A stretch of DNA of 64,000 nucleotides from IMG/VR virus record IMGVR_UViG_3300049729_000211, positions 62,001 to 126,000 of that record; one strand, 5' to 3'. This DNA comes from a virus. The position numbers and the translations under genes were made by a program. Position 1 is the first letter of the stretch. Each line of letters starts with the position of its first letter. Below, piece by piece: positions 1-64,000 of this stretch. The notes beneath the pieces are model-generated. The model had not been told where the DNA came from. It searched no databases and saw only the letters and a list, made by a program, of their open reading frames with translations.

Positions 1-465
1 TGATTGAAAAACAAATCGAGTACCATACTTTCTAAGACAAGTCTTCTGAATTTTTTGTTCTACTTGAACACTTTGTCTGACATTGTCAACACCATACACC
101 CTTTGGCAAGTATCATCACGCTTTTTCATCACTTCTTTTGAACACATTGGTGAATTACCACCATATCTATCCAAGCAAGTCCTACTCTTTTTAGCACGAA
201 CATCCGAGCTTGCTAGCGGATTAGTACCTCCAAATTTGTTGATAAAATACTGGTTTCGTTTAGCAACTATTTCAGGCATTAATGACGGGTTTCTAGAACT
301 CAAACAAGTCTTCAGTTTCCATCCGTTACAGCTGTTGTGTCTGGAACTGCAACACGGACGTCTCCCCTTTCCAAGAAAGAACTTGGCAGGTAGTGTACAT
401 CCATAGTTACAGATAAGGTTGATTTCTGGTGGTATAACTTCGACATGCGGCTTCCCAATGCTCAT
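1..465 (-). CDS. Homing-endonuclease-like repeat protein, C-terminus beyond the window
   Basis: Reads from an ATG at 465 and stays open to base 1, so only the first 155 residues are present. The N-terminus holds a zinc-knuckle-like cluster (CNYGC, then CC-x6-C) and is followed by several copies of a T-x3-(R/K)YG repeat (TCLDRYGG, TCQRVYGV, TCLRKYGT) spaced about 25 residues apart. This architecture is known from phage homing-endonuclease-associated proteins with a nuclease domain further downstream; that domain is not in view. No Shine-Dalgarno is visible. The start abuts an 18-nt element (466-483) shared with other endonuclease genes here. Confidence 0.7.
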   Translation of the reverse strand, partial: MSIGKPHVEVIPPEINLICNYGCTLPAKFFLGKGRRPCCSSRHNSCNGWKLKTCLSSRNPSLMPEIVAKRNQYFINKFGGTNPLASSDVRAKKSRTCLDRYGGNSPMCSKEVMKKRDDTCQRVYGVDNVRQSVQVEQKIQKTCLRKYGTRFVFQS

Positions 466-483
466 ACTTAGAGTCAGGAAGTC
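466..483 (-). promoter_or_regulatory. 18-nt GACTTCC element abutting an endonuclease start
   Basis: On the minus strand it reads GACTTCCTGACTCTAAGT directly followed by ATG. The same arrangement, with 0-2 bases to ATG, occurs at 33545-33562, 36786-36803 and 48249-48267, each time before an endonuclease gene. It could be a promoter giving a near-leaderless message or a scar of insertion. Confidence 0.4.
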
Positions 484-510
484 GCAATGTACGAAGTAAT
501 AGTCAGAGGA

Positions 511-3500
511 CTATTCCGCTTCTTTTGTTCCTGTAATGAACTCATACTCCATAGTAAGAGTGTCTTTGTTGATCTTATTGCAGCGGACGAAAACTTCGTA
601 AATGTATCCATCTACAGGATCATTTCTCCAAACCGCACTTTGTGCCCATGCCCCGTTGATGATGTCCTGAAGATCTGTGTCATTGAGATCCGCCAGCAGT
701 GAACGAATCCTGGATCCGTTGCTAATACCAGGCCCAGCACTCATGCCAACTGAGGATACCGGGGAAGTTGAAGACTCGACAAACTCCAGGCTGATTGATC
801 CCTTGCCTGGAACCTTGTTCAGCACTGGGCGAGAGGTCACCTTGAAAGCTGAAACGAATGCTGCAGCGATCTCACCAACCAGCAACTTGATGAACTCGGA
901 GAACTGCTCCTTGTCCTGAGTCTTGTTGGCTGTCTTCTTCAGTCTCATAGAAGCCAGTAGAGCAGAGGGAATACCATCGTCAAGTTGACCATGGTACTCG
1001 TCCATGAAGTCTATACCTCTTATACCTTGCTCATTGCGAAGCGGAAGGCTGTCATTCAGGATCTGAGGCTGGCCCTGGATTCCCACACCCACCGCGCTGG
1101 GAGCCGTGGAGACATACTTGCCCGCATCGCTGACATCAAAGTCGTTGATCATCGGGTTGTTGGCCTCGTTCGGAGCAGGGTTCGGCATGGAGTCTACGAT
1201 CTCTCCTTGAATTTCAGGGTAGAACTCCTGCAGAGCCTGACCAGGATAGAAGAAGCTGAATCCGGCTGTGATTGGACGTTCGGAATTGGTTACCCAATCC
1301 TCACGCTCGTCCTTGCGAACTGTCTCAGGGTTCTCGGTCTTTCCTTTGGGAGCACCTTCGACTACCACAGGGAGGTCTTCTTCAGCCGCCACAAGGACGA
1401 ATGCAGAAGCCTTCTTGGAAGGATCCGTTTTAACGAAATCCTTGATGTTGAAAGAAGCACCACTGGGCTTGGACTGTTTGGGCTTAGGATCAATCGCGTT
1501 TCTCAGATCGTAAGGTTTGGAGTCAAGTGGATGCTTGGCTTCTTCGGCCTTCTTGGACTTGGCCGCCTTGGCGTGTTCCTCTTCCTCGCGCAAAGCCGGG
1601 CAGCCATCGTAGTGCTGTTGAATTCCCTGAACGCTGGTGCAATTGCAGTCAGGGCACTTCTTCTCAGGAGGAGCCTGCTCGTCACGAGCAGCATGATGAC
1701 GTTGGCCTTCCTCGCGCTCAGACTTCAGCCGCTCGTCGAACTCAGGAGTGTGAGGCTCGTAACCCTCGGAGAAGTAGGGAGCCTCGCCGGCATTCTCTCC
1801 ATAGACCGCTCCACAAGCGCAGGTGTAGACGTTCATGCCATCAGGAGCACCCTTGTCCTCTTCCCACTCATGACCTTCGGGAAGAGTGGATGAACCTGGA
1901 TCCGGGTATGCCTTCTTGGAGGAAGCCATCCTGCCTTCTTGTGAATGTTCGTTGTTCCACATATCCGCTTCGCTACGATCTTCAGCAGCTGCATCAACAG
2001 CCTCGAGGATTTCGTAGCTGTTGTATTCTTGAATGAGAGTTCTGATCAACTCGTCCATGAGATCGCCGGTGCGAGCATCGAGGCCAAAATCATTCCATCC
2101 GCTTCCCACGACTTCATCTTCGCCATTGATGGCTCCAAGAGCCGTTTGGAAGATTAGATGAATCGTTTCGGCATCGAATCCATCGGCCTTCATCTCCTCA
2201 ACAAGACTGTCGAGCTCGGTGAATTCCATGGCCGTCTTCACAATACCAGCGAACTTGTCCAACTTCTCGGTGGCAGGAATCTTGATTCCAGTGTGATCTT
2301 CTTCCTCACTGCTGGCGTCATTGATGGAGGTATCACCTTCGAGCCGCTTGGCTGTGTCCTGATCCTCCGGAGGATTAGACAGGGCCTTCTTGACACTTCC
2401 GCCCTTGTGAGTCACTTCGTTGTGGGGATCGTTGTCTTCATCCTCATCTTCGTCTTCGTAGATCCCCGACATGGACTCATCAGTCTGTTCTTCCGGCCAC
2501 TCAATCTTCTCTTCACCGTAGTCCTTGCCATAGTTCGCGATGAAGTCATCGACCCAGGAAGCATTGCCAAAGCTGATGCGCCACATCGCCAAGGTGCCAA
2601 CATTGGGCTGGCTTTCCGGGGAGAAGATCAGGGCAAGATCAGTTCTACCCTCCTTGCCAGAGACGTTGCCATCAATGATGAATGCTTCCGAGAACACCGG
2701 GGCCTTGGCAATCCCTTCCTCTACCAGCATCTCTGCAATTCCGTTGACCCATGCCTGCTGAGGAGCTCCTGCTCCCATGATTACCAGACCAAGGTCCTTG
2801 TCGTGTGCCAGGAGTGCTGAGAATGGCTGATTGGATACCTGAGGCTCACCAGCTGTCTTCTTTACAGAAGCAGACTTCTCTTTTTCATGATCCTCAACCT
2901 CAGCTTCGTGATCGTCTTCTTCCTTCTCGTGATCCTCAACCTCAGCTTCGTGATCTCCTTCTTCGTGAGCTTCCTCCTCAGCCTCGTGTTCGTGACTCTC
3001 TTCCTTGTGCTCTTCCTGCTCCTCAGCGAAGTAGTCCGCATTCCAATAGTCGTCTTCCTTGGGCTCAGCCTTCGGTTCGGACTTTGGCTCTTCAGATTTC
3101 GGTTCAGCAGCTGGTTCTGTTGACTCAGCCTTCGGTTCGGTAGATTCAGCCTTTGGCTCGGACTTCTTGGTTTCCTTGAGTTCTACCAGCGGGGCCGGTC
3201 CAAGGTCCTCAGTGATGGCATTCCAAATGCTGTCAAAGTCCATGTTGACATCAGCCGTCTTGGCATCCACCACACCAGCGGGACGGAGCTTGGCAAGGCG
3301 AGCTTCGCGATCAGCCGCCTTCTTGCTCGCCTTGCTTGAGAATCCTCTTGAATGAGTGGCCGCCGTCTTTCCGCAAATGCATTCAGAGGCTGGACGATCA
3401 CAGGCATCACAGTAACCATCATCAGGAACGTCTTCTTCTGGTTTCTGATACGGAGCAGTGAATGCGGAAACCTTGGGAGCCGGAGCTTCAATCCTGTCCA

Positions 3501-4719
3501 CTTCCATGGAGTGAAGCCGACTGATGGCATCGGCATCATTTGCGACACCGGGGGTCCTCAGCATTCCAGCGCCCGCATTGCCACTGGTGTTCTCGCCGCC
3601 GTTGCCAGCCGACTTGAAATACTCATGTGAACGGAGGGCCTTCTCAGCTTCCTCCTTGGATGCGTGAGAGTCAAGAATCTTCCCATCCTTGACATTGCAC
3701 CACGGGGCTTCCTTACCCTCTGAATCCTTGTGACCAGGCTTGTGCTCGATGGTTGCGAACTTGGACTCGAACTTGACTGAAGCACCCTTGCTGTTTTCGA
3801 TGTTCATGTCAGAGGTGAATGATCCAGGCTCTCCGTAATCCGGATGGGCGCGAATTCCTTCAGGTTCCTTGATTGTGGTCTTTCCCACTTCCTCAGGAGC
3901 CTTGATCTCCTCGCCCTTGACTGTGAAGTCCTTGGTCAGTTCAGCCAAGACCTGAGTCTCACCAGGTTCCAGACCGTTATTCTCGGCCAGGATGATGGCT
4001 GCAGTCTTTCTGCTGAGCACAGCATAAGGCTTGCGAGCCGATGCCTTCTTGTTGACCTCATCACCCTTCTCCAACTCAGGGAAATTCTTGAGAGGATTTT
4101 CAGTGATGAACGGATACTGCATCTTCGGAGTCACGTCACAGACATCCACGCGAGCGGTGTCGATGTCAGTGGTGAGTGTTTCGAAAGCACTGGACAAGGC
4201 TGGATCGAAGTAGCAAGAGAAGATCAGGTGGCGAACCAGGTTGGCCAGTTCCTGATCATCCTTCGTGTACTTGAACATGACATATTCGCGAGGATTGGTC
4301 CAGGCCGGCAAGAACATGACGATGGATTCATACTTGCCCGACTGTTCGTTCTTGAAGAGCCGGTCTTTGATCTCCTGGTAGTCGGCCTTGCTGTATTCAT
4401 CGAACTCGGACTCACCAATCTTGTGCTCGAGAAGATCTGAAACCTCCTCGCCACCGAACTCACGGACAATTGCTCCGTAGAGGAGAGCCAGAGGGAAGTC
4501 TTCAAGGTTGTCTGCCACTGAAGCAGGAACAATCATGACGCGCCCAATGACAATGTGCTGACGAAGACCCTCGTAGAAGACCTGAAGAGACTGAATCGTT
4601 CCAGAACTCTTGGCCTTGTCCTCGCCCTGTTTGATAGCGGCGACGACTTTCGCGAGTAGATGATCTCCGATCATGAATGACTGCCAAGATCTTGCGGAGA
4701 CTGTTCCCATTGGTTGCAT
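511..4719 (-). CDS. Very large acidic modular protein, probable virion or head-assembly protein
   Basis: 1402 residues, function not recognised. Residues 1-220 look globular. About 515-620 is low-complexity and acidic (repeated EPKAEST and DHEAEVEDHEKE). Zinc-ribbon-like clusters lie near 437-449 (CDAC...CIC), 967-969 (CAC) and 1022-1040 (CPDC...C). The tripeptide KTA occurs six times (about 238, 451, 487, 621, 828, 1262), mostly in linkers between modules, as it does in neighbouring proteins. The size, modularity and position beside structural genes suggest an internal virion or prohead component (inference). The start codon has a GAGGAA ribosome-binding site lying in the last codons of the upstream HNH gene. 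Confidence 0.75.
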   Translation of the reverse strand: MQPMGTVSARSWQSFMIGDHLLAKVVAAIKQGEDKAKSSGTIQSLQVFYEGLRQHIVIGRVMIVPASVADNLEDFPLALLYGAIVREFGGEEVSDLLEHKIGESEFDEYSKADYQEIKDRLFKNEQSGKYESIVMFLPAWTNPREYVMFKYTKDDQELANLVRHLIFSCYFDPALSSAFETLTTDIDTARVDVCDVTPKMQYPFITENPLKNFPELEKGDEVNKKASARKPYAVLSRKTAAIILAENNGLEPGETQVLAELTKDFTVKGEEIKAPEEVGKTTIKEPEGIRAHPDYGEPGSFTSDMNIENSKGASVKFESKFATIEHKPGHKDSEGKEAPWCNVKDGKILDSHASKEEAEKALRSHEYFKSAGNGGENTSGNAGAGMLRTPGVANDADAISRLHSMEVDRIEAPAPKVSAFTAPYQKPEEDVPDDGYCDACDRPASECICGKTAATHSRGFSSKASKKAADREARLAKLRPAGVVDAKTADVNMDFDSIWNAITEDLGPAPLVELKETKKSEPKAESTEPKAESTEPAAEPKSEEPKSEPKAEPKEDDYWNADYFAEEQEEHKEESHEHEAEEEAHEEGDHEAEVEDHEKEEDDHEAEVEDHEKEKSASVKKTAGEPQVSNQPFSALLAHDKDLGLVIMGAGAPQQAWVNGIAEMLVEEGIAKAPVFSEAFIIDGNVSGKEGRTDLALIFSPESQPNVGTLAMWRISFGNASWVDDFIANYGKDYGEEKIEWPEEQTDESMSGIYEDEDEDEDNDPHNEVTHKGGSVKKALSNPPEDQDTAKRLEGDTSINDASSEEEDHTGIKIPATEKLDKFAGIVKTAMEFTELDSLVEEMKADGFDAETIHLIFQTALGAINGEDEVVGSGWNDFGLDARTGDLMDELIRTLIQEYNSYEILEAVDAAAEDRSEADMWNNEHSQEGRMASSKKAYPDPGSSTLPEGHEWEEDKGAPDGMNVYTCACGAVYGENAGEAPYFSEGYEPHTPEFDERLKSEREEGQRHHAARDEQAPPEKKCPDCNCTSVQGIQQHYDGCPALREEEEHAKAAKSKKAEEAKHPLDSKPYDLRNAIDPKPKQSKPSGASFNIKDFVKTDPSKKASAFVLVAAEEDLPVVVEGAPKGKTENPETVRKDEREDWVTNSERPITAGFSFFYPGQALQEFYPEIQGEIVDSMPNPAPNEANNPMINDFDVSDAGKYVSTAPSAVGVGIQGQPQILNDSLPLRNEQGIRGIDFMDEYHGQLDDGIPSALLASMRLKKTANKTQDKEQFSEFIKLLVGEIAAAFVSAFKVTSRPVLNKVPGKGSISLEFVESSTSPVSSVGMSAGPGISNGSRIRSLLADLNDTDLQDIINGAWAQSAVWRNDPVDGYIYEVFVRCNKINKDTLTMEYEFITGTKEAE

Positions 4720-4722
4720 GTC

Positions 4723-5274
4723 TTATTCCTCGTTGTTGTGCCGGTAAATCTTCTGAATATGGGACAGAAAGTCTCTTACTCCCATAGCACTCTTCATACG
4801 ATTACACTGCCAACAACAAGGAACTGCATTGCCTTCAGTGTAACCAAGAGCACTATTGACCCTGTCTATCCCACCATAGATGAAAAACCCAGTATTCTCT
4901 GATTTCTTAAAAACCCTACTTGGAATCTCTCCACAGTAAACGCAAGAGGAAGTGATCAGAGAATCAAATTCTTCGTCAGACAAATCCCATACAATGTTTC
5001 TGTTTCTTGCATTTCTAGTGTAAACCTCTTTGATGCCGTTTCTAGCTGCTACTCCAAAAGGTTTTGCATTGGATTTTCCTGTACCAGAAAGAGATTCCCT
5101 TCTCAAGCAACCGCAACTACGCGCATTGCTACTGGTCAGATTGCCACCTTGAATGCTGCATTCTTTGCCACAGTCACAACGACATATCCAGCGTGCAGGA
5201 GTAATACGTCCGTCTCTCCGCATCACTACAAGTCGTCCATATCGTTTGTCGGTTAAATCGATGAGACGCGTCAT
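4723..5274 (-). CDS. HNH homing endonuclease with N-terminal zinc ribbon
   Basis: 183 residues. The N-terminus (DLTDKRYGRLVV, then CRCDCG and SCGCL) is the zinc-ribbon module that often precedes phage HNH nucleases. The HNH part holds CVYCG, GGIDRVNSALGYTEGN (the usual ID-R-N signature) and CCWQCNRMKS. It sits inside an operon: its ATG overlaps the stop of the upstream gene (ATGA), a good AGGAG precedes it, and its own last codons contain the ribosome-binding site of the downstream gene. This is typical of a free-standing homing gene that invaded an intergenic junction. Confidence 0.9.
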   Translation of the reverse strand: MTRLIDLTDKRYGRLVVMRRDGRITPARWICRCDCGKECSIQGGNLTSSNARSCGCLRRESLSGTGKSNAKPFGVAARNGIKEVYTRNARNRNIVWDLSDEEFDSLITSSCVYCGEIPSRVFKKSENTGFFIYGGIDRVNSALGYTEGNAVPCCWQCNRMKSAMGVRDFLSHIQKIYRHNNEE

Positions 5275-5807
5275 ACTTCTCCTATCCTTGCAGTCTCTCG
5301 ACGAAGCCGTTCATCATTGGTTTTCACCAAATCAGAAAACTGTTTCATGACACTGTCAATTGTAGTTCTGTCCAGTCCTGACTCTTTCAGAGATTTAGTA
5401 TACAGAGTCATTAGCTCAACAAAAACGAATTGGAATTTTGGGCCGTCAAACGACAAAAAATCCTTCTTGGAAAGGATATCACTTTCAGTCAGTGATTTCT
5501 GCAATTCCCGAAGCATTTTGATTTCGTCATTCAAACTTCGACGCTGTGATATGAAGGTGGGATCGGAGTTGCCCAGCAGCACCAGTTCCTTGAGAGCGAT
5601 GGTCATCTCAATGGTGATCATCCTGGAGATGTCAGCGACCGATGAAGTCTGGTCCTGCATCTTCACCAGAATGTCTTCGATGTTCGTTTTCCGGTGCTTC
5701 GGCCCATCATCCTTCTCTTCTTCTTTCGGAGGCATAGTATTCTCAGGAGACGGAGCTACCTTTCCATCTGAGCCATCACTGAGAAATTTGAACTCCTGGT
5801 CTTCCAT
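5271..5807 (-). CDS. Hypothetical protein, helical, acidic N-terminus
   Basis: 178 residues, not recognised. The first 45 residues are charged and probably disordered; the rest is predicted by eye as mostly helical (repeating hydrophobic and charged pattern around ADISRMITIEMTIALKELVLL). Its start overlaps the stop of the upstream gene (TAATG), so the two are probably translated together. A small helical protein within a head-assembly block could be a scaffold or terminase-associated factor, but nothing in the sequence proves that. Confidence 0.65.
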   Translation of the reverse strand: MEDQEFKFLSDGSDGKVAPSPENTMPPKEEEKDDGPKHRKTNIEDILVKMQDQTSSVADISRMITIEMTIALKELVLLGNSDPTFISQRRSLNDEIKMLRELQKSLTESDILSKKDFLSFDGPKFQFVFVELMTLYTKSLKESGLDRTTIDSVMKQFSDLVKTNDERLRRETARIGEV

Positions 5808-7126
5808 TAAATCTCCAATGAGAAGTGAGAGCCAACTTCAATCTCGTATCCTTTGGGCTGGATGATGTCAATGTCTCCCAGCTTGGCAGTCGACGAGAGG
5901 TCGTATTCATTAAGCATCTGATGACCATCTTTCGGTGCACCAGAAGCAATCTTGTGGTTGGAAGAAGCCGTGCTCATCCCAGGGAAGCTCAGCAAAGTCC
6001 CGCCAGTGAGACCGCAGTGCATGCTGCTGCGATAAGCACAAGAGGAACACTTGGGTGCTCCAACGATGGCGTTCTGGACTCCCAATTTCCCCTTGAGGAA
6101 ACGGCAGTCAATCTGGGAGAGAGCGATCTTGGTTCCTGCAGTCTTCAATCCACCCACGAACTTCTTCACGACATCAGCCGCCCGGACTACGCCAGCGGTC
6201 TTGACACCGAATGAATAAATCTTCTCGAGGGATGCTCCAGCAGTGTGAGCCTTGGAAATTGCAGCAACGGTGAATTCCGGAGAGGTGGTCTTGATGGTAG
6301 AAGCTGTCTTGGCCGCCGTGGTTCTCTGGGTGACCTTGTCATCCACTCGGACGATAGGAGCCTTGTCAGCGGTCTTCTGCTCGGCGCCATCACGGATCTT
6401 GGCAAGGTGTTCGGCTGCAGTAAACTGCTTCTTTTCCATGAACTTGTTGGGTTCCCAATAGTCCATGCCGTTCACATCTTCTGTTCCGCCGGCATCCAGA
6501 TACTCGTGGGCAGAATTCCAGTTGAAGATGACATTTTCAGCCAGCTTCTTCTTGAGATAGTTGCTGATCTTCTCCTTGGAGTGACCGGCAGCTATGGCCT
6601 TGCGAATGCCCGCCCGGATGCTCTCATCAGAGATACGCTTGCCCTTGGTTTCGACTGTGGTGCCCTTGGCTTTCTCAAGTGAGATTGAGACATCCGCCAG
6701 CGCATTGTCATCCGAAGTGACCGCCGCCGCGCGATTCTTCCAGTCGTTGGGGACGGAAGAAACTCGAACGGTATCAAACGGATCTCCAAGAGGATCTCTG
6801 TCGTCGATTGGTTGCGAAACTTGCGCAGTCAAACCCTCTTCAGAGCAACCATTGTTATAGCAGCGAAGTACACCCAGTTGGTCCTTCTGCAATGGTTTAC
6901 TGCATGCCGGGCAATTCTGGTCGTACCCAGAGGCAAAGTGAACACCACCGTGGACTTCTCCTCGGTCACCTTCAATGGAACGTGTGAATGCCTTGTCAAC
7001 CTCGTCATGAGTCAGGTTCAAGAGTTCCTGACCAGAAGCTCTGGCTGCATTGAGTCCCACATCCTCATAGTCCGATGGTCCGTCAAGGAACGCGTCGATG
7101 ATACTCGAATACAGTTTTTCTGCCAT
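5807..7126 (-). CDS. KTA-rich zinc-binding protein, probable virion component
   Basis: 439 residues. Residues about 72-95 form a zinc ribbon (CPAC-x14-C-x5-C) and 341-371 hold a second Cys cluster (C-x18-CSSC-x6-C). The middle is Ala/Lys-rich with four KTA tripeptides near 251, 273, 309 and 328. No known family recognised. A strong AAGGAGGG ribosome-binding site lies inside the final codons of the upstream GIY-YIG gene, five bases before this ATG. Coupled with the next gene by TAATG overlap. Confidence 0.7.
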   Translation of the reverse strand: MAEKLYSSIIDAFLDGPSDYEDVGLNAARASGQELLNLTHDEVDKAFTRSIEGDRGEVHGGVHFASGYDQNCPACSKPLQKDQLGVLRCYNNGCSEEGLTAQVSQPIDDRDPLGDPFDTVRVSSVPNDWKNRAAAVTSDDNALADVSISLEKAKGTTVETKGKRISDESIRAGIRKAIAAGHSKEKISNYLKKKLAENVIFNWNSAHEYLDAGGTEDVNGMDYWEPNKFMEKKQFTAAEHLAKIRDGAEQKTADKAPIVRVDDKVTQRTTAAKTASTIKTTSPEFTVAAISKAHTAGASLEKIYSFGVKTAGVVRAADVVKKFVGGLKTAGTKIALSQIDCRFLKGKLGVQNAIVGAPKCSSCAYRSSMHCGLTGGTLLSFPGMSTASSNHKIASGAPKDGHQMLNEYDLSSTAKLGDIDIIQPKGYEIEVGSHFSLEI

Positions 7127-7917
7127 TACAACCCTCCTTGGTATAGGCCGGACTTGGACCTATTTCTTTCAGCAATTCGAATTGCCTGAGCAGCGCGACG
7201 TTCGGGAGTCCATGCCGATACCATTTTCTTGCAAAATTCGGAAGAACGCTTCTGACCTAGGTTTGAAAGACGACTTTTTAGACGCTCTTCTTGTGAAACT
7301 ACCCTTCCCTTGGAGGATTCTCTGTGCTTTCGACGAGTTTCATCAGTTACACCTGCTCTAATGGCTGAAGAAGAGTTTTCTCTGTAGTCTGGATCTCTCC
7401 ATAAACTTTCCATTCTTACAGCAAGTAAATCGTAATTGACAGAAGGAGTTTTTCCCTTCCTCTGAGCACAAAATAGAGCTCTTGTGAAATTTGAATGAGT
7501 CCTGCCGGTACTACTGACCCTGTGTTTCTCTCGTGTATCCTCAGAAACGAACCTTCCTGTCATTGCTACACGCAGCTTCTGCTTTGTGGATTCTGAGGAA
7601 GTTCTCCCACGCATAGGAGCACCTGCTTGAAGAGCGATGTTGTACCCACTATGAACAGCATCGAAAGCATCAATGGCTAGCTGTTCTTTCTCCAGAAGTT
7701 GCTCTGTAGGACAGTAAATAATCACGTCGAATTCAAAAACGGATTCTCCATACTTATTGAAGGCATTCTGAAGTTTGGGGTTGTAATGCTTGTTTGTTTT
7801 CAACTCTCCGAAGTGTTCCTGGCATCTCTTTGATAAATCGGCACTGCTTCCTATGTACACTTTTTGGTTCAAAGTGTTTAGTATCCTGTAAACCCCGCAA
7901 TTTGACCAATCATTCAT
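7126..7917 (-). CDS. GIY-YIG homing endonuclease
   Basis: 263 residues. The GIY-YIG domain is at the N-terminus (GVYRILNTLNQKVYIGSS, catalytic Tyr and downstream Arg, then E in LEKEQ and SGYNI). The C-terminal half has repeated basic NUMOD-like segments (SESTKQKL, SEDTREKHR, TDETRRKHR) that bind DNA in this family. Its last codons (QGGL, stop) carry the AAGGAGGG that serves the next gene. No clear ribosome-binding site of its own; the start lies at the end of the upstream gene. Confidence 0.92.
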   Translation of the reverse strand: MNDWSNCGVYRILNTLNQKVYIGSSADLSKRCQEHFGELKTNKHYNPKLQNAFNKYGESVFEFDVIIYCPTEQLLEKEQLAIDAFDAVHSGYNIALQAGAPMRGRTSSESTKQKLRVAMTGRFVSEDTREKHRVSSTGRTHSNFTRALFCAQRKGKTPSVNYDLLAVRMESLWRDPDYRENSSSAIRAGVTDETRRKHRESSKGRVVSQEERLKSRLSNLGQKRSSEFCKKMVSAWTPERRAAQAIRIAERNRSKSGLYQGGL

Positions 7918-8240
7918 CAGAACGTGAGATCTCCTAAGATTTGACTCAGAAAGTTACCAGGTGAATCCGCTGGTGCTCCAGCTATTGACTCTCCGTTGTC
8001 AACTTCATCAACAGACAGTCGTATAATCTTTCCTCCCTGTACTTTCCAAAAGTTTTTTGTTGATACGCACCTGTATGCATTTCCAGCCACACGAATCAGC
8101 CCCATCTCCTTTATCTTTTGGCGGAGTTCTGGGGTTATGGATGCTGTCTTGAAATGATGTTCAGTAGGAGCAGAAGAGGGTTGTTCACTCACCTGTCGAC
8201 TTCCGCCCAAACCATGACTGCTATACCGAAATCGATCCAT
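7917..8240 (-). CDS. Hypothetical protein with a KTA motif
   Basis: 107 residues, not recognised. The first 30 residues are Ser-rich and probably flexible, then FKTASITPELRQKIKEMGLI, another instance of the KTA tripeptide seen in the neighbouring virion-type proteins. A good AGGAG sits eight bases before the ATG; it can pair with an upstream ACTCC arm (near 8248-8266) in a weak five-base-pair hairpin. Confidence 0.6.
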   Translation of the reverse strand: MDRFRYSSHGLGGSRQVSEQPSSAPTEHHFKTASITPELRQKIKEMGLIRVAGNAYRCVSTKNFWKVQGGKIIRLSVDEVDNGESIAGAPADSPGNFLSQILGDLTF

Positions 8241-8299
8241 TTTCGGACTCCTCTAAGAAAGGAGTACGAAAGTCTCTTTATGCTGGAGAAGTATTCCTG

Positions 8300-9040
8300 C
8301 TATCGGTTTGCCCTAGATACAAAAACGCTGCGCTCGAAATCTGGATCAGAAACATCAATGCAAAACTCTCCTAGGATGTCCGGATCCCGGAGTTGAATGT
8401 GTCCCTGCTTTGATAGTTTCCGTCTGCTGTATCCCATCCCAGACGCACTCGCCTTCTCAATGAGACCTTGTAGATAGGCACCCAGGGCCTTGCCTTGTCG
8501 ATTCTCAGACTGCTCCAGAACTTGAGCAGCGCGACGTATAGCTCGACGCACATCAGGGCGATGCAAGTGGAATACGTCAGCGACAATCTGAAAACTTTTG
8601 GTCTTCTCGTAAAGTTCGATCGCCTTCGACATCTCCATATTCTCGAGCAAAGTGGACTCAAGTCCTTCCTTCTCCAAAATGCCCTTCATCGCTTCCTGAG
8701 TGGGAGGTCCCAGCAGGATGAAAGTGCCCACTCGTTCTACCGCCTTCCGGATCAGAAACGAACACAGAGTCTGTGTTGTGCGGTGGATGACCGCCAGCGT
8801 GTTCTGTGTCTTGGAGAGGAGATAGTAGCTGAGGAGAAGTTCTTGATCTTCTTTGGAAAGGTAACGGATGATCCTGAGGAACTCGGTGAAGTTTTCTTCC
8901 ACATAGGTGAAGATGTCATTCTCAGACAAATCCGCCTGAGTTTCCAATGAAATAGTTGTAATCCCTTCCAGCGATTGGTCCTCAGAAAGGAGAAGAGATC
9001 TTTGTGCGGTAACGGCGTCCATGTAAGGTGATGATTCCAT
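8300..9040 (-). CDS. Hypothetical protein with two helix-turn-helix-like segments (sigma-region-4-like)
   Basis: I place the start at 9040, which follows AAGGAGGG with ideal spacing; that site lies in the 3' end of the upstream GIY-YIG gene. About 246 residues. The stretch LSKEDQELLLSYYLLSKTQN resembles region 4 of sigma-70-type factors (acidic helix, then a helix-turn-helix), and a second candidate is SFQIVADVFHLHRPDVRRAI. This could be a small transcription factor or a virion protein with a DNA-binding fold. The similarity is by eye and weak. Confidence 0.6.
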   Translation of the reverse strand: MESSPYMDAVTAQRSLLLSEDQSLEGITTISLETQADLSENDIFTYVEENFTEFLRIIRYLSKEDQELLLSYYLLSKTQNTLAVIHRTTQTLCSFLIRKAVERVGTFILLGPPTQEAMKGILEKEGLESTLLENMEMSKAIELYEKTKSFQIVADVFHLHRPDVRRAIRRAAQVLEQSENRQGKALGAYLQGLIEKASASGMGYSRRKLSKQGHIQLRDPDILGEFCIDVSDPDFERSVFVSRANR

Positions 9041-9045
9041 GGTAC

Positions 9046-9753
9046 TTAACCCTCCTTCTGCCAAAGAACAGCAGCTCCCTTCATACCAATTTCTGACATG
9101 CGATTAGGATTTGAGAGAATTTGTTTCCTAGCTCTTTCAGCCTGAGCCTTACGGCGTTCAGGAGTCCATGCTGATTTCATTTTTGTTGTGATTTTAGATT
9201 TCCATTCAGGATCTTGCCAATTTTCTCTTAACTCTTTTGCAGCACTCTGTATGCCTTTAGCTGTATCTTCGGCAGTGAACTTGTAGTAGTCCTTATCAGC
9301 TTTCCTTCTTACCCAGGCTCTTCTCAGTTTGACAATCGCAGAATCGGAATGCTTCTTTCCCACTCTTCTAACTTTGATGTCGTCCTTGAATTTTTGCGAT
9401 TGAGCACGCTTCTTCCCAGCCGCTCTGCAGGCCTCTACTTGCCCTGGCCATGTACCTCCATCCCATCCATTTTGTGCTGCGTTGTACCCAGTGTCTCTCA
9501 GATGGGACTGTAATCTAAGTATCCAAGCGGACTCTCTGGCTCTCAACCAGAGTTCGTCTTCAACTTCTTCTAGAATCTCAAAATCCCAAAAATCTGATTG
9601 CTTGTTCCAAGCTCTTTGCAGATAAGGATTTCTGTGTTTACCCGCTATCAAGTCCTTCTTGTGATTTTGAAGACGATTTTCCACGTCTACAGAGGAACCT
9701 ATGTAGACCTTACCATTTACCAGATTGAGAATCCAGTAAACTCCAGCAACCAT
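9046..9753 (-). CDS. GIY-YIG homing endonuclease
   Basis: 235 residues. N-terminal GVYWILNLVNGKVYIGSS, then RLQNH and the E of RARESAWI give a clear GIY-YIG catalytic core; the C-terminus is a basic DNA-binding tail ending in SAWTPERRKAQAERARK, a motif also found in the GIY-YIG protein at 7126-7917, so the two are related. Its last codons encode the ribosome-binding site of the next gene. Its own AGGAGG is part of the bipartite element at 9769-9798. Confidence 0.92.
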   Translation of the reverse strand: MVAGVYWILNLVNGKVYIGSSVDVENRLQNHKKDLIAGKHRNPYLQRAWNKQSDFWDFEILEEVEDELWLRARESAWILRLQSHLRDTGYNAAQNGWDGGTWPGQVEACRAAGKKRAQSQKFKDDIKVRRVGKKHSDSAIVKLRRAWVRRKADKDYYKFTAEDTAKGIQSAAKELRENWQDPEWKSKITTKMKSAWTPERRKAQAERARKQILSNPNRMSEIGMKGAAVLWQKEG

Positions 9754-9768
9754 TTGGGTTACTCACCT

Positions 9769-9798
9769 CCTACCCGATATCTATAATACTTCGGTAGA
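9769..9798. promoter_or_regulatory. TACCCGA-N16-GTAGA element, near-palindromic copy
   Basis: On the plus strand TACCCGA (9771-9777), 16 bases, then GTAGA (9794-9798). On the minus strand it also reads TACCGAA-N16-GTAGG, the GTAGGAGG forming the ribosome-binding site of the GIY-YIG gene that starts at 9753. This is the only copy with no gene in the plus direction, so the minus reading is probably the relevant one. Confidence 0.5.
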
Positions 9799-9843
9799 AG
9801 GTAGAAAGGGAAATGTGCACTTACTTGTGCATGTAGTACACGG

Positions 9844-10299
9844 TTATCGCCCATCCGATAAGCCCACCGACGCCTGAAGCGAGGAAGCAAGACGCAAGCA
9901 CCATTCCAATAGTCTTCCAGCGCCATTCATCCAGGACAGCAACTTTTGCTTCCAGTGCTCCATGGACTTTATCGAACCAGTCTTTTCTACCCGACTTTGC
10001 TCAAGGCCGGTAATTCTTACTTCCATCTTCCCATGGTTGGCCTCATACCATTCCTTGTCAACGAACCGATGCCGAACGTCGTTCAGCTCGACCATCTTTC
10101 CTTCGATGGCGTGGTATGCAAGCTCAACAGCCTTCTGTTCTAGAACATGCTTATCGTCATGACCCTTCTGCCAGGTTTCAAACGTGGTTTCGAGGACAGC
10201 CACCTTCCCTTCGTCTGACATCTTCTGCCATGACTGAAAGGTAGCTTCCAGAGCAGCAAACTTCAGTTCTAGATCCTTGTCACGGTTGTTGTCTTCCAC
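9844..10299 (-). CDS. Coiled-coil protein with a frameshifted C-terminal membrane anchor (holin or XhlA-like candidate)
   Basis: The intact frame gives 151 residues, mostly a charged coiled coil with repeated FQSWQK and FETWQK. Near residue 115 the -1 frame takes over plausibly: it reads KDWFDKVHGALEAK, then a hydrophobic segment MVLASCFLASGVGGLIGWAI, ending VYYMHK with a stop at 9821-9823. A coiled coil followed by one C-terminal membrane helix is the layout of XhlA-like holin accessory proteins. The shift falls around 9985-9998, next to AAA and GGG runs, and corresponds to one missing base. It may be real, programmed, or an assembly error. Confidence 0.6.
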   Translation of the reverse strand: MEDNNRDKDLELKFAALEATFQSWQKMSDEGKVAVLETTFETWQKGHDDKHVLEQKAVELAYHAIEGKMVELNDVRHRFVDKEWYEANHGKMEVRITGLEQSRVEKTGSIKSMEHWKQKLLSWMNGAGRLLEWCLRLASSLQASVGLSDGR

Positions 10300-10313
10300 A
10301 ACTGACCAACTTC

Positions 10314-10922
10314 CTACTTCCTGACAGGACGAGCACGAGTGAGCTTCGAACCGAACTTCTTCGAAGGATCATCGTTGCCCATCCAGTAGTTGTCGGAGCC
10401 AGAGGCTTCCTTGACTTCATCCTCGATAGGCTCCTCTTCGACAGGTGGCGGTGGCAGCGCAGGCTCTTCTTCGATGTGCTCTTCTTCCATGCCCATGCCC
10501 GGCTCTTCCTCGGTGTGAATTTCCACACCAGAGTTTTCGGCCAGGTTCTCGATGGCGCCAGCGGCTTCATCCAGGAGTCCATACACTTCGCTCAAGGCCT
10601 CGCCGAACTGCTCCGGCTCTTCCTCAGCCAGCTTCTTCAGGCCGGCAGCGAACTTGGAGGCTGCTGCCTTCTTCTCGGTCGGACTCGCTGTCTTCGGTGG
10701 ATCGGAGAGATTGAGATTGTCTCTCATGTTGAGGAAGGAAGCACGAAGCGAGCCGAAAACATTGGCCAGTTCCGTAAGGGCTGACTTCACTTCCATGGGT
10801 TCATTCTTCGCAAGGAGAACCAACTTGTGCTGCTTGGGTGCCGCAGTGGCTGTTCTCGCCTTCTTGCGATTCGCGATTTTCTTGAGCAACTCTTGACGAG
10901 TAGTTGTTGAAGTTGCGGCCAT
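10314..10922 (-). CDS. Probable nested gene: internal start giving an acidic scaffold-like protein
   Basis: In-frame ATG at 10922 inside the larger gene, preceded by AGGAGA (10931-10936) with eight bases of spacing, better than the outer gene's own context. The product (MAATSTTTRQ..., 202 residues) has a basic N-terminus, an Ala/Glu helical middle and an acidic Pro/Glu tail ending in a basic RPVRK. Nested scaffold genes within a longer head gene are common in tailed phages. The expression is inferred only from the ribosome-binding site and the domain boundary. Confidence 0.4.
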   Translation of the reverse strand: MAATSTTTRQELLKKIANRKKARTATAAPKQHKLVLLAKNEPMEVKSALTELANVFGSLRASFLNMRDNLNLSDPPKTASPTEKKAAASKFAAGLKKLAEEEPEQFGEALSEVYGLLDEAAGAIENLAENSGVEIHTEEEPGMGMEEEHIEEEPALPPPPVEEEPIEDEVKEASGSDNYWMGNDDPSKKFGSKLTRARPVRK

Positions 10923-12221
10923 GATGGGTTTCTCCTGTTTTGAAGCGTTCAAACTTGTGTGCAAGATCTGATTTGGAAGATCTGGAGGAACGGTCACCCG
11001 CTCCTTGCGCTCTTGAGGTTGACCAGGTGTGGGAGGAGCTCCTTCACTTCCTGGAGGTGGTGTATTCTGAGGTGCCCCATTGGGATTCACCACAGGAATC
11101 TCTTCTTCCTGACCGGGAGCAGCTGGTGCTGTGCTCGAACCTGGAGTGGTGTGGTAGTAATCAGCCGTCTTCAGGGAGCTAAGCAACAGAGAGGATTTCT
11201 TGGAAGGAGTCTCAACTCCTCCAATGCGATCACGAATCAGATTCAGAATGCTGTGTGATGGATCGTACTCCGAGAACTCCATCATCAGCTTGCCGAACTC
11301 CTTGTAGAGTTGCTTGAGACGATCGCCGCCCAAGCCGGTGTCACTCTTGAACTTGTCGAGGAACTCGGACTTCTTGCCATGTTCAGACTCGACAATGTAG
11401 TCGAAGATCATCGCCATCACCTTGGCGATCTTTTCAGACTTCTTGGTCTCCTTGACAAATTCATAGAACTCGTCGCGGATGGTCTTGAGTTCGTCCTCTT
11501 CCTCGATGTCCTTCACGCTCCTGTTGGCCTGAGCATGCTCTTCAGTGTCGAGGATGTTGAACTCGGTACCATCGTCTTCGGATTCTTGAATCAGTGAGAC
11601 CTGATGCTGTGAAGGCTCCTCTGAATCTTTGCCTTTCTTCCAATCCACATGCCTGTCGATGAAGTCTTTGGCATCACTGAGACGATAGCCAAAAATGTAT
11701 CTCAGATAGCCAGTTATCTGCTTTTCAAGAGGCTTGGTTCTGTCCTCTTCTGGGACCCTGTTCGGATCGAACTTGGAAAGAGTCTTGCGATCATACAACT
11801 CTCTGACGAGAACGTGAGAGATCGCTTCATCCACCAAGTCCTCATCAAGTCCACCGGCTGCTCCCTCTCCATAGAGACGAGAGATGTAGTTCTTTTGGAA
11901 CCACTTGTCCCAGTTCTGGGCTTCGTCAATAGGATAACCGGATTCCTTGATTGCCTCCTTGACGATCTTGTCGATCTCCAACCCATAGACTGCGATCATT
12001 CGCAATGTTGCCACGAAACGCATCATCTTGGGTGAAGTGATCAATCCCTTCTTGGCCAACTCGGAGGAGCTCAAGGTCAGCTTTTGTGTTCCAGCTATGT
12101 TTGTAAGCTGGTATTTCTCTCCAGATGGGGAGGCAATTTTCGCCTTCACCCGGAAGGAACGTCCTTCCCTGGTTGTGATTATCTGACCTGGATCAATCGA
12201 AATGTGAGCATTCAGTATCAT
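10314..12221 (-). CDS. Large modular protein: sigma-like N-terminal half, acidic scaffold-like C-terminal half
   Basis: 635 residues. Residues about 126-192 (DLVDEAISHVL, FDPN, GYLRYIFGYRLSDAKDFI) resemble sigma region 2, and 243-315 (ending TGLGGDRLKQLYKEFGKLM) resemble region 4. A Pro/Gly linker follows (355-410). From Met434 the protein is a coiled-coil, Ala/Glu-rich segment with an acidic tail. Met434 (codon at 10922) has its own AGGAGA eight bases upstream, so a separate 202-residue product is likely. KTA occurs near 351 and 510. No family is firmly recognised. Confidence 0.65.
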   Translation of the reverse strand: MILNAHISIDPGQIITTREGRSFRVKAKIASPSGEKYQLTNIAGTQKLTLSSSELAKKGLITSPKMMRFVATLRMIAVYGLEIDKIVKEAIKESGYPIDEAQNWDKWFQKNYISRLYGEGAAGGLDEDLVDEAISHVLVRELYDRKTLSKFDPNRVPEEDRTKPLEKQITGYLRYIFGYRLSDAKDFIDRHVDWKKGKDSEEPSQHQVSLIQESEDDGTEFNILDTEEHAQANRSVKDIEEEDELKTIRDEFYEFVKETKKSEKIAKVMAMIFDYIVESEHGKKSEFLDKFKSDTGLGGDRLKQLYKEFGKLMMEFSEYDPSHSILNLIRDRIGGVETPSKKSSLLLSSLKTADYYHTTPGSSTAPAAPGQEEEIPVVNPNGAPQNTPPPGSEGAPPTPGQPQERKERVTVPPDLPNQILHTSLNASKQEKPIMAATSTTTRQELLKKIANRKKARTATAAPKQHKLVLLAKNEPMEVKSALTELANVFGSLRASFLNMRDNLNLSDPPKTASPTEKKAAASKFAAGLKKLAEEEPEQFGEALSEVYGLLDEAAGAIENLAENSGVEIHTEEEPGMGMEEEHIEEEPALPPPPVEEEPIEDEVKEASGSDNYWMGNDDPSKKFGSKLTRARPVRK

Positions 12222-12384
12222 TCTATAGAGGAGGAGGTAGTCGTTTCTTTGATATCAAAATGATAAAGTGTAATGTCTGAACTATCAGAACCACTGTAGT
12301 GAGTGACCTATCCTTATAGTCACGAGCGCAACATCAGACTACGGGATTCTCAGATTGAGAGTCACCTTTCAGGAGAAATTCCAA

Positions 12385-12591
12385 ATGGCTAAAATCGCAA
12401 AGCAGGATCGGGAAACCATGAACGCTCTTTTCACCAAGGAGCTTTCTCGGATGACAGGCACCAAGATCGCCGGGGAGAAAGACCTCCAGGCCTTCAAGGA
12501 CCATGAGGAGTACATGGCAACTCTGTCGTCTGTGCTGGCTGATGACAAGACCGAAGGCGGCCAGGACCCTAACGCGAATTTCTTTGAGTGA
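12385..12591 (+). CDS. Small hypothetical protein
   Basis: 68 residues, start chosen at 12385 because AGGAGA lies at 12371-12376. Charged and helical (MAKIAKQDRETMNALFTKEL...), acidic C-terminus. Isolated on the plus strand between a minus-strand block and the fibre gene. The 163 bases upstream contain no other gene; TTATAGT near 12314-12320 could be a -10-like box. No function recognised. Confidence 0.6.
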   Translation: MAKIAKQDRETMNALFTKELSRMTGTKIAGEKDLQAFKDHEEYMATLSSVLADDKTEGGQDPNANFFE

Positions 12592-12683
12592 TCGAAAAAC
12601 GTACTTTCGACCTCCACCAGTATCAGATCGGACTGGTGGAGGTTTCTGGTATGTTTGTCTATGTGATAGTCAATGCGGATTGA
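12592..12683 (+). pseudogene. Remnant of a GIY-YIG homing endonuclease: leader hairpin plus ten codons
   Basis: Aligns with the leader and first codons of the endonuclease at 30847-31551. Both have AAAACGTACTTTC, then CTCCACCAGTATCAG, then a GTGGAGG arm and an ATG. Here the frame reads MFVYVIVNAD and stops at 12683; the intact gene begins MFVYVIVNVV. The hairpin (arms 12611-12621 and 12632-12642, 11 base pairs) buries the GGAGG site and may also terminate transcription after the plus-strand gene. Homology ends shortly before the 3' end of the chimeric fibre gene, which points to replacement or recombination at this spot. Confidence 0.7.
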
Positions 12684-12750
12684 ACTATCGGACTCATCGC
12701 TTCACCTGCTCTGCTGCGCGGGAGACTTCCTTCCCCGTATTCAACTACGA

Positions 12751-15700
12751 TCAAAGCACCGTAACATTGTATGCCAGACTCGCTGGCGTGCCTGTTCCAC
12801 AAACATACACAGTCACTACCCCTGTTGCAGTGACGGAGGCCCGCACGTTGAATGCACCGCCTACATCCACTCCCGTCGTGCTGCTCACTGCTACTGGATG
12901 CCCTACAACTGCTCCTGTCACCGTCGCCGTGCCTGAATCGCAGGTTGCCGTTAGCGCCGTTCCTGTGATTGTCCCGGTCGTGCCAGTCAAGACGAGTTCA
13001 ACGTAAGCCGCCCCTGTGTTATTGGCAGATTTATTACCGAGAGCCGCCGAGGGTAAGAGTATGCCATTGGCGTTGTAATAAGCCCCCGGAGTCTTTACTC
13101 CATTGCCATTTGCAAAGGCTCGGAAAAGCTCGGACGGGGAAGTCGTATTGGTCGTCGAAACAATGAAATCGTCGGTGGTTGCGTCCTTTCCGTAGAACAT
13201 ATCAACAAGGTAATAGCCCGCCGCTGATGTACCGCAGAAAATCCCCACTCCTCCATAGCAGCGCGTCGCCTCTGTCGTGGCTGATCCGGTTCCTAGCGAA
13301 GTCTGCGTGCTGAAAAGGCTGAAAAGACTATTTCCCGCATTTGCGGTGCTTGTGGATACGGTTAGCTGGTCGATGTAGCCGTTGCCGTTCGATGGATCAA
13401 TACTGAATAACGTTACCGCTGGAAGAATAGGAGTAGTTTCTGTAGAATAAATCAGCTTATCAGTTGCAGCATCTTTACCAAAAAAGGTGCTTCGAGAATA
13501 GTTCCCATTTAGGTTAATTCCGGCATAGCTTCCAGGGGCAGAATATATCGCCAGACCAGCTATATTCGAAGTCCTGGGTGCTAGAACGGCGGTCGCTACT
13601 GCTGCCGTTCCTGTTCCACCTGTAAAGGCCACGCTCGGCGCGGACGAGCCGTATGTCCCCCCATTCGTTACGGTTGCGTTGATTACTTGCAAAGAGCTTC
13701 CCACTGTGGCGCAGATTGGCGTTGCGGCTGCTGAACCTGAACCGAAGGTAATGCCGGTGGGACAAACCGTGTATGAGCCACCACTACTTATATTCAAGTT
13801 GACCACTTGCTCTGTGTTATCGAGTGAAGTCTGCGCCGGGAAGAGAGACAACAGACCTGCGCCCGTAGTACCAGCAGCGTTGGTAGTCGCGGATTGCAGC
13901 CCCCATGTGGCGGAGTTTGGATTGTAGTATAGGTGACAGTCCTGAGAAATCCCGTTTGATTGCTGTGTGGGATAGGTCGAGAACGGAACTTCGAGGGTTG
14001 AAATATAGGTCGAGCAGTTGAGCGAATTTAGGTTTTGCGCTCCGTTAACTTTCACCTCCGACCACCAGTTATTTTTTGCTCCGTTCATAGCATTTGAAAG
14101 CCCCGTATAGCTGATCGTCGCGCCCTCGTCCGTACCTACCAAATCGTGCAGAGAGTATGGGGCGATAGATACTTCAATGTTTCCTGAGCCGACAAACTGC
14201 TCGGTCACGTAGGAGTTATAGAGGTATGTCGCGCTTCCCACCTGAATCAGCACCGGATTAGCGACTTGCCCCCCAAGATTGTTTGCGCCTTCCCACAATG
14301 CAATGCGCGGAAACGTTAGAGTATTGGCCGGATTCTGCGTCCAGGTGTTGAAGTCTGTCGAGACAAAACGCGCAATATCGGTGGGGAGATCACCCACACC
14401 CGCCCCAGGATAAGCCACGTGCGCCCATGCCCAATAGAAGCCAGTCACGGCGTCCTTCCACAAATACGACCCGCTAACCATGTACGTTCCGTCTGCCCCC
14501 ATCACAGGGTTGCCAGAGTACTTTACCCAGTTGATACCGTCGGTAGATGTAGCGGTTCCGGTTAGAAAATCTCCCTGTTGACCCTGAAAATATCCGTTTG
14601 TGTGAACTCCGTTTGCCTGATAAAGCATCCTCCATGTAGACCCATCTACGAGAATTGATCCGGTTGCAATAACATAGTCATCCCATGCTCCACTCTGCAA
14701 TGTTCCGCCGCTTAATACGGATGTTACGGTTCCCGGTGTGCCTCCGGCGGTCGCGGTGAAGGTTGGCAGGGTTGCGTAACCGGAACCAGTGGCGGATACG
14801 GTTGCGATGACGATGGCCCCACCGGATATTGTGACAGTAATCTGAGCGCCAGTACCCCCTCCTCCAGCGCCGTTGATCGTATATGTTCCGTCCGTCTGCC
14901 CCGAACCCGGTGTAAGGATTGTCGCGCCGGTTTGCCCGAGCACTACTCCAGAAAGATTCGCAGTGGTAAGAATTCCCGCCGCAAGATTGGCGGCACTGCT
15001 GGCGGTGTAAACCTCAATCCTGTTTTGCAGGGGCATCGGCACTGCGTAAACGTAGTAAGTTGAACCCTGATGTACAAGCTGCGAACGTGCGTGATTCAAA
15101 AGTATAGGAGTGGCCGCGCTCACCCATCCATTTACACCGTTCAGCGATTCTGCATAGCAGATGTTCGACGTGCTGCTAGTGCCCGTAGTTTTGAATACAA
15201 CCGTTCCCGACGAGAGTCCTAACAGTTGCGAGTTCGCATCCTGAATGACGGACGGTTCGCCGACAACGTTACACGGATTGGAGGTGTAGCCTATTGGTCC
15301 TTTGCGATCCCACACGGTAGACATAAGAATCTTCGAGGTTGTGCCTTCGGCAATGCTGGGGGGGGTAAATCCATCATCGGATGTGGTGCCTGCTGTAACG
15401 CTCGGCGCGCTCACCGGCCCGGTAAACGCCGCGCCGGTCAGAGCCGCGCCGCCCAGGTTCGCCAGCGCCCCGGCTGCTGTGGTTGCGCCGGTGCCGCCTG
15501 CTGTTATTGGTACTGTATTCTCGCCGGATACAGCCGTGCCGTTCGCCGGATAGTAGGCAATCTGCCCCGTTGTGCCACTGTTCACCGTGCCGCTGCCACC
15601 TGGATTGCCGCATCCTGTGCCGTCTGCCTTGGCGTAGAGCCCAGTGCAAGAACCGCTTGCACCGCCGATAGTGACAGGGTCCGTAGCGCCAGCCGCTAGG

Positions 15701-16398
15701 GTACTTGCAGTAATCTGCTTTGTAGTGGTCATATTGCCTTGACTATCTACAGTGAGATTAGGAATCGCAGGCTGGGCAGCGTTAGCTGTTGACTGAGCAT
15801 TTGAAGCGGCAGAACGAGCCGTTGAATCGTCGGCACTTCCAGAAAGTGCGGTGCGTGCAGTTGAATCGTTAGCTGAACCAGACAAGGCAGTTCGTGCAGT
15901 GGAGTCATTAGCTGAACCGGAAAGAGCTGAATTGGCACTTGACTGAGCAGTAGCTGCAGCAAGTCTTGCAATGGAGTCGTTAGCCAAACCACTTGCAGCA
16001 TTTTCTTGTAAAGAAGCACGAGCATCTGTAATTCCTGTGGTGGGAACAATAGCAGTGCCATTGGTCACTACAACAGCAATTGGAATATCTGAAGCTGTAA
16101 AGGAGGTTGTTTTCACCGCTGGAATACAAGAAGAGGATGTGTTCAGATACACGTAGTTGGTTGTAGAAGCACTCATAGTTAGAGTGCTTGCTGTATAGGT
16201 TACGATTGTTCCTGTACAATTAGCAGTTCCACCACCTAAGTTGAGGACAAGTCCAGTTCCAGGTGTTGGATCATAGCTTCCTTGAACGTACTTGGCTTTT
16301 AGAGCGGAAACTGGAGCATTGGGATTTTGAGGTTGTTGAGCAACAATAGCAGTAGTCACAACCATTGCGAATGTTAGGAAAGCCAAGAGGGTTTTCAT
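12751..16398 (-). CDS. Chimeric tail fibre or spike with signal peptide and glycosidase-like propeller
   Basis: 1215 residues. A Sec-like signal peptide (MKTLLAFLTFAMVVTTAIVA, then QQ) is unusual for a phage fibre. Residues 25-125 form a domain like those in secreted Acidobacteriota proteins (TNYVYLNTSSSCIPAVKTTSF). At about 160-195 there are three ALSGSANDSTART-like repeats, then a GGTGATTAAGALANLGG collar repeat. About 355-750 looks like a five-bladed GH43/GH32-type propeller (GEPSVIQD, STDGINWVKYSGNPV, STDFNTWTQNP), with a Gly-rich insert near 497-560. The 3' two-thirds looks more GC-rich and its codon choice differs from neighbours. Likely role: receptor binding or glycan depolymerisation. 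Confidence 0.8.
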   Translation of the reverse strand: MKTLLAFLTFAMVVTTAIVAQQPQNPNAPVSALKAKYVQGSYDPTPGTGLVLNLGGGTANCTGTIVTYTASTLTMSASTTNYVYLNTSSSCIPAVKTTSFTASDIPIAVVVTNGTAIVPTTGITDARASLQENAASGLANDSIARLAAATAQSSANSALSGSANDSTARTALSGSANDSTARTALSGSADDSTARSAASNAQSTANAAQPAIPNLTVDSQGNMTTTKQITASTLAAGATDPVTIGGASGSCTGLYAKADGTGCGNPGGSGTVNSGTTGQIAYYPANGTAVSGENTVPITAGGTGATTAAGALANLGGAALTGAAFTGPVSAPSVTAGTTSDDGFTPPSIAEGTTSKILMSTVWDRKGPIGYTSNPCNVVGEPSVIQDANSQLLGLSSGTVVFKTTGTSSTSNICYAESLNGVNGWVSAATPILLNHARSQLVHQGSTYYVYAVPMPLQNRIEVYTASSAANLAAGILTTANLSGVVLGQTGATILTPGSGQTDGTYTINGAGGGGTGAQITVTISGGAIVIATVSATGSGYATLPTFTATAGGTPGTVTSVLSGGTLQSGAWDDYVIATGSILVDGSTWRMLYQANGVHTNGYFQGQQGDFLTGTATSTDGINWVKYSGNPVMGADGTYMVSGSYLWKDAVTGFYWAWAHVAYPGAGVGDLPTDIARFVSTDFNTWTQNPANTLTFPRIALWEGANNLGGQVANPVLIQVGSATYLYNSYVTEQFVGSGNIEVSIAPYSLHDLVGTDEGATISYTGLSNAMNGAKNNWWSEVKVNGAQNLNSLNCSTYISTLEVPFSTYPTQQSNGISQDCHLYYNPNSATWGLQSATTNAAGTTGAGLLSLFPAQTSLDNTEQVVNLNISSGGSYTVCPTGITFGSGSAAATPICATVGSSLQVINATVTNGGTYGSSAPSVAFTGGTGTAAVATAVLAPRTSNIAGLAIYSAPGSYAGINLNGNYSRSTFFGKDAATDKLIYSTETTPILPAVTLFSIDPSNGNGYIDQLTVSTSTANAGNSLFSLFSTQTSLGTGSATTEATRCYGGVGIFCGTSAAGYYLVDMFYGKDATTDDFIVSTTNTTSPSELFRAFANGNGVKTPGAYYNANGILLPSAALGNKSANNTGAAYVELVLTGTTGTITGTALTATCDSGTATVTGAVVGHPVAVSSTTGVDVGGAFNVRASVTATGVVTVYVCGTGTPASLAYNVTVL

Positions 16399-16723
16399 GA
16401 GAGTTAAACTCCAAACACAAAGAAATTTTCAGTGGTGAACTGGTCTGGTGGAAGGTTAGAGAGAGAGGCAGAACTGGTTGAACATGCCATCCTATTTGAT
16501 AGTTCCCTTTCCAATTTATGGGAATGGTGAAGCTGGCATAGTAGCAACCTAGAGAAGAACAGGCTGGCATTTGATTGGCAAGGACAGAAATGAGTGTTCC
16601 TTCTGAGATCCCCACAATGCTGTAATTTATGAAAAATGGGGATACGAGATCACCAGTAGAGTCTAGGACCTGAATAGCTAGGTCAGACGTACCTAGTGTT
16701 CTTCCTGGTGTGAATGCTCGCAT
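16271..16723 (-). CDS. Tail or neck adaptor paralogue, frameshifted
   Basis: The N-terminal 80 residues match the N-terminus of the protein at 31605-32666 (TLG-x2-DL-x-I, INY, YY-x3-TIP, W-x-G-x-YQ). In this frame the protein runs 128 bases into the fibre gene with a Cys- and Ser-rich tail of low quality. In the -1 frame after the GNYQIG codons (around 16500) it would end in DQFTTENFFVFGV with TAA at 16404-16406, just before the fibre ATG. That is the expected domain end, so one base is probably missing near GGAAAGGGAAC. Confidence 0.6.
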   Translation of the reverse strand: MRAFTPGRTLGTSDLAIQVLDSTGDLVSPFFINYSIVGISEGTLISVLANQMPACSSLGCYYASFTIPINWKGNYQIGWHVQPVLPLSLTFHQTSSPLKISLCLEFNSHENPLGFPNIRNGCDYCYCCSTTSKSQCSSFRSKSQVRSRKL

Positions 16724-16780
16724 CGTTCCCTTCCCCTCACTTTAGATTGAAAAGTCGTTATCCTAGCAACGGAAGTCAGG

Positions 16781-17143
16781 CTAGTGGAAGCAAGCAGCGA
16801 TTGCGGTAACGTCTATATCAGATGCAGTCAAGTACAGATAGAGAGCATCAAACGGAGTACTCTGAAACCAGATTAGCCCTCCAGAGGTCATTTGTAGCAC
16901 AACTGCTGATGGAGGGATTCCTAGGCTATGAGCAACTGTAAAATTGCCAGGAGCAGAGGAAGATACGGGTATATTGCTAACCGTAGTGCCAGCAGGTTGA
17001 ATATGCACCCACGCCAATCCAGTATCGTACCATTCTTGTCCGGTATCTGTTGCGAAGTACCTTCGTCCTGGAATTCCAAAAGTTGGAAGATTTGCGTAGG
17101 GACCAATCGCACTCACTGTTGACAAAAGAACAGGTGAACTCAT
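16781..17143 (-). CDS. Small fibre or decoration-type structural protein
   Basis: 120 residues. It contains RRYFATDTGQEWYDTGLAWVHI, a segment typical of head domains of phage fibres (a short beta hairpin with a conserved 'ATDTG' turn), then Ser/Val-rich beta-strands. It overlaps the upstream gene by four bases, so both are probably made together. No enzymatic motif. Confidence 0.65.
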   Translation of the reverse strand: MSSPVLLSTVSAIGPYANLPTFGIPGRRYFATDTGQEWYDTGLAWVHIQPAGTTVSNIPVSSSAPGNFTVAHSLGIPPSAVVLQMTSGGLIWFQSTPFDALYLYLTASDIDVTAIAACFH

Positions 17144-17634
17144 AGGTACACTCCAATCGGTTGCAACGTGCCATCAACATCAGCGTAGACGAAAGGCCCA
17201 AATTCAGTAATTTCCAGATACGACAGTACCTTTGGTACTCCACAAACTACAGCAAAACCGTAAAGTCTCGATTCAATGGAATCAAGCACCTCAATCAGTT
17301 GTGGTACACTACTAATCATTGCGTAAATGAAAGTTCCAGAATTATCAACCGCCAGGTAAGGAGAAACTGTAAATGGCGGGTTTGGCATGTGGTGAATCAC
17401 CTGTACAACATTGTCCGTAGTTAGCGAGATTCCCAAGTACAGCTGGTAAGTTGTCGTGGCAGCGTCATACAAGAAAGATTTCACCTGAATTTGAATACCA
17501 TCCACCCAAACCTCAACATCAGTCATGGGATTGAAATTCACCGTTAGGGCATCCACAGTTCGACTGAATGGTCCTCCTATCGAAGAGATCAGGTTGACCA
17601 CGTTCCCAAGGAACTCTGTGCTAACCTGTGACAT
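17140..17634 (-). CDS. Structural protein, probably tail or fibre associated
   Basis: 164 residues, beta-rich, no recognised family. It contains FNPMTDVEVWVDGIQIQVKSFLYDAATTTYQLYLG, similar in style to virion surface proteins with a 'DG-x-Q' turn. It overlaps the SWIM/intein gene upstream by 14 bases. A virion role is inferred from position. Confidence 0.6.
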   Translation of the reverse strand: MSQVSTEFLGNVVNLISSIGGPFSRTVDALTVNFNPMTDVEVWVDGIQIQVKSFLYDAATTTYQLYLGISLTTDNVVQVIHHMPNPPFTVSPYLAVDNSGTFIYAMISSVPQLIEVLDSIESRLYGFAVVCGVPKVLSYLEITEFGPFVYADVDGTLQPIGVYL

Positions 17635-19876
17635 CTTCGGTCTCCTCTTTCTCTTCGTCTAATGAAGACACCCTGAAATTCTGGTTCCTGTTGCGATTCT
17701 TCTTCCAGTTGTTGAACTTGTCATCCCGCATCTTCTTCAACCTCTTGCGATCGCCTTCTGCTTGTTCTTCGAGCTTGCGCTTTTCCTCCACAAGCATTTG
17801 GTCGATGAGGTCGTGATTCTGTGAATGGCTTTCCTCTTCGTCTTTAACATGCACTTCCTCTTTTCGAGGTTGTTGCAACTTTTCTTTCTGTTCCGCCGGG
17901 GTGGGCTGTGCTTCAACTGCAGCAGGAGCAGTGCGCTCAATTTCACGCTCGGTCTGTTCGTCAAGCTCAGCTTCTTCCTGCAGAAGACGATCACGCTCCT
18001 TGCGCTGCATCTCCTCAAGATCTTCTTTCTCCTTGGGAGTTCTGCGCTTCTTCTTGAGCAGCTGACGCTGGCGCATAGCCTCCTGCTCACGATCAAGACG
18101 AGTAGGAGCTTTGGTAGGAGTCTGCTTGTATTCCTCAACCACCTTCTCACGAACCAGGTTCTGAATATTGTGCTGAACAGCCGGAAGGATGCGTTCACAC
18201 ACGGCCTTAATGTGTTTACAAATCAGAGCATTCGTTCTTAAATCGAGCCTTTCTTTGGGAGCTTGAAGTTTTGGTCTGGGTTCTCCTTCTAAAGCATCAC
18301 GTTCATGAAGGTTCCACTGATTTCCCCAGTACAGGAACGCCGGGCAATTATGTACCACCACTCCGTTAGCAATGAACGATTCGTCTTCTTCTACTGTCAA
18401 ATCAAAAAATGATGGAGGACAGGATACCTGCTTCGCATAATTAAGGCAACGAAGAAATCCTTCTCTCCATTCCAAATCTCTAGATTCAGAAAACACTTTT
18501 CCCAGAGATTTTTCAACTCGTTCTTTATCTCTTTCACGTAGCCATTTGAACATTCGAAGAACTAGAGCAGGGTACTGTCTGTAGCTAATTCGCAGTCTAG
18601 TGTTAGTAAAACTTTGCCAAACTCCTTGGCTAAAGAGGAAAAAAGAGATTTGTTGAAGAAGATTTCTAGAGTAAGAAACAATATCTTGAGTGTCGTACTC
18701 GATGTTTCCATCCCCTAGAGCATGACTAGAGATCAAATTCCACATTGCTTCCACATCCCAAGCGAGTATTTCCTCTGATAGTCTCTTGGTTAGACTACCT
18801 TGCCCACACAATTCATACATCTGCTTAGCGAACTGGGAATCTTTCACTCTGACATTTATCCAACTATACTCAGAGTTGTCCTCAATCTCGATTCGAGCAT
18901 TAGGACCAAGGTAGCGACGTGCTCGTTCTGCTGTATCCTTGACTACAGTGTCTTTTTCGTTACGATTGTAGGTAAATGTTACTTCGTAGGCAGAGTACTG
19001 CTCTCCGTCAACCACCACCTGAGCTGCTTTAACTTTCTTGGTAGACCTTCTTTTATGTAAATGCAAGCAACCTTCAGCGAGGTAGTATCCTGTCAAAGCA
19101 GCAAGATCTGGATCAACTACCTTAGTTCCTGTCCACGCGAACTTAGGGAAGTACAGTGTCTCTCGGTCAACTATTTCCAAGGGAGTTTTCCAAAAAGAAG
19201 AAATCTCTGGTTTAACCAACAGTCTAGTATTTCCTAGAGTGTTATGTCCGGATAAGAAATTTCTACCAAGTCTCTTTTTAACAACAGAAGAATACTTTCC
19301 TGAAGTGGGCCATAGGGGTGCTCCACATCCACAAGCACAATTTTCTCTTCCTCTGACTACAGCAATAGGATGATCTTCAGACAAAATAAGCGGAGTCTGG
19401 TACCCTTTGGCTTTAACCTCCCAAGCCTGTTCTCCTTCTCTAGGTTTTCTTTCCGACACCGCTGTGACTTTCTTAGCTCTTCCCTTGTGAGTGATGACAT
19501 GATCACCTACAGATACTTCATCTATTCTCTTCTCTGTTCCATCAGCCATCCTAATCATGCTGTCTAGAGCTACACAGCTGCAGTTCACTTTGATATCCAG
19601 ATCATTGGCTCTCATTTCCGGAGTAACCTTAGACACGTCAAAGTGAACTTTCACATCATGACCGTTAGGATCGCTAGTTTCAAGATTACATTTGACATTA
19701 TAACGAAGGAAAAGGTCTTTGGGATCAGAAGCCTCAAGATGGGGAACGCAACCTGGTCTATTTTTCACAGAAAAACTGTTTGTTTGGGACACTAATTCCG
19801 GCAAAGATATAGCCAGCTTCACCTTCTTGGTAAGGTAATCCGACAATTTGAAAGAAGACCAGATTTCGCTCATCAT
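17621..19876 (-). CDS. SWIM zinc-finger phage protein interrupted by an intein
   Basis: 751 residues as translated. The host protein is residues 1-100 plus 511-751. Joined, they give VNCS-CPAFLYWGNQW and then a downstream CKH: the C-x-C-xn-C-x-H SWIM zinc motif, found in a family of phage virion-associated proteins. The C-terminal 160 residues are a charged, Lys/Glu/Gln-rich coiled coil. The intein (residues 101-510) starts at the second Cys of the C-x-C pair. After splicing the mature protein would be about 341 residues. The start region offers two ATGs and only a weak GAGA site. Confidence 0.85.
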   Translation of the reverse strand: MMSEIWSSFKLSDYLTKKVKLAISLPELVSQTNSFSVKNRPGCVPHLEASDPKDLFLRYNVKCNLETSDPNGHDVKVHFDVSKVTPEMRANDLDIKVNCSCVALDSMIRMADGTEKRIDEVSVGDHVITHKGRAKKVTAVSERKPREGEQAWEVKAKGYQTPLILSEDHPIAVVRGRENCACGCGAPLWPTSGKYSSVVKKRLGRNFLSGHNTLGNTRLLVKPEISSFWKTPLEIVDRETLYFPKFAWTGTKVVDPDLAALTGYYLAEGCLHLHKRRSTKKVKAAQVVVDGEQYSAYEVTFTYNRNEKDTVVKDTAERARRYLGPNARIEIEDNSEYSWINVRVKDSQFAKQMYELCGQGSLTKRLSEEILAWDVEAMWNLISSHALGDGNIEYDTQDIVSYSRNLLQQISFFLFSQGVWQSFTNTRLRISYRQYPALVLRMFKWLRERDKERVEKSLGKVFSESRDLEWREGFLRCLNYAKQVSCPPSFFDLTVEEDESFIANGVVVHNCPAFLYWGNQWNLHERDALEGEPRPKLQAPKERLDLRTNALICKHIKAVCERILPAVQHNIQNLVREKVVEEYKQTPTKAPTRLDREQEAMRQRQLLKKKRRTPKEKEDLEEMQRKERDRLLQEEAELDEQTEREIERTAPAAVEAQPTPAEQKEKLQQPRKEEVHVKDEEESHSQNHDLIDQMLVEEKRKLEEQAEGDRKRLKKMRDDKFNNWKKNRNRNQNFRVSSLDEEKEETEDVTG
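18347..19576 (-). mobile_element. Intein with LAGLIDADG homing endonuclease (410 residues)
   Basis: Splicing blocks are complete. Cys1 begins CVALDSMIRMADGTEKR (block A). LILSEDHPIAV is block B. LTGYYLAEG and SSHALGDGNIE are the two LAGLIDADG helices. FDLTVEEDESFIANG is block F and VVVHN followed by Cys is block G. Penultimate His, terminal Asn and Cys+1 are all present, so it should be splicing-competent. A CACGCG zinc-like cluster lies about 80 residues into the intein. The boundaries are exact at codon level. Confidence 0.92.
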
Positions 19877-19914
19877 TTAGAATCTCAAAGTCTGACTTTC
19901 TCATTCTAAGTCAG

Positions 19915-20583
19915 ATGGACATCACAATGAAAACCGGGTATGTTTCTCCGCCAAAAGGACAGTTGAGTCTCACTGTCATCCGCGATGCTCATCCCACTGT
20001 GGTCATGACTCTTGATCTCGGAATTCCGAACTTCACAGTCTTCAGTTTGAAGTACCCATTGGTGGACGACGAGAAGCGAGCCATGAGTGAACTGACAGCC
20101 GAAGCTCTCAATGCCCTGAATGACGATGTCATCACGTTCATGCTGAGCATGGGATACGCTGAAGAGGTCTGTGTACAGATCTGTGCAACAGTCCTCACTT
20201 GCTTCAAGAATTTCAGTCCAAAGAACGACACCCAGGCAAATTTGCCCATGGTCGGACATGACGACAGTATTGTGACCTATGAGGGCGAATTTGTAATGCC
20301 ACAGATCTTTGTGGACGAGACATACGACAAGGTGGTCACAGCTGCTACAATCATCAAGAGGTTGCCAATTGTTCGTCACTTGGAATTGACTCATGTGCCT
20401 CCCACAAAGAACACGATGTCAGACGCAGCGAGGGCTGTGAAGCTATTCCGTGGTGTGAGTCTCACAAGCCAACCTCAACCTCTCTATGTCATGGTGTACG
20501 ATCAAAAAGGTAGATCTCGAGGCGTTTTGCCGATGTCACCAGGTTTCAAAAATCAAGTCTTGCAAAATCTGAGGAAACGATGA
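19915..20583 (+). CDS. Hypothetical structural-block protein
   Basis: 222 residues on the plus strand, divergent from the SWIM/intein gene with only 38 bases between starts. Not recognised. Mixed alpha/beta with no clear motif; it ends RGVLPMSPGFKNQVLQNLRKR. No strong ribosome-binding site, and ATG at 19927 is an alternative start. It overlaps the next gene by ATGA, so the two form a short plus-strand operon ending at a hairpin. Confidence 0.6.
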   Translation: MDITMKTGYVSPPKGQLSLTVIRDAHPTVVMTLDLGIPNFTVFSLKYPLVDDEKRAMSELTAEALNALNDDVITFMLSMGYAEEVCVQICATVLTCFKNFSPKNDTQANLPMVGHDDSIVTYEGEFVMPQIFVDETYDKVVTAATIIKRLPIVRHLELTHVPPTKNTMSDAARAVKLFRGVSLTSQPQPLYVMVYDQKGRSRGVLPMSPGFKNQVLQNLRKR

Positions 20584-21233
20584 ACAATCCAATCCAGCAG
20601 TATATCGATCCTATTCCCTATCGCCTGAATGGTCACATCCGGATCTTCCCGAAGCCAACCGTGAAGAAGCCAATTGTGGAACCGATCTTTGATGAAAAGA
20701 ACGTCATCGTGATCACGGTGAAGTCCCTCTTCGCTCGACTAATGAAGAACTCTGTCGAGCCTCAGTTCGGCATCTGGGGTCTGGCTGTTGGACTGGGTGA
20801 CGGATTATGGCAGACTGCTCCACTCGAGAATGCAAGCACTTCTGCCTTGATCGGACCCTTGGCAAATCGTCCTCTGTCATCGGCCAACTTCGTGGACATC
20901 AGCTATAATCCGCTGCCGGCAGGACAATTCTACGATCCAACTGATCTATCCACGGTGCGTGTCGATTTCCAAACGGAGATCACTTCACCTGATGACATTC
21001 CGGCTAATTCTCAGATCCGGGAGATGGGGCTGATTGGAGGAGGATCTACTGCCAGTGCCACAAACATGGCCTCAGTTGCAACTCCGTATTGGATTCCAGG
21101 TGCCACAGGAAACGTATTATTTCCCACGGCTCCAAGTTTGAATAGCGTGGTGCTTGTGAACTATAAATCACTACCTCCGCTAAATCTTCCTCCGGAAGTA
21201 CCATTTATATTTTCTTGGATTATCGCCTTTTGA
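20580..21233 (+). CDS. Putative virion structural protein
   Basis: 217 residues. The layout (FGIWGLAVGLGDGLW near the middle and ILVNYKSLPPLN-like VLVNYKSLPPLNLPPEVPFIFSW at the C-terminus) is that of a phage structural protein family with a conserved 'GSG/LPPLN...FSW' end. The C-terminal match is by eye. It follows its partner with an ATGA overlap and is followed by a strong hairpin. Confidence 0.6.
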   Translation: MNNPIQQYIDPIPYRLNGHIRIFPKPTVKKPIVEPIFDEKNVIVITVKSLFARLMKNSVEPQFGIWGLAVGLGDGLWQTAPLENASTSALIGPLANRPLSSANFVDISYNPLPAGQFYDPTDLSTVRVDFQTEITSPDDIPANSQIREMGLIGGGSTASATNMASVATPYWIPGATGNVLFPTAPSLNSVVLVNYKSLPPLNLPPEVPFIFSWIIAF

Positions 21234-21267
21234 TCCAGTCACTTTCATCCCACCCATAGCCAGGTTG

Positions 21268-21300
21268 GATCTAGGGGAGTGAAACACACTCCCCTAGATC
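21268..21300. terminator. Hairpin between convergent structural genes
   Basis: Perfect 14-base-pair stem GATCTAGGGGAGTG / CACTCCCCTAGATC with a five-base AAACA loop. It lies between the plus-strand operon ending at 21233 and the minus-strand gene ending at 21312, so it can serve both strands. There is no long T run, so it may act as an RNA-end stabiliser as much as a terminator. Confidence 0.7.
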
Positions 21301-21311
21301 ATCGTTCAGGA

Positions 21312-21995
21312 CTAGATGGGGACTTCTTCCCACGTGATGCGACCATAGACGCTGAAGGTGGTGGTGGAGATAGTGTTCAGCAGAGCCAATACACCACCTG
21401 GAGGAACGATAAGTCCACCATCAAAATTCTGCACTCCACCTATGAGTGGCGCTATGGAAGTGTTGGCGATGGTGCCGTAAGCCAGAGATCCGGGAGTCGG
21501 AATATCAGATGCCGCGAAAATAACGAGGTTGTTGGTGAGACCAGTGAGGGCCGTCGCTGGTGTAAAATACTTGGCCTGAGAACCAGAACCAGTGAGCGTC
21601 TTTACGTTTGTTGGTGTAGTACCAGTAGAAATACCACCATTGCTGGCTGATGCAGCCCAAACCAGAGCACCAGGAGGTGCTGGAGTAGTGGCAGTGTTAT
21701 ACATCATCTGCAACGATGCCTGCAGAAGTACCAAGTTTACGGTGTTGGACAAATTGTTCCACAACCCAAGAATCGGAGTTGCAGTGGCCGTCAACCCGAT
21801 GGTGTTGGCAGACAAAGCTGTGACTGCGTTGATGCCACCTGTGAACACGTTGCCACGATAGGCCTGTTCATAGAATCTGCCGTGCAACTCCGACATAATG
21901 ACGTCGCCAAGGTTGCCTGAACGCATGGCCGCGACTGTGCCGGGAGCAATTGAAGCTGTGGTTGCAATTGGACCAACCTGAGTTTGAACCTGCAT
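21312..21995 (-). CDS. Structural or decoration protein
   Basis: 227 residues. Features typical of small phage surface proteins: GDVIMSELHGRFYEQAYRGNVFTG near the N-terminus, Thr/Ala/Gly-rich beta-strands, and a Y-x-R-I-x-WEE-like C-terminal end (VYGRITWEEVPI). It lies immediately downstream of the long repeat protein, 12 bases apart, suggesting co-expression on the virion. No enzymatic motif. Confidence 0.65.
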   Translation of the reverse strand: MQVQTQVGPIATTASIAPGTVAAMRSGNLGDVIMSELHGRFYEQAYRGNVFTGGINAVTALSANTIGLTATATPILGLWNNLSNTVNLVLLQASLQMMYNTATTPAPPGALVWAASASNGGISTGTTPTNVKTLTGSGSQAKYFTPATALTGLTNNLVIFAASDIPTPGSLAYGTIANTSIAPLIGGVQNFDGGLIVPPGGVLALLNTISTTTFSVYGRITWEEVPI

Positions 21996-22007
21996 ATGAC
22001 TTTCTCC

Positions 22008-25000
22008 TTAACCGAATACAGTCGCGATCGGATCGTTGCGGAGTGATGATGGTTCATCACCAACACTATTAGTGGTTCCAGTAGTCAACAAAGCAGGAAG
22101 ACTGTACTGGTAAAAGTTTGAAATCTTGAGTTCAATGAGGATCTGGAATAAAAGTTCTGGAACAGTTTGACCTTCAAATTGAGACAGATCTTCGATGGCC
22201 AGGGCCGCCGTATTTTGCATATTGTGGTTTGGAGACACTGATCCCAGGCTACGAGCGACGTTTGCCTGATCTATTGAAGCAGTGATAAGACGACCTGAAG
22301 TATCTGTTTGAAGACGACGAGTCAAACCAGCTGGAGTGCCAGTTGCTGATAGGGTTGTATCGATGCCGGCCATCAACACAGGGTTAGCTGTGGGAAGCAC
22401 ACCAGCAGCAATGTTGCCACCTACAGCTACAACACCGGCCACACCAGCAGAAGGTCCAGCAGTACCAGCCCATGTCGCTACATTGGTGGTCAGAGAAGAT
22501 GTTGGTCCTGTGGTGGTGTAATTACCCGCCCAAGGAGTACTGCGCAGGAACACGGTTGCTGTTCCCGCTGTAGTTACAACAAAACGAATGTAACGAGCAA
22601 TACAAGGGAAGCTGAATCCAGCACCAGCAGATGTAGAGGAAGTAAGAGCACCTAAGATCAGTGGAGTTCCAGACAAAGCACTCCAAGTCACCTTGTCATT
22701 AGAACAGGTGACAGTAGCCACCATGGTTTGAGTCGTGACGTTCAGAGACTGGTACCCTTGTGTGTCTAAGATAGAAGTTTGACCAGCACTACCACCGATA
22801 TAGATGGGATTCGGGGCATCACTGATAATCAGAGAATTGTTTATGTCCTTGTTCAGATTGATGACATTGGTGTTCATTTGAACACCAGTCGTAGCATCAA
22901 ATGACTGAGCCAGCAGTGGCGTATCATCCGGAGCAGCAAACTTACCTACAACTACAACAGAAAGACTTCCTAAAAGTTCCAGCACGTTATAGCGCATGTA
23001 TCTAGAACATACAGGAACAGCATAGATACCTTGCCCATAGAAAACATCTAGATTGATGCCATCAGAAGCATTCTGTCCAAATAGTGGAAACCAGCTTATG
23101 TTATCGTTGCTTCCTTCAACCCTGATATTTCCTGCCCATAGACCTGAAAACTGAAAACTGAAGGTCTGGTATCCAAAGGTAGAATACGATATTCCCGGTC
23201 CCACCAAAGTGACAGTTTCCGTGTCCAGAAGAGAATTGTCATAGGGCAAGAAATATAGATTTCCGTTGGGATCAGTTTGTACTGCCAAAACCGTGGAACC
23301 ATTTTGACCCATCATAACCGTGCCAGTGGGGGTAGGTCCTGGTGTAGTTCCATCGGTGTACTGAACACCACCAAACGAACCAGTCACGGGAATGGAAGCA
23401 TTTGTGACATTGACTTGCAACTGAGCACCAGTCACCGCACCAGCTAGTGTACTCAAGGATGTTTCAGCAGCAGAATCAGCCACAGCAATGGCTGTCGAAT
23501 TGTCAACCTGCACTGACCACAAAGCTCCAGAGGAGGATGTTCCCTGATTGACTGTTCCTGAAATAGTAGGTGTTCCAGTAATCGACACTGATCCGGAAAT
23601 GGGCTGAATCACGCCTGATCCATCAACCCGCAATGCCGTCATTCCAGTGATGCCCTGGATTGAAATCACATCGGCAGAAGCAGACCCAGCAGTTCCAAGG
23701 GCTGGCTGGTTGGCGGCGGTCGCCGCACCTGTTGGAAGAGGAAGTGAAGCTGCGCTCACTGGCTGGGTTACAGGGAAATTGTCGACGCTAACACTGGGAG
23801 TTCCTGTAATCGAAACTGATCCGGAAATGGGTTGTGTGGTTTGATAGAAGGAACCGCTCACTGCAACTGTGCCCAGTGTTGCTGAATCCACTATCACATG
23901 CTGAGGAGAAGCAAATGTGATAGCATCAGCAGTGACAGCAATCTTTGTCTTGCCACCCGTAGCAGAGTTGACAATAGCAACATCACCTGTCACACCGAAT
24001 GCAGTATTAGAGACAGAGCCGGAAATGTTGGCTGTTACAGTACCACTGACAGGTTGAGTGGCCTGGTAAAAAGCTCCAGTGACCGCGATTGACGAATTCT
24101 CAATGGCAACTTTGAGGTTTCCAGAACCATCTAAGGTCGTCGGAAGTTGAGTGCTAGAAACTGGTTGAGTGGCTTGCCAAAAGGTTCCTGTGACAGCAAC
24201 TGAGTTTTCTACAGCAACTTTGAGATACCCACTTCCATCAACTGCCAGAGCCGATACATTTGTTCCATTGTAACCCAGAGCAACAGTACCTGTCGAAGTT
24301 ACAACAGCCGTTCCCGTAGCATATTGTACACCTCCACCACCTCCACCGCCACCAGTGATATTGACATTCAAAGACCCAGATGTCGATGACAGAGTGTTTC
24401 CTAATCCGTCCTGCAATCTGGAAGTTACTGTGCCACTGATTGGTTGAGTGGTCTGCCAAAATACACCTGTGACCGCTTGCGATGATGGGAAGTTAGAAAC
24501 GGAAATAGATCCGGAAATAGGAACAGTACCTGAAATAGAGACAGGTTGCGTCGCTTGCCAGAAAGTACCAGTTACAGCCTGACTTGAAGGGAAGTTACTG
24601 ACGCTGACAGAGGGAGTTCCAGAAATAGAAACTGATCCAGACACTGGCTGAGTAGTTGGCCAGAAGGTTCCTGTTACTGCAAGGCTGGAGTTCTCAATAG
24701 CAACCTTCAAATTGCCTGAACTATCAAGGGCTGCTGGGAGTTGAGTACTTGATACTGGCTGGGTGGTCTGCCAAAAGACTCCTGTCACTATCTGAGAAGA
24801 TGGAAAGTTGCTGACACTAACTGATCCTGCTACAGTCTGAGTTAAAGGAAGATTGCTGACACTCACTGATCCTGAAATAGATTGTATCGATGGCAAGTTT
24901 GAGATATTGACTGATCCACTAACTGCTTGCGTGGAAGGAAAATTATCCACACTGACAGTTTCGTATATTGGAACCTCCATGATGATCTGAAGAGGATCCA

Positions 25001-25232
25001 GGTTACTCATGGCCGTTGTATTATATGCCAACGTGATAGTACTGTGGATTTCAGACACCACAGCAGTCAGAGTAGGATCTGCAAGGTTGAAGATGATGAT
25101 GTTGGTCGCCGCATTGATGATCAATTTCACCTGTCCGGCAGCAAGAGGAGCTGGAAGACCAGATAGAGTGATCACACCTGTGGAGGCATCAAAGGTGTAT
25201 GATCCGTAGTTTTGACCAACCATTACTTGCAT
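22008..25232 (-). CDS. Long repetitive virion fibre or whisker protein
   Basis: 1074 residues. Residues about 93-500 are built from short beta-type repeats: NFPSSQAV, VSGSVSISG and seven copies of a (T/S)G-x-F(W/Y)-x-(A/T)TQP(V/I)S unit, with an eight-Gly linker near 294-301. The remainder is Thr/Ser/Gly-rich with a galactose-binding-like or jelly-roll-like stretch (about 660-760, VEGSNDNISWFPLFG) and a similar one near 850. Such proteins form thin fibres on the tail or capsid. An ATG at 25232 begins MQVMVGQNYGSY. Confidence 0.75.
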   Translation of the reverse strand: MQVMVGQNYGSYTFDASTGVITLSGLPAPLAAGQVKLIINAATNIIIFNLADPTLTAVVSEIHSTITLAYNTTAMSNLDPLQIIMEVPIYETVSVDNFPSTQAVSGSVNISNLPSIQSISGSVSVSNLPLTQTVAGSVSVSNFPSSQIVTGVFWQTTQPVSSTQLPAALDSSGNLKVAIENSSLAVTGTFWPTTQPVSGSVSISGTPSVSVSNFPSSQAVTGTFWQATQPVSISGTVPISGSISVSNFPSSQAVTGVFWQTTQPISGTVTSRLQDGLGNTLSSTSGSLNVNITGGGGGGGGVQYATGTAVVTSTGTVALGYNGTNVSALAVDGSGYLKVAVENSVAVTGTFWQATQPVSSTQLPTTLDGSGNLKVAIENSSIAVTGAFYQATQPVSGTVTANISGSVSNTAFGVTGDVAIVNSATGGKTKIAVTADAITFASPQHVIVDSATLGTVAVSGSFYQTTQPISGSVSITGTPSVSVDNFPVTQPVSAASLPLPTGAATAANQPALGTAGSASADVISIQGITGMTALRVDGSGVIQPISGSVSITGTPTISGTVNQGTSSSGALWSVQVDNSTAIAVADSAAETSLSTLAGAVTGAQLQVNVTNASIPVTGSFGGVQYTDGTTPGPTPTGTVMMGQNGSTVLAVQTDPNGNLYFLPYDNSLLDTETVTLVGPGISYSTFGYQTFSFQFSGLWAGNIRVEGSNDNISWFPLFGQNASDGINLDVFYGQGIYAVPVCSRYMRYNVLELLGSLSVVVVGKFAAPDDTPLLAQSFDATTGVQMNTNVINLNKDINNSLIISDAPNPIYIGGSAGQTSILDTQGYQSLNVTTQTMVATVTCSNDKVTWSALSGTPLILGALTSSTSAGAGFSFPCIARYIRFVVTTAGTATVFLRSTPWAGNYTTTGPTSSLTTNVATWAGTAGPSAGVAGVVAVGGNIAAGVLPTANPVLMAGIDTTLSATGTPAGLTRRLQTDTSGRLITASIDQANVARSLGSVSPNHNMQNTAALAIEDLSQFEGQTVPELLFQILIELKISNFYQYSLPALLTTGTTNSVGDEPSSLRNDPIATVFG
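23733..24956 (-). repeat. Degenerate coding repeats in the fibre gene
   Basis: About 1.2 kb of imperfect direct repeats encoding SNFPSSQAVTG-type and FWQTTQPVS-type units. At least seven FW/FY copies are visible. The DNA copies (for example the gcctgccaaaa and ggttgagtggtctg-type segments) are similar enough to allow copy-number change by recombination. Confidence 0.7.
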
Positions 25233-25263
25233 GAAGTACTCCTATTATTCACATCAGAAAGTC

Positions 25264-25962
25264 TTACAAAGCGATTGCATAAGCGATGGCAAGAGACCTG
25301 CTTGCTGCATTGACAATGCGAGAATCATCACCAGCAGCCACCGTACCCGCTGTGGTTCCAACATTCAGAGCAGCCGCGCCTCCCAACGTGGGTTTATTCA
25401 GAATCTCGGTCACTCCACTGACAGCATTCCAATCAGAATTCATCTGAGCAGTCGGAATCACGGGAGTGTGATTGAGATCCAGGTATGAACCTGAGGTTGC
25501 TACGGCTGCCAACCCATAGATGTCAGACGCCGCCAAAGTCACAGCACCAGTTCTACCTGCCACCGATTGAACCGGAGCACCTGCTGCTGTGATATATCCA
25601 GCATCATTGGTAAAAGTGCTGATAAGTGTTGGCTTATTAGAGAGATCCGTATAGCTACCGGAGGTTGCCACCGTGGCTAGAGTTGGCTTATGGAGAATCG
25701 ATGCAAGACCGGAAGTTGCATTCCAATCAACCTGAACCTGCGGAGTTGGTAGAGCCCAGGTTCTATCACCTCTGAGGAAATGAATTGCATCGCCAATAGC
25801 TGGAGCAGGAACATTGCCCGCCAGACCTCCAGTTCCTGTATCTCCCACAAAAATTGGATCTGAAGCAGAAACCAGGTTGCTAAAGGCATTGAACGTGATG
25901 TTCTGCTGACCCGTTGGAGGAGCCGGGGTTATCGAGTTGTACCTGATAAAGACGGTAGTCAT
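25264..25962 (-). CDS. Tail fibre or tail-knob protein
   Basis: 232 residues. It carries the SVAGRTGAVTLAASDI motif and repeated SGSYTDLSNKPTLI and SGVTEILNKPTL segments, which are standard in phage tail fibres. The N-terminus FLRGDRTWALPTP is also a common fibre segment. It probably contributes to host-surface contact. Placed between two structural genes on the same strand. Confidence 0.85.
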   Translation of the reverse strand: MTTVFIRYNSITPAPPTGQQNITFNAFSNLVSASDPIFVGDTGTGGLAGNVPAPAIGDAIHFLRGDRTWALPTPQVQVDWNATSGLASILHKPTLATVATSGSYTDLSNKPTLISTFTNDAGYITAAGAPVQSVAGRTGAVTLAASDIYGLAAVATSGSYLDLNHTPVIPTAQMNSDWNAVSGVTEILNKPTLGGAAALNVGTTAGTVAAGDDSRIVNAASRSLAIAYAIAL

Positions 25963-25970
25963 CAGAATCC

Positions 25971-27680
25971 TCAGAGATACTGGTTGACGAATACACCGTT
26001 GACTTCGATGATTGTCTGCGGTGTTACAAATTGAGGAGTGTTGTTCTGCGTTTGCGTGATCGGAATTCCGTTGATCTCAATTACGATCTCCGGAGGAATG
26101 ATTGAAGGCGAAATGAACTGGGTCATACCCAGTTCGTTGTATCTCGGAACGATCGAAATCTGACTTGAATATCCGGCATAGTAGGGAGTTTCTGTGACAT
26201 CGATCGCAACTACACGAGTCACTAGAGGAAGATAGACTTTCCAGTCACACATGGCAGATACATTCAAAGTTGAGATGTACCGGGTGGCCGTGCCACTCTC
26301 ATCACGAGCCTCACCCTGTATATCTCTGGCAGCCTCGAAGATCGTGATTCCATCGCGCTCCATGGATACTCTTTGAGTTATCAGCAAGGCTTGCTTAATG
26401 AGCTCAGCAATCTCTGAGGCGGTCGAGTAGTCGTTGGCCTTACAGTCCAGCGTGAAGTTCACGTTGTCCTTGGAGCCGTAGACGTTATACGTCTCACACA
26501 TCTGTGGGGCAATGATGATAGCAACCTGATCTCCAGCAGTAACCGAATCCCCGATGGCAACTCGATATCCAGGAATCAGATTTATGTTGATGCCCCTCTT
26601 TTTGGCAATTACTGTGGTCTCTGCCCCTGTATCAATGCGAATTTCGAATCTCATCCATTCCCCAGGATTGAGAGGATACGGAAGATTGACAGTACCATCA
26701 CTGTTTGCGATGAGAATCAGATTGCTTCGAGTTGAAGTGTTTACGAACACCTGACCAGCCGCCAAAGTTTCCCCTGGGTCAAGAGTGACATTGAGAATGT
26801 TCTCAGGATTCAACGCGCTTGCAGTTGTGGGATTGATTTTCTGAATTCCCACGACATACAATTGCGTGCCAGGAGTGTTCCAAGCTGCCACACGAATGAG
26901 AGTCGGAGAGACAAAGACGTAGTCAATTCCTTGGCGAAGAATGTATCCGTTGTTGTCTGTGATCTGAATAGAGATCCAATCTCCAGGAATCAGAAATGTT
27001 TGGATTCCACCCAAGCTCGTACCGATGTCCACAGTACTCGTTCTTTGATACCAGAAATCTCTGTAGGGTACAAGAACCAGTCCTCCCAGTCCGATCGAGC
27101 AATTGATGTTATTTACGATGGATTGTAGCAAGACTCGACCAGGGACCGCCGCGAAAGTCACTGGACTCAAGGGTGTATCAGCATTTTCAATGTACACCGT
27201 CGAAGTGTCAATGCCAGAAGCAAAGTACACCCAGCTTCCCTCTGCGTTCGACAAGTTGCCTTCACGCCATTTGAACTTCTTGACATTCAGTGAAACTGTG
27301 GCATTCTGCTCATTGGGATTGGGTACAGTGACGACACCGTCAACTACGGTAGGAGGATTCACTGCGAGATAGTACACACCAGGGTCAATGAGACTCTCAC
27401 TAAATGGAATCATCCACTCCACGAACGTCCCAGCATAGTCACGAACCTTGGCCACGAGGCCGCGTCCACGCTGTGTGAACATGAAATAGTCTGGTGACAG
27501 GCGAGTTCCCTGGGCTGTCACATTCTTGACAATGATCTGGGCATCACCAAAACTTACTCGATTGCTAGTGAATGCTGAGACATCCCCCAGCGTCTGTCTA
27601 AACCGGGGGTTGCTGCTCACCACATTCCTGCAGATCCGCAGTATGTATGCCGCCAAGTTTGCGCCTGTTAGATCCAGCAT
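25971..27680 (-). CDS. Large structural protein (tail or baseplate periphery)
   Basis: 569 residues, beta-rich, no catalytic motif. It starts MLDLTGANLAAYILRICRNV and contains repeated immunoglobulin-like or sheet-like segments, ending with two parallel phrases, PPEIVIEINGIPITQ and TIIEVNGVFVNQYL, that look like a short internal duplication. It sits with neck and tail genes, so a virion role is likely. Exact role unknown. Confidence 0.65.
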   Translation of the reverse strand: MLDLTGANLAAYILRICRNVVSSNPRFRQTLGDVSAFTSNRVSFGDAQIIVKNVTAQGTRLSPDYFMFTQRGRGLVAKVRDYAGTFVEWMIPFSESLIDPGVYYLAVNPPTVVDGVVTVPNPNEQNATVSLNVKKFKWREGNLSNAEGSWVYFASGIDTSTVYIENADTPLSPVTFAAVPGRVLLQSIVNNINCSIGLGGLVLVPYRDFWYQRTSTVDIGTSLGGIQTFLIPGDWISIQITDNNGYILRQGIDYVFVSPTLIRVAAWNTPGTQLYVVGIQKINPTTASALNPENILNVTLDPGETLAAGQVFVNTSTRSNLILIANSDGTVNLPYPLNPGEWMRFEIRIDTGAETTVIAKKRGININLIPGYRVAIGDSVTAGDQVAIIIAPQMCETYNVYGSKDNVNFTLDCKANDYSTASEIAELIKQALLITQRVSMERDGITIFEAARDIQGEARDESGTATRYISTLNVSAMCDWKVYLPLVTRVVAIDVTETPYYAGYSSQISIVPRYNELGMTQFISPSIIPPEIVIEINGIPITQTQNNTPQFVTPQTIIEVNGVFVNQYL

Positions 27681-27689
27681 TGTTCATCC

Positions 27690-28178
27690 CTACTTCACAA
27701 CTTTGACAAGCTGAGCACCGTAGTCTACTCCCGGTGGAGGTGGCGGGACGGTTTGTTGGATAGGCTCGATCCAGGCAGCTATAGATCTCCGGACGTCGTT
27801 GACGGACACCTGCGCATTCATCCGAGGATACCAGCGATTGGTCAGTTCCACACGGCCATCCCAGTCGTATTCCTCGATGATCCACTGCTGTCCATCATGA
27901 GACTGGAACACGGCTCCAGGATCCATGTACATGAAGAAGATTTCGTCTCCTTGGATCGGAGATAGAGGATTTGGAATCTGTTCATCATGTGGATTCGGCC
28001 TGAACTGAGCGAAGGTCGAGATCGCCACATCATCCGGATCTCCCACGATCACTTGTAGTTCCATGTTCGTGGAAGGATGGTCATCAGTCGTGAGAATAGC
28101 AGCGGTCTTGGTGGTTCCTTCCTCTGCAACTCCAGCGAACGATGCAAGCATGTTTGCGAGTTTTGATTCTTTGGCCAT
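27690..28178 (-). CDS. Small structural-block protein with KTA motif
   Basis: Start placed at 28178 (MAKESKLANMLASFAGV), because GGAG lies six bases upstream; a longer frame to 28220 has no such site. 162 residues. GTTKTAAIL near the N-terminus repeats the KTA theme. The centre (PIQGDEIFFMYMDPGAVFQSHDGQQWIIEEYDWDGRVELTNRWYPR) looks like a compact beta domain of neck or tail-completion proteins, and the C-terminus has a Pro run. Function inferred only from position. Confidence 0.65.
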   Translation of the reverse strand: MAKESKLANMLASFAGVAEEGTTKTAAILTTDDHPSTNMELQVIVGDPDDVAISTFAQFRPNPHDEQIPNPLSPIQGDEIFFMYMDPGAVFQSHDGQQWIIEEYDWDGRVELTNRWYPRMNAQVSVNDVRRSIAAWIEPIQQTVPPPPPGVDYGAQLVKVVK

Positions 28179-28195
28179 GGAAACTCCGTGTGTTC

Positions 28196-28804
28196 TTAGA
28201 TGGATTGTGAAGTCAAACAAGGAGGAATGAACACTTCTTTTCCTTCTCGCATCTGCTCTTCAGTTGTCAGGCGAGATTGATTCAGAGATTTATCTCTGCT
28301 CCAGTTATTCTGCTGCCGGCGCAGTCGCACAGTCTCTGCTATTCGTTGCTTTGTAGCCTCTGAATGCTTAGTAACTCCTCCGTGTTGAGTGGAACCCTTT
28401 GGTCTAGACAATCTCATTTTCTGTCGTGTTTCTTCCGGTAGACACTTGTTCCAAAAAGGATGATTTTCACCTCTCACTGCCTTGCTGATTCGTTTCCTAA
28501 CATCTTTGTTAGGTTCTCCACCATCAGCTCCCTTTGTCATATTGTACCCATCGACAAAAGTTCCAAGTTTCTCTATCCAGAAGACTTCAGCCTCATTCAG
28601 TTCTTCAGGACTATCACAATGTTGAATTGTACTGATGTCAAATGCTGCCTCTCCGTGCTTTCTAAGGGATCTATGCAAGTAATAACGCGATCCTCTAGAT
28701 GATTCCAGCCGGTGTCTATACCAGCGATCATCAGGAGTATCCTTGATGCTCTGGCCTACATACATCTTACCATTTATCCTGTTTCGTACCAAGTAGACTA
28801 TCAT
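28196..28804 (-). CDS. GIY-YIG homing endonuclease
   Basis: Start at 28804 (MIVYLVRNRINGKMYVGQS), which overlaps the stop of the upstream gene as ATGA; a further in-frame start at 28861 would lie inside that gene. 202 residues. Contains VYLVRNRINGKMYVGQS, RWYRHR, the E of EAEVFWIEKL and DGYNMTKGADGG. Basic NUMOD3-like segments follow (GENHPFWNK). Inserted between a neck-type gene and the small gene at 27690. Confidence 0.9.
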   Translation of the reverse strand: MIVYLVRNRINGKMYVGQSIKDTPDDRWYRHRLESSRGSRYYLHRSLRKHGEAAFDISTIQHCDSPEELNEAEVFWIEKLGTFVDGYNMTKGADGGEPNKDVRKRISKAVRGENHPFWNKCLPEETRQKMRLSRPKGSTQHGGVTKHSEATKQRIAETVRLRRQQNNWSRDKSLNQSRLTTEEQMREGKEVFIPPCLTSQSI

Positions 28805-30321
28805 GACATTATTGCCCCCCAAACCGTTGTCCTTCCAACTTCTGGATTGGGATTTTCCCACTGAGCATCTGGCTGATTGGTCTTTTCGAAGATAGGTTCC
28901 GGATCGACGCCAGGTACTCCATCGTTGACATTCGCCTGCAATGGATTGTACAAAGTGGGAGGATATGGATTCCCAGCAATGACCGGAATGAGGTAACGAG
29001 TGTCTTTGGGATTCAGCAACTTGACATTGAACTCTTGCTGAGCGATAGCACCCTGAGGCTGCGTATAGTTCATGTCGAACACGATCAGCCGTTCACCGTT
29101 CCGTCGAATGATGAGGTCACCATTTTGAATGATGGGAGTCGGTCCAAGGTAGGATTTCGAGATGCGCTCTACTTTCCGGCCTCCCTCCTCAATGGTGGTA
29201 TTGGTTGCCGTGTCTGGCGGAATGTAGACAATGTCGAATGGTCCGTAGTATCCGCCAACCCATCCTGTTTCGTAACACACTGGGCAGCCGTGACGAGGCT
29301 CTCCAACTCCGTCTCCCACGCAGCCACACGCTGTACCTCGCGACATCCGGAACATGATAAATGCTGGCTCTCCTACTCTCTCAAAGAGCCAGGCATTTCT
29401 CCGTATCTGCTCCTTGAGCATGTAATTCAGACGTTCAATCGTCTGAGTGTTGACGATTTCCGATCCTGCAGCACCGGGTGCGTGGAGATCTCCACTTGCT
29501 CCTACTGGGACCACGGTGTAGTATGTCCGCACCATGTTGGTATAGATGTCGACGAAGTTCGTCAACTGGTTGTAAGTCACCTTGAAGGTAGTGACACTGG
29601 CTAGAGCCGAAATTGGGAAGTTGGAAACTGCACCACCGATTGGCAGAGTCTTGTCAACATTGATCCAGATGGCCTTGTCAATTCCACTCACCATCGCAGG
29701 GCGAACAGTCGAGGTTGCAACGAGGCTCGATATCACCGTGAGAGTATCTGTAGGAACGGTTGGTGCCAGCGAAAGGGTATATGGTCCACCATAAGCGACA
29801 AGGGTGGCAGTCACTCCGATGGACGCAGCTGTGATGGCCGCCGCAAGCAGTACGATGCTATTGTTGGAGGTGGTTGTGAAAACCACAGGAGTTGATACTC
29901 CCACTTGTAGAGAAATGGTTCCGGAGAGAACATCGGTACCAGAAACTGTGGTGAGGGAACCATTCAGGAAATTCAGATCCGTTGCAAGTATGACACTGAC
30001 ATCCTCAGGAGAAGTGGCCACCTGAGGTCTGGTCTCCACAATCCCTGAATATGGAACGTCTGGAATCTGAAATGACCAGCGACCAAAAGTTCCCTTTTCA
30101 ATCCAGTCGGAATCTTGCACTGTGTAAGTGGTTGAGGCTAGAGTTGAAATGTCACGATAGAACTGACCAGGAATTGGAGCAAGATTGAGCAGTTGCCAGT
30201 TGGCTGGATAGTCGATAGCTCGGTAGACATTGTATCCCACTGTGGCCTTGGGATCATTTGGCCACCACAGGTCACGGCTCCCGACATAGCTCGAATTGAG
30301 GACTACCAACCCACAAATCAT
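28801..30321 (-). CDS. Neck or head-completion protein with DnaJ-like zinc cluster
   Basis: 506 residues. Near 335-375 there is EQIRRNAWLFERVGEPAFIMFRM, then CGC-x12-CPVC-x4-GWVGGYYGPFDI. This arrangement (an R-x-WLLERVGEP-like phrase followed by C-x-C/C-x2-C and TG(F/W)-GGY) is recognisable in phage neck or head-closure proteins. The N-terminal half has fibronectin-like beta domains (VGYNVYRAIDYPANW). It stands upstream of other tail genes. Family assignment is by pattern only. Confidence 0.7.
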   Translation of the reverse strand: MICGLVVLNSSYVGSRDLWWPNDPKATVGYNVYRAIDYPANWQLLNLAPIPGQFYRDISTLASTTYTVQDSDWIEKGTFGRWSFQIPDVPYSGIVETRPQVATSPEDVSVILATDLNFLNGSLTTVSGTDVLSGTISLQVGVSTPVVFTTTSNNSIVLLAAAITAASIGVTATLVAYGGPYTLSLAPTVPTDTLTVISSLVATSTVRPAMVSGIDKAIWINVDKTLPIGGAVSNFPISALASVTTFKVTYNQLTNFVDIYTNMVRTYYTVVPVGASGDLHAPGAAGSEIVNTQTIERLNYMLKEQIRRNAWLFERVGEPAFIMFRMSRGTACGCVGDGVGEPRHGCPVCYETGWVGGYYGPFDIVYIPPDTATNTTIEEGGRKVERISKSYLGPTPIIQNGDLIIRRNGERLIVFDMNYTQPQGAIAQQEFNVKLLNPKDTRYLIPVIAGNPYPPTLYNPLQANVNDGVPGVDPEPIFEKTNQPDAQWENPNPEVGRTTVWGAIMS

Positions 30322-30349
30322 ATCTCTTCCTCAATCGAGAAAGAGAAAG

Positions 30350-30844
30350 TTAGGATTTTGCCTTGAACCATTCGGGGTGTTTCTTCTTGGCTGGATTAAG
30401 GAACTCTGTTTCGTGCTCTTCAGGATGGTAGAATTCCTTCTTCTTGTCCTCAAATTGAGAGGGCATCCACTTCGTCACCTGTTCCTTGCACTCCAACTCA
30501 GCCCTCTTCTCGTTAGGGAGCGCGTCATAGTCTTCTTGTGAAATTCCCCAGTGTTCTTCAGGGAAATCCATCCACTTCCCAGATGGGACCGGGTAAGGAT
30601 CTCCTGCTTTCATCCAGATCTGGGAGTGCTCCCAGTCACTGAGTACATAACAAGTGTACGTGCCATCGCTGTAAGAAGCCATAGGCTGGATTGTCTTCTT
30701 CAGGAATCCAATCACAGTCCGAACACAGCGGTTGCGGAACTCTTGGACCATCGGGGAGAAGAATGGATCCACCTTGTGATCCAGCTTGATCTCCTGAATG
30801 ATCTCTTCCGCCGATTTTGCTTTCTTGAGAAGTTTTGAGTTCAT
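30350..30844 (-). CDS. Hypothetical protein
   Basis: 164 residues, charged, not recognised. W-rich C-terminal half (HSQIWMKAGDPYPVPSGKWMDFPEEHWG). It follows the GIY-YIG gene by two bases and precedes the neck gene on the same strand, so it is probably a structural or morphogenesis accessory. The start context is weak. Confidence 0.6.
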   Translation of the reverse strand: MNSKLLKKAKSAEEIIQEIKLDHKVDPFFSPMVQEFRNRCVRTVIGFLKKTIQPMASYSDGTYTCYVLSDWEHSQIWMKAGDPYPVPSGKWMDFPEEHWGISQEDYDALPNEKRAELECKEQVTKWMPSQFEDKKKEFYHPEEHETEFLNPAKKKHPEWFKAKS

Positions 30845-30846
30845 GA

Positions 30847-31551
30847 CTATAGAGAAAGAGAAAGTTCACAAAAGGAACATCCTGGTTTTTTAATTCCTCG
30901 ATTGAGATGCCAACGTGTGTGATGAGCCTTTGGAAGACTTCGAGCAGCTATCCGACCGGCTCTTTGTAGGGTTTCTCTGGAATGAGACTTGCCTCCAAGG
31001 GAGTGAACTTCACGAGACATGCGGGTTGACATTTCTTCCGGATGTTCTTCCGCATATTTCCGGCAACCAGCTACTCGAGGAGTTTCGTCTTGGACTGCAC
31101 GGGCTGCCTTGATTTTGTCAATGGTTTCCTCCGAAGTGAGATGTCCCATCATCTTGGCAGAGAACCTTTCTTTATGACCAGGACGTTGCCACATGAGACG
31201 AGTGTTTTCAATTATCTTGAGACGAGATTCTTCAGAGTGAGGTGCAGTATGCCCTTCTCCACCTTTGCAAATATTGTATCCGATTTCAGGATCACGAGCT
31301 AAGAAAATCTTAATCAGTGCTTGTTCCCAAACACAGAGAGCCTCATTATTTGCACAATCAGTAACGAGAGGATAGATAGTGAAATTATCCCAACCATACT
31401 TTCGAACAGCATTATAGAGATGAGGCTTTCCAGCATCGCCTTTCAGAATTGAATCTTTCTGCCTAGACCAATAATGTTGAAGATTGTTCTCTTTCGTTTT
31501 ACCGACATAGATCTTGCAGTTTACCACATTGACGATCACGTAGACAAACAT
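30847..31551 (-). CDS. GIY-YIG homing endonuclease with RBS-sequestering leader
   Basis: 234 residues. VYVIVNVVNCKIYVGKT, then E in VWEQALIKI and IGYNICKGGEGHT form the catalytic domain; the C-terminus is basic and NUMOD-like. The leader (31552-31595) folds so that its GTGGAG arm pairs with an upstream CTCCAC arm. The same leader precedes the remnant at 12592-12683. Closely related in layout to the gene at 58636-59319. Confidence 0.92.
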   Translation of the reverse strand: MFVYVIVNVVNCKIYVGKTKENNLQHYWSRQKDSILKGDAGKPHLYNAVRKYGWDNFTIYPLVTDCANNEALCVWEQALIKIFLARDPEIGYNICKGGEGHTAPHSEESRLKIIENTRLMWQRPGHKERFSAKMMGHLTSEETIDKIKAARAVQDETPRVAGCRKYAEEHPEEMSTRMSREVHSLGGKSHSRETLQRAGRIAARSLPKAHHTRWHLNRGIKKPGCSFCELSLSL

Positions 31552-31558
31552 GCCATAC

Positions 31559-31582
31559 CTCCACTCACTGATACTGGTGGAG
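31559..31582 (-). promoter_or_regulatory. Hairpin sequestering the ribosome-binding site
   Basis: Minus strand: CTCCAC (31577-31582) pairs with GTGGAG (31559-31564), loop CAGTATCAGTGA. The GGAGG needed for translation of the endonuclease lies in the second arm. T4 homing endonucleases such as I-TevI are known to be kept silent in read-through transcripts by such hairpins. Confidence 0.55.
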
Positions 31583-31604
31583 ATTGGAAAGTACGTTTTC
31601 TTGT

Positions 31605-32666
31605 CTAGCCCAATAGCCAGCGTTGCTGTCTGAGACCCACACTCGCTGGTCTGTTCGCGGTGATTAGAGGTGCCCAGGTTTCGAACATAGCAGTGTAGGT
31701 CTGTCCTAGACCTTGGTACAGAGAGGATTTATTGATGTCCAAACTCACACCATTCAAGCTGTATCCGAACTCTTCTTCCGCCCAGCGAGCTGATTCTCCC
31801 AGCAAGCACTTGGCCGCCGCGCCGACCGCCGCCGCTTCAGCCCAGTCTTCAGGAATCGAGCGAATGTTGTAGTTGGTGAGAGCCATAGGGTTCCAGGTAT
31901 TGAGTTGGGCAATCGTGATCTTCAGCATGAGTGTGATTGTCATGTCGACCCAGATATACCCCACTCTCGAAGTGTATCCTGCTACGATCTTGCTCGGAGT
32001 TGGAGGACGGAAATGGTAGTTTCTATCCGGATTGGTGTCTGAAAGAAGCTCTCTGACACTCATGATCATCTGTGCTGTCTTTTGGTCCATCCCAGGCTTC
32101 CGAGCTACGATCATCGACGGTGCTTCGAAACTGTTGGAAGCGTAGTCGACCACCTGCACGAAGAAGTCTTCAGTCACCACATCAGAAACTAGGACAGGAG
32201 TTGAAGTTGGAGTGAACTGAGCATTGCTCGATTGACCGACCCAGATATCAGTTGAATTTGTGGTCAGGATTTGAGCAGGGGTCAATCCGTTGATCTGCAT
32301 GCTACCAGTGGAAGCCAGCACCATTGTCGCAGAAGCGAGTGTGACATTCTGGATGACAATCTCCCCGGGAATGAACACACCAGAGGTGATTGCTCCTGCT
32401 ACGTTGCTGACAGGATACTGAACCAGATTCCATCGCAGTTGATACTCACCTTCCCAGCTGGTCGGGATAGTGATTGGAACATAGTAAGCTCCGATGTTCG
32501 TGTTTCCAGGAGTCTGACTTAACACGACCGGCGAGAACACTCCACTGACATTACTGTAGATGTCATAATTGATGGCGGTCGGATTCATCAGCATTCCATT
32601 GGCATCATGGATGAGAATGCCCAGATCGCCTGGTCCTAGAGTTTTTCCTTGGGTCAAAGTCTGCAC
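31605..32666 (-). CDS. Neck or tail adaptor protein
   Basis: 353 residues. The N-terminal 110 residues are a beta domain also found, in truncated form, at 16404-16723. Then comes IWVGQSSNAQFTPTSTP, a phrase repeated in the baseplate-block protein at 59365-60831. The C-terminus (WAEAAAVGAAAKCLLGESARWAEEEFGYSLNGVSLDI) is helical and resembles head-tail connector helices. A GTG start at 32666 is preceded by GGTGAG within the end of the upstream endonuclease gene. Confidence 0.65.
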   Translation of the reverse strand: MQTLTQGKTLGPGDLGILIHDANGMLMNPTAINYDIYSNVSGVFSPVVLSQTPGNTNIGAYYVPITIPTSWEGEYQLRWNLVQYPVSNVAGAITSGVFIPGEIVIQNVTLASATMVLASTGSMQINGLTPAQILTTNSTDIWVGQSSNAQFTPTSTPVLVSDVVTEDFFVQVVDYASNSFEAPSMIVARKPGMDQKTAQMIMSVRELLSDTNPDRNYHFRPPTPSKIVAGYTSRVGYIWVDMTITLMLKITIAQLNTWNPMALTNYNIRSIPEDWAEAAAVGAAAKCLLGESARWAEEEFGYSLNGVSLDINKSSLYQGLGQTYTAMFETWAPLITANRPASVGLRQQRWLLG

Positions 32667-33544
32667 GAGCTCACCACCTCACTTAGAACTTGAAAGCCAT
32701 TCCTTGGCTTCATTCCTCGTTTCCATCCGTTGGCTTCATATTTCTGCCATTCTTCTTGTTTTATGGCTTTGCTTCCAAGGATTTCATGATGGATTCTTAT
32801 CCTCCCCTTGTTTCCTTTTCCCATTGACTGCACCTGATTCAAGTGATCATCTGTTCCAAAGTACGTTTTCCGAAGAATCTCAAGAGTTTTCCTCCGATGT
32901 TTCGCAGCCTCTTCCGTAGCATTCCATATACGAACACTCTGTTTAGATTTCTCAATTCTAAAAGGATGTGAAGCCAGTCTTTCACGATGAGATTTTCCTT
33001 CTTCACTGTCATTCCAATTCTTCAAATGAGCGATGGCCTCTGCGGATCCCAACCAGTTATCTCGCACATAATCCCATCCTTTAGACATAGCTTTTCTTGT
33101 AAACTGCTTTCCTCTTTCAGTATTGTGCCAAGCAGCAAGCCTTGCCAATTTCTTGGGACTGCGCCTCGAGGCTTGAGCCTTAAGACTATTTCTAACAGAG
33201 CCACCAATCAAAATTCTAGTTTCTTCAGAGTGCTTCCATCCGCTAACTCCTTCTCCTCCATCTGTATGATTAATCAGTATTCCAGTTCCATTATCTTTCC
33301 TACCATACAAATAAATCAGGTTCATCTCCAGTTGAAGAGCATCCTTCTCATAAAGATTTCCAGCCAAGATCACTATGTTCAAAGGATCAGCTGGAATAGG
33401 AGTCTTCCTGTGATCTTCATACGGACGAAGATTCCTCCCCTTACCTATGTAGTAAGGAGCTCCCTTTGGTGCCGTTTGAGAATCCTTAGAACGAAGGTAT
33501 GCGTACACGAAAAACTCTTGTTCACCTTGTGTTAGAGCAACCAT
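32654..33544 (-). CDS. GIY-YIG homing endonuclease
   Basis: 296 residues. FFVYAYLRSK, GAPYYIGKG, and LEMNLIYLYGRKDNGTGILINHTDGGEG form the longer variant of the GIY-YIG core. Three to four NUMOD-like W-N repeats (AAWHNTERGKQ, LKNWNDSEEGKS, VRIWNATEEAAKH) follow. There is no Shine-Dalgarno. The ATG directly follows the 18-nt element at 33545-33562, exactly as at 465. Confidence 0.88.
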   Translation of the reverse strand: MVALTQGEQEFFVYAYLRSKDSQTAPKGAPYYIGKGRNLRPYEDHRKTPIPADPLNIVILAGNLYEKDALQLEMNLIYLYGRKDNGTGILINHTDGGEGVSGWKHSEETRILIGGSVRNSLKAQASRRSPKKLARLAAWHNTERGKQFTRKAMSKGWDYVRDNWLGSAEAIAHLKNWNDSEEGKSHRERLASHPFRIEKSKQSVRIWNATEEAAKHRRKTLEILRKTYFGTDDHLNQVQSMGKGNKGRIRIHHEILGSKAIKQEEWQKYEANGWKRGMKPRNGFQVLSEVVSSCRL

Positions 33545-33562
33545 ACTAAGGATCAGGAAGTC
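33545..33562 (-). promoter_or_regulatory. 18-nt GACTTCC element abutting an endonuclease start
   Basis: Minus strand GACTTCCTGATCCTTAGT followed at once by ATG. 14 of 18 bases equal the copy at 466-483. See also 36786, 48249, 50525 and 56942. Confidence 0.4.
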
Positions 33563-33578
33563 AAGTAAGTTTCCACAT

Positions 33579-33606
33579 TACCCGAAACTCGTGTCCCTTC
33601 GGTAGA
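33579..33606 (+). promoter_or_regulatory. TACCCGA-N16-GTAGA element
   Basis: TACCCGA at 33579-33585, GTAGA at 33602-33606. It precedes the small plus-strand gene whose ribosome-binding site GGAGGG and ATG follow within 18 bases. Confidence 0.6.
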
Positions 33607-33623
33607 AAGAACTGGAGGGAATC

Positions 33624-33842
33624 ATGAACAAAGCACTATTAAAATCGCTCAAACAGGCAGTTCGATACATTGAAGTCACGAATGCATACCGTGGAGCAAT
33701 GACTGCTGCTGAAGTAGAAGCAGCGATCAAGCGTAACATCAATGACTCTCGCGTGGAAATCGGAGCCAACAGTTGCACCACGCTGGACTCATTTGATATT
33801 CATGCTGCCAAGGCGGCTATTAAACTGGCCGAAGAGGTATAA
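33624..33842 (+). CDS. Small hypothetical protein
   Basis: 72 residues, helical, charged (MNKALLKSLKQAVRYIEVTNAYRGAMTAAEVEAAIKRN...). Strong GGAGGG six bases before the ATG, and the bipartite element upstream. It begins the plus-strand block. No function recognised; such short abundant-looking genes are often regulatory or host-takeover proteins. Confidence 0.7.
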   Translation: MNKALLKSLKQAVRYIEVTNAYRGAMTAAEVEAAIKRNINDSRVEIGANSCTTLDSFDIHAAKAAIKLAEEV

Positions 33843-33852
33843 TCAAGAAAAA

Positions 33853-33872
33853 CGGTCGCCCGAAGACGACCG
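33853..33872. terminator. Short hairpin between convergent small genes
   Basis: CGGTCG (33853-33858) pairs with CGACCG (33867-33872) around an eight-base loop. It lies just after the stop of the gene at 33624-33842 and before the end of the minus-strand gene at 33894. No clear T tract. Confidence 0.4.
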
Positions 33873-33893
33873 CTTGACTTGTAAAGGATCTCG

Positions 33894-34151
33894 TTACACG
33901 GCGGACAAGGTCATTCTATTTCTAGACTCGATCTTTGTGGGCTTGGGATCTGGGTTCAGCATGGTCATTCTAGAGGGACTTTTGGAACCTTGATTTTCAG
34001 GGGTGAATCTCAAGTATCCCTTCGAAATGCTCTGTTTCAGAAAAACTTCAAGCTCTTTTGCCAATTTGGGGTTTGATGTTTGAACTACCAGATCTCCACT
34101 TCCAGTGAGAAAATCAGTAATCATGATTTCAGTAGTAACTTCCGCTTCCAT
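33894..34151 (-). CDS. Small hypothetical protein
   Basis: 85 residues on the minus strand, flanked by plus-strand genes. SGDLVVQTSNPKLAKELEVFLKQ has good codon periodicity and looks like a real fold. An AGGAGATAGGA stretch upstream of the ATG is a plausible ribosome-binding site. Not recognised. Confidence 0.5.
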   Translation of the reverse strand: MEAEVTTEIMITDFLTGSGDLVVQTSNPKLAKELEVFLKQSISKGYLRFTPENQGSKSPSRMTMLNPDPKPTKIESRNRMTLSAV

Positions 34152-34227
34152 TTCGTTTTCCTATCTCCTGAATTCAATGATATACCTAGATTTCCCACGA
34201 GGGTAACTGTTTTACACCTGATTTCAC

Positions 34228-34255
34228 TACCCGAAACTCACATGAACTCCGTAGA
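34228..34255 (+). promoter_or_regulatory. TACCCGA-N16-GTAGA element
   Basis: TACCCGA at 34228-34234, 16 bases, GTAGA at 34251-34255, then GAGAAGT and ATG at 34263. Confidence 0.6.
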
Positions 34256-34262
34256 GAGAAGT

Positions 34263-34502
34263 ATGGAAAATAGAGCAAAGGTCATCAAGCAGAAGTACAC
34301 CACAGCCAAAGCCAAGCTCCCTTCTTGGGCGCGCAACCTTCAGGTCGATGACGATCCTCGCCTCCCGGTGAAGACTCTCGAGAACTTGAAGCAAGCTGTT
34401 CGTGACGAGATCACGATGTACCTTCGCGGCCTGAACCCTCTCACCGACAAGCAGTATGCTCAACTCCGCGAATGGCAGGATTGGGCCGGGAGATCACTGT
34501 GA
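34263..34502 (+). CDS. Small DNA-metabolism-type protein, probably the 5' half of a broken gene
   Basis: Start chosen at 34263 because the GTAGAG-N7-ATG spacing matches the other copies of the element; ATG at 34242 is an alternative. 79 residues (MENRAKVIKQKYTTAKAKLPSW..., with KTLENLKQAVRDEITMYLRGLNPLT). It stops at 34502 but the +1 frame continues as a separate beta domain (34456-34728) that would make a natural C-terminus. A deletion or frameshift near 34456-34500 probably split one gene into two. Confidence 0.55.
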   Translation: MENRAKVIKQKYTTAKAKLPSWARNLQVDDDPRLPVKTLENLKQAVRDEITMYLRGLNPLTDKQYAQLREWQDWAGRSL

Positions 34503-34728
34503 AGAGACTGACTTCGGTGGCTCTTACCTCTACACCTTCGCTGACCCGACTGGCAATGTCATCAAGTGGTTCGCTTCCAACGAACTGCAGCTGGGCGACG
34601 GAAGCTACAATGTGAATTCCATGATTGACGCCATCGGAAAGATTGTTAGTTTGAAAGGAACCATCACCAAACACGAAGAGTACAACGGTGTCAAGGCAAC
34701 CTACATCAACCGGGCTGTGATAGTGTAA
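34456..34728 (+). CDS. OB-like domain fragment overlapping the previous gene
   Basis: 90 residues. From about residue 18 it reads DFGGSYLYTFADPTGNVIKWFAS, then LKGTITKHEEYNGVKATYINRAVIV, a beta domain common at the C-terminus of phage ssDNA-binding-like or ATPase-associated proteins. There is no ribosome-binding site before its ATG, and the first 15 residues (MLNSANGRIGPGDHC) look like out-of-frame translation of the preceding gene. It is translated by coupling, or it is the 3' part of a decayed gene. Confidence 0.45.
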   Translation: MLNSANGRIGPGDHCEETDFGGSYLYTFADPTGNVIKWFASNELQLGDGSYNVNSMIDAIGKIVSLKGTITKHEEYNGVKATYINRAVIV

Positions 34729-34792
34729 CCATAATTCAACTACATTTTCACCTACAGGATTCTCTATAGCATCACAGTAAAGGAGAATCCAC

Positions 34793-35932
34793 ATGCTCAA
34801 ACTGGACTATTATGGCCAGAACGATGGAACCACGGTTCCTAACGTGGTTTTGACTGGCACCCCAGGGGTTGACCAGACTACCCTCACCAACGCTGGTTAC
34901 CTTGGCGGAAAAGTTATGGCCATGGTGGGAACGTACTCAGCAGATGGATTCCCACTCATCGCGCCTTGCGATGCGTACACCATGAACCCCTATGGACTGC
35001 TCGCAAACGGTCCTGGAGAGTTCGCTGGGGCAATCGGACCTTCCGGCTCCAAGAAAGCTCCAATCTTCCGCGCAATGCTCAAGGGCGGAGTGGACAGTCA
35101 AGCATATGCCGGCAGTGGATTCGTCGCCGGACATCCCATCTACTGCGGTGCCGGAGTCAACTCTGGACTCATGGTTGCGACCGCTCCGATCATTCCTCTG
35201 GCGCTGACCAATCCCTCGGTAGTTCTGGCACAAGTTGCTGCAGTTTCCACCGCGACGTTTACCTTCAACGCTGCCGCAGACACCCTCTTTGGCAACTTCG
35301 TTGTTGGACTTGGCGCAAGAACTCTGATTACAAACCCCACTCCAACCGTACCCACTGCCCTGGTTCCTGCGACCGCGACCTACACCTTTGCCGCTGCCGG
35401 CGACACTGTGATTGGCAGCTTTGTGATCAACATCGCTGCGGTTGGCGCAGTTACCACTGTCATCCCTGCAAGAACAACTCTTGGCGGTGCTGTCACTCTG
35501 CTGAATACCGCTGGCAATCTTCCTGCTGGAGTGACCGCCTCTGTCTCTGGTGCCTCGATCGTCTTTACAGGTATCGTTGGAACAGGCAACACTCTGACGG
35601 TCTCTGCGACTGCGGTCTATGACGTGGTGACAACCACCACCACTATCGTTATTCCGGATGACACGACCCTTCCAGCCGCCGTTCTTCTGCTGAATGCTCT
35701 GCCGGCTGCTGGTGGTCTTCCCACCGGAGTGGTTGCCACTAACCCTGGCGCTGGTGCAACGATCGTTCTTACCGGCAGTCCAGTTGGAATCGGCAACGAT
35801 CTGGTCATCACCGGAACTTCACTCTTCGACGTCAAGGCAACGGGAGGAGTTGCTGTTCCTCCCATTGGCATCTGCATGGCGCCACCTTCGGCAACCAACA
35901 GTTTCTTCCTGAAATTCGCGTCCTTGCTGTAA
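34793..35932 (+). CDS. Abundant decoration or capsid-associated structural protein
   Basis: 379 residues, Ala/Thr/Val/Gly-rich beta protein, starting MLKLDYYGQNDGTT. The middle holds two or three similar modules (TFTFNAAADTLFGNFVVG, TYTFAAAGDTVIGSFVIN, then ITGTSLFDV-type ends). Signs of high expression: AAAGGAG seven bases before ATG, its own upstream region with CTATAG near 34766-34771, and a textbook terminator downstream. Likely a major virion surface protein. Confidence 0.75.
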   Translation: MLKLDYYGQNDGTTVPNVVLTGTPGVDQTTLTNAGYLGGKVMAMVGTYSADGFPLIAPCDAYTMNPYGLLANGPGEFAGAIGPSGSKKAPIFRAMLKGGVDSQAYAGSGFVAGHPIYCGAGVNSGLMVATAPIIPLALTNPSVVLAQVAAVSTATFTFNAAADTLFGNFVVGLGARTLITNPTPTVPTALVPATATYTFAAAGDTVIGSFVINIAAVGAVTTVIPARTTLGGAVTLLNTAGNLPAGVTASVSGASIVFTGIVGTGNTLTVSATAVYDVVTTTTTIVIPDDTTLPAAVLLLNALPAAGGLPTGVVATNPGAGATIVLTGSPVGIGNDLVITGTSLFDVKATGGVAVPPIGICMAPPSATNSFFLKFASLL

Positions 35933-35953
35933 TCAGTATTTGCCGCTAAGACC

Positions 35954-35992
35954 AGAACCTCTCCGAGATTAAGCGGAGAGGTTCTTCTTTTT
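35954..35992 (+). terminator. Rho-independent terminator of the decoration gene
   Basis: A perfect 12-base-pair stem, AGAACCTCTCCG / CGGAGAGGTTCT with an eight-base loop, followed by TCTTTTT. The strongest terminator in the window. Its 3' arm is also coding sequence for the last residues (KKKNLSA) of the minus-strand gene at 35969-36763. Confidence 0.9.
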
Positions 35993-36763
35993 GAATTCAG
36001 ATCTCTTGAAGTGATAGAGATCGTCTGCACGACCGCACACTCCACAAGTGGGATCCTTGGGATCAGGTTCACCCTCCGAGAAATCTGGTTCCCACTGATG
36101 ATGAAAGGCCTCTGCTTCATCCCTGATCCAACCCAACACAGTTGAGACCGCTTGCTTGTGAGGAATGGTCCGCACGTCCTTGGTCTTGGACTGGCAGGGC
36201 TTGATCTTGCAACACTCACACTTGTCAGTTCCCGCCAGTTCGAACTTCTTCCTGGATGAGATGATAGCCTCGAACTTCGGCGCCAGAGTCTTGTAAGGAT
36301 CGAAGGGCTTGATATTCCCCTTGGCCGCCCTGCGGGACAGCGTCTGATCGATGCAACGCTGGAGAGGGGTGTCGAGAAAGCCAAAGATGAAGTGATGCTC
36401 ATTGAGTTCATCAGCCAAACTGTTGTAGCGACTGAACAGACCGGAGATCAGCAAACCTTCATACAGGACGTTGCCCAGAGGAGCCCACTCACGAATGAGA
36501 TCACAGATCTTATCCTGAGTGTTGATCCCGTCACATCCACCACACTCATTGACATAGGAGCCTAGAACATACAAATCTTTGGGTTGCATCTGTTTGTTAT
36601 TTGGATTCTTAGGAGGGATAACCACGTTCTTACACACGTATCCACGGATCTTGCCTTTTTCATCCAGAATGGGCTGACCATCGTATACACTCAGAATCGC
36701 TCTGACAATGGTACTTTTCCCTCCGCCATTCGTGGAGCGGATGTTCACAACTAGGTTCCCCAT
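35969..36763 (-). CDS. P-loop NTPase or kinase-like protein with zinc cluster
   Basis: 264 residues. The Walker A motif is STNGGGKST near the N-terminus. The centre has FIFGFLDTPLQRCIDQTLSRR, resembling the lid region of nucleoside or polynucleotide kinases. The C-terminus has CECCKIKPC and CGVCG zinc-type clusters. The substrate is unknown. The stop codon falls inside the terminator of the convergent decoration gene, and the 3' end of this gene is made from that terminator's stem and T run. Confidence 0.7.
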   Translation of the reverse strand: MGNLVVNIRSTNGGGKSTIVRAILSVYDGQPILDEKGKIRGYVCKNVVIPPKNPNNKQMQPKDLYVLGSYVNECGGCDGINTQDKICDLIREWAPLGNVLYEGLLISGLFSRYNSLADELNEHHFIFGFLDTPLQRCIDQTLSRRAAKGNIKPFDPYKTLAPKFEAIISSRKKFELAGTDKCECCKIKPCQSKTKDVRTIPHKQAVSTVLGWIRDEAEAFHHQWEPDFSEGEPDPKDPTCGVCGRADDLYHFKRSEFKKKNLSA

Positions 36764-36785
36764 TCGTTAATTCCCCTAACATTGA

Positions 36786-36803
36786 GACTTCCTGTTTCCA
36801 GGT
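36786..36803 (+). promoter_or_regulatory. 18-nt GACTTCC element before an endonuclease start
   Basis: GACTTCCTGTTTCCAGGT, then one base, then ATG at 36805. CCTG and CAGG inside it can pair around TTTC, covering the AGG that would act as ribosome-binding site. Confidence 0.4.
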
Positions 36804-36804
36804 T

Positions 36805-37680
36805 ATGAGAACTAATACTGAGAAAATCTGTTCATGTGGTAAGTCATTCAGAATGACATATAGGCTGGAGGGAATTCCCACCAATAAATGTCTTGCTTGT
36901 TCCTTCCCAGAAGAAATTGCTCGAAGAAAGGAGCGTTTCAAGGGATCCAGTAATCCTAGATTTGGAAAACCAGGCACTATGAAAGGAAGAAATCCGTATG
37001 ATCTGTGGGTTGAGAAGTACGGAACGGAAGAAGCCGATCGTCGTAAATCTGAACTCAACTCTAAACAGGGACGTCCTCATACAAAGGATTGGAAAGAAGA
37101 TCACAGTAGGAAAATGACTGAATCTAATTCCATGGCTGGCCGTTCTATATACTCAGTCTGGCTGGAGAACTATGGGAAGGAAGAAGCCGACTGTAGGATG
37201 ATAGCATCCAGAGCTAAATGGAGTCTAGCTTCTTCCGGATCCAACAACCCCATGTTTGGAAAACCCTCTCCTATCGGTTCCGGTTGTGGATGGAGCGGCT
37301 GGTATCGGGTTCACTACTTTCGAAGTCTCCTTGAACTCTCTTACATGCTCAAATTTGATGAGGAAGGTACTGTTTGGGAATCCGCTGAGAAGAAATACCA
37401 CAAAATTCCCTACCAGACTTCAACCGGATCTAAGAATTTCTTTCCTGATTTCTATCTTCCTCTCACAGAGGAATTTGTTGAAATCAAACCTCGAGCATTG
37501 ACGTACACAGAGGGTAATAAGGCCAAATTTGCTGCCGCCAAAAATCTCCTAGGAGATAAGTTCAAAGTGCTCACAGAAGACAACATTCACAAGATACAAG
37601 GAGATCAACTGAGTCACTTAGTTTCTTCTGGAACGGTCAAGCTACTTCCAAAATGGCAAAACCGACTTTCAATCTCGTAA
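36805..37680 (+). CDS. PD-(D/E)XK-type homing endonuclease with NUMOD motifs
   Basis: 291 residues. N-terminal zinc ribbon (CSCGKSF...CLAC), then NUMOD3-like repeats (SSNPRFGKPGTMKG, SNNPMFGKPSPIG) and basic KYG-EEAD repeats. The C-terminal nuclease core shows FRSLLEL, KNFFPDFYLP and EEFVEIKPRAL, that is E...PD...ExK. It differs from every other endonuclease in the window in nuclease family. Positioned between the P-loop gene and the endolysin. Confidence 0.82.
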   Translation: MRTNTEKICSCGKSFRMTYRLEGIPTNKCLACSFPEEIARRKERFKGSSNPRFGKPGTMKGRNPYDLWVEKYGTEEADRRKSELNSKQGRPHTKDWKEDHSRKMTESNSMAGRSIYSVWLENYGKEEADCRMIASRAKWSLASSGSNNPMFGKPSPIGSGCGWSGWYRVHYFRSLLELSYMLKFDEEGTVWESAEKKYHKIPYQTSTGSKNFFPDFYLPLTEEFVEIKPRALTYTEGNKAKFAAAKNLLGDKFKVLTEDNIHKIQGDQLSHLVSSGTVKLLPKWQNRLSIS

Positions 37681-37697
37681 CACAAGGAGAAAATTTC

Positions 37698-38252
37698 ATG
37701 GCGTCGTTTAGCATCGCATTCGCCTGGACAATGGTCTTTGAAGACCCCAAACTCCAATACGCACAAGTTGATGACGTGCCTAATCAGTATGACGGCAATG
37801 GAAAACGGATTGGTGCATTTGCCATTTCCGGAATCAACAGTGCTGCTTTCCCCACTCAGTTTGCCAAGATCGCCCTGGTTCCTCAGTCGCAGAGAGGTCC
37901 GGATGTTCAGGCTTTCTATCAAGGTAACTTCTGGGGCATCCACTATGGTCAGCTGGCTGATGACATTGCCAAGAGATTGTTCGATGCAGGAGTCAATGCT
38001 GGAGAAGTGACCGCTGTCGAAATCTTCCAGAAGGCCATCAACTCTCTCGGTGGAACACTCAAGGTGGACGGAGGCATGGGTCCCATGACCGTGGCCGCCG
38101 CCAATGCTCTTGACATCAGTCATCTGGTTTCAGCCTTTCAGAACTTCCGTCTGGCTCACTACCAAGACATCGTGGCCAAGAATCCCAACGATGCTAAATT
38201 CCTCGGCACTGCTGCCAAACCTGGTCCTTGGTGGAAGAGAGCGATGGCCTAA
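37698..38252 (+). CDS. Endolysin, GH108-type muramidase with peptidoglycan-binding domain
   Basis: Start at 37698, seven bases after AAGGAG; the frame extends upstream into the endonuclease gene. 184 residues. N-terminus FAWTMVFEDPKLQY places the catalytic Glu at residue 15, as in GH108 (TtsA-like) enzymes. C-terminal VEIFQKAINSLGG, VDGGMGPMTVAAANAL and NFRLAHYQDIVAKNP...GPWWKRA are the associated peptidoglycan-binding domain. It has no signal peptide, so it would need a holin. Confidence 0.8.
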   Translation: MASFSIAFAWTMVFEDPKLQYAQVDDVPNQYDGNGKRIGAFAISGINSAAFPTQFAKIALVPQSQRGPDVQAFYQGNFWGIHYGQLADDIAKRLFDAGVNAGEVTAVEIFQKAINSLGGTLKVDGGMGPMTVAAANALDISHLVSAFQNFRLAHYQDIVAKNPNDAKFLGTAAKPGPWWKRAMA

Positions 38253-38287
38253 TCATCCAGGGTGAACATAGGTTCGTCCTGTTCCAG

Positions 38288-38806
38288 TCAGGTATCAAGC
38301 AAGTCTCCCATGTCCTTCACTTTGGCCATTTCTATGTCGCGCCGCCGCTCGTTGGGAGACTTGCGGGTCTTGTTCAGAGGAAGTGATTGCAGGCGGGAGA
38401 CGGCCTCATTGAAATTCAAGCCATCTTCCAACTGCTCATCAGAGATGTCTCCCTTGCGATGAAGGAACTCGGCAACTGTGCCCAGCAGGATCCTAAGTTG
38501 ATCCACAGCAATCACTGCTGTAGGATTAGGACGAGCAGCCGCTTCGGCAATCTGGTGCTGGGCATACTCCTCGGGATAGTAGAAGAGCATCGCTTTGGTC
38601 AGGTAGGACTGAGACTTGAGCAGATCCTGGAAGCCGTTCTTGTCCTGATGACGATCAATGTACTTGCTGATCTGAGCATCCAGGTACGGAAGTCCGGCTG
38701 CGTAGTCCCAGTGCTGAATGATCCCTGAGCAATGAGGGCATTTGGACTTCTTGTTGTAATGACTTCCACCAACCTGCTTCACTGGATGGTCTTCGATATT
38801 TGGCAT
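38288..38806 (-). CDS. DUF3310 family protein
   Basis: Start at 38806, six bases after GGAGG. 172 residues. KQVGGSHYNKKSKCPHCSGIIQHWDYAAGLPYLDAQISKYIDRHQDKNGFQDLLKSQSYLTKAM fits the DUF3310 signature (GG-x-HY, a W/D pair, KYI-x-R, K-G-x-DL-x-K), with an inserted zinc-ribbon CPHC. DUF3310 is often annotated as nucleotide-kinase-like in phages. The C-terminal 80 residues are helical. Confidence 0.8.
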   Translation of the reverse strand: MPNIEDHPVKQVGGSHYNKKSKCPHCSGIIQHWDYAAGLPYLDAQISKYIDRHQDKNGFQDLLKSQSYLTKAMLFYYPEEYAQHQIAEAAARPNPTAVIAVDQLRILLGTVAEFLHRKGDISDEQLEDGLNFNEAVSRLQSLPLNKTRKSPNERRRDIEMAKVKDMGDLLDT

Positions 38807-38840
38807 GAGATCCTCCATTTGACTATTACTGTGGAAATCT

Positions 38841-38962
38841 CAGTTCTGCCAAATCCAAACCCGGTTCAATTCAGGAGAAGTGGCACGACTGCGGATGAAG
38901 GAAAGATTGTACTCTTCGTGAGGCAGAGCCATAATCTTCTTCTGTCCATGAATCTTCACGTT
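38841..38962 (-). pseudogene. Stranded C-terminal coding tail of the methyltransferase
   Basis: In the same frame as the upstream gene and directly after its TGA, codons continue as VKIHGQKKIMALPHEEY, then SFIRSRATSPELNRVWIWQN, ending at TGA 38841-38843. This ending is typical of small phage class I methyltransferases. Around 25-30 residues expected between the GGN motif and this tail look deleted. No start codon or ribosome-binding site for separate translation. Confidence 0.6.
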
Positions 38963-39436
38963 TCATACATTTCCACCTGACTCTGGAGGAGGAAGGTTCT
39001 GGTCGATCCACTCAGTGACCCATGAGGCAATCACAACTTCTGGTTGATAGAAGTCAACTGCTTCCACTGCGTCTAGGGTGTGAACCTCGCTGGGATACTT
39101 TATGACAGGCTGTCTCATGATTGCATAGTGCTGGCGGATCTCTGGCCATTCCTGCATCCTGTTGTCTGTTGCAGCTATACCCAAATAGTGAGCCAGGTCT
39201 CCAGAACCAGCACCAATCTCAATTGCTTTTCTTCCGTTGATACGCTCACGAAGCCATGCCACGAGTTCAGTAGTCGGCAGCCCATACCTGGCATTCTGAT
39301 TGCACCAGACTCGCAAGGCGTCATGTGAAATCTGATCGTAGGATTCAGCGGGAAGCAACTTGAGTCTGCCATTCGCTTCCAGAAGATCCGGAAGAGACAA
39401 TGAGTTCGAAAGGATGCTGATTTCCACTGAATTCAT
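38963..39436 (-). CDS. SAM-dependent methyltransferase-like protein, truncated by an in-frame TGA
   Basis: 157 residues. RKAIEIGAGSGDLAHYLGI is methyltransferase motif I; VVIASWVTEWID is a later strand. The protein stops at PPPESGGNV, in the middle of the fold. The remaining C-terminus is present downstream in the same frame (38841-38962). The gene therefore looks decayed by an internal deletion that produced the stop. Stop codons in neighbouring genes argue against recoding of TGA. Confidence 0.7.
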   Translation of the reverse strand: MNSVEISILSNSLSLPDLLEANGRLKLLPAESYDQISHDALRVWCNQNARYGLPTTELVAWLRERINGRKAIEIGAGSGDLAHYLGIAATDNRMQEWPEIRQHYAIMRQPVIKYPSEVHTLDAVEAVDFYQPEVVIASWVTEWIDQNLPPPESGGNV

Positions 39437-39693
39437 CTCTCTTCCATAAGTTTGTCGACCTCTTCGTCGTCAGCAATTTGCTTCTTCTGGATCTCGTCCT
39501 TGATCCTTGCATACTCGGTTTTCAGGGCCTCTCCCTGGCAATCCTTTGCATGGGTGATCTCAGACCCTCCCTTGCCGCCCACGTCGGAATGACCGCAGAA
39601 ATGGCAGCGGGTACGACCCCAATCAATGTCGTAGTAATACTGGTACTTCTCTACAAACTGCATTGCCTGTTCGGTGACACTCTCAACGCTCAT
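39433..39693 (-). CDS. Small zinc-ribbon protein
   Basis: 86 residues. CHFCGHSDV-x11-HAKDC is a likely zinc site; the C-terminus is acidic and helical. Starts with GTAGAG-N7-ATG of the bipartite element at 39701-39728 and overlaps the methyltransferase start by four bases. Function unknown. Confidence 0.65.
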   Translation of the reverse strand: MSVESVTEQAMQFVEKYQYYYDIDWGRTRCHFCGHSDVGGKGGSEITHAKDCQGEALKTEYARIKDEIQKKQIADDEEVDKLMEER

Positions 39694-39700
39694 AGTTTTC

Positions 39701-39728
39701 TCTACGGAATTTCATGCCAGAGCGGGTA
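39701..39728 (-). promoter_or_regulatory. TACCCGC-N16-GTAGA element
   Basis: Minus strand TACCCGC (39728-39722), 16 bases, GTAGA (39705-39701), then GAAAACT and ATG at 39693. It overlaps the last codons of the GIY-YIG gene, so the endonuclease inserted without destroying it. Confidence 0.6.
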
Positions 39729-40425
39729 CAAATTCGATATCCCATCTATCACATGATTCCTTTGAGAGAAATTGACCCATCGCTCGCCTAGTCATCATCT
39801 GATTGCGAATACTTTTGCGGATTTGTTCAGGAGAGTTTACCTGCCCTTTGTGTGATTCACTAAGTCTGTCAACTGTTTCCTGTGAGGCTTTCTGGCCTAT
39901 CCTCCGACTTCGAATATCAGCAATCTGCTGTTCTGACCAAGGGTTTTCTCTTCGTATCTTGGACAACAATTGCTTCTGTTCAGCACTCATAGGCCCTTTT
40001 GTCTTGCCTCTCTGTACATCACCAATTTTCTTTCTGGAGGCTGCTGTATGACAGTAGTTCCCCCTTCTTCTTCGAGTTTCAACTCTTTTTCGTATTTCTT
40101 CTTGAGACTGAACTCTTCCAGCACCACTGTACGCCTTAGCTAGACTGTTGTATCCATTGTGGAAAGCATCTAGCTTATCAATCCAGAATTGTTCTCGTTC
40201 TTCCAATTTTGCTCTGTTTGGGTTAGTAATTTCTTCAAGCACATTCCAATCCCAAACCTCTGAACCATACTTCTTCCAGGAACGAAGCAGCTTTGGGCCG
40301 GTGTGGCTCCCGTCTTTGAATCCTTGAATATGAATTTGCCATCTTCCATAAATATCCACAGAACTTCCAACGTAGGACTTCTTGGAATTCCGATTGTATA
40401 TTTGATATACACCAGCAGTCTTCAC
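39712..40425 (-). CDS. GIY-YIG homing endonuclease
   Basis: 237 residues, GTG start at 40425. GVYQIYNRNSKKSYVGSS, then R and E of EEREQFWIDKLDAFHNGYN form the catalytic domain. NUMOD-like basic repeats follow (SQEEIRKRV, SAEQKQLLS, SEQQIADIRS, SQETVDRLSESHKG). The ribosome-binding GGAGG is in a hairpin (40436-40451). Confidence 0.9.
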   Translation of the reverse strand: MKTAGVYQIYNRNSKKSYVGSSVDIYGRWQIHIQGFKDGSHTGPKLLRSWKKYGSEVWDWNVLEEITNPNRAKLEEREQFWIDKLDAFHNGYNSLAKAYSGAGRVQSQEEIRKRVETRRRRGNYCHTAASRKKIGDVQRGKTKGPMSAEQKQLLSKIRRENPWSEQQIADIRSRRIGQKASQETVDRLSESHKGQVNSPEQIRKSIRNQMMTRRAMGQFLSKESCDRWDIEFVPALA

Positions 40426-40435
40426 TCTTCGTCTA

Positions 40436-40451
40436 CCTCCAGAATCGGAAG
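40436..40451 (-). promoter_or_regulatory. Hairpin covering the ribosome-binding site of the endonuclease
   Basis: Minus strand CTTCC (40451-40447) can pair with GGAGG (40440-40436) around GATTCT, one G-U pair included. Weak alone, but the third case of the same arrangement. Confidence 0.35.
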
Positions 40452-40457
40452 CAGAAG

Positions 40458-42581
40458 TCAGGAAATTCCTAACATCGTCAAAAAGCGACTTGGCTCAACC
40501 GGGGTCTTAGTCCATCCTGTGCTAGTCTTCTTCAGAAGAAAAGTTGGTACACAGATAGTCACTTTGTTTCTGGCCCTAGTGAGTGCCACGTAAAATAGGC
40601 GCATTTCTTCCTCGATTTCTGTTTCATTTCCCATCGAATACATATGGGGCAATGAGCCTTCATAACAGTTCGTTAGAAAAATCGCATCCCATTCTAATCC
40701 CTTGGCCTTGTGAATGGTGGAGATGACCACACGACCATCCTTGTCTTCATCCTTGGCCTGTTCATCCATGGACAACTGAAAGACCACGTCTGCCAAGTTC
40801 ATGATGTTCGTTTCAAGGAGACCGACTACGAGGAGCGCGAGCCGCTCGAGGTTCTCGAGCTTGATGGTCAGCTTCTCAACATCCTTCCTGTACTTGTCTC
40901 TGAGATAGTTGCTGTATCCCGAGAGCTTGATTGCGAAGTCGAATGCGTTGACCGGGTCATCGTGTTTCTGCTGGATGTGCTTGACGATATCGACGAAGGC
41001 ACCGGCCTTGTCTTTGTTCACTGCCCAGCATCCCGACAGGAGATCCCCGGCGAACTGCTTGTTGGCAACGTCACGAATTTTCTCTAGGGCGACCGTACCA
41101 AGACCTCTCTTGGGAGCCGCTATCGCTCGATTCAAAGCCATGAAATCCTTGGGATTGACCGCCAGTCGGAGATAAGCAAGGACATCACGGACCTCCTCGG
41201 TCTGAAGAAGTCCTTGGCCGCCGCGCACCACATAGGGGATGCGCAACTTGACCAGTTCGGCCTCTAGGTCGCGAACCTGGCTCTTGCCCGATCTGACAAG
41301 GATTGCGTTCTCCTTGTAGGGAGTCGTCTGCCGATCACGATAGATCTGTGAAGCGATCCGATTGGCGATCTCCCGGGGAGTACCGTCGTCCTCTCCACCC
41401 TTCATCAAGCTGGTGGTGCCTGTGTGTCCCAGTTCTCCTCTGGCAGAGGCCATCTGTAGAGGGATAGTCATCACCATTTTCTTCTGCACAGCGTTCGCTA
41501 GACCAACGATCTCAGGCACGCTCCGGTAGTTCTGAGCGAGCCGGTAGAGTGTTGGGGTTACACCACGCCACTTCTCACTGTAAGCCTTGAGGATCTCTGG
41601 AGCAGCGCCGTTGAAGCCGTAGATACTTTGTGACAAATCTCCTACAACGAACAAGTTGAAATTGTCCACAGGAATGAGAGATTCCACAAACTGCCATTGA
41701 ACCGGACTAAGGTCCTGAACCTCGTCCACAAGGACATAGTTGAACATCTTGGCCCAAGCAGTTGCCCAGGATTTATCAGCCTGAACACGTCGCACCACTA
41801 GATGGAGCATGTCCGAAAAATCTAATGTAGACGTGGCTTGTTTTTCATCTTCGAACTTCTTCCACAGATAAACTACCTCAGAATCAAGAGCATGATATCC
41901 TGAATGACTATGCAGGGATTGCTGATGAATTTCAGCAGTATAATCAGTTGAAAACCCAACTCCTCTGGCACGATGATAGGCAATTCGTTCAAGCAAATTC
42001 CAGGGATTGAACTGATCACGATCACTTTCTTTAATTTCACGATCGATGATCTTTTTAAGCAGGATACCCTGATCATAGTCATCTAGTAGAGACACTCTCT
42101 CCTGCAGACCAAATCCTCTAGGATTTCTTCTAATTGCTGCCAGAGCCAACGAGTGAATTGTGGATACTCGAGGCACTCTATCTCTAGGGGTGTCAACAGT
42201 GACTCCTAGTCTATCAGCCATCTCGTTTGCAGCTTTATTGGTGAAAGTTAGAGCAGCTAATTTGCGAGGTTCTTGTCCGGCCTCTGCAATGAGCCATCTC
42301 ACTCTTTCAGTAAGAACTAGAGTTTTTCCACTACCTGCTCCAGCAATCAAGCACACCGGGGATCCTACAGGATGTCTAACCACAAGTTGTTGTTCTTCGT
42401 TCATGATAATCTCCAATACTAAACTTCCTGAACCAAGGATCACAGTTCCTTTGCAGCCATTCATGAAGCAGAATCCTCCAATCGAAGGAAATTTAGACTC
42501 TGCTCCACACTTGGGACATGTACCCGGTTTGGTGAGAAGGTTCGCAATCTGACTTTGTTGCAAAACCTTGAGGCGAGTCAT
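40458..42581 (-). CDS. UvrD/Rep/PcrA-type SF1A DNA helicase
   Basis: 707 residues, 3'-5' helicase of superfamily 1A. Motifs: I GAGSGKT (81-87), II LVDEVQDLS, III GDLSQSIYGFNGA, V STIHKAKGLEWDAIFL, VI YVALTRARNKV. A zinc ribbon (CPKC...C...C, 22-43) is added at the N-terminus. Met60 (at 42404) begins the usual UvrD N-terminus MNEEQQ and has its own GGAG site, so a shorter form or an older gene boundary is possible. Role in replication, repair or recombination. Confidence 0.95.
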   Translation of the reverse strand: MTRLKVLQQSQIANLLTKPGTCPKCGAESKFPSIGGFCFMNGCKGTVILGSGSLVLEIIMNEEQQLVVRHPVGSPVCLIAGAGSGKTLVLTERVRWLIAEAGQEPRKLAALTFTNKAANEMADRLGVTVDTPRDRVPRVSTIHSLALAAIRRNPRGFGLQERVSLLDDYDQGILLKKIIDREIKESDRDQFNPWNLLERIAYHRARGVGFSTDYTAEIHQQSLHSHSGYHALDSEVVYLWKKFEDEKQATSTLDFSDMLHLVVRRVQADKSWATAWAKMFNYVLVDEVQDLSPVQWQFVESLIPVDNFNLFVVGDLSQSIYGFNGAAPEILKAYSEKWRGVTPTLYRLAQNYRSVPEIVGLANAVQKKMVMTIPLQMASARGELGHTGTTSLMKGGEDDGTPREIANRIASQIYRDRQTTPYKENAILVRSGKSQVRDLEAELVKLRIPYVVRGGQGLLQTEEVRDVLAYLRLAVNPKDFMALNRAIAAPKRGLGTVALEKIRDVANKQFAGDLLSGCWAVNKDKAGAFVDIVKHIQQKHDDPVNAFDFAIKLSGYSNYLRDKYRKDVEKLTIKLENLERLALLVVGLLETNIMNLADVVFQLSMDEQAKDEDKDGRVVISTIHKAKGLEWDAIFLTNCYEGSLPHMYSMGNETEIEEEMRLFYVALTRARNKVTICVPTFLLKKTSTGWTKTPVEPSRFLTMLGIS

Positions 42582-42859
42582 TCCTTGTAACCAGAAAGTA
42601 TTTCGGCTGTGTCTCGGTCAATCAGCACATACCGACATGATCTTGAATCCCTCGGATCTGTGAAACAGGCAAATTCACTCGCATCGTAGCAGAAACCCGC
42701 TGCCTCAAATGCTCCATTGTTCACCACAGCGATGAGTGCTTTCCCTGCTGGGATATCCTCATAGGTTTTGGGTGCAGAGGCCAGGAGCACTCCGTTGTAC
42801 TTCTCGGCTATTTCCTGAGCCTTGCCATGGTTGTAGTCTGTCTGAATGTAGTAACCCAT
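42578..42859 (-). CDS. Small conserved-type phage protein
   Basis: 93 residues. MGYYIQTDYNHGKAQEIAEKYNGV, ending CRYVLIDRDTAEILSGYKE. Compact alpha/beta protein of a type common in phages of large genome size, with no known role. AAGGGGG upstream of ATG. Its stop overlaps the helicase start (ATGA). Confidence 0.7.
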   Translation of the reverse strand: MGYYIQTDYNHGKAQEIAEKYNGVLLASAPKTYEDIPAGKALIAVVNNGAFEAAGFCYDASEFACFTDPRDSRSCRYVLIDRDTAEILSGYKE

Positions 42860-42892
42860 GATTTTTGCCCCCTTTGAGGTATATACTGATGT

Positions 42893-43534
42893 TCAGTTCA
42901 CTGAACAAGTGAAACCTTTGGGAAGATCTTGCAAGTCATACCGCAGGAGTTTGCTACCGGCGATGCATCTCACGATTTCGTCAGGAGTCACAGGGCAGAC
43001 CGGAGGATAGGGACTTTCCTTGAGAGTCTGAACCACCTGTCCCGGGATACGACCCACAGAGTACTCAGGACGCATGATGAGCGGAGCATCCACGCAAACT
43101 TCGCGGCCTCTGATCATCTTTCCCTTCTCGTCGCGAACCTCAGGTGTGATTCCCCAGAGCAGATGACCCAGGGCATGGTGCATCATCATGCCGGCATAGG
43201 TTCCTGCCAGACTCTTGATCCTCTTGCATCCACGCTTGATCGCTTCGGCCTCGACAACCTTGTAGAGTTCCGTGGCATATCCTTTGCGACGGATGGCGAC
43301 CGGAGTGTAGGCTGTGTACCAGTTGGCATAGGGTTCCCAGATGTTCTTGCTCTTCTTGCCGAAATAGGTGACATTCAGCGTGAGCAGGGCACCAGCCGGG
43401 TCACGGAGGATATAGAGGGGTGCCCCTCTGAAGACTCCCATATCAACTTCTGACAGGACTGAGGATTTCTCTCCGATATCCTTGACGATCCTTCTGGCTT
43501 CTTTGGGCTCAGTTACGATTTCAATCGTGTTCAC
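42893..43534 (-). CDS. GNAT-like acyltransferase
   Basis: Start taken as GTG at 43534, which overlaps the stop of the amidotransferase (GTGA) and has GGAG six bases upstream. 213 residues. AYTPVAIRRKGYATELYKVVEAEAIKRGCKRIKS is the acetyl-CoA-binding motif A region (R-R-x-G-x-A). The C-terminal 80 residues are not typical. Coupled to the amidotransferase, so the two may work on one substrate, for example a modified base or side chain (inference). Confidence 0.7.
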   Translation of the reverse strand: MNTIEIVTEPKEARRIVKDIGEKSSVLSEVDMGVFRGAPLYILRDPAGALLTLNVTYFGKKSKNIWEPYANWYTAYTPVAIRRKGYATELYKVVEAEAIKRGCKRIKSLAGTYAGMMMHHALGHLLWGITPEVRDEKGKMIRGREVCVDAPLIMRPEYSVGRIPGQVVQTLKESPYPPVCPVTPDEIVRCIAGSKLLRYDLQDLPKGFTCSVN

Positions 43535-45408
43535 TTGGACACTCCAATCGGTGCGTTGGGTAGCAGTCCTCGATTGATCATCGGCCACAAGCCGATCATT
43601 CGACCTTCATCTCTAAGGACGTGCTCCATGGATCGGGTAACTCTGACTCTTGGAGGATCTACCAACTCTCCAAGATACTCATGAATGAGGTTTTCTTTCC
43701 TGAATTGCCATAGAACATTCCAGTCTATTCCGCTGGTGATATCCTGCTGATCTTGCATCTGCTGAATCTCGTCCGCCATTCGATCAAGGTAGTATGGCAG
43801 ATAGCGACCTTTGGTGGTCCGGAAGTATCCCTTGTATGCACACAGACACGACTCCATGAACCAGTGATCCATGCCCAGCAGAGGGTACTCAACTTGGATC
43901 TCCTTGATCAGAATTTCGAGCTCTTTCTCGAGCCAAGCCCACTGCTCCTTGTTGAGTTTTTCGAAGGCCCAATCGGCTTTGCCCAGGACGATGCAGAGGC
44001 CAGCGCGTGGCGAGTCAGCTTCTTTAAGGAAGACTGTGTCAGCCTGGAGAGGCATTCCCATACAGCGAGCAAGGCACTCAGTGTAGATGTACACACTGTA
44101 ACGACCGAAGCGCATGAATTGGTTCAGGGCCTTGGTCACGTTGTGGAAGTTCTCAATCTTGTTGGTGGAGGTGAGGTGCTTGGCGAAGAATTCCTCCTGG
44201 GCAGTCGAGGTCTGTTTGCCCATCTGCTTGACATAGTCCTCGAACATCTCCACGAAGTGACCCTTGAGATACTTCCGGTCCGTGTTGTACCTCAGCTTCT
44301 TCCAGTTCTCAGTATGCCAACGACGGAGCCGCCCGATGTCGATCTTCTCGAACTCAGGAAATTCCTGCATCACATAGAAGACAGAGCCGGGGTGATAGAA
44401 CACTCCATACAAGTAACAAATCCAGTACTCCTGACTCTTTGACATCTCCCACCGGCGGAAGACGTAGTTCAGCAGAGCATAGTTTGGATCTATCTCCCAG
44501 GAGGCCACGGAGGATACACAGTACCTTTTGAATGAGTCACGAAGAGCCTTGCGATGGTCTCCTCCGGTCCAAATTGGGAGGTCAAGAATCACATGCTTGC
44601 TGTCAAAAGGGACCGAATGCTTGCTCATCATGACGTTCGCAATGGGAGGTCTCTCAAATCTCTTCTCAGGAGCATAGTACGTTTTGTATCTCTGAGAACT
44701 GACGGACTTTCCTGTACCAGAGAAGGTGTATATGGTGTAAGGTTCACACTCCTGAACTGTACACTTGTGTCCCTCGAACTCGAAGGCTCTCATGATGATG
44801 TCCTGAGTGGAAGCGAATCCTTGCATGGACAATTCAGGACAGTCAAACATCCACAAAGGTCTCAAGTGGTCCCGCATCAGATAGATGGACCCCAGATAGT
44901 CTAGGAATCCACAAGCAAAGATAGGAGGAGCCACTTCATAAACTTTTCGAAAAGCCTCAGCAATGGTGCCTTTCAATGCATGACGTAAGAATATCTCGGA
45001 GTCATTGGCGGTCTCGGTGTCGATCTTGTAATCGGCTTCGAACTCTTCCTTGGTCGCCATAGACACCAGACCGTTATGGACGATCGCCAGCTGCGGAGTG
45101 CTGAGAGGCTGAGTGTTATTGTTGTCATGCCAGTCTCCACTGGTGGAGTACCGGCAATGTCCAATCATGGTCTTCGGAATCTTGCAAGACAGATCCGTCC
45201 AGCCAGCCGTTTCCAGCAGGGCCTCAGCACAAATTGGCGCCTTGAAGGTCTTGACCTCTCCCTGTTGCCAGGTTGGACCTTCCACCCAAGACACCCCAGA
45301 CGCGTGCTTCCCACGAACCTGAGCCTCAATCATCAGCCGCTCAAATACCTTGAAGGCATCGTGTGCTCGGTCAGTATTGTACAGCTTGTACCCAACGATT
45401 CCGCACAT
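43531..45408 (-). CDS. Class II glutamine amidotransferase fused to an unknown all-helical domain
   Basis: 625 residues. MCGIVGYKL with Cys2 as nucleophile, RGKHASGVSW, GHCRYST, VHNG and NDSEIFL give a complete class II (GATase_6) N-terminal domain of about 250 residues. The C-terminal 370 residues are Trp/Tyr/Phe-rich and helical, with FGRYSVYIYTECLARCMGMPL and a GLCIVLGK segment. They resemble by eye the alpha-glutamyl/putrescinyl-thymine pyrophosphorylase-type domains used in phage base hypermodification; I hold that loosely. Followed by a GNAT gene. Confidence 0.8.
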   Translation of the reverse strand: MCGIVGYKLYNTDRAHDAFKVFERLMIEAQVRGKHASGVSWVEGPTWQQGEVKTFKAPICAEALLETAGWTDLSCKIPKTMIGHCRYSTSGDWHDNNNTQPLSTPQLAIVHNGLVSMATKEEFEADYKIDTETANDSEIFLRHALKGTIAEAFRKVYEVAPPIFACGFLDYLGSIYLMRDHLRPLWMFDCPELSMQGFASTQDIIMRAFEFEGHKCTVQECEPYTIYTFSGTGKSVSSQRYKTYYAPEKRFERPPIANVMMSKHSVPFDSKHVILDLPIWTGGDHRKALRDSFKRYCVSSVASWEIDPNYALLNYVFRRWEMSKSQEYWICYLYGVFYHPGSVFYVMQEFPEFEKIDIGRLRRWHTENWKKLRYNTDRKYLKGHFVEMFEDYVKQMGKQTSTAQEEFFAKHLTSTNKIENFHNVTKALNQFMRFGRYSVYIYTECLARCMGMPLQADTVFLKEADSPRAGLCIVLGKADWAFEKLNKEQWAWLEKELEILIKEIQVEYPLLGMDHWFMESCLCAYKGYFRTTKGRYLPYYLDRMADEIQQMQDQQDITSGIDWNVLWQFRKENLIHEYLGELVDPPRVRVTRSMEHVLRDEGRMIGLWPMINRGLLPNAPIGVSK

Positions 45409-45432
45409 AGATTCCTAATCGTCCCCAGTTAG

Positions 45433-45456
45433 TCAATACTGGAAAATCGAGGATTA
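45433..45456 (-). promoter_or_regulatory. 24-nt element shared with 55147-55170
   Basis: Both copies contain TCAATACTGG (plus-strand reading), two bases, AAT, three bases and AGGA-x-TA, and both lie immediately upstream of a minus-strand gene start. Candidate promoter. Confidence 0.4.
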
Positions 45457-45457
45457 T

Positions 45458-45655
45458 CTAGATTTGGGTCATCTTCTCTTGAAGAACAGCGAGCCCATCC
45501 AGCACCATTGCCACAAGCAGCGTTTGGCGATGGACGTTCAATCTCAGAGCATGCTCTTCGATCAGATTCGCTTGCGACTCAGGAATTCGCAACGTGAACG
45601 CCTTGAATGGTTCTTTCTTTCCCAGGTTATTCACCAGATTTTCAACGTAGCTCAT
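45458..45655 (-). CDS. Small ribbon-helix-helix-like regulator
   Basis: Start at 45655 (MSYVENLVNNLGKK), overlapping the Nudix stop as ATGA. 65 residues. KAFTLRIPESQANLIEEHALRLNVHRQTLLVAMV fits a beta-strand followed by two helices, as in Arc/MetJ/CopG proteins that bind DNA as dimers. It lies just before the amidotransferase and could regulate it. Confidence 0.65.
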   Translation of the reverse strand: MSYVENLVNNLGKKEPFKAFTLRIPESQANLIEEHALRLNVHRQTLLVAMVLDGLAVLQEKMTQI

Positions 45656-46107
45656 AACCACCCCATGTGTCGAAACTTCTCGATGCACGGATACCAGATC
45701 TTGTCCTGCAGCTTCGGCAAATCTGTTACTGGGACCCACTGCCAGTCGCTACTCTTGGTTGGCTCTGTGTTGACCGGCTCGCCGCCGATCCATTCTCCGA
45801 CGAAGTAGATCGTGATGTAATGCTTGCCCTGTTCCCGACTGATGTCCTCGGTGAATCCGACGAGATGGACTTTTCCCAAAGTTAGACCCGTCTCTTCTTC
45901 GGTCTCACGACGAGCCGCTTCAGATGCCAACTCGTACTTCTCTACATGACCGCCTGGTAAACTGAGGAATCCATATCCGTATTCCTTCCTGCGAATTCCC
46001 AACAGGATGTACTCCAGCCCAATCCCTTCCGGGTCTCCACCAGGAAGGTACTTGTGGACGATCATGCCGGTGCCAACACCGGGCCTCTCAATAGAGTCTG
46101 AACTCAC
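45652..46107 (-). CDS. Nudix hydrolase
   Basis: 151 residues, GTG start overlapping the upstream stop. Nudix box GGHVEKYELASEAARRETEEETG is complete (GX5EX7REUXEEXGU), preceded by GFLSLPGG. Probably hydrolyses a nucleoside triphosphate or dinucleotide derivative. Flanked by small genes in a tightly overlapping operon. Confidence 0.92.
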   Translation of the reverse strand: MSSDSIERPGVGTGMIVHKYLPGGDPEGIGLEYILLGIRRKEYGYGFLSLPGGHVEKYELASEAARRETEEETGLTLGKVHLVGFTEDISREQGKHYITIYFVGEWIGGEPVNTEPTKSSDWQWVPVTDLPKLQDKIWYPCIEKFRHMGWL

Positions 46108-46700
46108 TGTTTGCCTCTGGCTTTCTCTACAGTTTCCCGATCGATGGCCGGGTATTCAAAGACGATAGGCATCTTCCGCTTGGCGACTTCAACCTTGACC
46201 CAGAGCGGATGACCTTGGAAGATCACTTGGCCGGTGCGATAGGCAATGGCGAGCACTTGTTCTTGACGAGGACCGTTGCTCTCGTATGGAACGATTATGA
46301 CACCATGATCAATGGCGATTTGTTCGTCAGTGATGTGGTAGGTGTGCTTGACCGCCAGCGGACCTTTGCTGGGCTTGAAGAGATTGCCAAATGCTGCCAG
46401 AGCCCAGGCGACCTGAAATCTCTGGTAGACTGTTCGCTTCTCAGGAAAGTTGATGAAGTCGACATATCCGAACCCAGGACGCAAGGTTTGTTCGTCGAGC
46501 CATGACTTCGCAGCAAGGAATTCCTCGATGGTCACATCACCATCAATCTTGGGTGTCGGATCCTCAGAAGTGGCACTCAAACCCAGTAGCCTTGAGGCTG
46601 TGTCCTTGAGGGCTTGAAAATTGAACCACCGGCGATATGCTTTCTCGCTGTAGTCCTCATCCGGCTTCTTCAACTGTGCTGCTGTGGCTCTCTTGAACAT
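46104..46700 (-). CDS. Hypothetical protein
   Basis: 198 residues, not recognised. FGYVDFINFPEKRTVYQRFQVAWALAAFGNLF near residue 95 looks folded. No metal or nucleotide motif. Overlaps genes on both sides (TGATG upstream, GTGA downstream), so part of the Nudix operon. Confidence 0.65.
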   Translation of the reverse strand: MFKRATAAQLKKPDEDYSEKAYRRWFNFQALKDTASRLLGLSATSEDPTPKIDGDVTIEEFLAAKSWLDEQTLRPGFGYVDFINFPEKRTVYQRFQVAWALAAFGNLFKPSKGPLAVKHTYHITDEQIAIDHGVIIVPYESNGPRQEQVLAIAYRTGQVIFQGHPLWVKVEVAKRKMPIVFEYPAIDRETVEKARGKQ

Positions 46701-46972
46701 CAGTGTGCCACTCGTAGGACAGTGAGCGGTGTGTCGATAACGGAGTCATTGTCCCAGCCCAAAGAGGCCAGCAGTTCCAGCAGAGTTGTTTTGTGCTTGT
46801 TCGTGTTGTAACGAGTGACGATCATGGGCAGTCCCTCGTTGCCGATGTTGGGCTCGTTGCCCACGTGAAGCTCGGAGTGGACCTTGATGAACTCCTTCGC
46901 CTCCTCACGAGTGCCAGCGAAGTCGACCTTGAGTGTGCCCTGAGTGTGGATCTTACGTCTTAGTGACATCAT
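46700..46972 (-). CDS. Small hypothetical protein
   Basis: 90 residues. Begins MMSLRRKIHTQGTLKVDFAGTREEAKEFIKVHSEL; ends LTVLRVAH. Second Met is an equally good start. Alpha/beta, no known family. ATGA overlap with the preceding gene. Confidence 0.6.
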   Translation of the reverse strand: MMSLRRKIHTQGTLKVDFAGTREEAKEFIKVHSELHVGNEPNIGNEGLPMIVTRYNTNKHKTTLLELLASLGWDNDSVIDTPLTVLRVAH

Positions 46973-47226
46973 GCCATCCTTTCACTTCTTCCGTCTGGTG
47001 ATGCTACCCAACGAATCCCAGTGGCTTGTTCGATTGCCTCTTTCGCCCAGGGGAGCAACTCTTGTTTCTCAATCAGACCAAAATCGAACTCGGTGATCTG
47101 CGTTCCATCTTCTGTATATCCTGCTGATTTCTCAGCACGACCAGCCTTGCGCTGATAACGGACATGGATGGGACCAAAGACTTCAAGCATTATATCCCAG
47201 CCGCCATATTGTCTGCCGTTACTCAT
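46969..47226 (-). CDS. Small hypothetical protein
   Basis: 85 residues (MSNGRQYGGWDIMLEVFGPIHVRYQRKAGRAEK...). Not recognised. Same operon as the Nudix gene. Confidence 0.6.
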   Translation of the reverse strand: MSNGRQYGGWDIMLEVFGPIHVRYQRKAGRAEKSAGYTEDGTQITEFDFGLIEKQELLPWAKEAIEQATGIRWVASPDGRSERMA

Positions 47227-47234
47227 GTGAATCC

Positions 47235-47459
47235 TCAGTAGCGAGAAGACGGCCTTGTTGACTTCCCACAGATAAGACAGTTGTCACAGTCACGTCCAGA
47301 TGAAGCATCTTCGCCCCAAGGGAAGGTATGATCACAGGCCGCCACCAGAGGGTTCAGGGTCTTATCTCTGAATTCCTTGAGAGCAATCTCCTGCTGATCC
47401 CTGAATGCCTGGACATCCTTCGTGGCCTGACGAATCACAGCGATCTGCTCACTGGTCAT
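47235..47459 (-). CDS. Small protein with a C-terminal zinc knuckle
   Basis: 74 residues. N-terminal helix, then CDHTFPWGEDAS-x4-DCDNCLICGK, a Cys/His cluster typical of small phage zinc-binding proteins. Overlaps the upstream gene by eleven bases. Confidence 0.6.
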   Translation of the reverse strand: MTSEQIAVIRQATKDVQAFRDQQEIALKEFRDKTLNPLVAACDHTFPWGEDASSGRDCDNCLICGKSTRPSSRY

Positions 47460-47640
47460 GTTCCCATCCTAGGCTCTTGCTGATCTCTGGTGAGAAGCCA
47501 CCCAATTCTCTGAGCCGGGTGGCGAAATAGGTTCCTGCTTCGTCTTGGAGCAGTGGATTTCCTACTGGAGCAAAACGCCACAACCGACACAGTTCGTATC
47601 GAGTCATGGCGTCGATTTCAGCTTTTTGTTCAGGAGTCAT
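47449..47640 (-). CDS. Small conserved phage protein
   Basis: Start at 47640, TAATG overlap with the upstream gene. 63 residues. MTPEQKAEIDAMTRYELCRLWRFAPVGNPLLQ is a phrase found in many phage small proteins of unknown role. Confidence 0.7.
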   Translation of the reverse strand: MTPEQKAEIDAMTRYELCRLWRFAPVGNPLLQDEAGTYFATRLRELGGFSPEISKSLGWEHDQ

Positions 47641-48200
47641 TACAGTTCGAATTCTCCAAGAGCGGTGTCCGCCGCGTCGCGCTGTTCCTGCAACCAGGCT
47701 TCTTTGTTCTCCACCCACTCTTCGTGCTTCTCTTCGTCATCGAGGGAAGGCTCGCTCTCTTCGTCCTCAAAGGATGTGCCGTCAACTTCATCGGCAGCGG
47801 TGTTCAGGGAATCGAGGAAGGTGTCGAGCGCATCGACCTTCTCCTGCATGTCAGAAGAATCGCGAAGGCCATCCGGCAGAGCTTCGAGGGCCTCTTCGTA
47901 CTCACCCTTCACTTCTTCGCAGGTAGTGGCGCAGTCACGCAGAGCCTGAGCGATATCGCTGATATCTTCGGCAGCCGTAACATTGGCCGACGCATCCTCA
48001 ATGGCAGAGTAGACGCCACTGAGTTTGGATGTGGTCAACTGAGACTGGGTGGGATGGCCGTGCTTCGAATGCTGGCGGCGAGAAGCAGACTTGTAGGGCG
48101 TCCACTCGAAATACTGGTCACCGGCGACGATCAGGTCGGGACACTTCTCGCAGGGATATTCCCTGCCGGCTTTGCTCTTTTTGTGCTCTGTAACTCGCAT
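47640..48200 (-). CDS. Conserved phage protein with zinc motif and acidic tail
   Basis: 186 residues. N-terminal REYPCEKCPDLIVAGDQYFEW (a C-x2-C with an aromatic turn), SRRQHSKHGHP, then a long helical, acidic region (EKVDALDTFLDSLNTAADEVDG). A frequent but uncharacterised phage protein. First gene of its operon, with the bipartite element 8 bases upstream. Confidence 0.7.
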   Translation of the reverse strand: MRVTEHKKSKAGREYPCEKCPDLIVAGDQYFEWTPYKSASRRQHSKHGHPTQSQLTTSKLSGVYSAIEDASANVTAAEDISDIAQALRDCATTCEEVKGEYEEALEALPDGLRDSSDMQEKVDALDTFLDSLNTAADEVDGTSFEDEESEPSLDDEEKHEEWVENKEAWLQEQRDAADTALGEFEL

Positions 48201-48207
48201 ACTTCAC

Positions 48208-48235
48208 TCTACCAGTAGAATCGTAAATTCGGGTA
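48208..48235 (-). promoter_or_regulatory. TACCCGA-N16-GTAGA element
   Basis: Minus strand TACCCGA (48235-48229), 16 bases, GTAGA (48212-48208), then GTGAAGT and ATG at 48200. Confidence 0.6.
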
Positions 48236-48248
48236 ATGCCAAGAAACT

Positions 48249-48267
48249 GACTATCCGTCCCTATAGT
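48249..48267 (+). promoter_or_regulatory. GACTTCC-like element before an HNH gene
   Basis: GACTATCCGTCCCTATAGT, two bases, then ATG at 48270. A slightly longer relative of the element at 466 and 33545. No ribosome-binding site. Confidence 0.35.
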
Positions 48268-48269
48268 AG

Positions 48270-49040
48270 ATGACTACAAATCTATACGCAGAGAAACTGG
48301 AGCAAAACGCCATCAGCAACAAGTACACTCGATGGTATCTACGTCTTTGCCTCAGAGCAGGTAATCGAAGTGATCTTCAAGGATACATTGAAGAACATCA
48401 TGTCCTTCCTAGATGTCTCGGAGGAAATTCTGAAAAGACTAATCTTGTGATTTTAACCGCAAGAGAACATTTCATTGCTCATCTTCTCCTCACTAAAATG
48501 TTCAGAGGGCAACGGTTGTACAAGATGCTGGCCGCTGCTTTCTTCATGGCAAACCGTACTCGGATGTATCGAGGAAGCCGCACTTATCAAACTCTACGAG
48601 AAAACTATGCCCAGGAAGTGAGTAACCATTTCAAGGGAGTTCCAATTTGTTCAGACGTGCTGGCCGCAAGGATCGGAAAGTCTCACGACCATCATGTTCT
48701 TCCACATCCTGTTCACCAATGTATACTCGTTGGAGAAACAATAGCTGAATTTGGGCACGATCCTCGTATTCTTAAATCTATGAGTAACCGCAAAGTGAAA
48801 GTCAGGTATCCCTGCTGTGGAACTATTTTAGACCGGCCATTCTATGCAGCCAATAAAGGATTGAACTACTGTAAATCCTGTTTTATACAGAAGAATCTGG
48901 AGGCAATGAATACCTTTCAAGGGCGCAAAGAAGCTGCTGAAAGGATGCGTGATAAGTGGACAAAAGCATCCTTCCGGGAGCATACCTCTCGAGCAGTATC
49001 CAATGCGAACAAGACTAGGAGAACTCCACCAAGTACCTGA
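48270..49040 (+). CDS. HNH homing endonuclease
   Basis: 256 residues. IEEHHVLPRCLGG, TNLVILTAREHFIAHLLLTKM and MLAAAFFMANR define the HNH domain; a zinc ribbon (CCGTIL...YCKSC) lies in the C-terminal half. Paralogue of the protein at 50604-51338 (same N-SNKYTRWYLRLC start, same AREHF/MLAAAF blocks). It lies on the strand opposite to its neighbours and its 3' end overlaps the 3' end of the PARP gene by 26 bases. Confidence 0.88.
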   Translation: MTTNLYAEKLEQNAISNKYTRWYLRLCLRAGNRSDLQGYIEEHHVLPRCLGGNSEKTNLVILTAREHFIAHLLLTKMFRGQRLYKMLAAAFFMANRTRMYRGSRTYQTLRENYAQEVSNHFKGVPICSDVLAARIGKSHDHHVLPHPVHQCILVGETIAEFGHDPRILKSMSNRKVKVRYPCCGTILDRPFYAANKGLNYCKSCFIQKNLEAMNTFQGRKEAAERMRDKWTKASFREHTSRAVSNANKTRRTPPST

Positions 49041-50481
49041 TGTTGGCTTGGCTTACTCTGTAGACTATGGCCTCATGATTCATGATTCCACTTCTTCCTG
49101 GTACTGCATTGCAAGAATCATACCCAGACTGCTTTCCGTTGCCTGGTCCAGAAGGAACGTACTCTCTCCCCATGGCCACATCCACTAAGAACATATAGCA
49201 GTTTTTGTCTTTGTTTCCACCGTCCCAGTAACCATATGAATAGTTCAAACTTTTCGTGCTATTTTCACTGAAATACAATCCATTTCCGAACATCGCGCCG
49301 GTGGTGGAGATGGTGCTCAGTGCATTGGGCATGACCAAGCCACGCTTGAGGATCGACAGCACGTTGAACATACGAGTTCCGTGCCACAATTCCTTGATGT
49401 TGCCGACCTTGTGACCGTCGGTGTCGAAAGCCTTGATCATGTGAGGGATGGTAACCTCATAGACCCGAACTGGCTTCAACACGGAGGACTGATGACCACG
49501 AGTGCCGGTCGTGAGATACTTGTGCTTGATGCGCTCGATGAGTTTGTTGTCCGAAACCAAAGTGAGTTTGCATTCAAAGGTCGAAGGAGCAGCCACGACT
49601 TTCTTGTCAGTGACCTTGTTGGCCGCGTTCACGGCATCCGTGATGCGCTGTTCGGCGATTTCGATCGAGGTTTCGATCTGGTCGAGCAAAGAGGTCTGCT
49701 TCGCGAGATCGATGAAATCTTTGTGCCATCCCCGCAGACGAGGAGTAGCTTGGGGAACCAAGCGGAGGTATCTGCTGAGCAGACCAGGTTCACCGGGCTT
49801 GCCACAGTAGATAGGATTTTCGGTGTCGTTCTTGCGAACGAACGGCTCCATCTGAGAGAGGATTGTACGGGCACCTTGAACTGCTTCGAGAGTCACAACG
49901 CCCATCGCGGTGCGAACGATGCCCGTTGCCAGGTCTATGTCCATGCCGCCTTGTTCGATACCACCAGTCGCCTTGATGAGTTCGTGCCTGTTCGCTTCCG
50001 CAAGTTTCTTGACCAGTTCAGCCGTGACAGGACAGGCACCGGCGATTTCCTTGACAGCCACTCTCTTGACTTCTTCCTTGGCCATTGACGATCCGCCGTT
50101 GCCATTGGAAGGCCGATTGAAAGAGACTTTGCCCGACTCAGCTTCGCCGCCCACGATCGTGATTTCCGTGTAGCTTGGCTCAGGGAAAGGCTTGTGAGTC
50201 TTCTCGTAGACCTTGGAGAGGAAGTCCCTCTCGCTGGAAGAAACAGTCTTCTTCAGAAGTTTGAAACGGATCTCGTTATTGATGACTGTCATGTCGAGAG
50301 GGAAGGTGAGACCTGAGCGCACAAGAGGTTTGGTCTGCGTGGCCATTGGGCCACCCACTCTGCCCCACTCGTATTTGACAGTATTGTCGTCGTAGACGGT
50401 ATAGGTCCAGGCCTTATTGTGATTAGCGTCAGCATTTGCCTCAACTGCGATGAACTTCCGATGCTCGATTATACCAGCCAT
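49015..50481 (-). CDS. WGR-domain poly(ADP-ribose) polymerase-like ADP-ribosyltransferase
   Basis: Start at 50481 (MAGIIEHRKFIAVEANADANHNKAW), set by GTAGAGAAGTGC-ATG. 488 residues. The WGR motif is VKYEWGRVGGP (39-41). A helical PARP-regulatory-like middle follows. The catalytic domain has ELWHGTR (His367), MFGNGLYFSENSTKSLNYS (Tyr403) and NHEAIVY (Glu470), the H-Y-E triad of PARPs, ending SQANIRYLVEF as in PARP1. It should transfer ADP-ribose from NAD to protein or DNA. The target is unknown: host transcription, replication, repair or defence are options. Confidence 0.9.
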   Translation of the reverse strand: MAGIIEHRKFIAVEANADANHNKAWTYTVYDDNTVKYEWGRVGGPMATQTKPLVRSGLTFPLDMTVINNEIRFKLLKKTVSSSERDFLSKVYEKTHKPFPEPSYTEITIVGGEAESGKVSFNRPSNGNGGSSMAKEEVKRVAVKEIAGACPVTAELVKKLAEANRHELIKATGGIEQGGMDIDLATGIVRTAMGVVTLEAVQGARTILSQMEPFVRKNDTENPIYCGKPGEPGLLSRYLRLVPQATPRLRGWHKDFIDLAKQTSLLDQIETSIEIAEQRITDAVNAANKVTDKKVVAAPSTFECKLTLVSDNKLIERIKHKYLTTGTRGHQSSVLKPVRVYEVTIPHMIKAFDTDGHKVGNIKELWHGTRMFNVLSILKRGLVMPNALSTISTTGAMFGNGLYFSENSTKSLNYSYGYWDGGNKDKNCYMFLVDVAMGREYVPSGPGNGKQSGYDSCNAVPGRSGIMNHEAIVYRVSQANIRYLVEFS

Positions 50482-50488
50482 GCACTTC

Positions 50489-50516
50489 TCTACTGTCTTT
50501 GAGTGAAAATCGGGTA
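50489..50516 (-). promoter_or_regulatory. TACCCGA-N16-GTAGA element of the PARP gene
   Basis: Minus strand TACCCGA (50516-50510), 16 bases, GTAGA (50493-50489), then GAAGTGC and ATG at 50481. Confidence 0.6.
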
Positions 50517-50524
50517 ATCTATTT

Positions 50525-50542
50525 GACTTCCCAATCCATAGT
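50525..50542 (+). promoter_or_regulatory. GACTTCC element upstream of the second HNH gene
   Basis: GACTTCCCAATCCATAGT, 61 bases before the ATG at 50604. It faces away from the PARP gene. Confidence 0.35.
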
Positions 50543-50603
50543 GTACGTGCCAATCGCGACCCTGGCAGGTCCACTGGCCCTATGACTGAGAAGGAGTCAC
50601 AGC

Positions 50604-51338
50604 ATGATAAATGGAACAGAAAGTCCCATCTATTGCCAGAAATATCTCGATAAGATCTCTGAAATTTCCCTTGACAACAAGTACACCAAGTGGTATCTGA
50701 AATTGTGTCGGAAGGCTGCTCTCAGAGACCATCCGGCCAAAGTAGATATGCACCACATTCTTCCATTCTGTTTTGATCTAGGTGGAGAAAGTGATTCAGA
50801 CAACCTGGCTCACCTTTCTCTTCGAGAACACTTCGTCTGCCATCTGCTTCTCACCAGAATGATGACAGGCACTCGTCGATACCAGATGCTAGCGGCTGCT
50901 TTCCTGATGGCCAACCGGGTCAAATCCTCACGTGCATATGAGTATCTTCGCATTCAGAGAGATATAGAACAAGGGCCTCTTCACAGTATACGACTCAAGG
51001 AAACTCACAGGAATCACCCTGAAATCCAAGTGAGGCGGAAGGTTACTCTGGCTTCAAAACCCACACTGACTTGTCCCAGATGTCACAGGAATTTCCGGTA
51101 TCCAGACCATCTCCTGCCAGGTAAACACATATGCAGAATCAAGAACGAGAAGGCCGCTCGGACTCACCGAGAACTAGGATCGGGGAGTATGAACCGTCTC
51201 CGAGAAACGATGGCTGGGTACACTCAGGATCTGGAGTGCTGTCACTGCAAGAGGATTTTCAAACTTCCCTGGAGATGGCGCAAGCATGTGGGATGCGTGG
51301 GGAATTCTAGTTCGTCAAAAGATGGTACCAAATCCTAA
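50604..51338 (+). CDS. HNH homing endonuclease (paralogue)
   Basis: 244 residues. LDNKYTKWYLKLC, VDMHHILPFCFDLGG, DNLAHLSLREHFVCHLLLTRM and MLAAAFLMANR; then two C2H2-like zinc fingers (CPRC-x13-H-x3-C, CHC-x9-H). AAGGAG nine bases before ATG. Ends five bases from the convergent methyltransferase-like gene. With 48270-49040 it brackets the PARP gene. Confidence 0.88.
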   Translation: MINGTESPIYCQKYLDKISEISLDNKYTKWYLKLCRKAALRDHPAKVDMHHILPFCFDLGGESDSDNLAHLSLREHFVCHLLLTRMMTGTRRYQMLAAAFLMANRVKSSRAYEYLRIQRDIEQGPLHSIRLKETHRNHPEIQVRRKVTLASKPTLTCPRCHRNFRYPDHLLPGKHICRIKNEKAARTHRELGSGSMNRLRETMAGYTQDLECCHCKRIFKLPWRWRKHVGCVGNSSSSKDGTKS

Positions 51339-51343
51339 GTCAA

Positions 51344-52210
51344 TCAAAATGTCTTCCGGAATGAACTTGTTGCCACCGTCAGCATCGGATGAGCCGCCAG
51401 TTCGTCCTTGCCAATCATTTGGATAGTTGGTGCCAGTGAACTTTTCATCAGTGTTGGAGAACCTCTCCGGAACAACTGATAGCTCGACAATTCAGTCCCC
51501 AACTTGTGGCCGGACGTCGTGCGATGATGAGTGACATCCGTGAGATGCCAGTCAGGACCGATGAACTGCTTGTACCATTCACCCACCGCTTGGAAGTACT
51601 CCGGGAGGTTGGTGATCGTCTGTCCCAGCATCTTGGAGTAGACCTCATACGACTTCTTGCCATACTGCAGGAAGTGAACTCCACAGTCGTTCAGCAGCAG
51701 GAACTTCTGGGCTGAATTAAACGATTCGACAGTAGTATCCCGGTATTCTCCCTTCCAGAACTTTGTGGGAGTGTACTCGTTGTAGTCGAGGAAGATGAAG
51801 TCTGGCTTGACACTGAGGAGCTTCGCCCGTTCCTTCTTGTCGAAGAAGTTCAGACGCGAGATGAAAGCCTGAGGGAAGTTCGCCAGCAGTAGCTCGAGGC
51901 AGCCCATGTCGATGTCGTTCAGATAGACCTGGGTCGGATCCTGTTCGAAGAGCTTCGCGTCGATCCCTGCGCCGCCCAAAGGCTCCATGTAGGACTTGTA
52001 CTGTCCATCGACCTTCTGTTGGAGAACGTACGAACACAGCTTCCGGATGGACATGCTGCCACTGGCGAAACCGAAGTCACCGGGCTGATTCTTCTTGAGA
52101 AACTCTGCGAGCCATGATGTAGAATCGCTCAGATGTTCAAACTGAGATCCAAACTGAAGAAGATGTGGAGGCACTACTATGGATTTTCCGTTGCATAGAT
52201 CAAATCTCAT
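51344..52210 (-). CDS. Dam-like DNA methyltransferase homologue with altered catalytic motif
   Basis: Start at 52210 (MRFDLCNGKSIVV), after AGGAG. 288 residues. YMEPLGGAGIDAKLF matches the SAM-binding F-x-G-x-G region of Dam-type enzymes, YLNDID the adjacent acidic strand. DFIFLDYNEYT stands where DPPY is expected, so the catalytic loop is changed. It may be a diverged methyltransferase or a non-catalytic binding protein. Its ATG lies inside the end of the nucleotidyltransferase gene. Confidence 0.7.
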   Translation of the reverse strand: MRFDLCNGKSIVVPPHLLQFGSQFEHLSDSTSWLAEFLKKNQPGDFGFASGSMSIRKLCSYVLQQKVDGQYKSYMEPLGGAGIDAKLFEQDPTQVYLNDIDMGCLELLLANFPQAFISRLNFFDKKERAKLLSVKPDFIFLDYNEYTPTKFWKGEYRDTTVESFNSAQKFLLLNDCGVHFLQYGKKSYEVYSKMLGQTITNLPEYFQAVGEWYKQFIGPDWHLTDVTHHRTTSGHKLGTELSSYQLFRRGSPTLMKSSLAPTIQMIGKDELAAHPMLTVATSSFRKTF

Positions 52211-52763
52211 CTTGCTCCTCGTGTAACCCATCCCACAATCTCTGATACTCTTCACGAACTTCTTCAGCCAAAAGAAAATCTCGTGGACAGTTGTTAGCTT
52301 TCATCAATTCCACTACGTCAGCTACATCTTTCTGACGAGTATTTGGATTACCCAAGTAACTGGATAGTTTGATTTCAATAATCTGTTGAAGACTTGCAAT
52401 GATTGGTCTCTTGGATACTTGCGTTGGCATAGGAAGTTTCAGCGGTCCACGTCCAACCGATCCTCCTCCAGGAAGTAGATCGACTTCCACTTTAGACGCA
52501 CGATCAGTAACAGTCATACTTGAACCTGGATTTGCTCGAAAGCCACTGATGGACAACTTGTCTTTTGCCTCTTGTACGCTGGGAACCACCAAGTCAACAT
52601 CGATAGTAAATCGTGGATATCCATTTTCCTGAACAGCGTACCCACCAACAACCAAAGAAGGAATTCCTGCATCTGCAAGAATGGCCACAGCACTTCTCAT
52701 TGTTTTTTCAATGTCGGTGGAGTTAGAAACCTTGCGCAGCAGCTTTGCTTTCAGGTTAGACAT
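52200..52763 (-). CDS. Nucleotidyltransferase-fold protein (AbiEii/MNT type)
   Basis: 187 residues. SLVVGGYAVQENG followed by RFTIDVDLVV (GG...D-x-D) and VEVDLLPGG (third Asp) form the catalytic triad of the DNA-polymerase-beta-like nucleotidyltransferase fold. Toxins such as AbiEii and MenT use this fold. Overlapped by the methyltransferase-like gene and by the upstream gene, forming a three-gene unit. Confidence 0.75.
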   Translation of the reverse strand: MSNLKAKLLRKVSNSTDIEKTMRSAVAILADAGIPSLVVGGYAVQENGYPRFTIDVDLVVPSVQEAKDKLSISGFRANPGSSMTVTDRASKVEVDLLPGGGSVGRGPLKLPMPTQVSKRPIIASLQQIIEIKLSSYLGNPNTRQKDVADVVELMKANNCPRDFLLAEEVREEYQRLWDGLHEEQDEI

Positions 52764-53140
52764 CAGATTTTCTCCGCTATCACAATGCAGTTTTCCTTCG
52801 GGTTAGGCCCAACGATCCAAGCACCGGATTTACTTCTGGCCTCAATACCTTCTTCCGGCTTGGAGAATCCAAACCATCCAGCGATGATCGTAGCTGCGAT
52901 CATGTTAGGGAACCGACCAGTGATTGGAATGGAGATCGAGAGATGACGATAGTTCTGTCCATGTGATACTGTAAAGCTGAACACGCAGTGATAGGTGTCT
53001 AGAAAGCAGCAGTGGCCGGGGATGTCGCCAGGAGAGACTGCGTTGGGAGCATCGAGGATATAAGGGTGAGACATCGCATAGGCTATAACAATGTCGACTT
53101 TGTCTTTGTTCTCGTCACTGAGAGTGAGAAATCTTGCCAT
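52763..53140 (-). CDS. Hypothetical protein
   Basis: 125 residues, beta-rich (CCFLDTYHCVFSFTVSHGQNYRHLSISIPITGRFPNMIAATIIAGWFGF). Not recognised. It starts the unit with the nucleotidyltransferase and methyltransferase-like genes, following a hairpin that separates it from the gene upstream. Confidence 0.65.
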   Translation of the reverse strand: MARFLTLSDENKDKVDIVIAYAMSHPYILDAPNAVSPGDIPGHCCFLDTYHCVFSFTVSHGQNYRHLSISIPITGRFPNMIAATIIAGWFGFSKPEEGIEARSKSGAWIVGPNPKENCIVIAEKI

Positions 53141-53160
53141 TGGAACCTTCTAACACGAAA

Positions 53161-53184
53161 TCCGGAGACCTTTCGATCTCCGGA
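53161..53184. terminator. Hairpin between two minus-strand genes
   Basis: TCCGGAGA (53161-53168) and TCTCCGGA (53177-53184), eight perfect pairs around CCTTTCGA. It separates the gene ending at 53221 from the gene starting at 53140. The T tract is short. Confidence 0.6.
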
Positions 53185-53220
53185 CTCGGGAATTGTCGAG
53201 GGCCATAGCCCACAGACGTC

Positions 53221-53970
53221 CTAGACGAACAGCTTGGCGATGTGCGAGAACTGCGAGAACGTGACTGCCTGGATGGGGCTGTCGATGTTCAGGCCGATGC
53301 TCTGAGTGATGGCGCGAATCTCCTGCGACTTGACACCGAGAATATCGTCGCCGGCAATGAACGGTCCGAAGGTCCACTTGATACCAACGGTCGTGCGGAA
53401 GCCGGGAAGTCCAATGCACTCACAGTTGATGCCGGCCTCGCGAACCACGGTTGCGATACCCAGCAACCCAACGCGCGAAGGGACATTGACGATGACCTGT
53501 GCGCCCACGCGAACGGCTGCCAGCTTGGAGCGCATGCGAAGAAGGCCATTGACAAGGGCGTCGTCGGTTTCGGTCGAGATCACTCCCAGATGAGCCAGCT
53601 TGAAGGAGCGAAGCTCGTTGGCCATGTCCTGGCGAGCCTGAAGATAGGAAGGTGCCGTGGGATCCGGATCGACAGTGGTGTCATCGTCGTCCTGATCGAT
53701 GTAATCGGGATCGTCGCTATCAGTCTGAGATAGAAAGGAGGGAACAGGATCCACGCCATTGGAAGCGGAATGAATCTCGGTGTCAACCACGTTGCCGCTG
53801 AAGAAGGCGAGCAGGTTCCGGCGAGCACAGGCAAGTGCCAGCTTCTTGTTGTCAGCCATACGCTGTGCAAATCTGATGGGAAGTCCGGTGGAGAGGGTCT
53901 CTTCCAGACGATAGGCGGCGAGGTTTGCCCAGTAGAAACCAGGCGTGATGTTCTGCTCATTGGCAGTCAT
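53221..53970 (-). CDS. Hypothetical protein with acidic linker
   Basis: Start at 53970 (MTANEQNITPGFYWANLAAYRLEETLS), after AAGGAG. 249 residues. A central acidic, Asp-rich linker (DSDDPDYIDQDDDDTTVDPD) divides two globular parts. The C-terminal part has VIVNVPSRVGLLGIATVVREAGINCECIG. Not recognised. The opening phrase is common in small phage proteins that modify or bind metabolites. Confidence 0.6.
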   Translation of the reverse strand: MTANEQNITPGFYWANLAAYRLEETLSTGLPIRFAQRMADNKKLALACARRNLLAFFSGNVVDTEIHSASNGVDPVPSFLSQTDSDDPDYIDQDDDDTTVDPDPTAPSYLQARQDMANELRSFKLAHLGVISTETDDALVNGLLRMRSKLAAVRVGAQVIVNVPSRVGLLGIATVVREAGINCECIGLPGFRTTVGIKWTFGPFIAGDDILGVKSQEIRAITQSIGLNIDSPIQAVTFSQFSHIAKLFV

Positions 53971-54057
53971 GGGTGCTCCTTGGTGTTGCTCTTCAGTGTT
54001 CGAATACCATGACCGAAGATTCATCCCTTCGATTCTGCATCCGAAGACCGTCGTAGT

Positions 54058-54074
54058 TTCGCTTATCCAGCGAA
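54058..54074. other. Stem-loop with compensated copy at 54411-54427
   Basis: TTCGC-TTATCCA-GCGAA. The second copy reads TTCAC-TTATCCA-GTGAA: same loop, and the one changed pair is compensated (G-C to A-T). The second lies in the 5' part of the gene at 54112-54447. Confidence 0.4.
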
Positions 54075-54111
54075 CTCATGATACTACACTTTCCTCTGTT
54101 TCAGCGCGAAA

Positions 54112-54447
54112 TTATTTTGCCCACATCCAATTCCAGATGTATTCGACCTTGTCCTGGTGTGTGACGAACCAGTATACGAAAACCAGGAGGAATGTGGTCT
54201 CGCACAGTACACCGAAAACGAACAAGAGGGCGCGAAGGGTGCGAAGAACATTGAGCATGTTGTCCAATCTCAGTGGCAAAGAGGCTGCTGCTTGGCACTT
54301 GGGACAGACCAGAGAAGAATCCTTGGTCCAGTTTGGACCATTCCGGTCTATCTCGCCGTGAATGGGACAGATTCCCTTCCACCAGCAGTAGATCTCACGC
54401 TTCGTTTCACTTATCCAGTGAACTGTTTGTTGCCAGAATTTATTCAT
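54112..54447 (-). CDS. Small zinc-ribbon membrane protein
   Basis: 111 residues. CPIHGEI and CPKC form a zinc ribbon; NVLRTLRALLFVFGVLCETTFLLVFVYWFV is one or two membrane segments, then a short Trp-rich tail. Possibly cytoplasmic-membrane located. AGAGGGAATCG-ATG fits the weak copy of the bipartite element. Function unknown; holin or superinfection exclusion are guesses. Confidence 0.65.
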   Translation of the reverse strand: MNKFWQQTVHWISETKREIYCWWKGICPIHGEIDRNGPNWTKDSSLVCPKCQAAASLPLRLDNMLNVLRTLRALLFVFGVLCETTFLLVFVYWFVTHQDKVEYIWNWMWAK

Positions 54448-54455
54448 CGATTCCC

Positions 54456-54483
54456 TCTACCACCGGGTGGAGAGAAACGGTTA
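54456..54483 (-). promoter_or_regulatory. Weak TAACCGT-N16-GTAGA element
   Basis: Same spacing and same GTAGAG-N8-ATG layout as the other copies, but the first half matches TACCCGA at only five of seven bases. Confidence 0.35.
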
Positions 54484-55140
54484 CTGGGCAACCACTTCGA
54501 AGCGAACCGACTTGATCCACTTCTCGGCTTCGGCCTTCGGAACGATCCACTTGCCTTTGCGCTTCTCACCGACAAGCTGACTCGATCGGAGAGCCTTCAT
54601 CACAAGAGTTTCGGTGCTACCGGCCAATTTGGCTACTGTACTAGCACTCCAAAATCCTCTTGGAGCAGGATTGGAACCTTGACGACGCTTCTTGCGAGGA
54701 GCAGGCACTGGGAGATCTTCGATGTTAGGGAGTCCAGGAGCTTCGACCCTGGGGATGACAATCTCCTCTTCGTCGTCCAGGGCGAAGTTGAAGATCTTCT
54801 TCTGCTTGAAGTATTGAGTTTGGACGATGTCGAAGTAGTTCAACAGGGAGAGTGTCACATCCTTGGACTTGTCGCGACACCACTCGATCAGATTGAGGAG
54901 ATACCAGTCAGGTAGATCTCTCCTCTTGAACTCGTTCATCAAAGTCCGGATGCCCTCGGGATTGATGTCATGTGAATTGCGGCGCTCGCCGCGCTCCGTG
55001 GTCACCTTGCCTTTGGTGATTGGCCAAAACTCCTCGCACCAGGAGACCGCAGTATCGAACACCTCTTGTGGATCAACGCATGTGTTAATGGAGCGTTCGA
55101 TGAATGGAACCAGTTTGGGATCATTAAAGGGTCGCATCAT
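54481..55140 (-). CDS. DNA-binding protein with C-terminal winged helix-turn-helix
   Basis: About 219 residues; ATG at 55140 preferred over GTG at 55146. The C-terminal segment FWSASTVAKLAGSTETLVMKALRSSQLVGEKRKGKWIVPKAEAEKWI is an excisionase/MerR-like helix-turn-helix with a wing. The N-terminal part is helical; a Pro-rich basic linker (PVPAPRKKRRQGSNP) joins them. A transcription or excision-like regulator is likely. Confidence 0.65.
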   Translation of the reverse strand: MMRPFNDPKLVPFIERSINTCVDPQEVFDTAVSWCEEFWPITKGKVTTERGERRNSHDINPEGIRTLMNEFKRRDLPDWYLLNLIEWCRDKSKDVTLSLLNYFDIVQTQYFKQKKIFNFALDDEEEIVIPRVEAPGLPNIEDLPVPAPRKKRRQGSNPAPRGFWSASTVAKLAGSTETLVMKALRSSQLVGEKRKGKWIVPKAEAEKWIKSVRFEVVAQ

Positions 55141-55146
55141 ACCCAC

Positions 55147-55170
55147 TCAATACTGGGGAATTCAGGACTA
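55147..55170 (-). promoter_or_regulatory. 24-nt element shared with 45433-45456
   Basis: TCAATACTGG core, then AAT and AGGACTA, directly upstream of the helix-turn-helix gene start. See the copy at 45433. Confidence 0.4.
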
Positions 55171-55197
55171 CCAAAATCAGAACAAAGGATGGATGTC

Positions 55198-55623
55198 ATG
55201 AAGATCTGGATTTGTTTGTTCTTGGTTTGTGCTCCATTGTTGCTTGGTCAAACAGCTAAAAAGACGACTCAGTATGTCAAGACCAAAAGTGTTCAAGCAA
55301 GCACTGGATGCGCCTTAGTCGATAGGACACAGTGCTCTCTCAATGCCATGTTGACGTCTGTCAGATCACTCAATACCGTGGAAACCATGAGAGTCTACCA
55401 GCAAGGAGGACACGATCTGCTTCTTCCTGACTGGCTGGCTGAAAACCAGACGAGACTGTCCTTTTACAACACAGGATGTCTGTACGGAGATAGACTGGTT
55501 ACCGGATGGCTGATCAGACGAGGACATCCTCGCTGGGCGAAGGCGGTCACCATCATAGACATGGGAGTGGTCATTCCATTTACAGCACGAAATATGAAGG
55601 TAGATTTTCAGTCTACGAAGTAG
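55198..55623 (+). CDS. Exported protein with signal peptide
   Basis: Start at 55198, after AAAGGATGG. 141 residues. MKIWICLFLVCAPLLLGQ is a Sec-type signal peptide. The rest has Cys at three positions, compatible with periplasmic disulfides, and a weakly hydrophobic C-terminal segment (TIIDMGVVIPFTARN). Not recognised. Could be a spanin-like, adsorption-blocking or host-derived protein. It ends one base before the tRNA cluster. Confidence 0.6.
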   Translation: MKIWICLFLVCAPLLLGQTAKKTTQYVKTKSVQASTGCALVDRTQCSLNAMLTSVRSLNTVETMRVYQQGGHDLLLPDWLAENQTRLSFYNTGCLYGDRLVTGWLIRRGHPRWAKAVTIIDMGVVIPFTARNMKVDFQSTK

Positions 55624-55624
55624 T

Positions 55625-55701
55625 TGGAGGACGGAGAGAGAATCGAACTCTCGCATTATGGGATTTGCAGTCCCACGCCTTACCGTCTTGGCTATCCGTC
55701 C
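55625..55701 (-). tRNA. tRNA-Cys (GCA)
   Basis: Acceptor GGACGGA / TCCGTCC, U73, encoded CCA at 55625-55627; anticodon arm TGGGA-CTGCAAA-TCCCA; T-arm GAGAG-TTCGATT-CTCTC. All stems pair. Confidence 0.93.
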
Positions 55702-55708
55702 TCAATTT

Positions 55709-55782
55709 TGGCACCGCCGAAGGGATTCGAACCCCTACACCTGGCTCCAAAGGCCAGAGTCCTGCCATTAAACGACGGCGGT
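55709..55782 (-). tRNA. tRNA-Gln (TTG)
   Basis: Acceptor ACCGCCG / CGGCGGT, G73, encoded CCA; anticodon arm CTGGC-CTTTGGA-GCCAG; T-arm AGGGG-TTCGAAT-CCCTT. Short D-loop. Confidence 0.93.
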
Positions 55783-55793
55783 GTATTTCTAAC

Positions 55794-56003
55794 TCATACT
55801 GATACAAAATGACACGAGTTGTGCCACTCTCTTGACATGAACGAACCCTTGGGCCGGTCAGGATTCTCAACCAGCAGACTGACCCCTCCACTATCTTCGT
55901 TGTGAGTGTCTCGAACGACGTAAAATTCGGGTGCAGGCCGCCAGTACACAAGATCCTTCGCGGCCTCCTTCATCCGAACTTTGTCGCCCTTCTTGTATTC
56001 CAT
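55794..56003 (-). CDS. Small hypothetical protein
   Basis: 69 residues. MEYKKGDKVRMKEAAKDLVYWRPAPEFYVVRDTHNEDSGGVSLLVENPDRP looks like a small beta barrel (a KOW/SH3-like 'KKGDKVRM' opening). Between tRNA-Gln and an endonuclease gene. Role unknown. Confidence 0.6.
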   Translation of the reverse strand: MEYKKGDKVRMKEAAKDLVYWRPAPEFYVVRDTHNEDSGGVSLLVENPDRPKGSFMSREWHNSCHFVSV

Positions 56004-56004
56004 C

Positions 56005-56922
56005 TCACACCTTCATAAATTTCTTGTCTCTCAATTCTTGCATGCTCAATTTCTTCCTAGAAAGTCCGAATTTCTTGGCCCATTCATGAACTGTCATAGC
56101 ACTGACGCCGTAGATATTTCCAATTTGGCGATAACCAGTGTGTTCTAAGTGAGTTCTAAGTTCTTCAACCGGCGGAATTTTCTTCATTAGACCACAAGCT
56201 GAACTGCAGTGAACTACTGTTTTGTCCCTAGTCACGAATTCTTTCTCGCACTTAGGACAAACTCGGACAAATTCAGAAATTGCACCTCTCCCTGGCAACC
56301 AGCCTAGACGAATTCTCTCTTTAGCCTCACTCTCTGGCACCGAAATAACCTCTGAATTTTTGTACATCCACATATTTCCAAAAGAGTGATTATTTTCTCC
56401 CATTGCGAGCCTAGACATCTCTTTTCTACATTCAAGAGTATGATGCTTACCTCTACGAGATTCTGCCAATCTCCTACAAGCAGCTAGAAGTTTTGGAGTA
56501 ACCCGCTTGGGAAGGACTCTAATCCTGTTCCACTTCTCCATAAATTCTCTAGCAAATTCAGGATCTCGTCGCCTTCTTTCTTGAACCTTCTGAGAGCCCA
56601 GTCTTCCCCAGGATACTCTGTCAAATTTGAAGTGAGTGTTGACGTAGTCAAACCCACCAGATCCCCCTTTTCTCAGATTCATACAAAGAGGATCTTTCCG
56701 ATGAAGTTCTACTACCTCATCTTCTTTCTTCCAGGCTTCCTCCTGAGTTTCAAACTCGAAGAGAATTTCTTTCTTAAAACTTGCTGGACCATACTTTGCA
56801 ACGGCTCGTATGATGTAAGTACCAGAACCAAGATACTCATCATTTGGGTTATCAGTCTTATGAACACCCAAGTAGAACTTGCCGTTGACCAAATTCACTG
56901 TTTTGTATACAGTGTATATCAT
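56005..56922 (-). CDS. GIY-YIG-type homing endonuclease
   Basis: Start at 56922 (MIYTVYKTVNLVNGKFYLG), five bases after AGGAGG; a longer frame runs into tRNA-Thr and is not used. 305 residues. GKFYLGVHKTDNPNDEYLGSG is the variant GIY-YIG core. NUMOD-like GENNHSFGNMWMYK, a zinc ribbon (CPKCEKEF...CSSAC), and a C-terminal helix-turn-helix (YRQIGNIYGVSAMTVHEWAKKFGL) for DNA recognition. Confidence 0.88.
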   Translation of the reverse strand: MIYTVYKTVNLVNGKFYLGVHKTDNPNDEYLGSGTYIIRAVAKYGPASFKKEILFEFETQEEAWKKEDEVVELHRKDPLCMNLRKGGSGGFDYVNTHFKFDRVSWGRLGSQKVQERRRRDPEFAREFMEKWNRIRVLPKRVTPKLLAACRRLAESRRGKHHTLECRKEMSRLAMGENNHSFGNMWMYKNSEVISVPESEAKERIRLGWLPGRGAISEFVRVCPKCEKEFVTRDKTVVHCSSACGLMKKIPPVEELRTHLEHTGYRQIGNIYGVSAMTVHEWAKKFGLSRKKLSMQELRDKKFMKV

Positions 56923-56941
56923 GAACCCTCCTGTACCCTCT

Positions 56942-56959
56942 ACTTGGATACTGGAAGTC
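56942..56959 (-). promoter_or_regulatory. GACTTCC element upstream of the endonuclease
   Basis: Minus strand GACTTCCAGTATCCAAGT, 19 bases before ATG at 56922. It lies between tRNA-Thr and the gene. Confidence 0.35.
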
Positions 56960-56966
56960 ACGAAAG

Positions 56967-57039
<73 letters not shown>

Positions 57040-57054
57040 ACTACTTCTAAACTC

Positions 57055-57136
57055 TGGAGCCTTGGGAGGGACTCGAACCCCCGTTGTGTTATAGCAGATT
57101 ACAGATCTGCTGCTGTCGCCGCTGAGCCACCAAGGC
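57055..57136 (-). tRNA. tRNA-like gene, tRNA-Tyr-derived, anticodon uncertain
   Basis: Acceptor GCCTTGG / CCAAGGC, U73 and encoded CCA. T-arm GGGGG-TTCGAGT-CCCTC. An 11-base variable region and a three-pair D-stem, as in class II tRNAs. Anticodon arm GCAGA-TCTGTAA-TCTGC gives TGT (Thr) with C instead of U at 33. It closely resembles the tRNA-Tyr arm GCAGA-CTGTAAA-TCTGC shifted by one base. The arm can also close to seven pairs around CTGTA. The HNH gene's 3' end overlaps it. Confidence 0.7.
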
Positions 57137-57709
57137 TAGTCTCGTGACTTGAATCCTTTGTTGCATAGGACTCTTATCAGATGTTAACTTACAGTCTCCA
57201 TTTACTGCATTTCTTCCTCTTCCCCAGTTTAGTGCTTTGTACGTTGGAGTGATCGCATGACAACATGGACAGAGCAATAACACGTTATCCGGAGAGTTAT
57301 CCTTCCAATCTCCATTCTCGTGTTCTAGTTCAATAGGTGCAATTCCAGTTACCAGATTGACTTCACACCATCCACAACGCTGACATTTATTTCCAAACAA
57401 GTGAATGAGAGCTCGCTTAGTCCTTCCGTGAGTTTCTTCCTTTGGAGATAGCGTTCTTTCCAGCCAACGCTTAATCCAAATTGAAAGTTCGTAGCTGCTC
57501 TTACATTTGTTAGAGCAGTAAGTATTAGCAGATTTGATACCAGTTCCACAACCAGGACAAAACTTTACGACCTTTTCTGGTTTCTTCTTCACCAACCCCA
57601 GTTTGGTCAGATGATATCGGACATTGGTTTGACTTGCACCTAGTTGTTCCGCTATCTTCCAACTGCTAAATCCTGCTGTCCACAACCGAGTTAGCTCAAC
57701 TATATCCAT
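57089..57709 (-). CDS. HNH homing endonuclease inside the tRNA cluster
   Basis: Start at 57709 (MDIVELTRLWTAGFSSWKIAEQLGASQTNVRYHL); an upstream in-frame extension would run through a tRNA. 206 residues. N-terminal helix-turn-helix, zinc ribbon (CPGCGTGI...YCSNKC), then CQRCGWCEVN, IELEHENGDWKDNSPDNVLLLCPCCHAITPTYKALNWGRGR, the HNH core. Its last 16 codons overlap the tRNA-like gene at 57055-57136. Confidence 0.88.
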   Translation of the reverse strand: MDIVELTRLWTAGFSSWKIAEQLGASQTNVRYHLTKLGLVKKKPEKVVKFCPGCGTGIKSANTYCSNKCKSSYELSIWIKRWLERTLSPKEETHGRTKRALIHLFGNKCQRCGWCEVNLVTGIAPIELEHENGDWKDNSPDNVLLLCPCCHAITPTYKALNWGRGRNAVNGDCKLTSDKSPMQQRIQVTRLALVAQRRQQQICNLL

Positions 57710-57744
57710 ACCCAGATTCCTAAAGTCGGAAAACAGGTGAGCTA

Positions 57745-57821
57745 TGGAGCACCCCATCGGATTCGAACCGATGTCCACTGAGTACGAAACAGTGATCCTA
57801 AACCAACTAGACGAGAGGTGC
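57745..57821 (-). tRNA. tRNA-Thr (CGT), slightly degenerate
   Basis: Acceptor GCACCTC / GGGGTGC (one U-G), encoded CCA; T-arm ATCGG-TTCGAAT-CCGAT. With 26 as C, the anticodon arm is ACTGT-TTCGTAC-TCAGT: four pairs and a T-T mismatch at 31-39, U33 present, anticodon CGT. Four-base variable loop. Confidence 0.7.
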
Positions 57822-57835
57822 ATACTACGAAACTT

Positions 57836-57911
57836 TGGTGGACGAGAATGGTCTTGAACCATCCACCTTTCCCTTATCAGGGGAATGCTCTACCACATGA
57901 GCTACTCGTCC
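57836..57911 (-). tRNA. tRNA-Ile (GAT)
   Basis: Acceptor GGACGAG / CTCGTCC, A73, encoded CCA; anticodon arm TTCCC-CTGATAA-GGGAA; T-arm GATGG-TTCAAGA-CCATT (one G-U pair). Confidence 0.92.
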
Positions 57912-57933
57912 ATTTTGACTCCCAAAACACGAA

Positions 57934-57955
57934 TGCCGCCCTTATTCTGGCGGCA
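57934..57955. terminator. GC-rich hairpin upstream of the tRNA cluster
   Basis: TGCCGCC / GGCGGCA, seven pairs, loop CTTATTCT. On the minus strand it is followed by TTCGTGTTTTG. It lies in the 180-base gene-free stretch 57912-58092, which also has small hairpins at 58004-58017 (CACCC/GGGTG) and about 58075-58092 (TTTCCC/GGGAAA). It may separate or process the tRNA transcript. Confidence 0.5.
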
Positions 57956-58092
57956 GATCATACGAGATTTTGTTGTTCTCTTACTCTCGCAGACTCCCAC
58001 CGCCACCCGTTTGGGTGCATGTAATGGTGATGCTAGTTTGCAACGTCTGCTTCATGATTTGATGATACCTCAACTTTTCCCATTCCGGGAAA

Positions 58093-58323
58093 TTATTTTG
58101 CTTCCCCAAACTGGAGACTCATTACTTCTCCTGCCAGAAAGGGTGGCGCCAGCACAACTGCTTCAAACAAGATTCGAGAAGTGTGTCCTTTGTGTTCAGC
58201 TACAAACGATTCCAAATCAGCATTGACAACTGTCTCTCTATGAGAAGAACATCTCTCACAAGATACACTCATAATCTGGAACTCTACATCCATAGCATTC
58301 TTTCGAGATTGTTCTACCCTCAT
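58093..58323 (-). CDS. Small protein with a Cys/His cluster
   Basis: 76 residues from 58323; Met11 or Met18 are possible starts, and no start has a strong ribosome-binding site. SVSCERCSSHRETVVNADLESFVAEHKGH suggests a zinc site. Role unknown. Confidence 0.5.
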   Translation of the reverse strand: MRVEQSRKNAMDVEFQIMSVSCERCSSHRETVVNADLESFVAEHKGHTSRILFEAVVLAPPFLAGEVMSLQFGEAK

Positions 58324-58337
58324 GATCAGAGGAACGG

Positions 58338-58586
58338 TTAGGCTTCGTTTTCCTGACCAAACCAGGTGTTGATCTTGTTTTCGACATACCCATCACTGAC
58401 GAGGAACGGATGGTGAATCACAGTCACTGTGAGAGTGGGTTCGACATACTCGAATTTCACTTTGCAGCCCATCTTATCAATGTTTCCGCTGTCACCCACC
58501 AACTGAACACCTTCGTTGGTTAGATCTATGCGAATCTTTTCAAGCTGCTGACGATTCAGTGTGAAGGTTTGAACTGTCTGTGGCAT
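58338..58586 (-). CDS. Small hypothetical protein
   Basis: 82 residues, beta-rich (KVKFEYVEPTLTVTVIHHPFLVSDGYVENKINTWFG). AAGGAG seven bases before ATG. Not recognised. Confidence 0.65.
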   Translation of the reverse strand: MPQTVQTFTLNRQQLEKIRIDLTNEGVQLVGDSGNIDKMGCKVKFEYVEPTLTVTVIHHPFLVSDGYVENKINTWFGQENEA

Positions 58587-58635
58587 GTGATCTCCTTCAG
58601 TGATGTAATACTCATCTTATTGCTTCTGCAGAAAG

Positions 58636-59319
58636 TTACATTAGGGTACTTCTCAACATTCGTTCTCGCTCCCGTCTAGAATGCTGAGCCTCAGATAGTT
58701 TAGCACGAACTTTCGTTGATCTCAAAGCAGTGCCTGCGTTTTCTAGACGCTTCGAGGACTCCTTGAAATTTGAACTATGATAGTAACAAACCGGAGAACA
58801 GAATAACCGACTATTTCTTTTGGAGAATGGTACGGAAAAAGGTCTGCTGCATATAAGGCAAATCTTAGTTAGTGGTGGATTGCCAACTCCTTTTTTGGCA
58901 TCACTTATCCTTTTACCCATCAATTTTCTAGTATCAGCGTTGGCAGGATTTGCATGCCATGATCTACGAGTAGTACTCAGTAGTTGACGAGTTGCTTCAG
59001 AATGAGGTCCAGTGAATCCCTCACCACCCTTACAAATGTTGTAGCCGTATTCAGGATCTCGAGATCTAAGGAACTCTATAAATTCCTTCTCTCTTTGATC
59101 CAGTTCTTCCCTGGTTTCAATATCTGAAAGAAGAGCGTGAATGCTCCACAAGGAGGGATCTGGGTACTTCCTCATCGAATTGTAGAGATAGGATCTTCCG
59201 TTTCTTTGATGGCGAGCATCCCAAAATTTACCCTTGAGATAGGCTTTCAAATCCTTTCCCTTGTGCTGACCTACATAGTATTTCCCAGTGACGTGATTCA
59301 CTATCAAATAGATGAACAT
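58636..59319 (-). CDS. GIY-YIG homing endonuclease with RBS-sequestering leader
   Basis: 227 residues. IYLIVNHVTGKYYVGQH, E in DQREKEFIEFL, YGYNICKGGEGFTGPHSEATR match the protein at 30847-31551 closely. The C-terminus has a zinc ribbon (CLICSRPF...CSPVC) in place of the other protein's tail. Hairpin at 59327-59342 covers the AGAGGT site. Confidence 0.92.
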   Translation of the reverse strand: MFIYLIVNHVTGKYYVGQHKGKDLKAYLKGKFWDARHQRNGRSYLYNSMRKYPDPSLWSIHALLSDIETREELDQREKEFIEFLRSRDPEYGYNICKGGEGFTGPHSEATRQLLSTTRRSWHANPANADTRKLMGKRISDAKKGVGNPPLTKICLICSRPFSVPFSKRNSRLFCSPVCYYHSSNFKESSKRLENAGTALRSTKVRAKLSEAQHSRRERERMLRSTLM

Positions 59320-59326
59320 TTCTTCA

Positions 59327-59342
59327 ACCTCTAATGAGAGGT
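59327..59342 (-). promoter_or_regulatory. Hairpin covering the ribosome-binding site
   Basis: Minus strand ACCTCT pairs with AGAGGT around CATT, six perfect pairs; the AGAGG arm is seven bases before ATG. Upstream, TTTCCTGACTTC (59350-59361) is also seen before the endonuclease at 40425. Confidence 0.55.
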
Positions 59343-59364
59343 AAGAAGTCAGGAAACGCGGGCA

Positions 59365-60831
59365 CTAACCTAAATTCAGAATCGTTAGAGTGTCGGTGCC
59401 CATCTCCCAGGCAGTGTCAATACGAGGAGCCAACAGGCCCCTGGCCTTCGTGATTACTCCAGGTGGCAAATAGGCGCCAGTATCATCCACCAGAGCCACA
59501 TCAGAGTAACAATCCGGATTGAGAGTGTAGGATGTCTGAGTGGAATCGGTCCAGGTGAGGACAGCGCCGGTTGCCGGCGGAACTGTGAAAGTCACTGTGG
59601 CGATTGTGGTTACTGGAGCAGGAGCAGTCGTTGGAGTAAAGTGAGCTCCACTTGCTTGGCCAACCCAGATGTGACTGGCATCTGGAGATCCAGTGATCGC
59701 TCCAAAGATCATCACTCCGCCAACCTGACCAATGATGTTGGCATGTGCTCCCGTGGAAGCCTGAATCACCTCTTCGTTGGCAGTGAATATACCACTCGTG
59801 ATCGAGCCATAGGCCATCGTCGAACTGTAGGTGGAGAACGTGTAATCAGTTCCCTCAGTGAGTTGAACACCACCAGCATAGATTACAACAGTTCCTGATA
59901 CCACAGGAGCCGCGAACTGGTAGAACGTGTTGGTCCCATTTCCTGTTCCGAACGATGTGCTGTACTCCACCTTGAATGCCGCAGGCAGAGCAGCGAACTG
60001 CAATGAACTGAGAATCATGCCAAAGTCAATCGGAAATGACTGACCCACATTCTTACCCAGGGCTGTCAACTGCGTCTCCGGAAGGGTCTGATCATAAAAT
60101 GGCGACTGTGTGAACGTGGTCTCCCAAGTTCCGGTGTCTGTGTTGCGGACATAGATTCTCAAGAAGTCCGTGATCGAATTGAGAATCGACTCCATGCTAA
60201 GACTCTCGGTCTGAATGGTGGTGAAATTCAGTCCAATGTGAGCAGGCTTATTCAAGTCGATCGCAGTGTACAAATTTGAAGTGATCTGCTGAATCTGGTT
60301 GATGTTGACGATGTTGATTTCAAGATCGGAGGGATTGCCGCTTCCGTAGTTGATGGACACAACGATCCCATTGTGATCGGTCATGTTGTATCCATCGCCA
60401 ACCTTCTTGTAGAGTTCGACGACCGTGATCATCTTCCCAGTGTAGGCTTCAATGATCTCAGCAATGGCTATCGCAGTCGAACCTTGCTGGTAAGCAGGGA
60501 TCAGGTTGACGATCATCTGCTTGTAGTCAAGGTCGTACTGGGTGCTTCCTGGATACCCGCTGCTGATGAACAGAGGAGTAGCAAACCTGCGCTTGATGTC
60601 TGGAGGAGTCAGGTATTCAGGATTCTTGGCCACGATGTCGTATGCAGTCATGTACTCCAGTCGCGCAAGTTCGATGGCGACCGCTCTCTGAACATGACCC
60701 CACAGATTGTCGTCGTTCCTTGAGATGTAGAAGTTGGCAACAGCCGACATGAGGGCATTGAAACGAGCATCCTCGTATCGTAGCAGATCCTCACGGGTTC
60801 GGAGGTACGCGATATCGGCCTGGAATGCCAT
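59365..60831 (-). CDS. Baseplate or tail-tip structural protein
   Basis: 488 residues. The N-terminal half is mixed alpha/beta (IAYLRTREDLLRYEDARFNALMSAVANFYISRNDDNLWGHV); the C-terminal half is beta-rich and contains HIWVGQASGAHFTPTTAP, the same phrase as in the adaptor at 31605. It overlaps the baseplate-J-like gene by one base. The pairing of a J-like protein and a following I-like partner is common in contractile tails (inference). Confidence 0.7.
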   Translation of the reverse strand: MAFQADIAYLRTREDLLRYEDARFNALMSAVANFYISRNDDNLWGHVQRAVAIELARLEYMTAYDIVAKNPEYLTPPDIKRRFATPLFISSGYPGSTQYDLDYKQMIVNLIPAYQQGSTAIAIAEIIEAYTGKMITVVELYKKVGDGYNMTDHNGIVVSINYGSGNPSDLEINIVNINQIQQITSNLYTAIDLNKPAHIGLNFTTIQTESLSMESILNSITDFLRIYVRNTDTGTWETTFTQSPFYDQTLPETQLTALGKNVGQSFPIDFGMILSSLQFAALPAAFKVEYSTSFGTGNGTNTFYQFAAPVVSGTVVIYAGGVQLTEGTDYTFSTYSSTMAYGSITSGIFTANEEVIQASTGAHANIIGQVGGVMIFGAITGSPDASHIWVGQASGAHFTPTTAPAPVTTIATVTFTVPPATGAVLTWTDSTQTSYTLNPDCYSDVALVDDTGAYLPPGVITKARGLLAPRIDTAWEMGTDTLTILNLG

Positions 60832-63800
60832 TAGCTCCCCACAATGTAGTCAATCGTGATGTTTCCTGGTGACAGATACTCAGTGGAGGACGTGGTGATA
60901 TCCTTGGCCCCTTCTTCGTTCCACACCTGATAGGTCACTCTGTACGAGTTGGAGTTGGCTGAGTTCTGATAGGTCGGAATGCGGATCCATACATCACCAG
61001 CAGCCGAGATGAAGAACGACTGATCAATTCTTCCCTGGAATTCGGTGAGGCTGAACGTCCGAGTGTAGGACTCACTCTCGTAGAGGAAACCCACATAGGC
61101 ATTGGCCGTTCCTCCAGAGTTCAGCGTGCTGTTCTGAAGGATGGCATAGGCCACGTACACTTGATTTCCCATGGATACCCAAGGAGTGTTGCTGGGAATC
61201 AGGAAGCCAATGTCGTAGGCTCCGTCAGACTTAGCACACTTCGTGATAGGAATCTGAACACCAGTCACTCCAGGCTGGGACCTTACCTGCTGAACAAGCA
61301 GCGATTGGTCCAGGTCAGTCTGAGAGTTGTTGAGGACTATTCCAATAGCCGAACGCACCAGGTTGTCTACAGTATCCTGGGTTGCTGTTGGACTGATGGT
61401 CACGGTCATCGTGATATCCACCGGGCTGGCGACCATCGCCTTCACGAGCACATCTGCATCAGCGTGCTTGCTTGTCGCCAAAGTGGCCGCAAGTTGATCT
61501 ACCCAGGTTGGAATCTGAGTACTGACCGCGAAGACCTCTGATGCATAGTAGGAAATGAACAGAGGATAGGTCGTTCCTCCAGTGAGGAAAGGCATCGTCG
61601 AACTTCCGCCAGACTTAGCTGTAATCGAAGTCTGGCCAGAGGTGTGATCGACAGTCAGAATGAAGTCACGATTTTCCTGCAAGACTGTCCAGATTGGAAC
61701 TGAAGTGGTTCCGCTATTCCACACCACCTTGATGTATCTGCTGGTGAGAGGCACCGGCGGAGTCGCATTGATCAGTGAAACATCACTGGTTAGAGTGGTG
61801 AGTCCGTAGCTGTTTGGCAACCAGGTGTTGTAGATGAAACCAGACTGAGTTAAATACGAGGGAACTGTTCCTGTCAAAGTGAGGGTGTCAGTGTAGAAGT
61901 TGACCTTCTCGGTCAGGATGAACTTGTAGTATGTCACCACAACCGATGGGCTTCCATTCAGGGGAATGCCGGACTGATTCAGTATGTTCAGGCCAACCAA
62001 CTGCAAGTTGTACTGTTCATAAGGACCAGCAGAAGTGATCGTGTAGTCCACTCCAAAAACATAGGGTGGCCCAACAGGATCGTAAGCATTGACAACCGTG
62101 AATCCCTTGGGAGGAGAAATGGCCCCGGTGCTGGGATCGATCATCATCACCATGTTGCTGTCGATCAGTAAGCTGGTGATTGGAGAGACGTAGACAAGCG
62201 TAACCTGCTGAACTGCCGACTGAGTGCTGTCTACCTGCACCGCATCACCCGCCGCGTTGGATCCTCCAGAGAGTAGAAAGTCCTGTGTATGGATAAGTTC
62301 AATGTTCGAAGGATCGATGACTCCAGTTTGAGGTCCTGTCACTGAATTGATGCTCAGCAACGGCTGCGAAGGAGGATTGTAGAAAATGTCCTCATGGTAG
62401 CGACCTGTCAGAATATAGTTGGCATTGCCTGAGGCCATTACTCCTGTGATGAAAGCTCCATTAGTCTGAGTTCCAGGGACTTGAACTCCATTCACTAGAG
62501 TGTATGTCAGTTCTGCTGGGTTGACAAAGATGGAAGCCGTCAATCCAGCTGGATTGTTGTAAACTTGAGCAGTTTGAACTCCCAAATACACCATTCTGCC
62601 CAAACTTGTTGCTGAAAGACTCAGAACCATGTAGAGAGGACTTGTTAGACTATTCACACTGAACTTGATGGAACTCGAATTGCTCAGCAGATTCAATGTC
62701 AGAGATCCGGTCTCAGAGTAGTTGTACACCACATTGTTGATCTGTTCAGAGAAGGAAGTTCCACGAGTGTAGATGTCAACACAGCCAAATATGTGCTTGC
62801 CTGACCTCTTGATGATGAGTCCTGAATCGGAAATATCCGCCGGCAGCCAGTCGCGAAGCATCTCGTCATCTCCGGCAGCGACAACCATGGCTTGAACAAT
62901 TCCTGGTGTTTGAATGGCAGTTCCCCAGTACCCGTATCGGGTACCAGTGTCGACTCCGACAATCTTCTTGTTCTTGATGCGCTCTGCGAAACGAGAGTTG
63001 AGTTCCGTGTCTACTGCAGGAGAAGTTCCACTTTGATTGATGCAGGACATTCCTTGAGGTACACCAGAAACTGTCTGACGGATAGCTCCAGCACCAATTG
63101 TGCCCACACTTCCTGCTGTCTGACAGACCACCGGAATATCGACTGACCACCAACCCTTTGTGGCGTTGTAGAGACTATCAGCGTATCTCGGATCGATTGA
63201 GGCACTTCCCTGAGTGGTGAAGTTCACTGATGCCGTGGAACTATCAGCCAGGGTTGCTACAACGGCTCCCTGCTGAATGCTGATCAAGGTGGTGGGACGG
63301 ACATAGGTGAAGAAGGTCACTGTTCCAGCAGAGTATGTGGGACCTCCTCTAGTTAGACCCGCGTCTTCACCGGCCACATCGAAGGCATGGTCGATGTATG
63401 ACTGGATGTCTGTGCTGTTAAGACCGAAGGCCGCCGCCAGCTGCTGTTTCACAGAAGAATCTGAAACTGGGTCACTGTATCCATTCCCATTGGCATTGTC
63501 AATCTGAGCCAAGGCTGAAATGCTCTGGCAGCACAGAGCATACCACTGCCTGACCGACATGTTGCTGATCTCAACAGCGAACGGGTCGATGAAGAGGTCA
63601 CGATTCTCTGAACGAGGAGTGAGGTCCAAGTCAGGATAGATTCTGATGATCTGAGAGATCATCCTCTGGGCAACGTCCTCTTTCCTCTGAAGCGCAAGGA
63701 AATCAGTCGGGTTGACTGCCTTCAGGTTGACAAAGCCACAAGTGATCGGTCCGACCTGCTGAGATTCATAAATCTGGTTCGAAGTGGGATCCTGCAGGAT

Positions 63801-63989
63801 CGTAGAAGCCACTGCGTAGAAGATATCAGCATTGACGTAGGACTGAGCAATCGAGACTGAGTCAAAAGTCGTAGTCGTGAAGTTCTCTGTGACTGTGTAA
63901 CTGAGGGTGTAATTTCCAGTTATGAGACCAGGAGTGTTGACCATCGCGGATTCTAGACTGCTGGTCTGAACATTTGCGGATCGAGTCAC
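60831..63989 (-). CDS. Baseplate J-like wedge protein, 5' end uncertain
   Basis: At least 1052 residues. AGSVGTIGAGAIRQTVSGVPQGMSCINQ, then DTELNSRFAERIKN and YGYWGTAIQTPGIVQAMVVAAGDDEM form the baseplate-J core (roughly 290-380); the C-terminus (LDQSLLVQQVRSQPGVTGVQIP) fits its end. The first codon available is GTG at 63989, but the frame stays open to the window edge, so the true start may lie further upstream. It marks the phage as having a contractile tail. Confidence 0.82.
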   Translation of the reverse strand: MTRSANVQTSSLESAMVNTPGLITGNYTLSYTVTENFTTTTFDSVSIAQSYVNADIFYAVASTILQDPTSNQIYESQQVGPITCGFVNLKAVNPTDFLALQRKEDVAQRMISQIIRIYPDLDLTPRSENRDLFIDPFAVEISNMSVRQWYALCCQSISALAQIDNANGNGYSDPVSDSSVKQQLAAAFGLNSTDIQSYIDHAFDVAGEDAGLTRGGPTYSAGTVTFFTYVRPTTLISIQQGAVVATLADSSTASVNFTTQGSASIDPRYADSLYNATKGWWSVDIPVVCQTAGSVGTIGAGAIRQTVSGVPQGMSCINQSGTSPAVDTELNSRFAERIKNKKIVGVDTGTRYGYWGTAIQTPGIVQAMVVAAGDDEMLRDWLPADISDSGLIIKRSGKHIFGCVDIYTRGTSFSEQINNVVYNYSETGSLTLNLLSNSSSIKFSVNSLTSPLYMVLSLSATSLGRMVYLGVQTAQVYNNPAGLTASIFVNPAELTYTLVNGVQVPGTQTNGAFITGVMASGNANYILTGRYHEDIFYNPPSQPLLSINSVTGPQTGVIDPSNIELIHTQDFLLSGGSNAAGDAVQVDSTQSAVQQVTLVYVSPITSLLIDSNMVMMIDPSTGAISPPKGFTVVNAYDPVGPPYVFGVDYTITSAGPYEQYNLQLVGLNILNQSGIPLNGSPSVVVTYYKFILTEKVNFYTDTLTLTGTVPSYLTQSGFIYNTWLPNSYGLTTLTSDVSLINATPPVPLTSRYIKVVWNSGTTSVPIWTVLQENRDFILTVDHTSGQTSITAKSGGSSTMPFLTGGTTYPLFISYYASEVFAVSTQIPTWVDQLAATLATSKHADADVLVKAMVASPVDITMTVTISPTATQDTVDNLVRSAIGIVLNNSQTDLDQSLLVQQVRSQPGVTGVQIPITKCAKSDGAYDIGFLIPSNTPWVSMGNQVYVAYAILQNSTLNSGGTANAYVGFLYESESYTRTFSLTEFQGRIDQSFFISAAGDVWIRIPTYQNSANSNSYRVTYQVWNEEGAKDITTSSTEYLSPGNITIDYIVGS

Positions 63990-64000
63990 GCTATTGACCA

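Follow-up and report, generated by a model that had tools for sequence, protein, structure and literature searches.

A relic of a free-standing GIY-YIG homing endonuclease gene, very probably broken and inverted by local rearrangement, beside the variable fibre slot of a phage genome

The DNA analysed here, hereafter the window, is a stretch of 64,000 nucleotides from a virus (IMG/VR record IMGVR_UViG_3300049729_000211, positions 62,001 to 126,000). Positions 12592-12680 of the window were confirmed, on the basis of homology, as the start of a GIY-YIG homing endonuclease gene (HEG), comprising its leader, its hairpin and ten codons. Taken as a whole, the relic is very probably the vestige of a free-standing GIY-YIG HEG, broken and inverted by a local rearrangement. 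The HEG would have been inserted between a gene for a 68-aa protein (gene68) and the gene for a 635-aa virion protein, in a large soil phage that has an Acidobacteriota phage among its relatives. A local rearrangement, presumably break repair with template switching, would have broken it after codon 10, flipped gene68 along with the HEG leader and stub, and removed the remaining HEG. The sequences show the homology, a HEG of relatives at this very site, sites that lack one, the inversion and the predicted hairpin.

Results

The relic and its match to an intact endonuclease gene

The relic and the intact genes of the same subfamily in the window are the following:

12592-12650, plus strand: orphan HEG leader, directly 3' of the gene68 stop codon, matching the leader of the intact HEG
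12610-12643, plus strand: hairpin predicted to sequester the ribosome-binding site (RBS), from the fold, Shine-Dalgarno (SD) pairing and inverted repeat I1
12651-12683, plus strand: HEG codons 1-10 (MFVYVIVNAD) and then TGA, with 92% nucleotide identity over 25 nt to 31551-31527
12684-12750, no strand assigned: stretch from the HEG stub to the fibre stop codon, for which searches gave no homolog
30847-31551, minus strand: intact GIY-YIG HEG of the same subfamily (234 aa, with NUMOD3 motif; PHROG 314 and Pfam)
31552-31604, minus strand: leader of the intact HEG, with a homologous hairpin
58636-59319, minus strand: further subfamily HEG of 227 aa, preceded by a gene stop codon and a hairpin leader

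When 12592-12690 was compared with the whole 143,574-base record, the sole non-self match was the leader of the gene at 30847-31551 (80% identity over 83 nt, query 5-87, E 1.7e-13), with 91% identity over 32 nt in the leader part and 92% over 25 nt in the coding part; the 25-nt coding pattern had no match in any dinucleotide shuffle of the window. A previous sequence-only reading of this DNA had placed a GIY-YIG leader, hairpin and ten codons here, and the match bears this out, extending also to the sequence 5' of the hairpin and to the codons. The same reading had called the leader near-identical to that of the intact gene: the homology stands, though the wording was slightly strong, as the hairpin tip differs by an indel.

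HEG homology was significant in the leader and codons 1-10 (0/100 shuffles equally good) and not significant beyond 12681 (p 0.15 and 0.63 for the two strands), so it ends abruptly, as had been claimed. Homology continuing past 12681 with small indels was considered and rejected as not significant. The relic open reading frame (ORF) has ten codons, with an in-frame TGA where HEG homology stops, and the stub ends upstream of the YIG motif. No significant match was obtained for 12684-12750, a 23-nt pattern spanning the stub end (from about 12677) was absent from the viral contigs searched, a distant DNA search of phage records with the relic region gave no match, and an Rfam search gave tRNAs only.

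The gene at 30847-31551 matched the PHROG 314 homing endonucleases (E 1.8e-25) and the Pfam families GIY-YIG (2.9e-4) and NUMOD3 (2.4e-5). Pfam GIY-YIG scored 21.5 bits on intact relatives of the stub, against a cut-off of 22.6; the GIY-YIG catalytic domain with its conserved Y, G, R, E and N is present in them, and Y4, Y15, G17, R50, E76 and N93 were invariant in the subfamily alignment. The HEGs of the subfamily are presumably active in homing. Eleven GIY-YIG matches were counted in the record (143.6 kb), a heavy load of such endonuclease genes.

The hairpin leader across the subfamily

The relic hairpin has perfect arms of 12 nt each (12610-12621 and 12632-12643), with the SD sequence GGAGG (12638-12642) within the 3' arm and an outer helix extending to the start codon. 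Its minimum free energy was -44.1 kcal/mol (z -6.6; 0/200 shuffles equally good), and the pairing probability of the SD region was 0.99.

A scan seeded with eight subfamily members gave 80 related loci, and fifty distinct subfamily gene starts were used for leader analysis. An upstream open frame ended 12-87 nt (median 46) before 49/50 of these starts, and nearly all starts carried a hairpin with the SD in or beside its 3' arm. Subfamily leaders folded more stably than those of genes of the same genome and had their SD more often paired: the median z was -2.49 and SD pairing 0.76, vs. -0.08 and 0.37 for 111 same-genome genes (p about 1e-14 and 1e-12 respectively). The values for 82 other GIY-YIG starts were -0.27 and 0.47 (p 2e-10 for the SD-pairing difference). 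GTAT was found in or at the loop of 27 leaders, 41% of which had 8/8 stem pairs (3% in shuffles); stem sequences varied between members and pairing was kept. RNAalifold, run on a MAFFT alignment of the leaders with their varying loop and stem lengths, gave no consensus structure, and stems were therefore scored singly.

By prediction, the SD is paired in a stable helix of the I-TevI/mobE type. An SD held in the 3' arm would leave the HEG poorly translated from read-through transcripts until the hairpin opens, and the folds suggest translational repression of this kind. The loop motif GTATTA/GTATTTATA could be a candidate promoter, whose transcript would then omit the 5' arm.

A profile search with the leader only gave one further relic (locus L027, described below), one leader on a different nuclease (locus L093), and weak matches that were probably due to chance. 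Endonuclease-less copies of the leader were not widespread: the loci searched held 39 distinct subfamily gene starts, and just one of these, the window relic, gave a short ORF inside a contig. The L093 leader (4700-4760) is of the HEG type and precedes an Endonuclease VII (PF02945) gene, suggesting that the leader may be common to nuclease classes.

The same site in related phages

The site formerly held by the HEG is delimited by the following features:

12281-12384, plus strand: gene68 leader, homologous to contig L014 at 12281-12301 and 12337-12384
12385-12591, plus strand: gene68, which hosted the former HEG site and is inverted with respect to relatives
10314-12221, minus strand: 635-aa virion protein, usual downstream neighbour of gene68/HEG
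12281-12680, no strand assigned: inverted block (gene68 leader, gene68, HEG leader and HEG codons 1-10), in orientation opposite to relatives

The gene68 product was 54% identical to ORF344 of Tunturiibacter phage Tunturi_5 (PP885688) and 93% to its homologs in contigs L014 and L015; the 635-aa protein is a homolog of Tunturi_5 ORF345, annotated “virion structural protein” (91% identity to L014/L015). The IMG/VR scan with gene68 gave three close contigs (L014, L015 and L016), and a profile scan ten more (L223-L232), several of them near-identical to one another. Behind gene68, L014 and L015 both carry a GIY-YIG HEG of this subfamily that is nearly full-length; it has a hairpin leader of its own, a C-terminal frameshift and an open catalytic domain. 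These copies stand at the exact position of the stub and agree with the earlier suggestions that an endonuclease gene had once been here and was lost, and that it might still be found intact in relatives, save for the frameshift. The frameshift near the C-terminus of the L014 copy (3934-4807) is possibly early decay. Contig L016 ends within 15 bases of the gene68 stop and is uninformative on the insert.

In Tunturi_5 and L223-L232, gene68 and the 635-aa gene are close together on the same strand and HEG-free. With a HEG in L014/L015, none in Tunturi_5 and L223-L232, and a stub in the window, the site is therefore occupied, empty or decayed across phages. It must have held different members of the subfamily, since the stub is closest to the HEG at 30847 and not to the L014/L015 HEG at this site.

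Inversion and loss of the endonuclease gene

In all 13 records with both flanks (L014, L015, L223-L232 and Tunturi_5), gene68, the 635-aa gene and the tail genes are collinear, and the tail-gene flank of L016 agrees with this order. The window differs: a block of about 400 bp that holds gene68 and the HEG stub runs opposite to the relatives, and the HEG is gone from codon 11 onward. Part of the gene68 leader, traceable to 12281, moved with the block, which sets the inverted block at about 12281-12680. Because gene68 and the stub are inverted with respect to all relatives with known flanks, the change was an inversion plus a deletion and no simple truncation. The inversion had been missed by the sequence-only reading. 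Loss of the HEG by local rearrangement is well supported.

Within the gene68 leader, ACTATCaGaACCACtgTAGTG matches the L014 leader (p 0.002) and 12337-12384 is 98% identical to it, with about 35 nt of extra sequence between the two L014-homologous parts. The comparison of gene68 with L014 gave dN 0.029 and dS 0.37 (dN/dS about 0.08), indicating purifying selection; part of this divergence may predate the inversion.

Several candidate marks of the junctions were examined. A direct repeat, TGAACTATCRGA, at 12278 and 12681 (11/12 match) was rejected as a mark of recombination or duplication, because the 12278 copy is gene68 leader and the comparison of the leader with the sequence after 12676 gave p 0.10. 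No convincing inverted repeats were found at the block ends. The motif ACTATC was discarded as a general intergenic motif explaining the junctions, with only a handful of non-coding copies.

A second relic, scrambled and with an inverted piece, was found in L027 (4800-5510), a locus from a 332-kb viral contig. After its subfamily leader and codons 1-15 come 117 nt copied from the upstream gene (99.1% identity to the source, which lies in the same contig) and then HEG residues 130-180, 18-39, 70-35 inverted, and 182-230. As in the window relic, there is a break within the first 15 codons and an inversion. Both the window and L027 are metagenome assemblies, and two relics, both metagenomic, make no rule.

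The adjoining fibre slot

The slot beside the relic is occupied and bordered by two features:

12751-16398, minus strand: fibre-like protein of 1215 aa, encoded convergently with gene68, in a variable slot that is ancestral
17140-17634, minus strand: tail-region gene at the other edge of the slot, whose nucleotide homology with L014/L015/L016 stops at 17368

For the 1215-aa protein, Pfam and PHROGs gave no family, and tblastn against phages and IMG/VR gave no relative; the name “fibre” comes from the sequence-only reading and is based on position and composition. In L223-L232, about 1.6 to 4.8 kb separate gene68 from the homolog of the 17140-17634 tail gene, and annotated tail fibres precede gene68 in Tunturi_5. 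No fibre DNA is present in the slot of L014, L015 and L016, yet L014 and L015 carry the HEG. The long variable interval in other lineages indicates that fibre DNA in the slot needs no HEG, and, judging from these comparisons, the slot is old and variable without any HEG. The two causal proposals made earlier, that acquisition of the fibre deleted the HEG or that HEG-induced repair brought in the fibre module, are not supported in the form given: the slot is variable and long in other lineages, and L014/L015 combine the HEG with a slot without fibre.

Just upstream of the fibre, and overlapping its ORF in a different frame, lies an ORF (16271-16723) that is a truncated paralog of 31605-32666, the gene preceding the intact HEG; the similarity is to the N-terminus of that gene (40% over 81 aa). 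The region is therefore a patchwork, which makes a joint origin of the fibre and the HEG loss possible. A causal link between HEG loss and fibre acquisition is likewise possible, and the order and cause of the events are unreadable from one genome. Another tail-region gene of the window (17621-19876) has an intein, for which the Pfam matches Intein_splicing and Hom_end_hint both score below cut-off. L016 shares the intein (99.9% identical) and L014/L015 lack it, a presence/absence polymorphism.

Alternative explanations

The inverted block might be an assembly or amplification chimera, that is, an artefact of metagenome sequencing: it is known from a single contig, inverted joins are among the known artefacts and there is a hairpin nearby. 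Both junctions, however, hold extra unique sequence and are not clean joins, gene68 is 7% diverged from L014 under purifying selection with its frame kept, the block ends were remodelled (the insertion in the gene68 leader) and the record holds gene68 as a single copy. A chimera is accordingly improbable, and assembly error behind the inversion is unlikely; that no second contig spanning the inverted junctions of the window was found carries little weight, as very near records may have been absent from the set searched. A similarly small chance is given to the hairpin having been kept as a terminator between the convergent gene68 and fibre genes, with the HEG codons incidental. Its strong stem does lie between two convergent genes, and T runs follow some subfamily hairpins (L105, L124), but no terminator-like site, as a GC-rich stem with a T run, was called at 12592-12680 on either strand, the arms have no following T run, and the coding part is conserved as well as the leader. 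Least credible of all is that the ten codons are no debris but serve a function, as a leader peptide or a regulatory decoy: the TGA is clean and in frame and a perfect hairpin was retained, but this TGA falls exactly at the end of HEG homology and the short form occurs in no relative.

A wider role of the endonuclease itself was also weighed and seems rather unlikely, though less so than the readings above. Cleavage by the HEG nearby might have led to a single break repair that removed the HEG, reversed gene68 and put the present fibre DNA in place. No more than 70 bp take in the HEG stub, the inversion edge and the fibre 3' end; free-standing HEGs of T4 cleave at a distance and co-convert flanks (PMC2988022); and the L027 HEG is a patchwork with an upstream-gene copy and an inversion. 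Against this, the fibre slot is an ancestral one that varies without HEGs, L014/L015 have the HEG and a slot without fibre DNA, and no homolog of the fibre or flank was found to time the event.

Discussion

The preferred reading is a HEG vestige broken and inverted by local rearrangement, and the relic is a genuine HEG relic of a known kind with an unusual inversion. Weighing against this reading are the metagenomic origin of both relics, the closer match of the stub to the 30847 HEG than to the HEG at this site in L014/L015, the frameshift in those copies, and the negative RNAalifold result. Free-standing HEGs are thought to cycle through invasion, decay and loss, and loss is usually visible as absence only. 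Here, empty, occupied and decayed states of one site were found in related phages, with decay coupled to an inversion beside a variable fibre slot. The shared leader offers a means to recognise further HEG relics and to test low-expression control of these parasites. A broader and rather doubtful proposal is that the HEG loci of these phages are sites of short-range template-switch repair, which may scramble or invert the HEG and its host gene and reshape the adjoining fibre slot, and that the RBS-hiding hairpin may be a portable expression cassette of GIY-YIG and, as in L093, Endonuclease VII-type nucleases.

Comparison with known systems

RBS-sequestering hairpins were described for I-TevI, I-TevII, I-TevIII, segB and mobE, and in T4 a late promoter within or beside the helix frees the RBS (PMC2988022; PMC3014915). 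As in T4 I-TevI, I-TevII, I-TevIII and segB and in Aeh1 mobE, the HEG SD is here predicted to be hidden in an upstream RNA helix, and T4 segB and Aeh1 mobE are free-standing, as are the subfamily HEGs. The T4 helices differ in having a late promoter, whereas the loop motif found here is a candidate promoter at most; and here one leader type is present in about 50 members, mostly from uncultured viral contigs, with a GUAU loop in 27/50. T4 seg genes also have a GIY-YIG domain and an intergenic position behind another gene, with no intron seen, but the subfamily described here belongs to PHROG 314 and has NUMOD3 and other C-termini. Defective HEGs of T4-like phages include T4 mobA and the defunct T4 I-TevIII (PMC3014915, PMC2988022), in which, as in the window, an inactivated HEG was left in the genome; in the window, by contrast, just the leader and ten codons are left, and the host gene is inverted.
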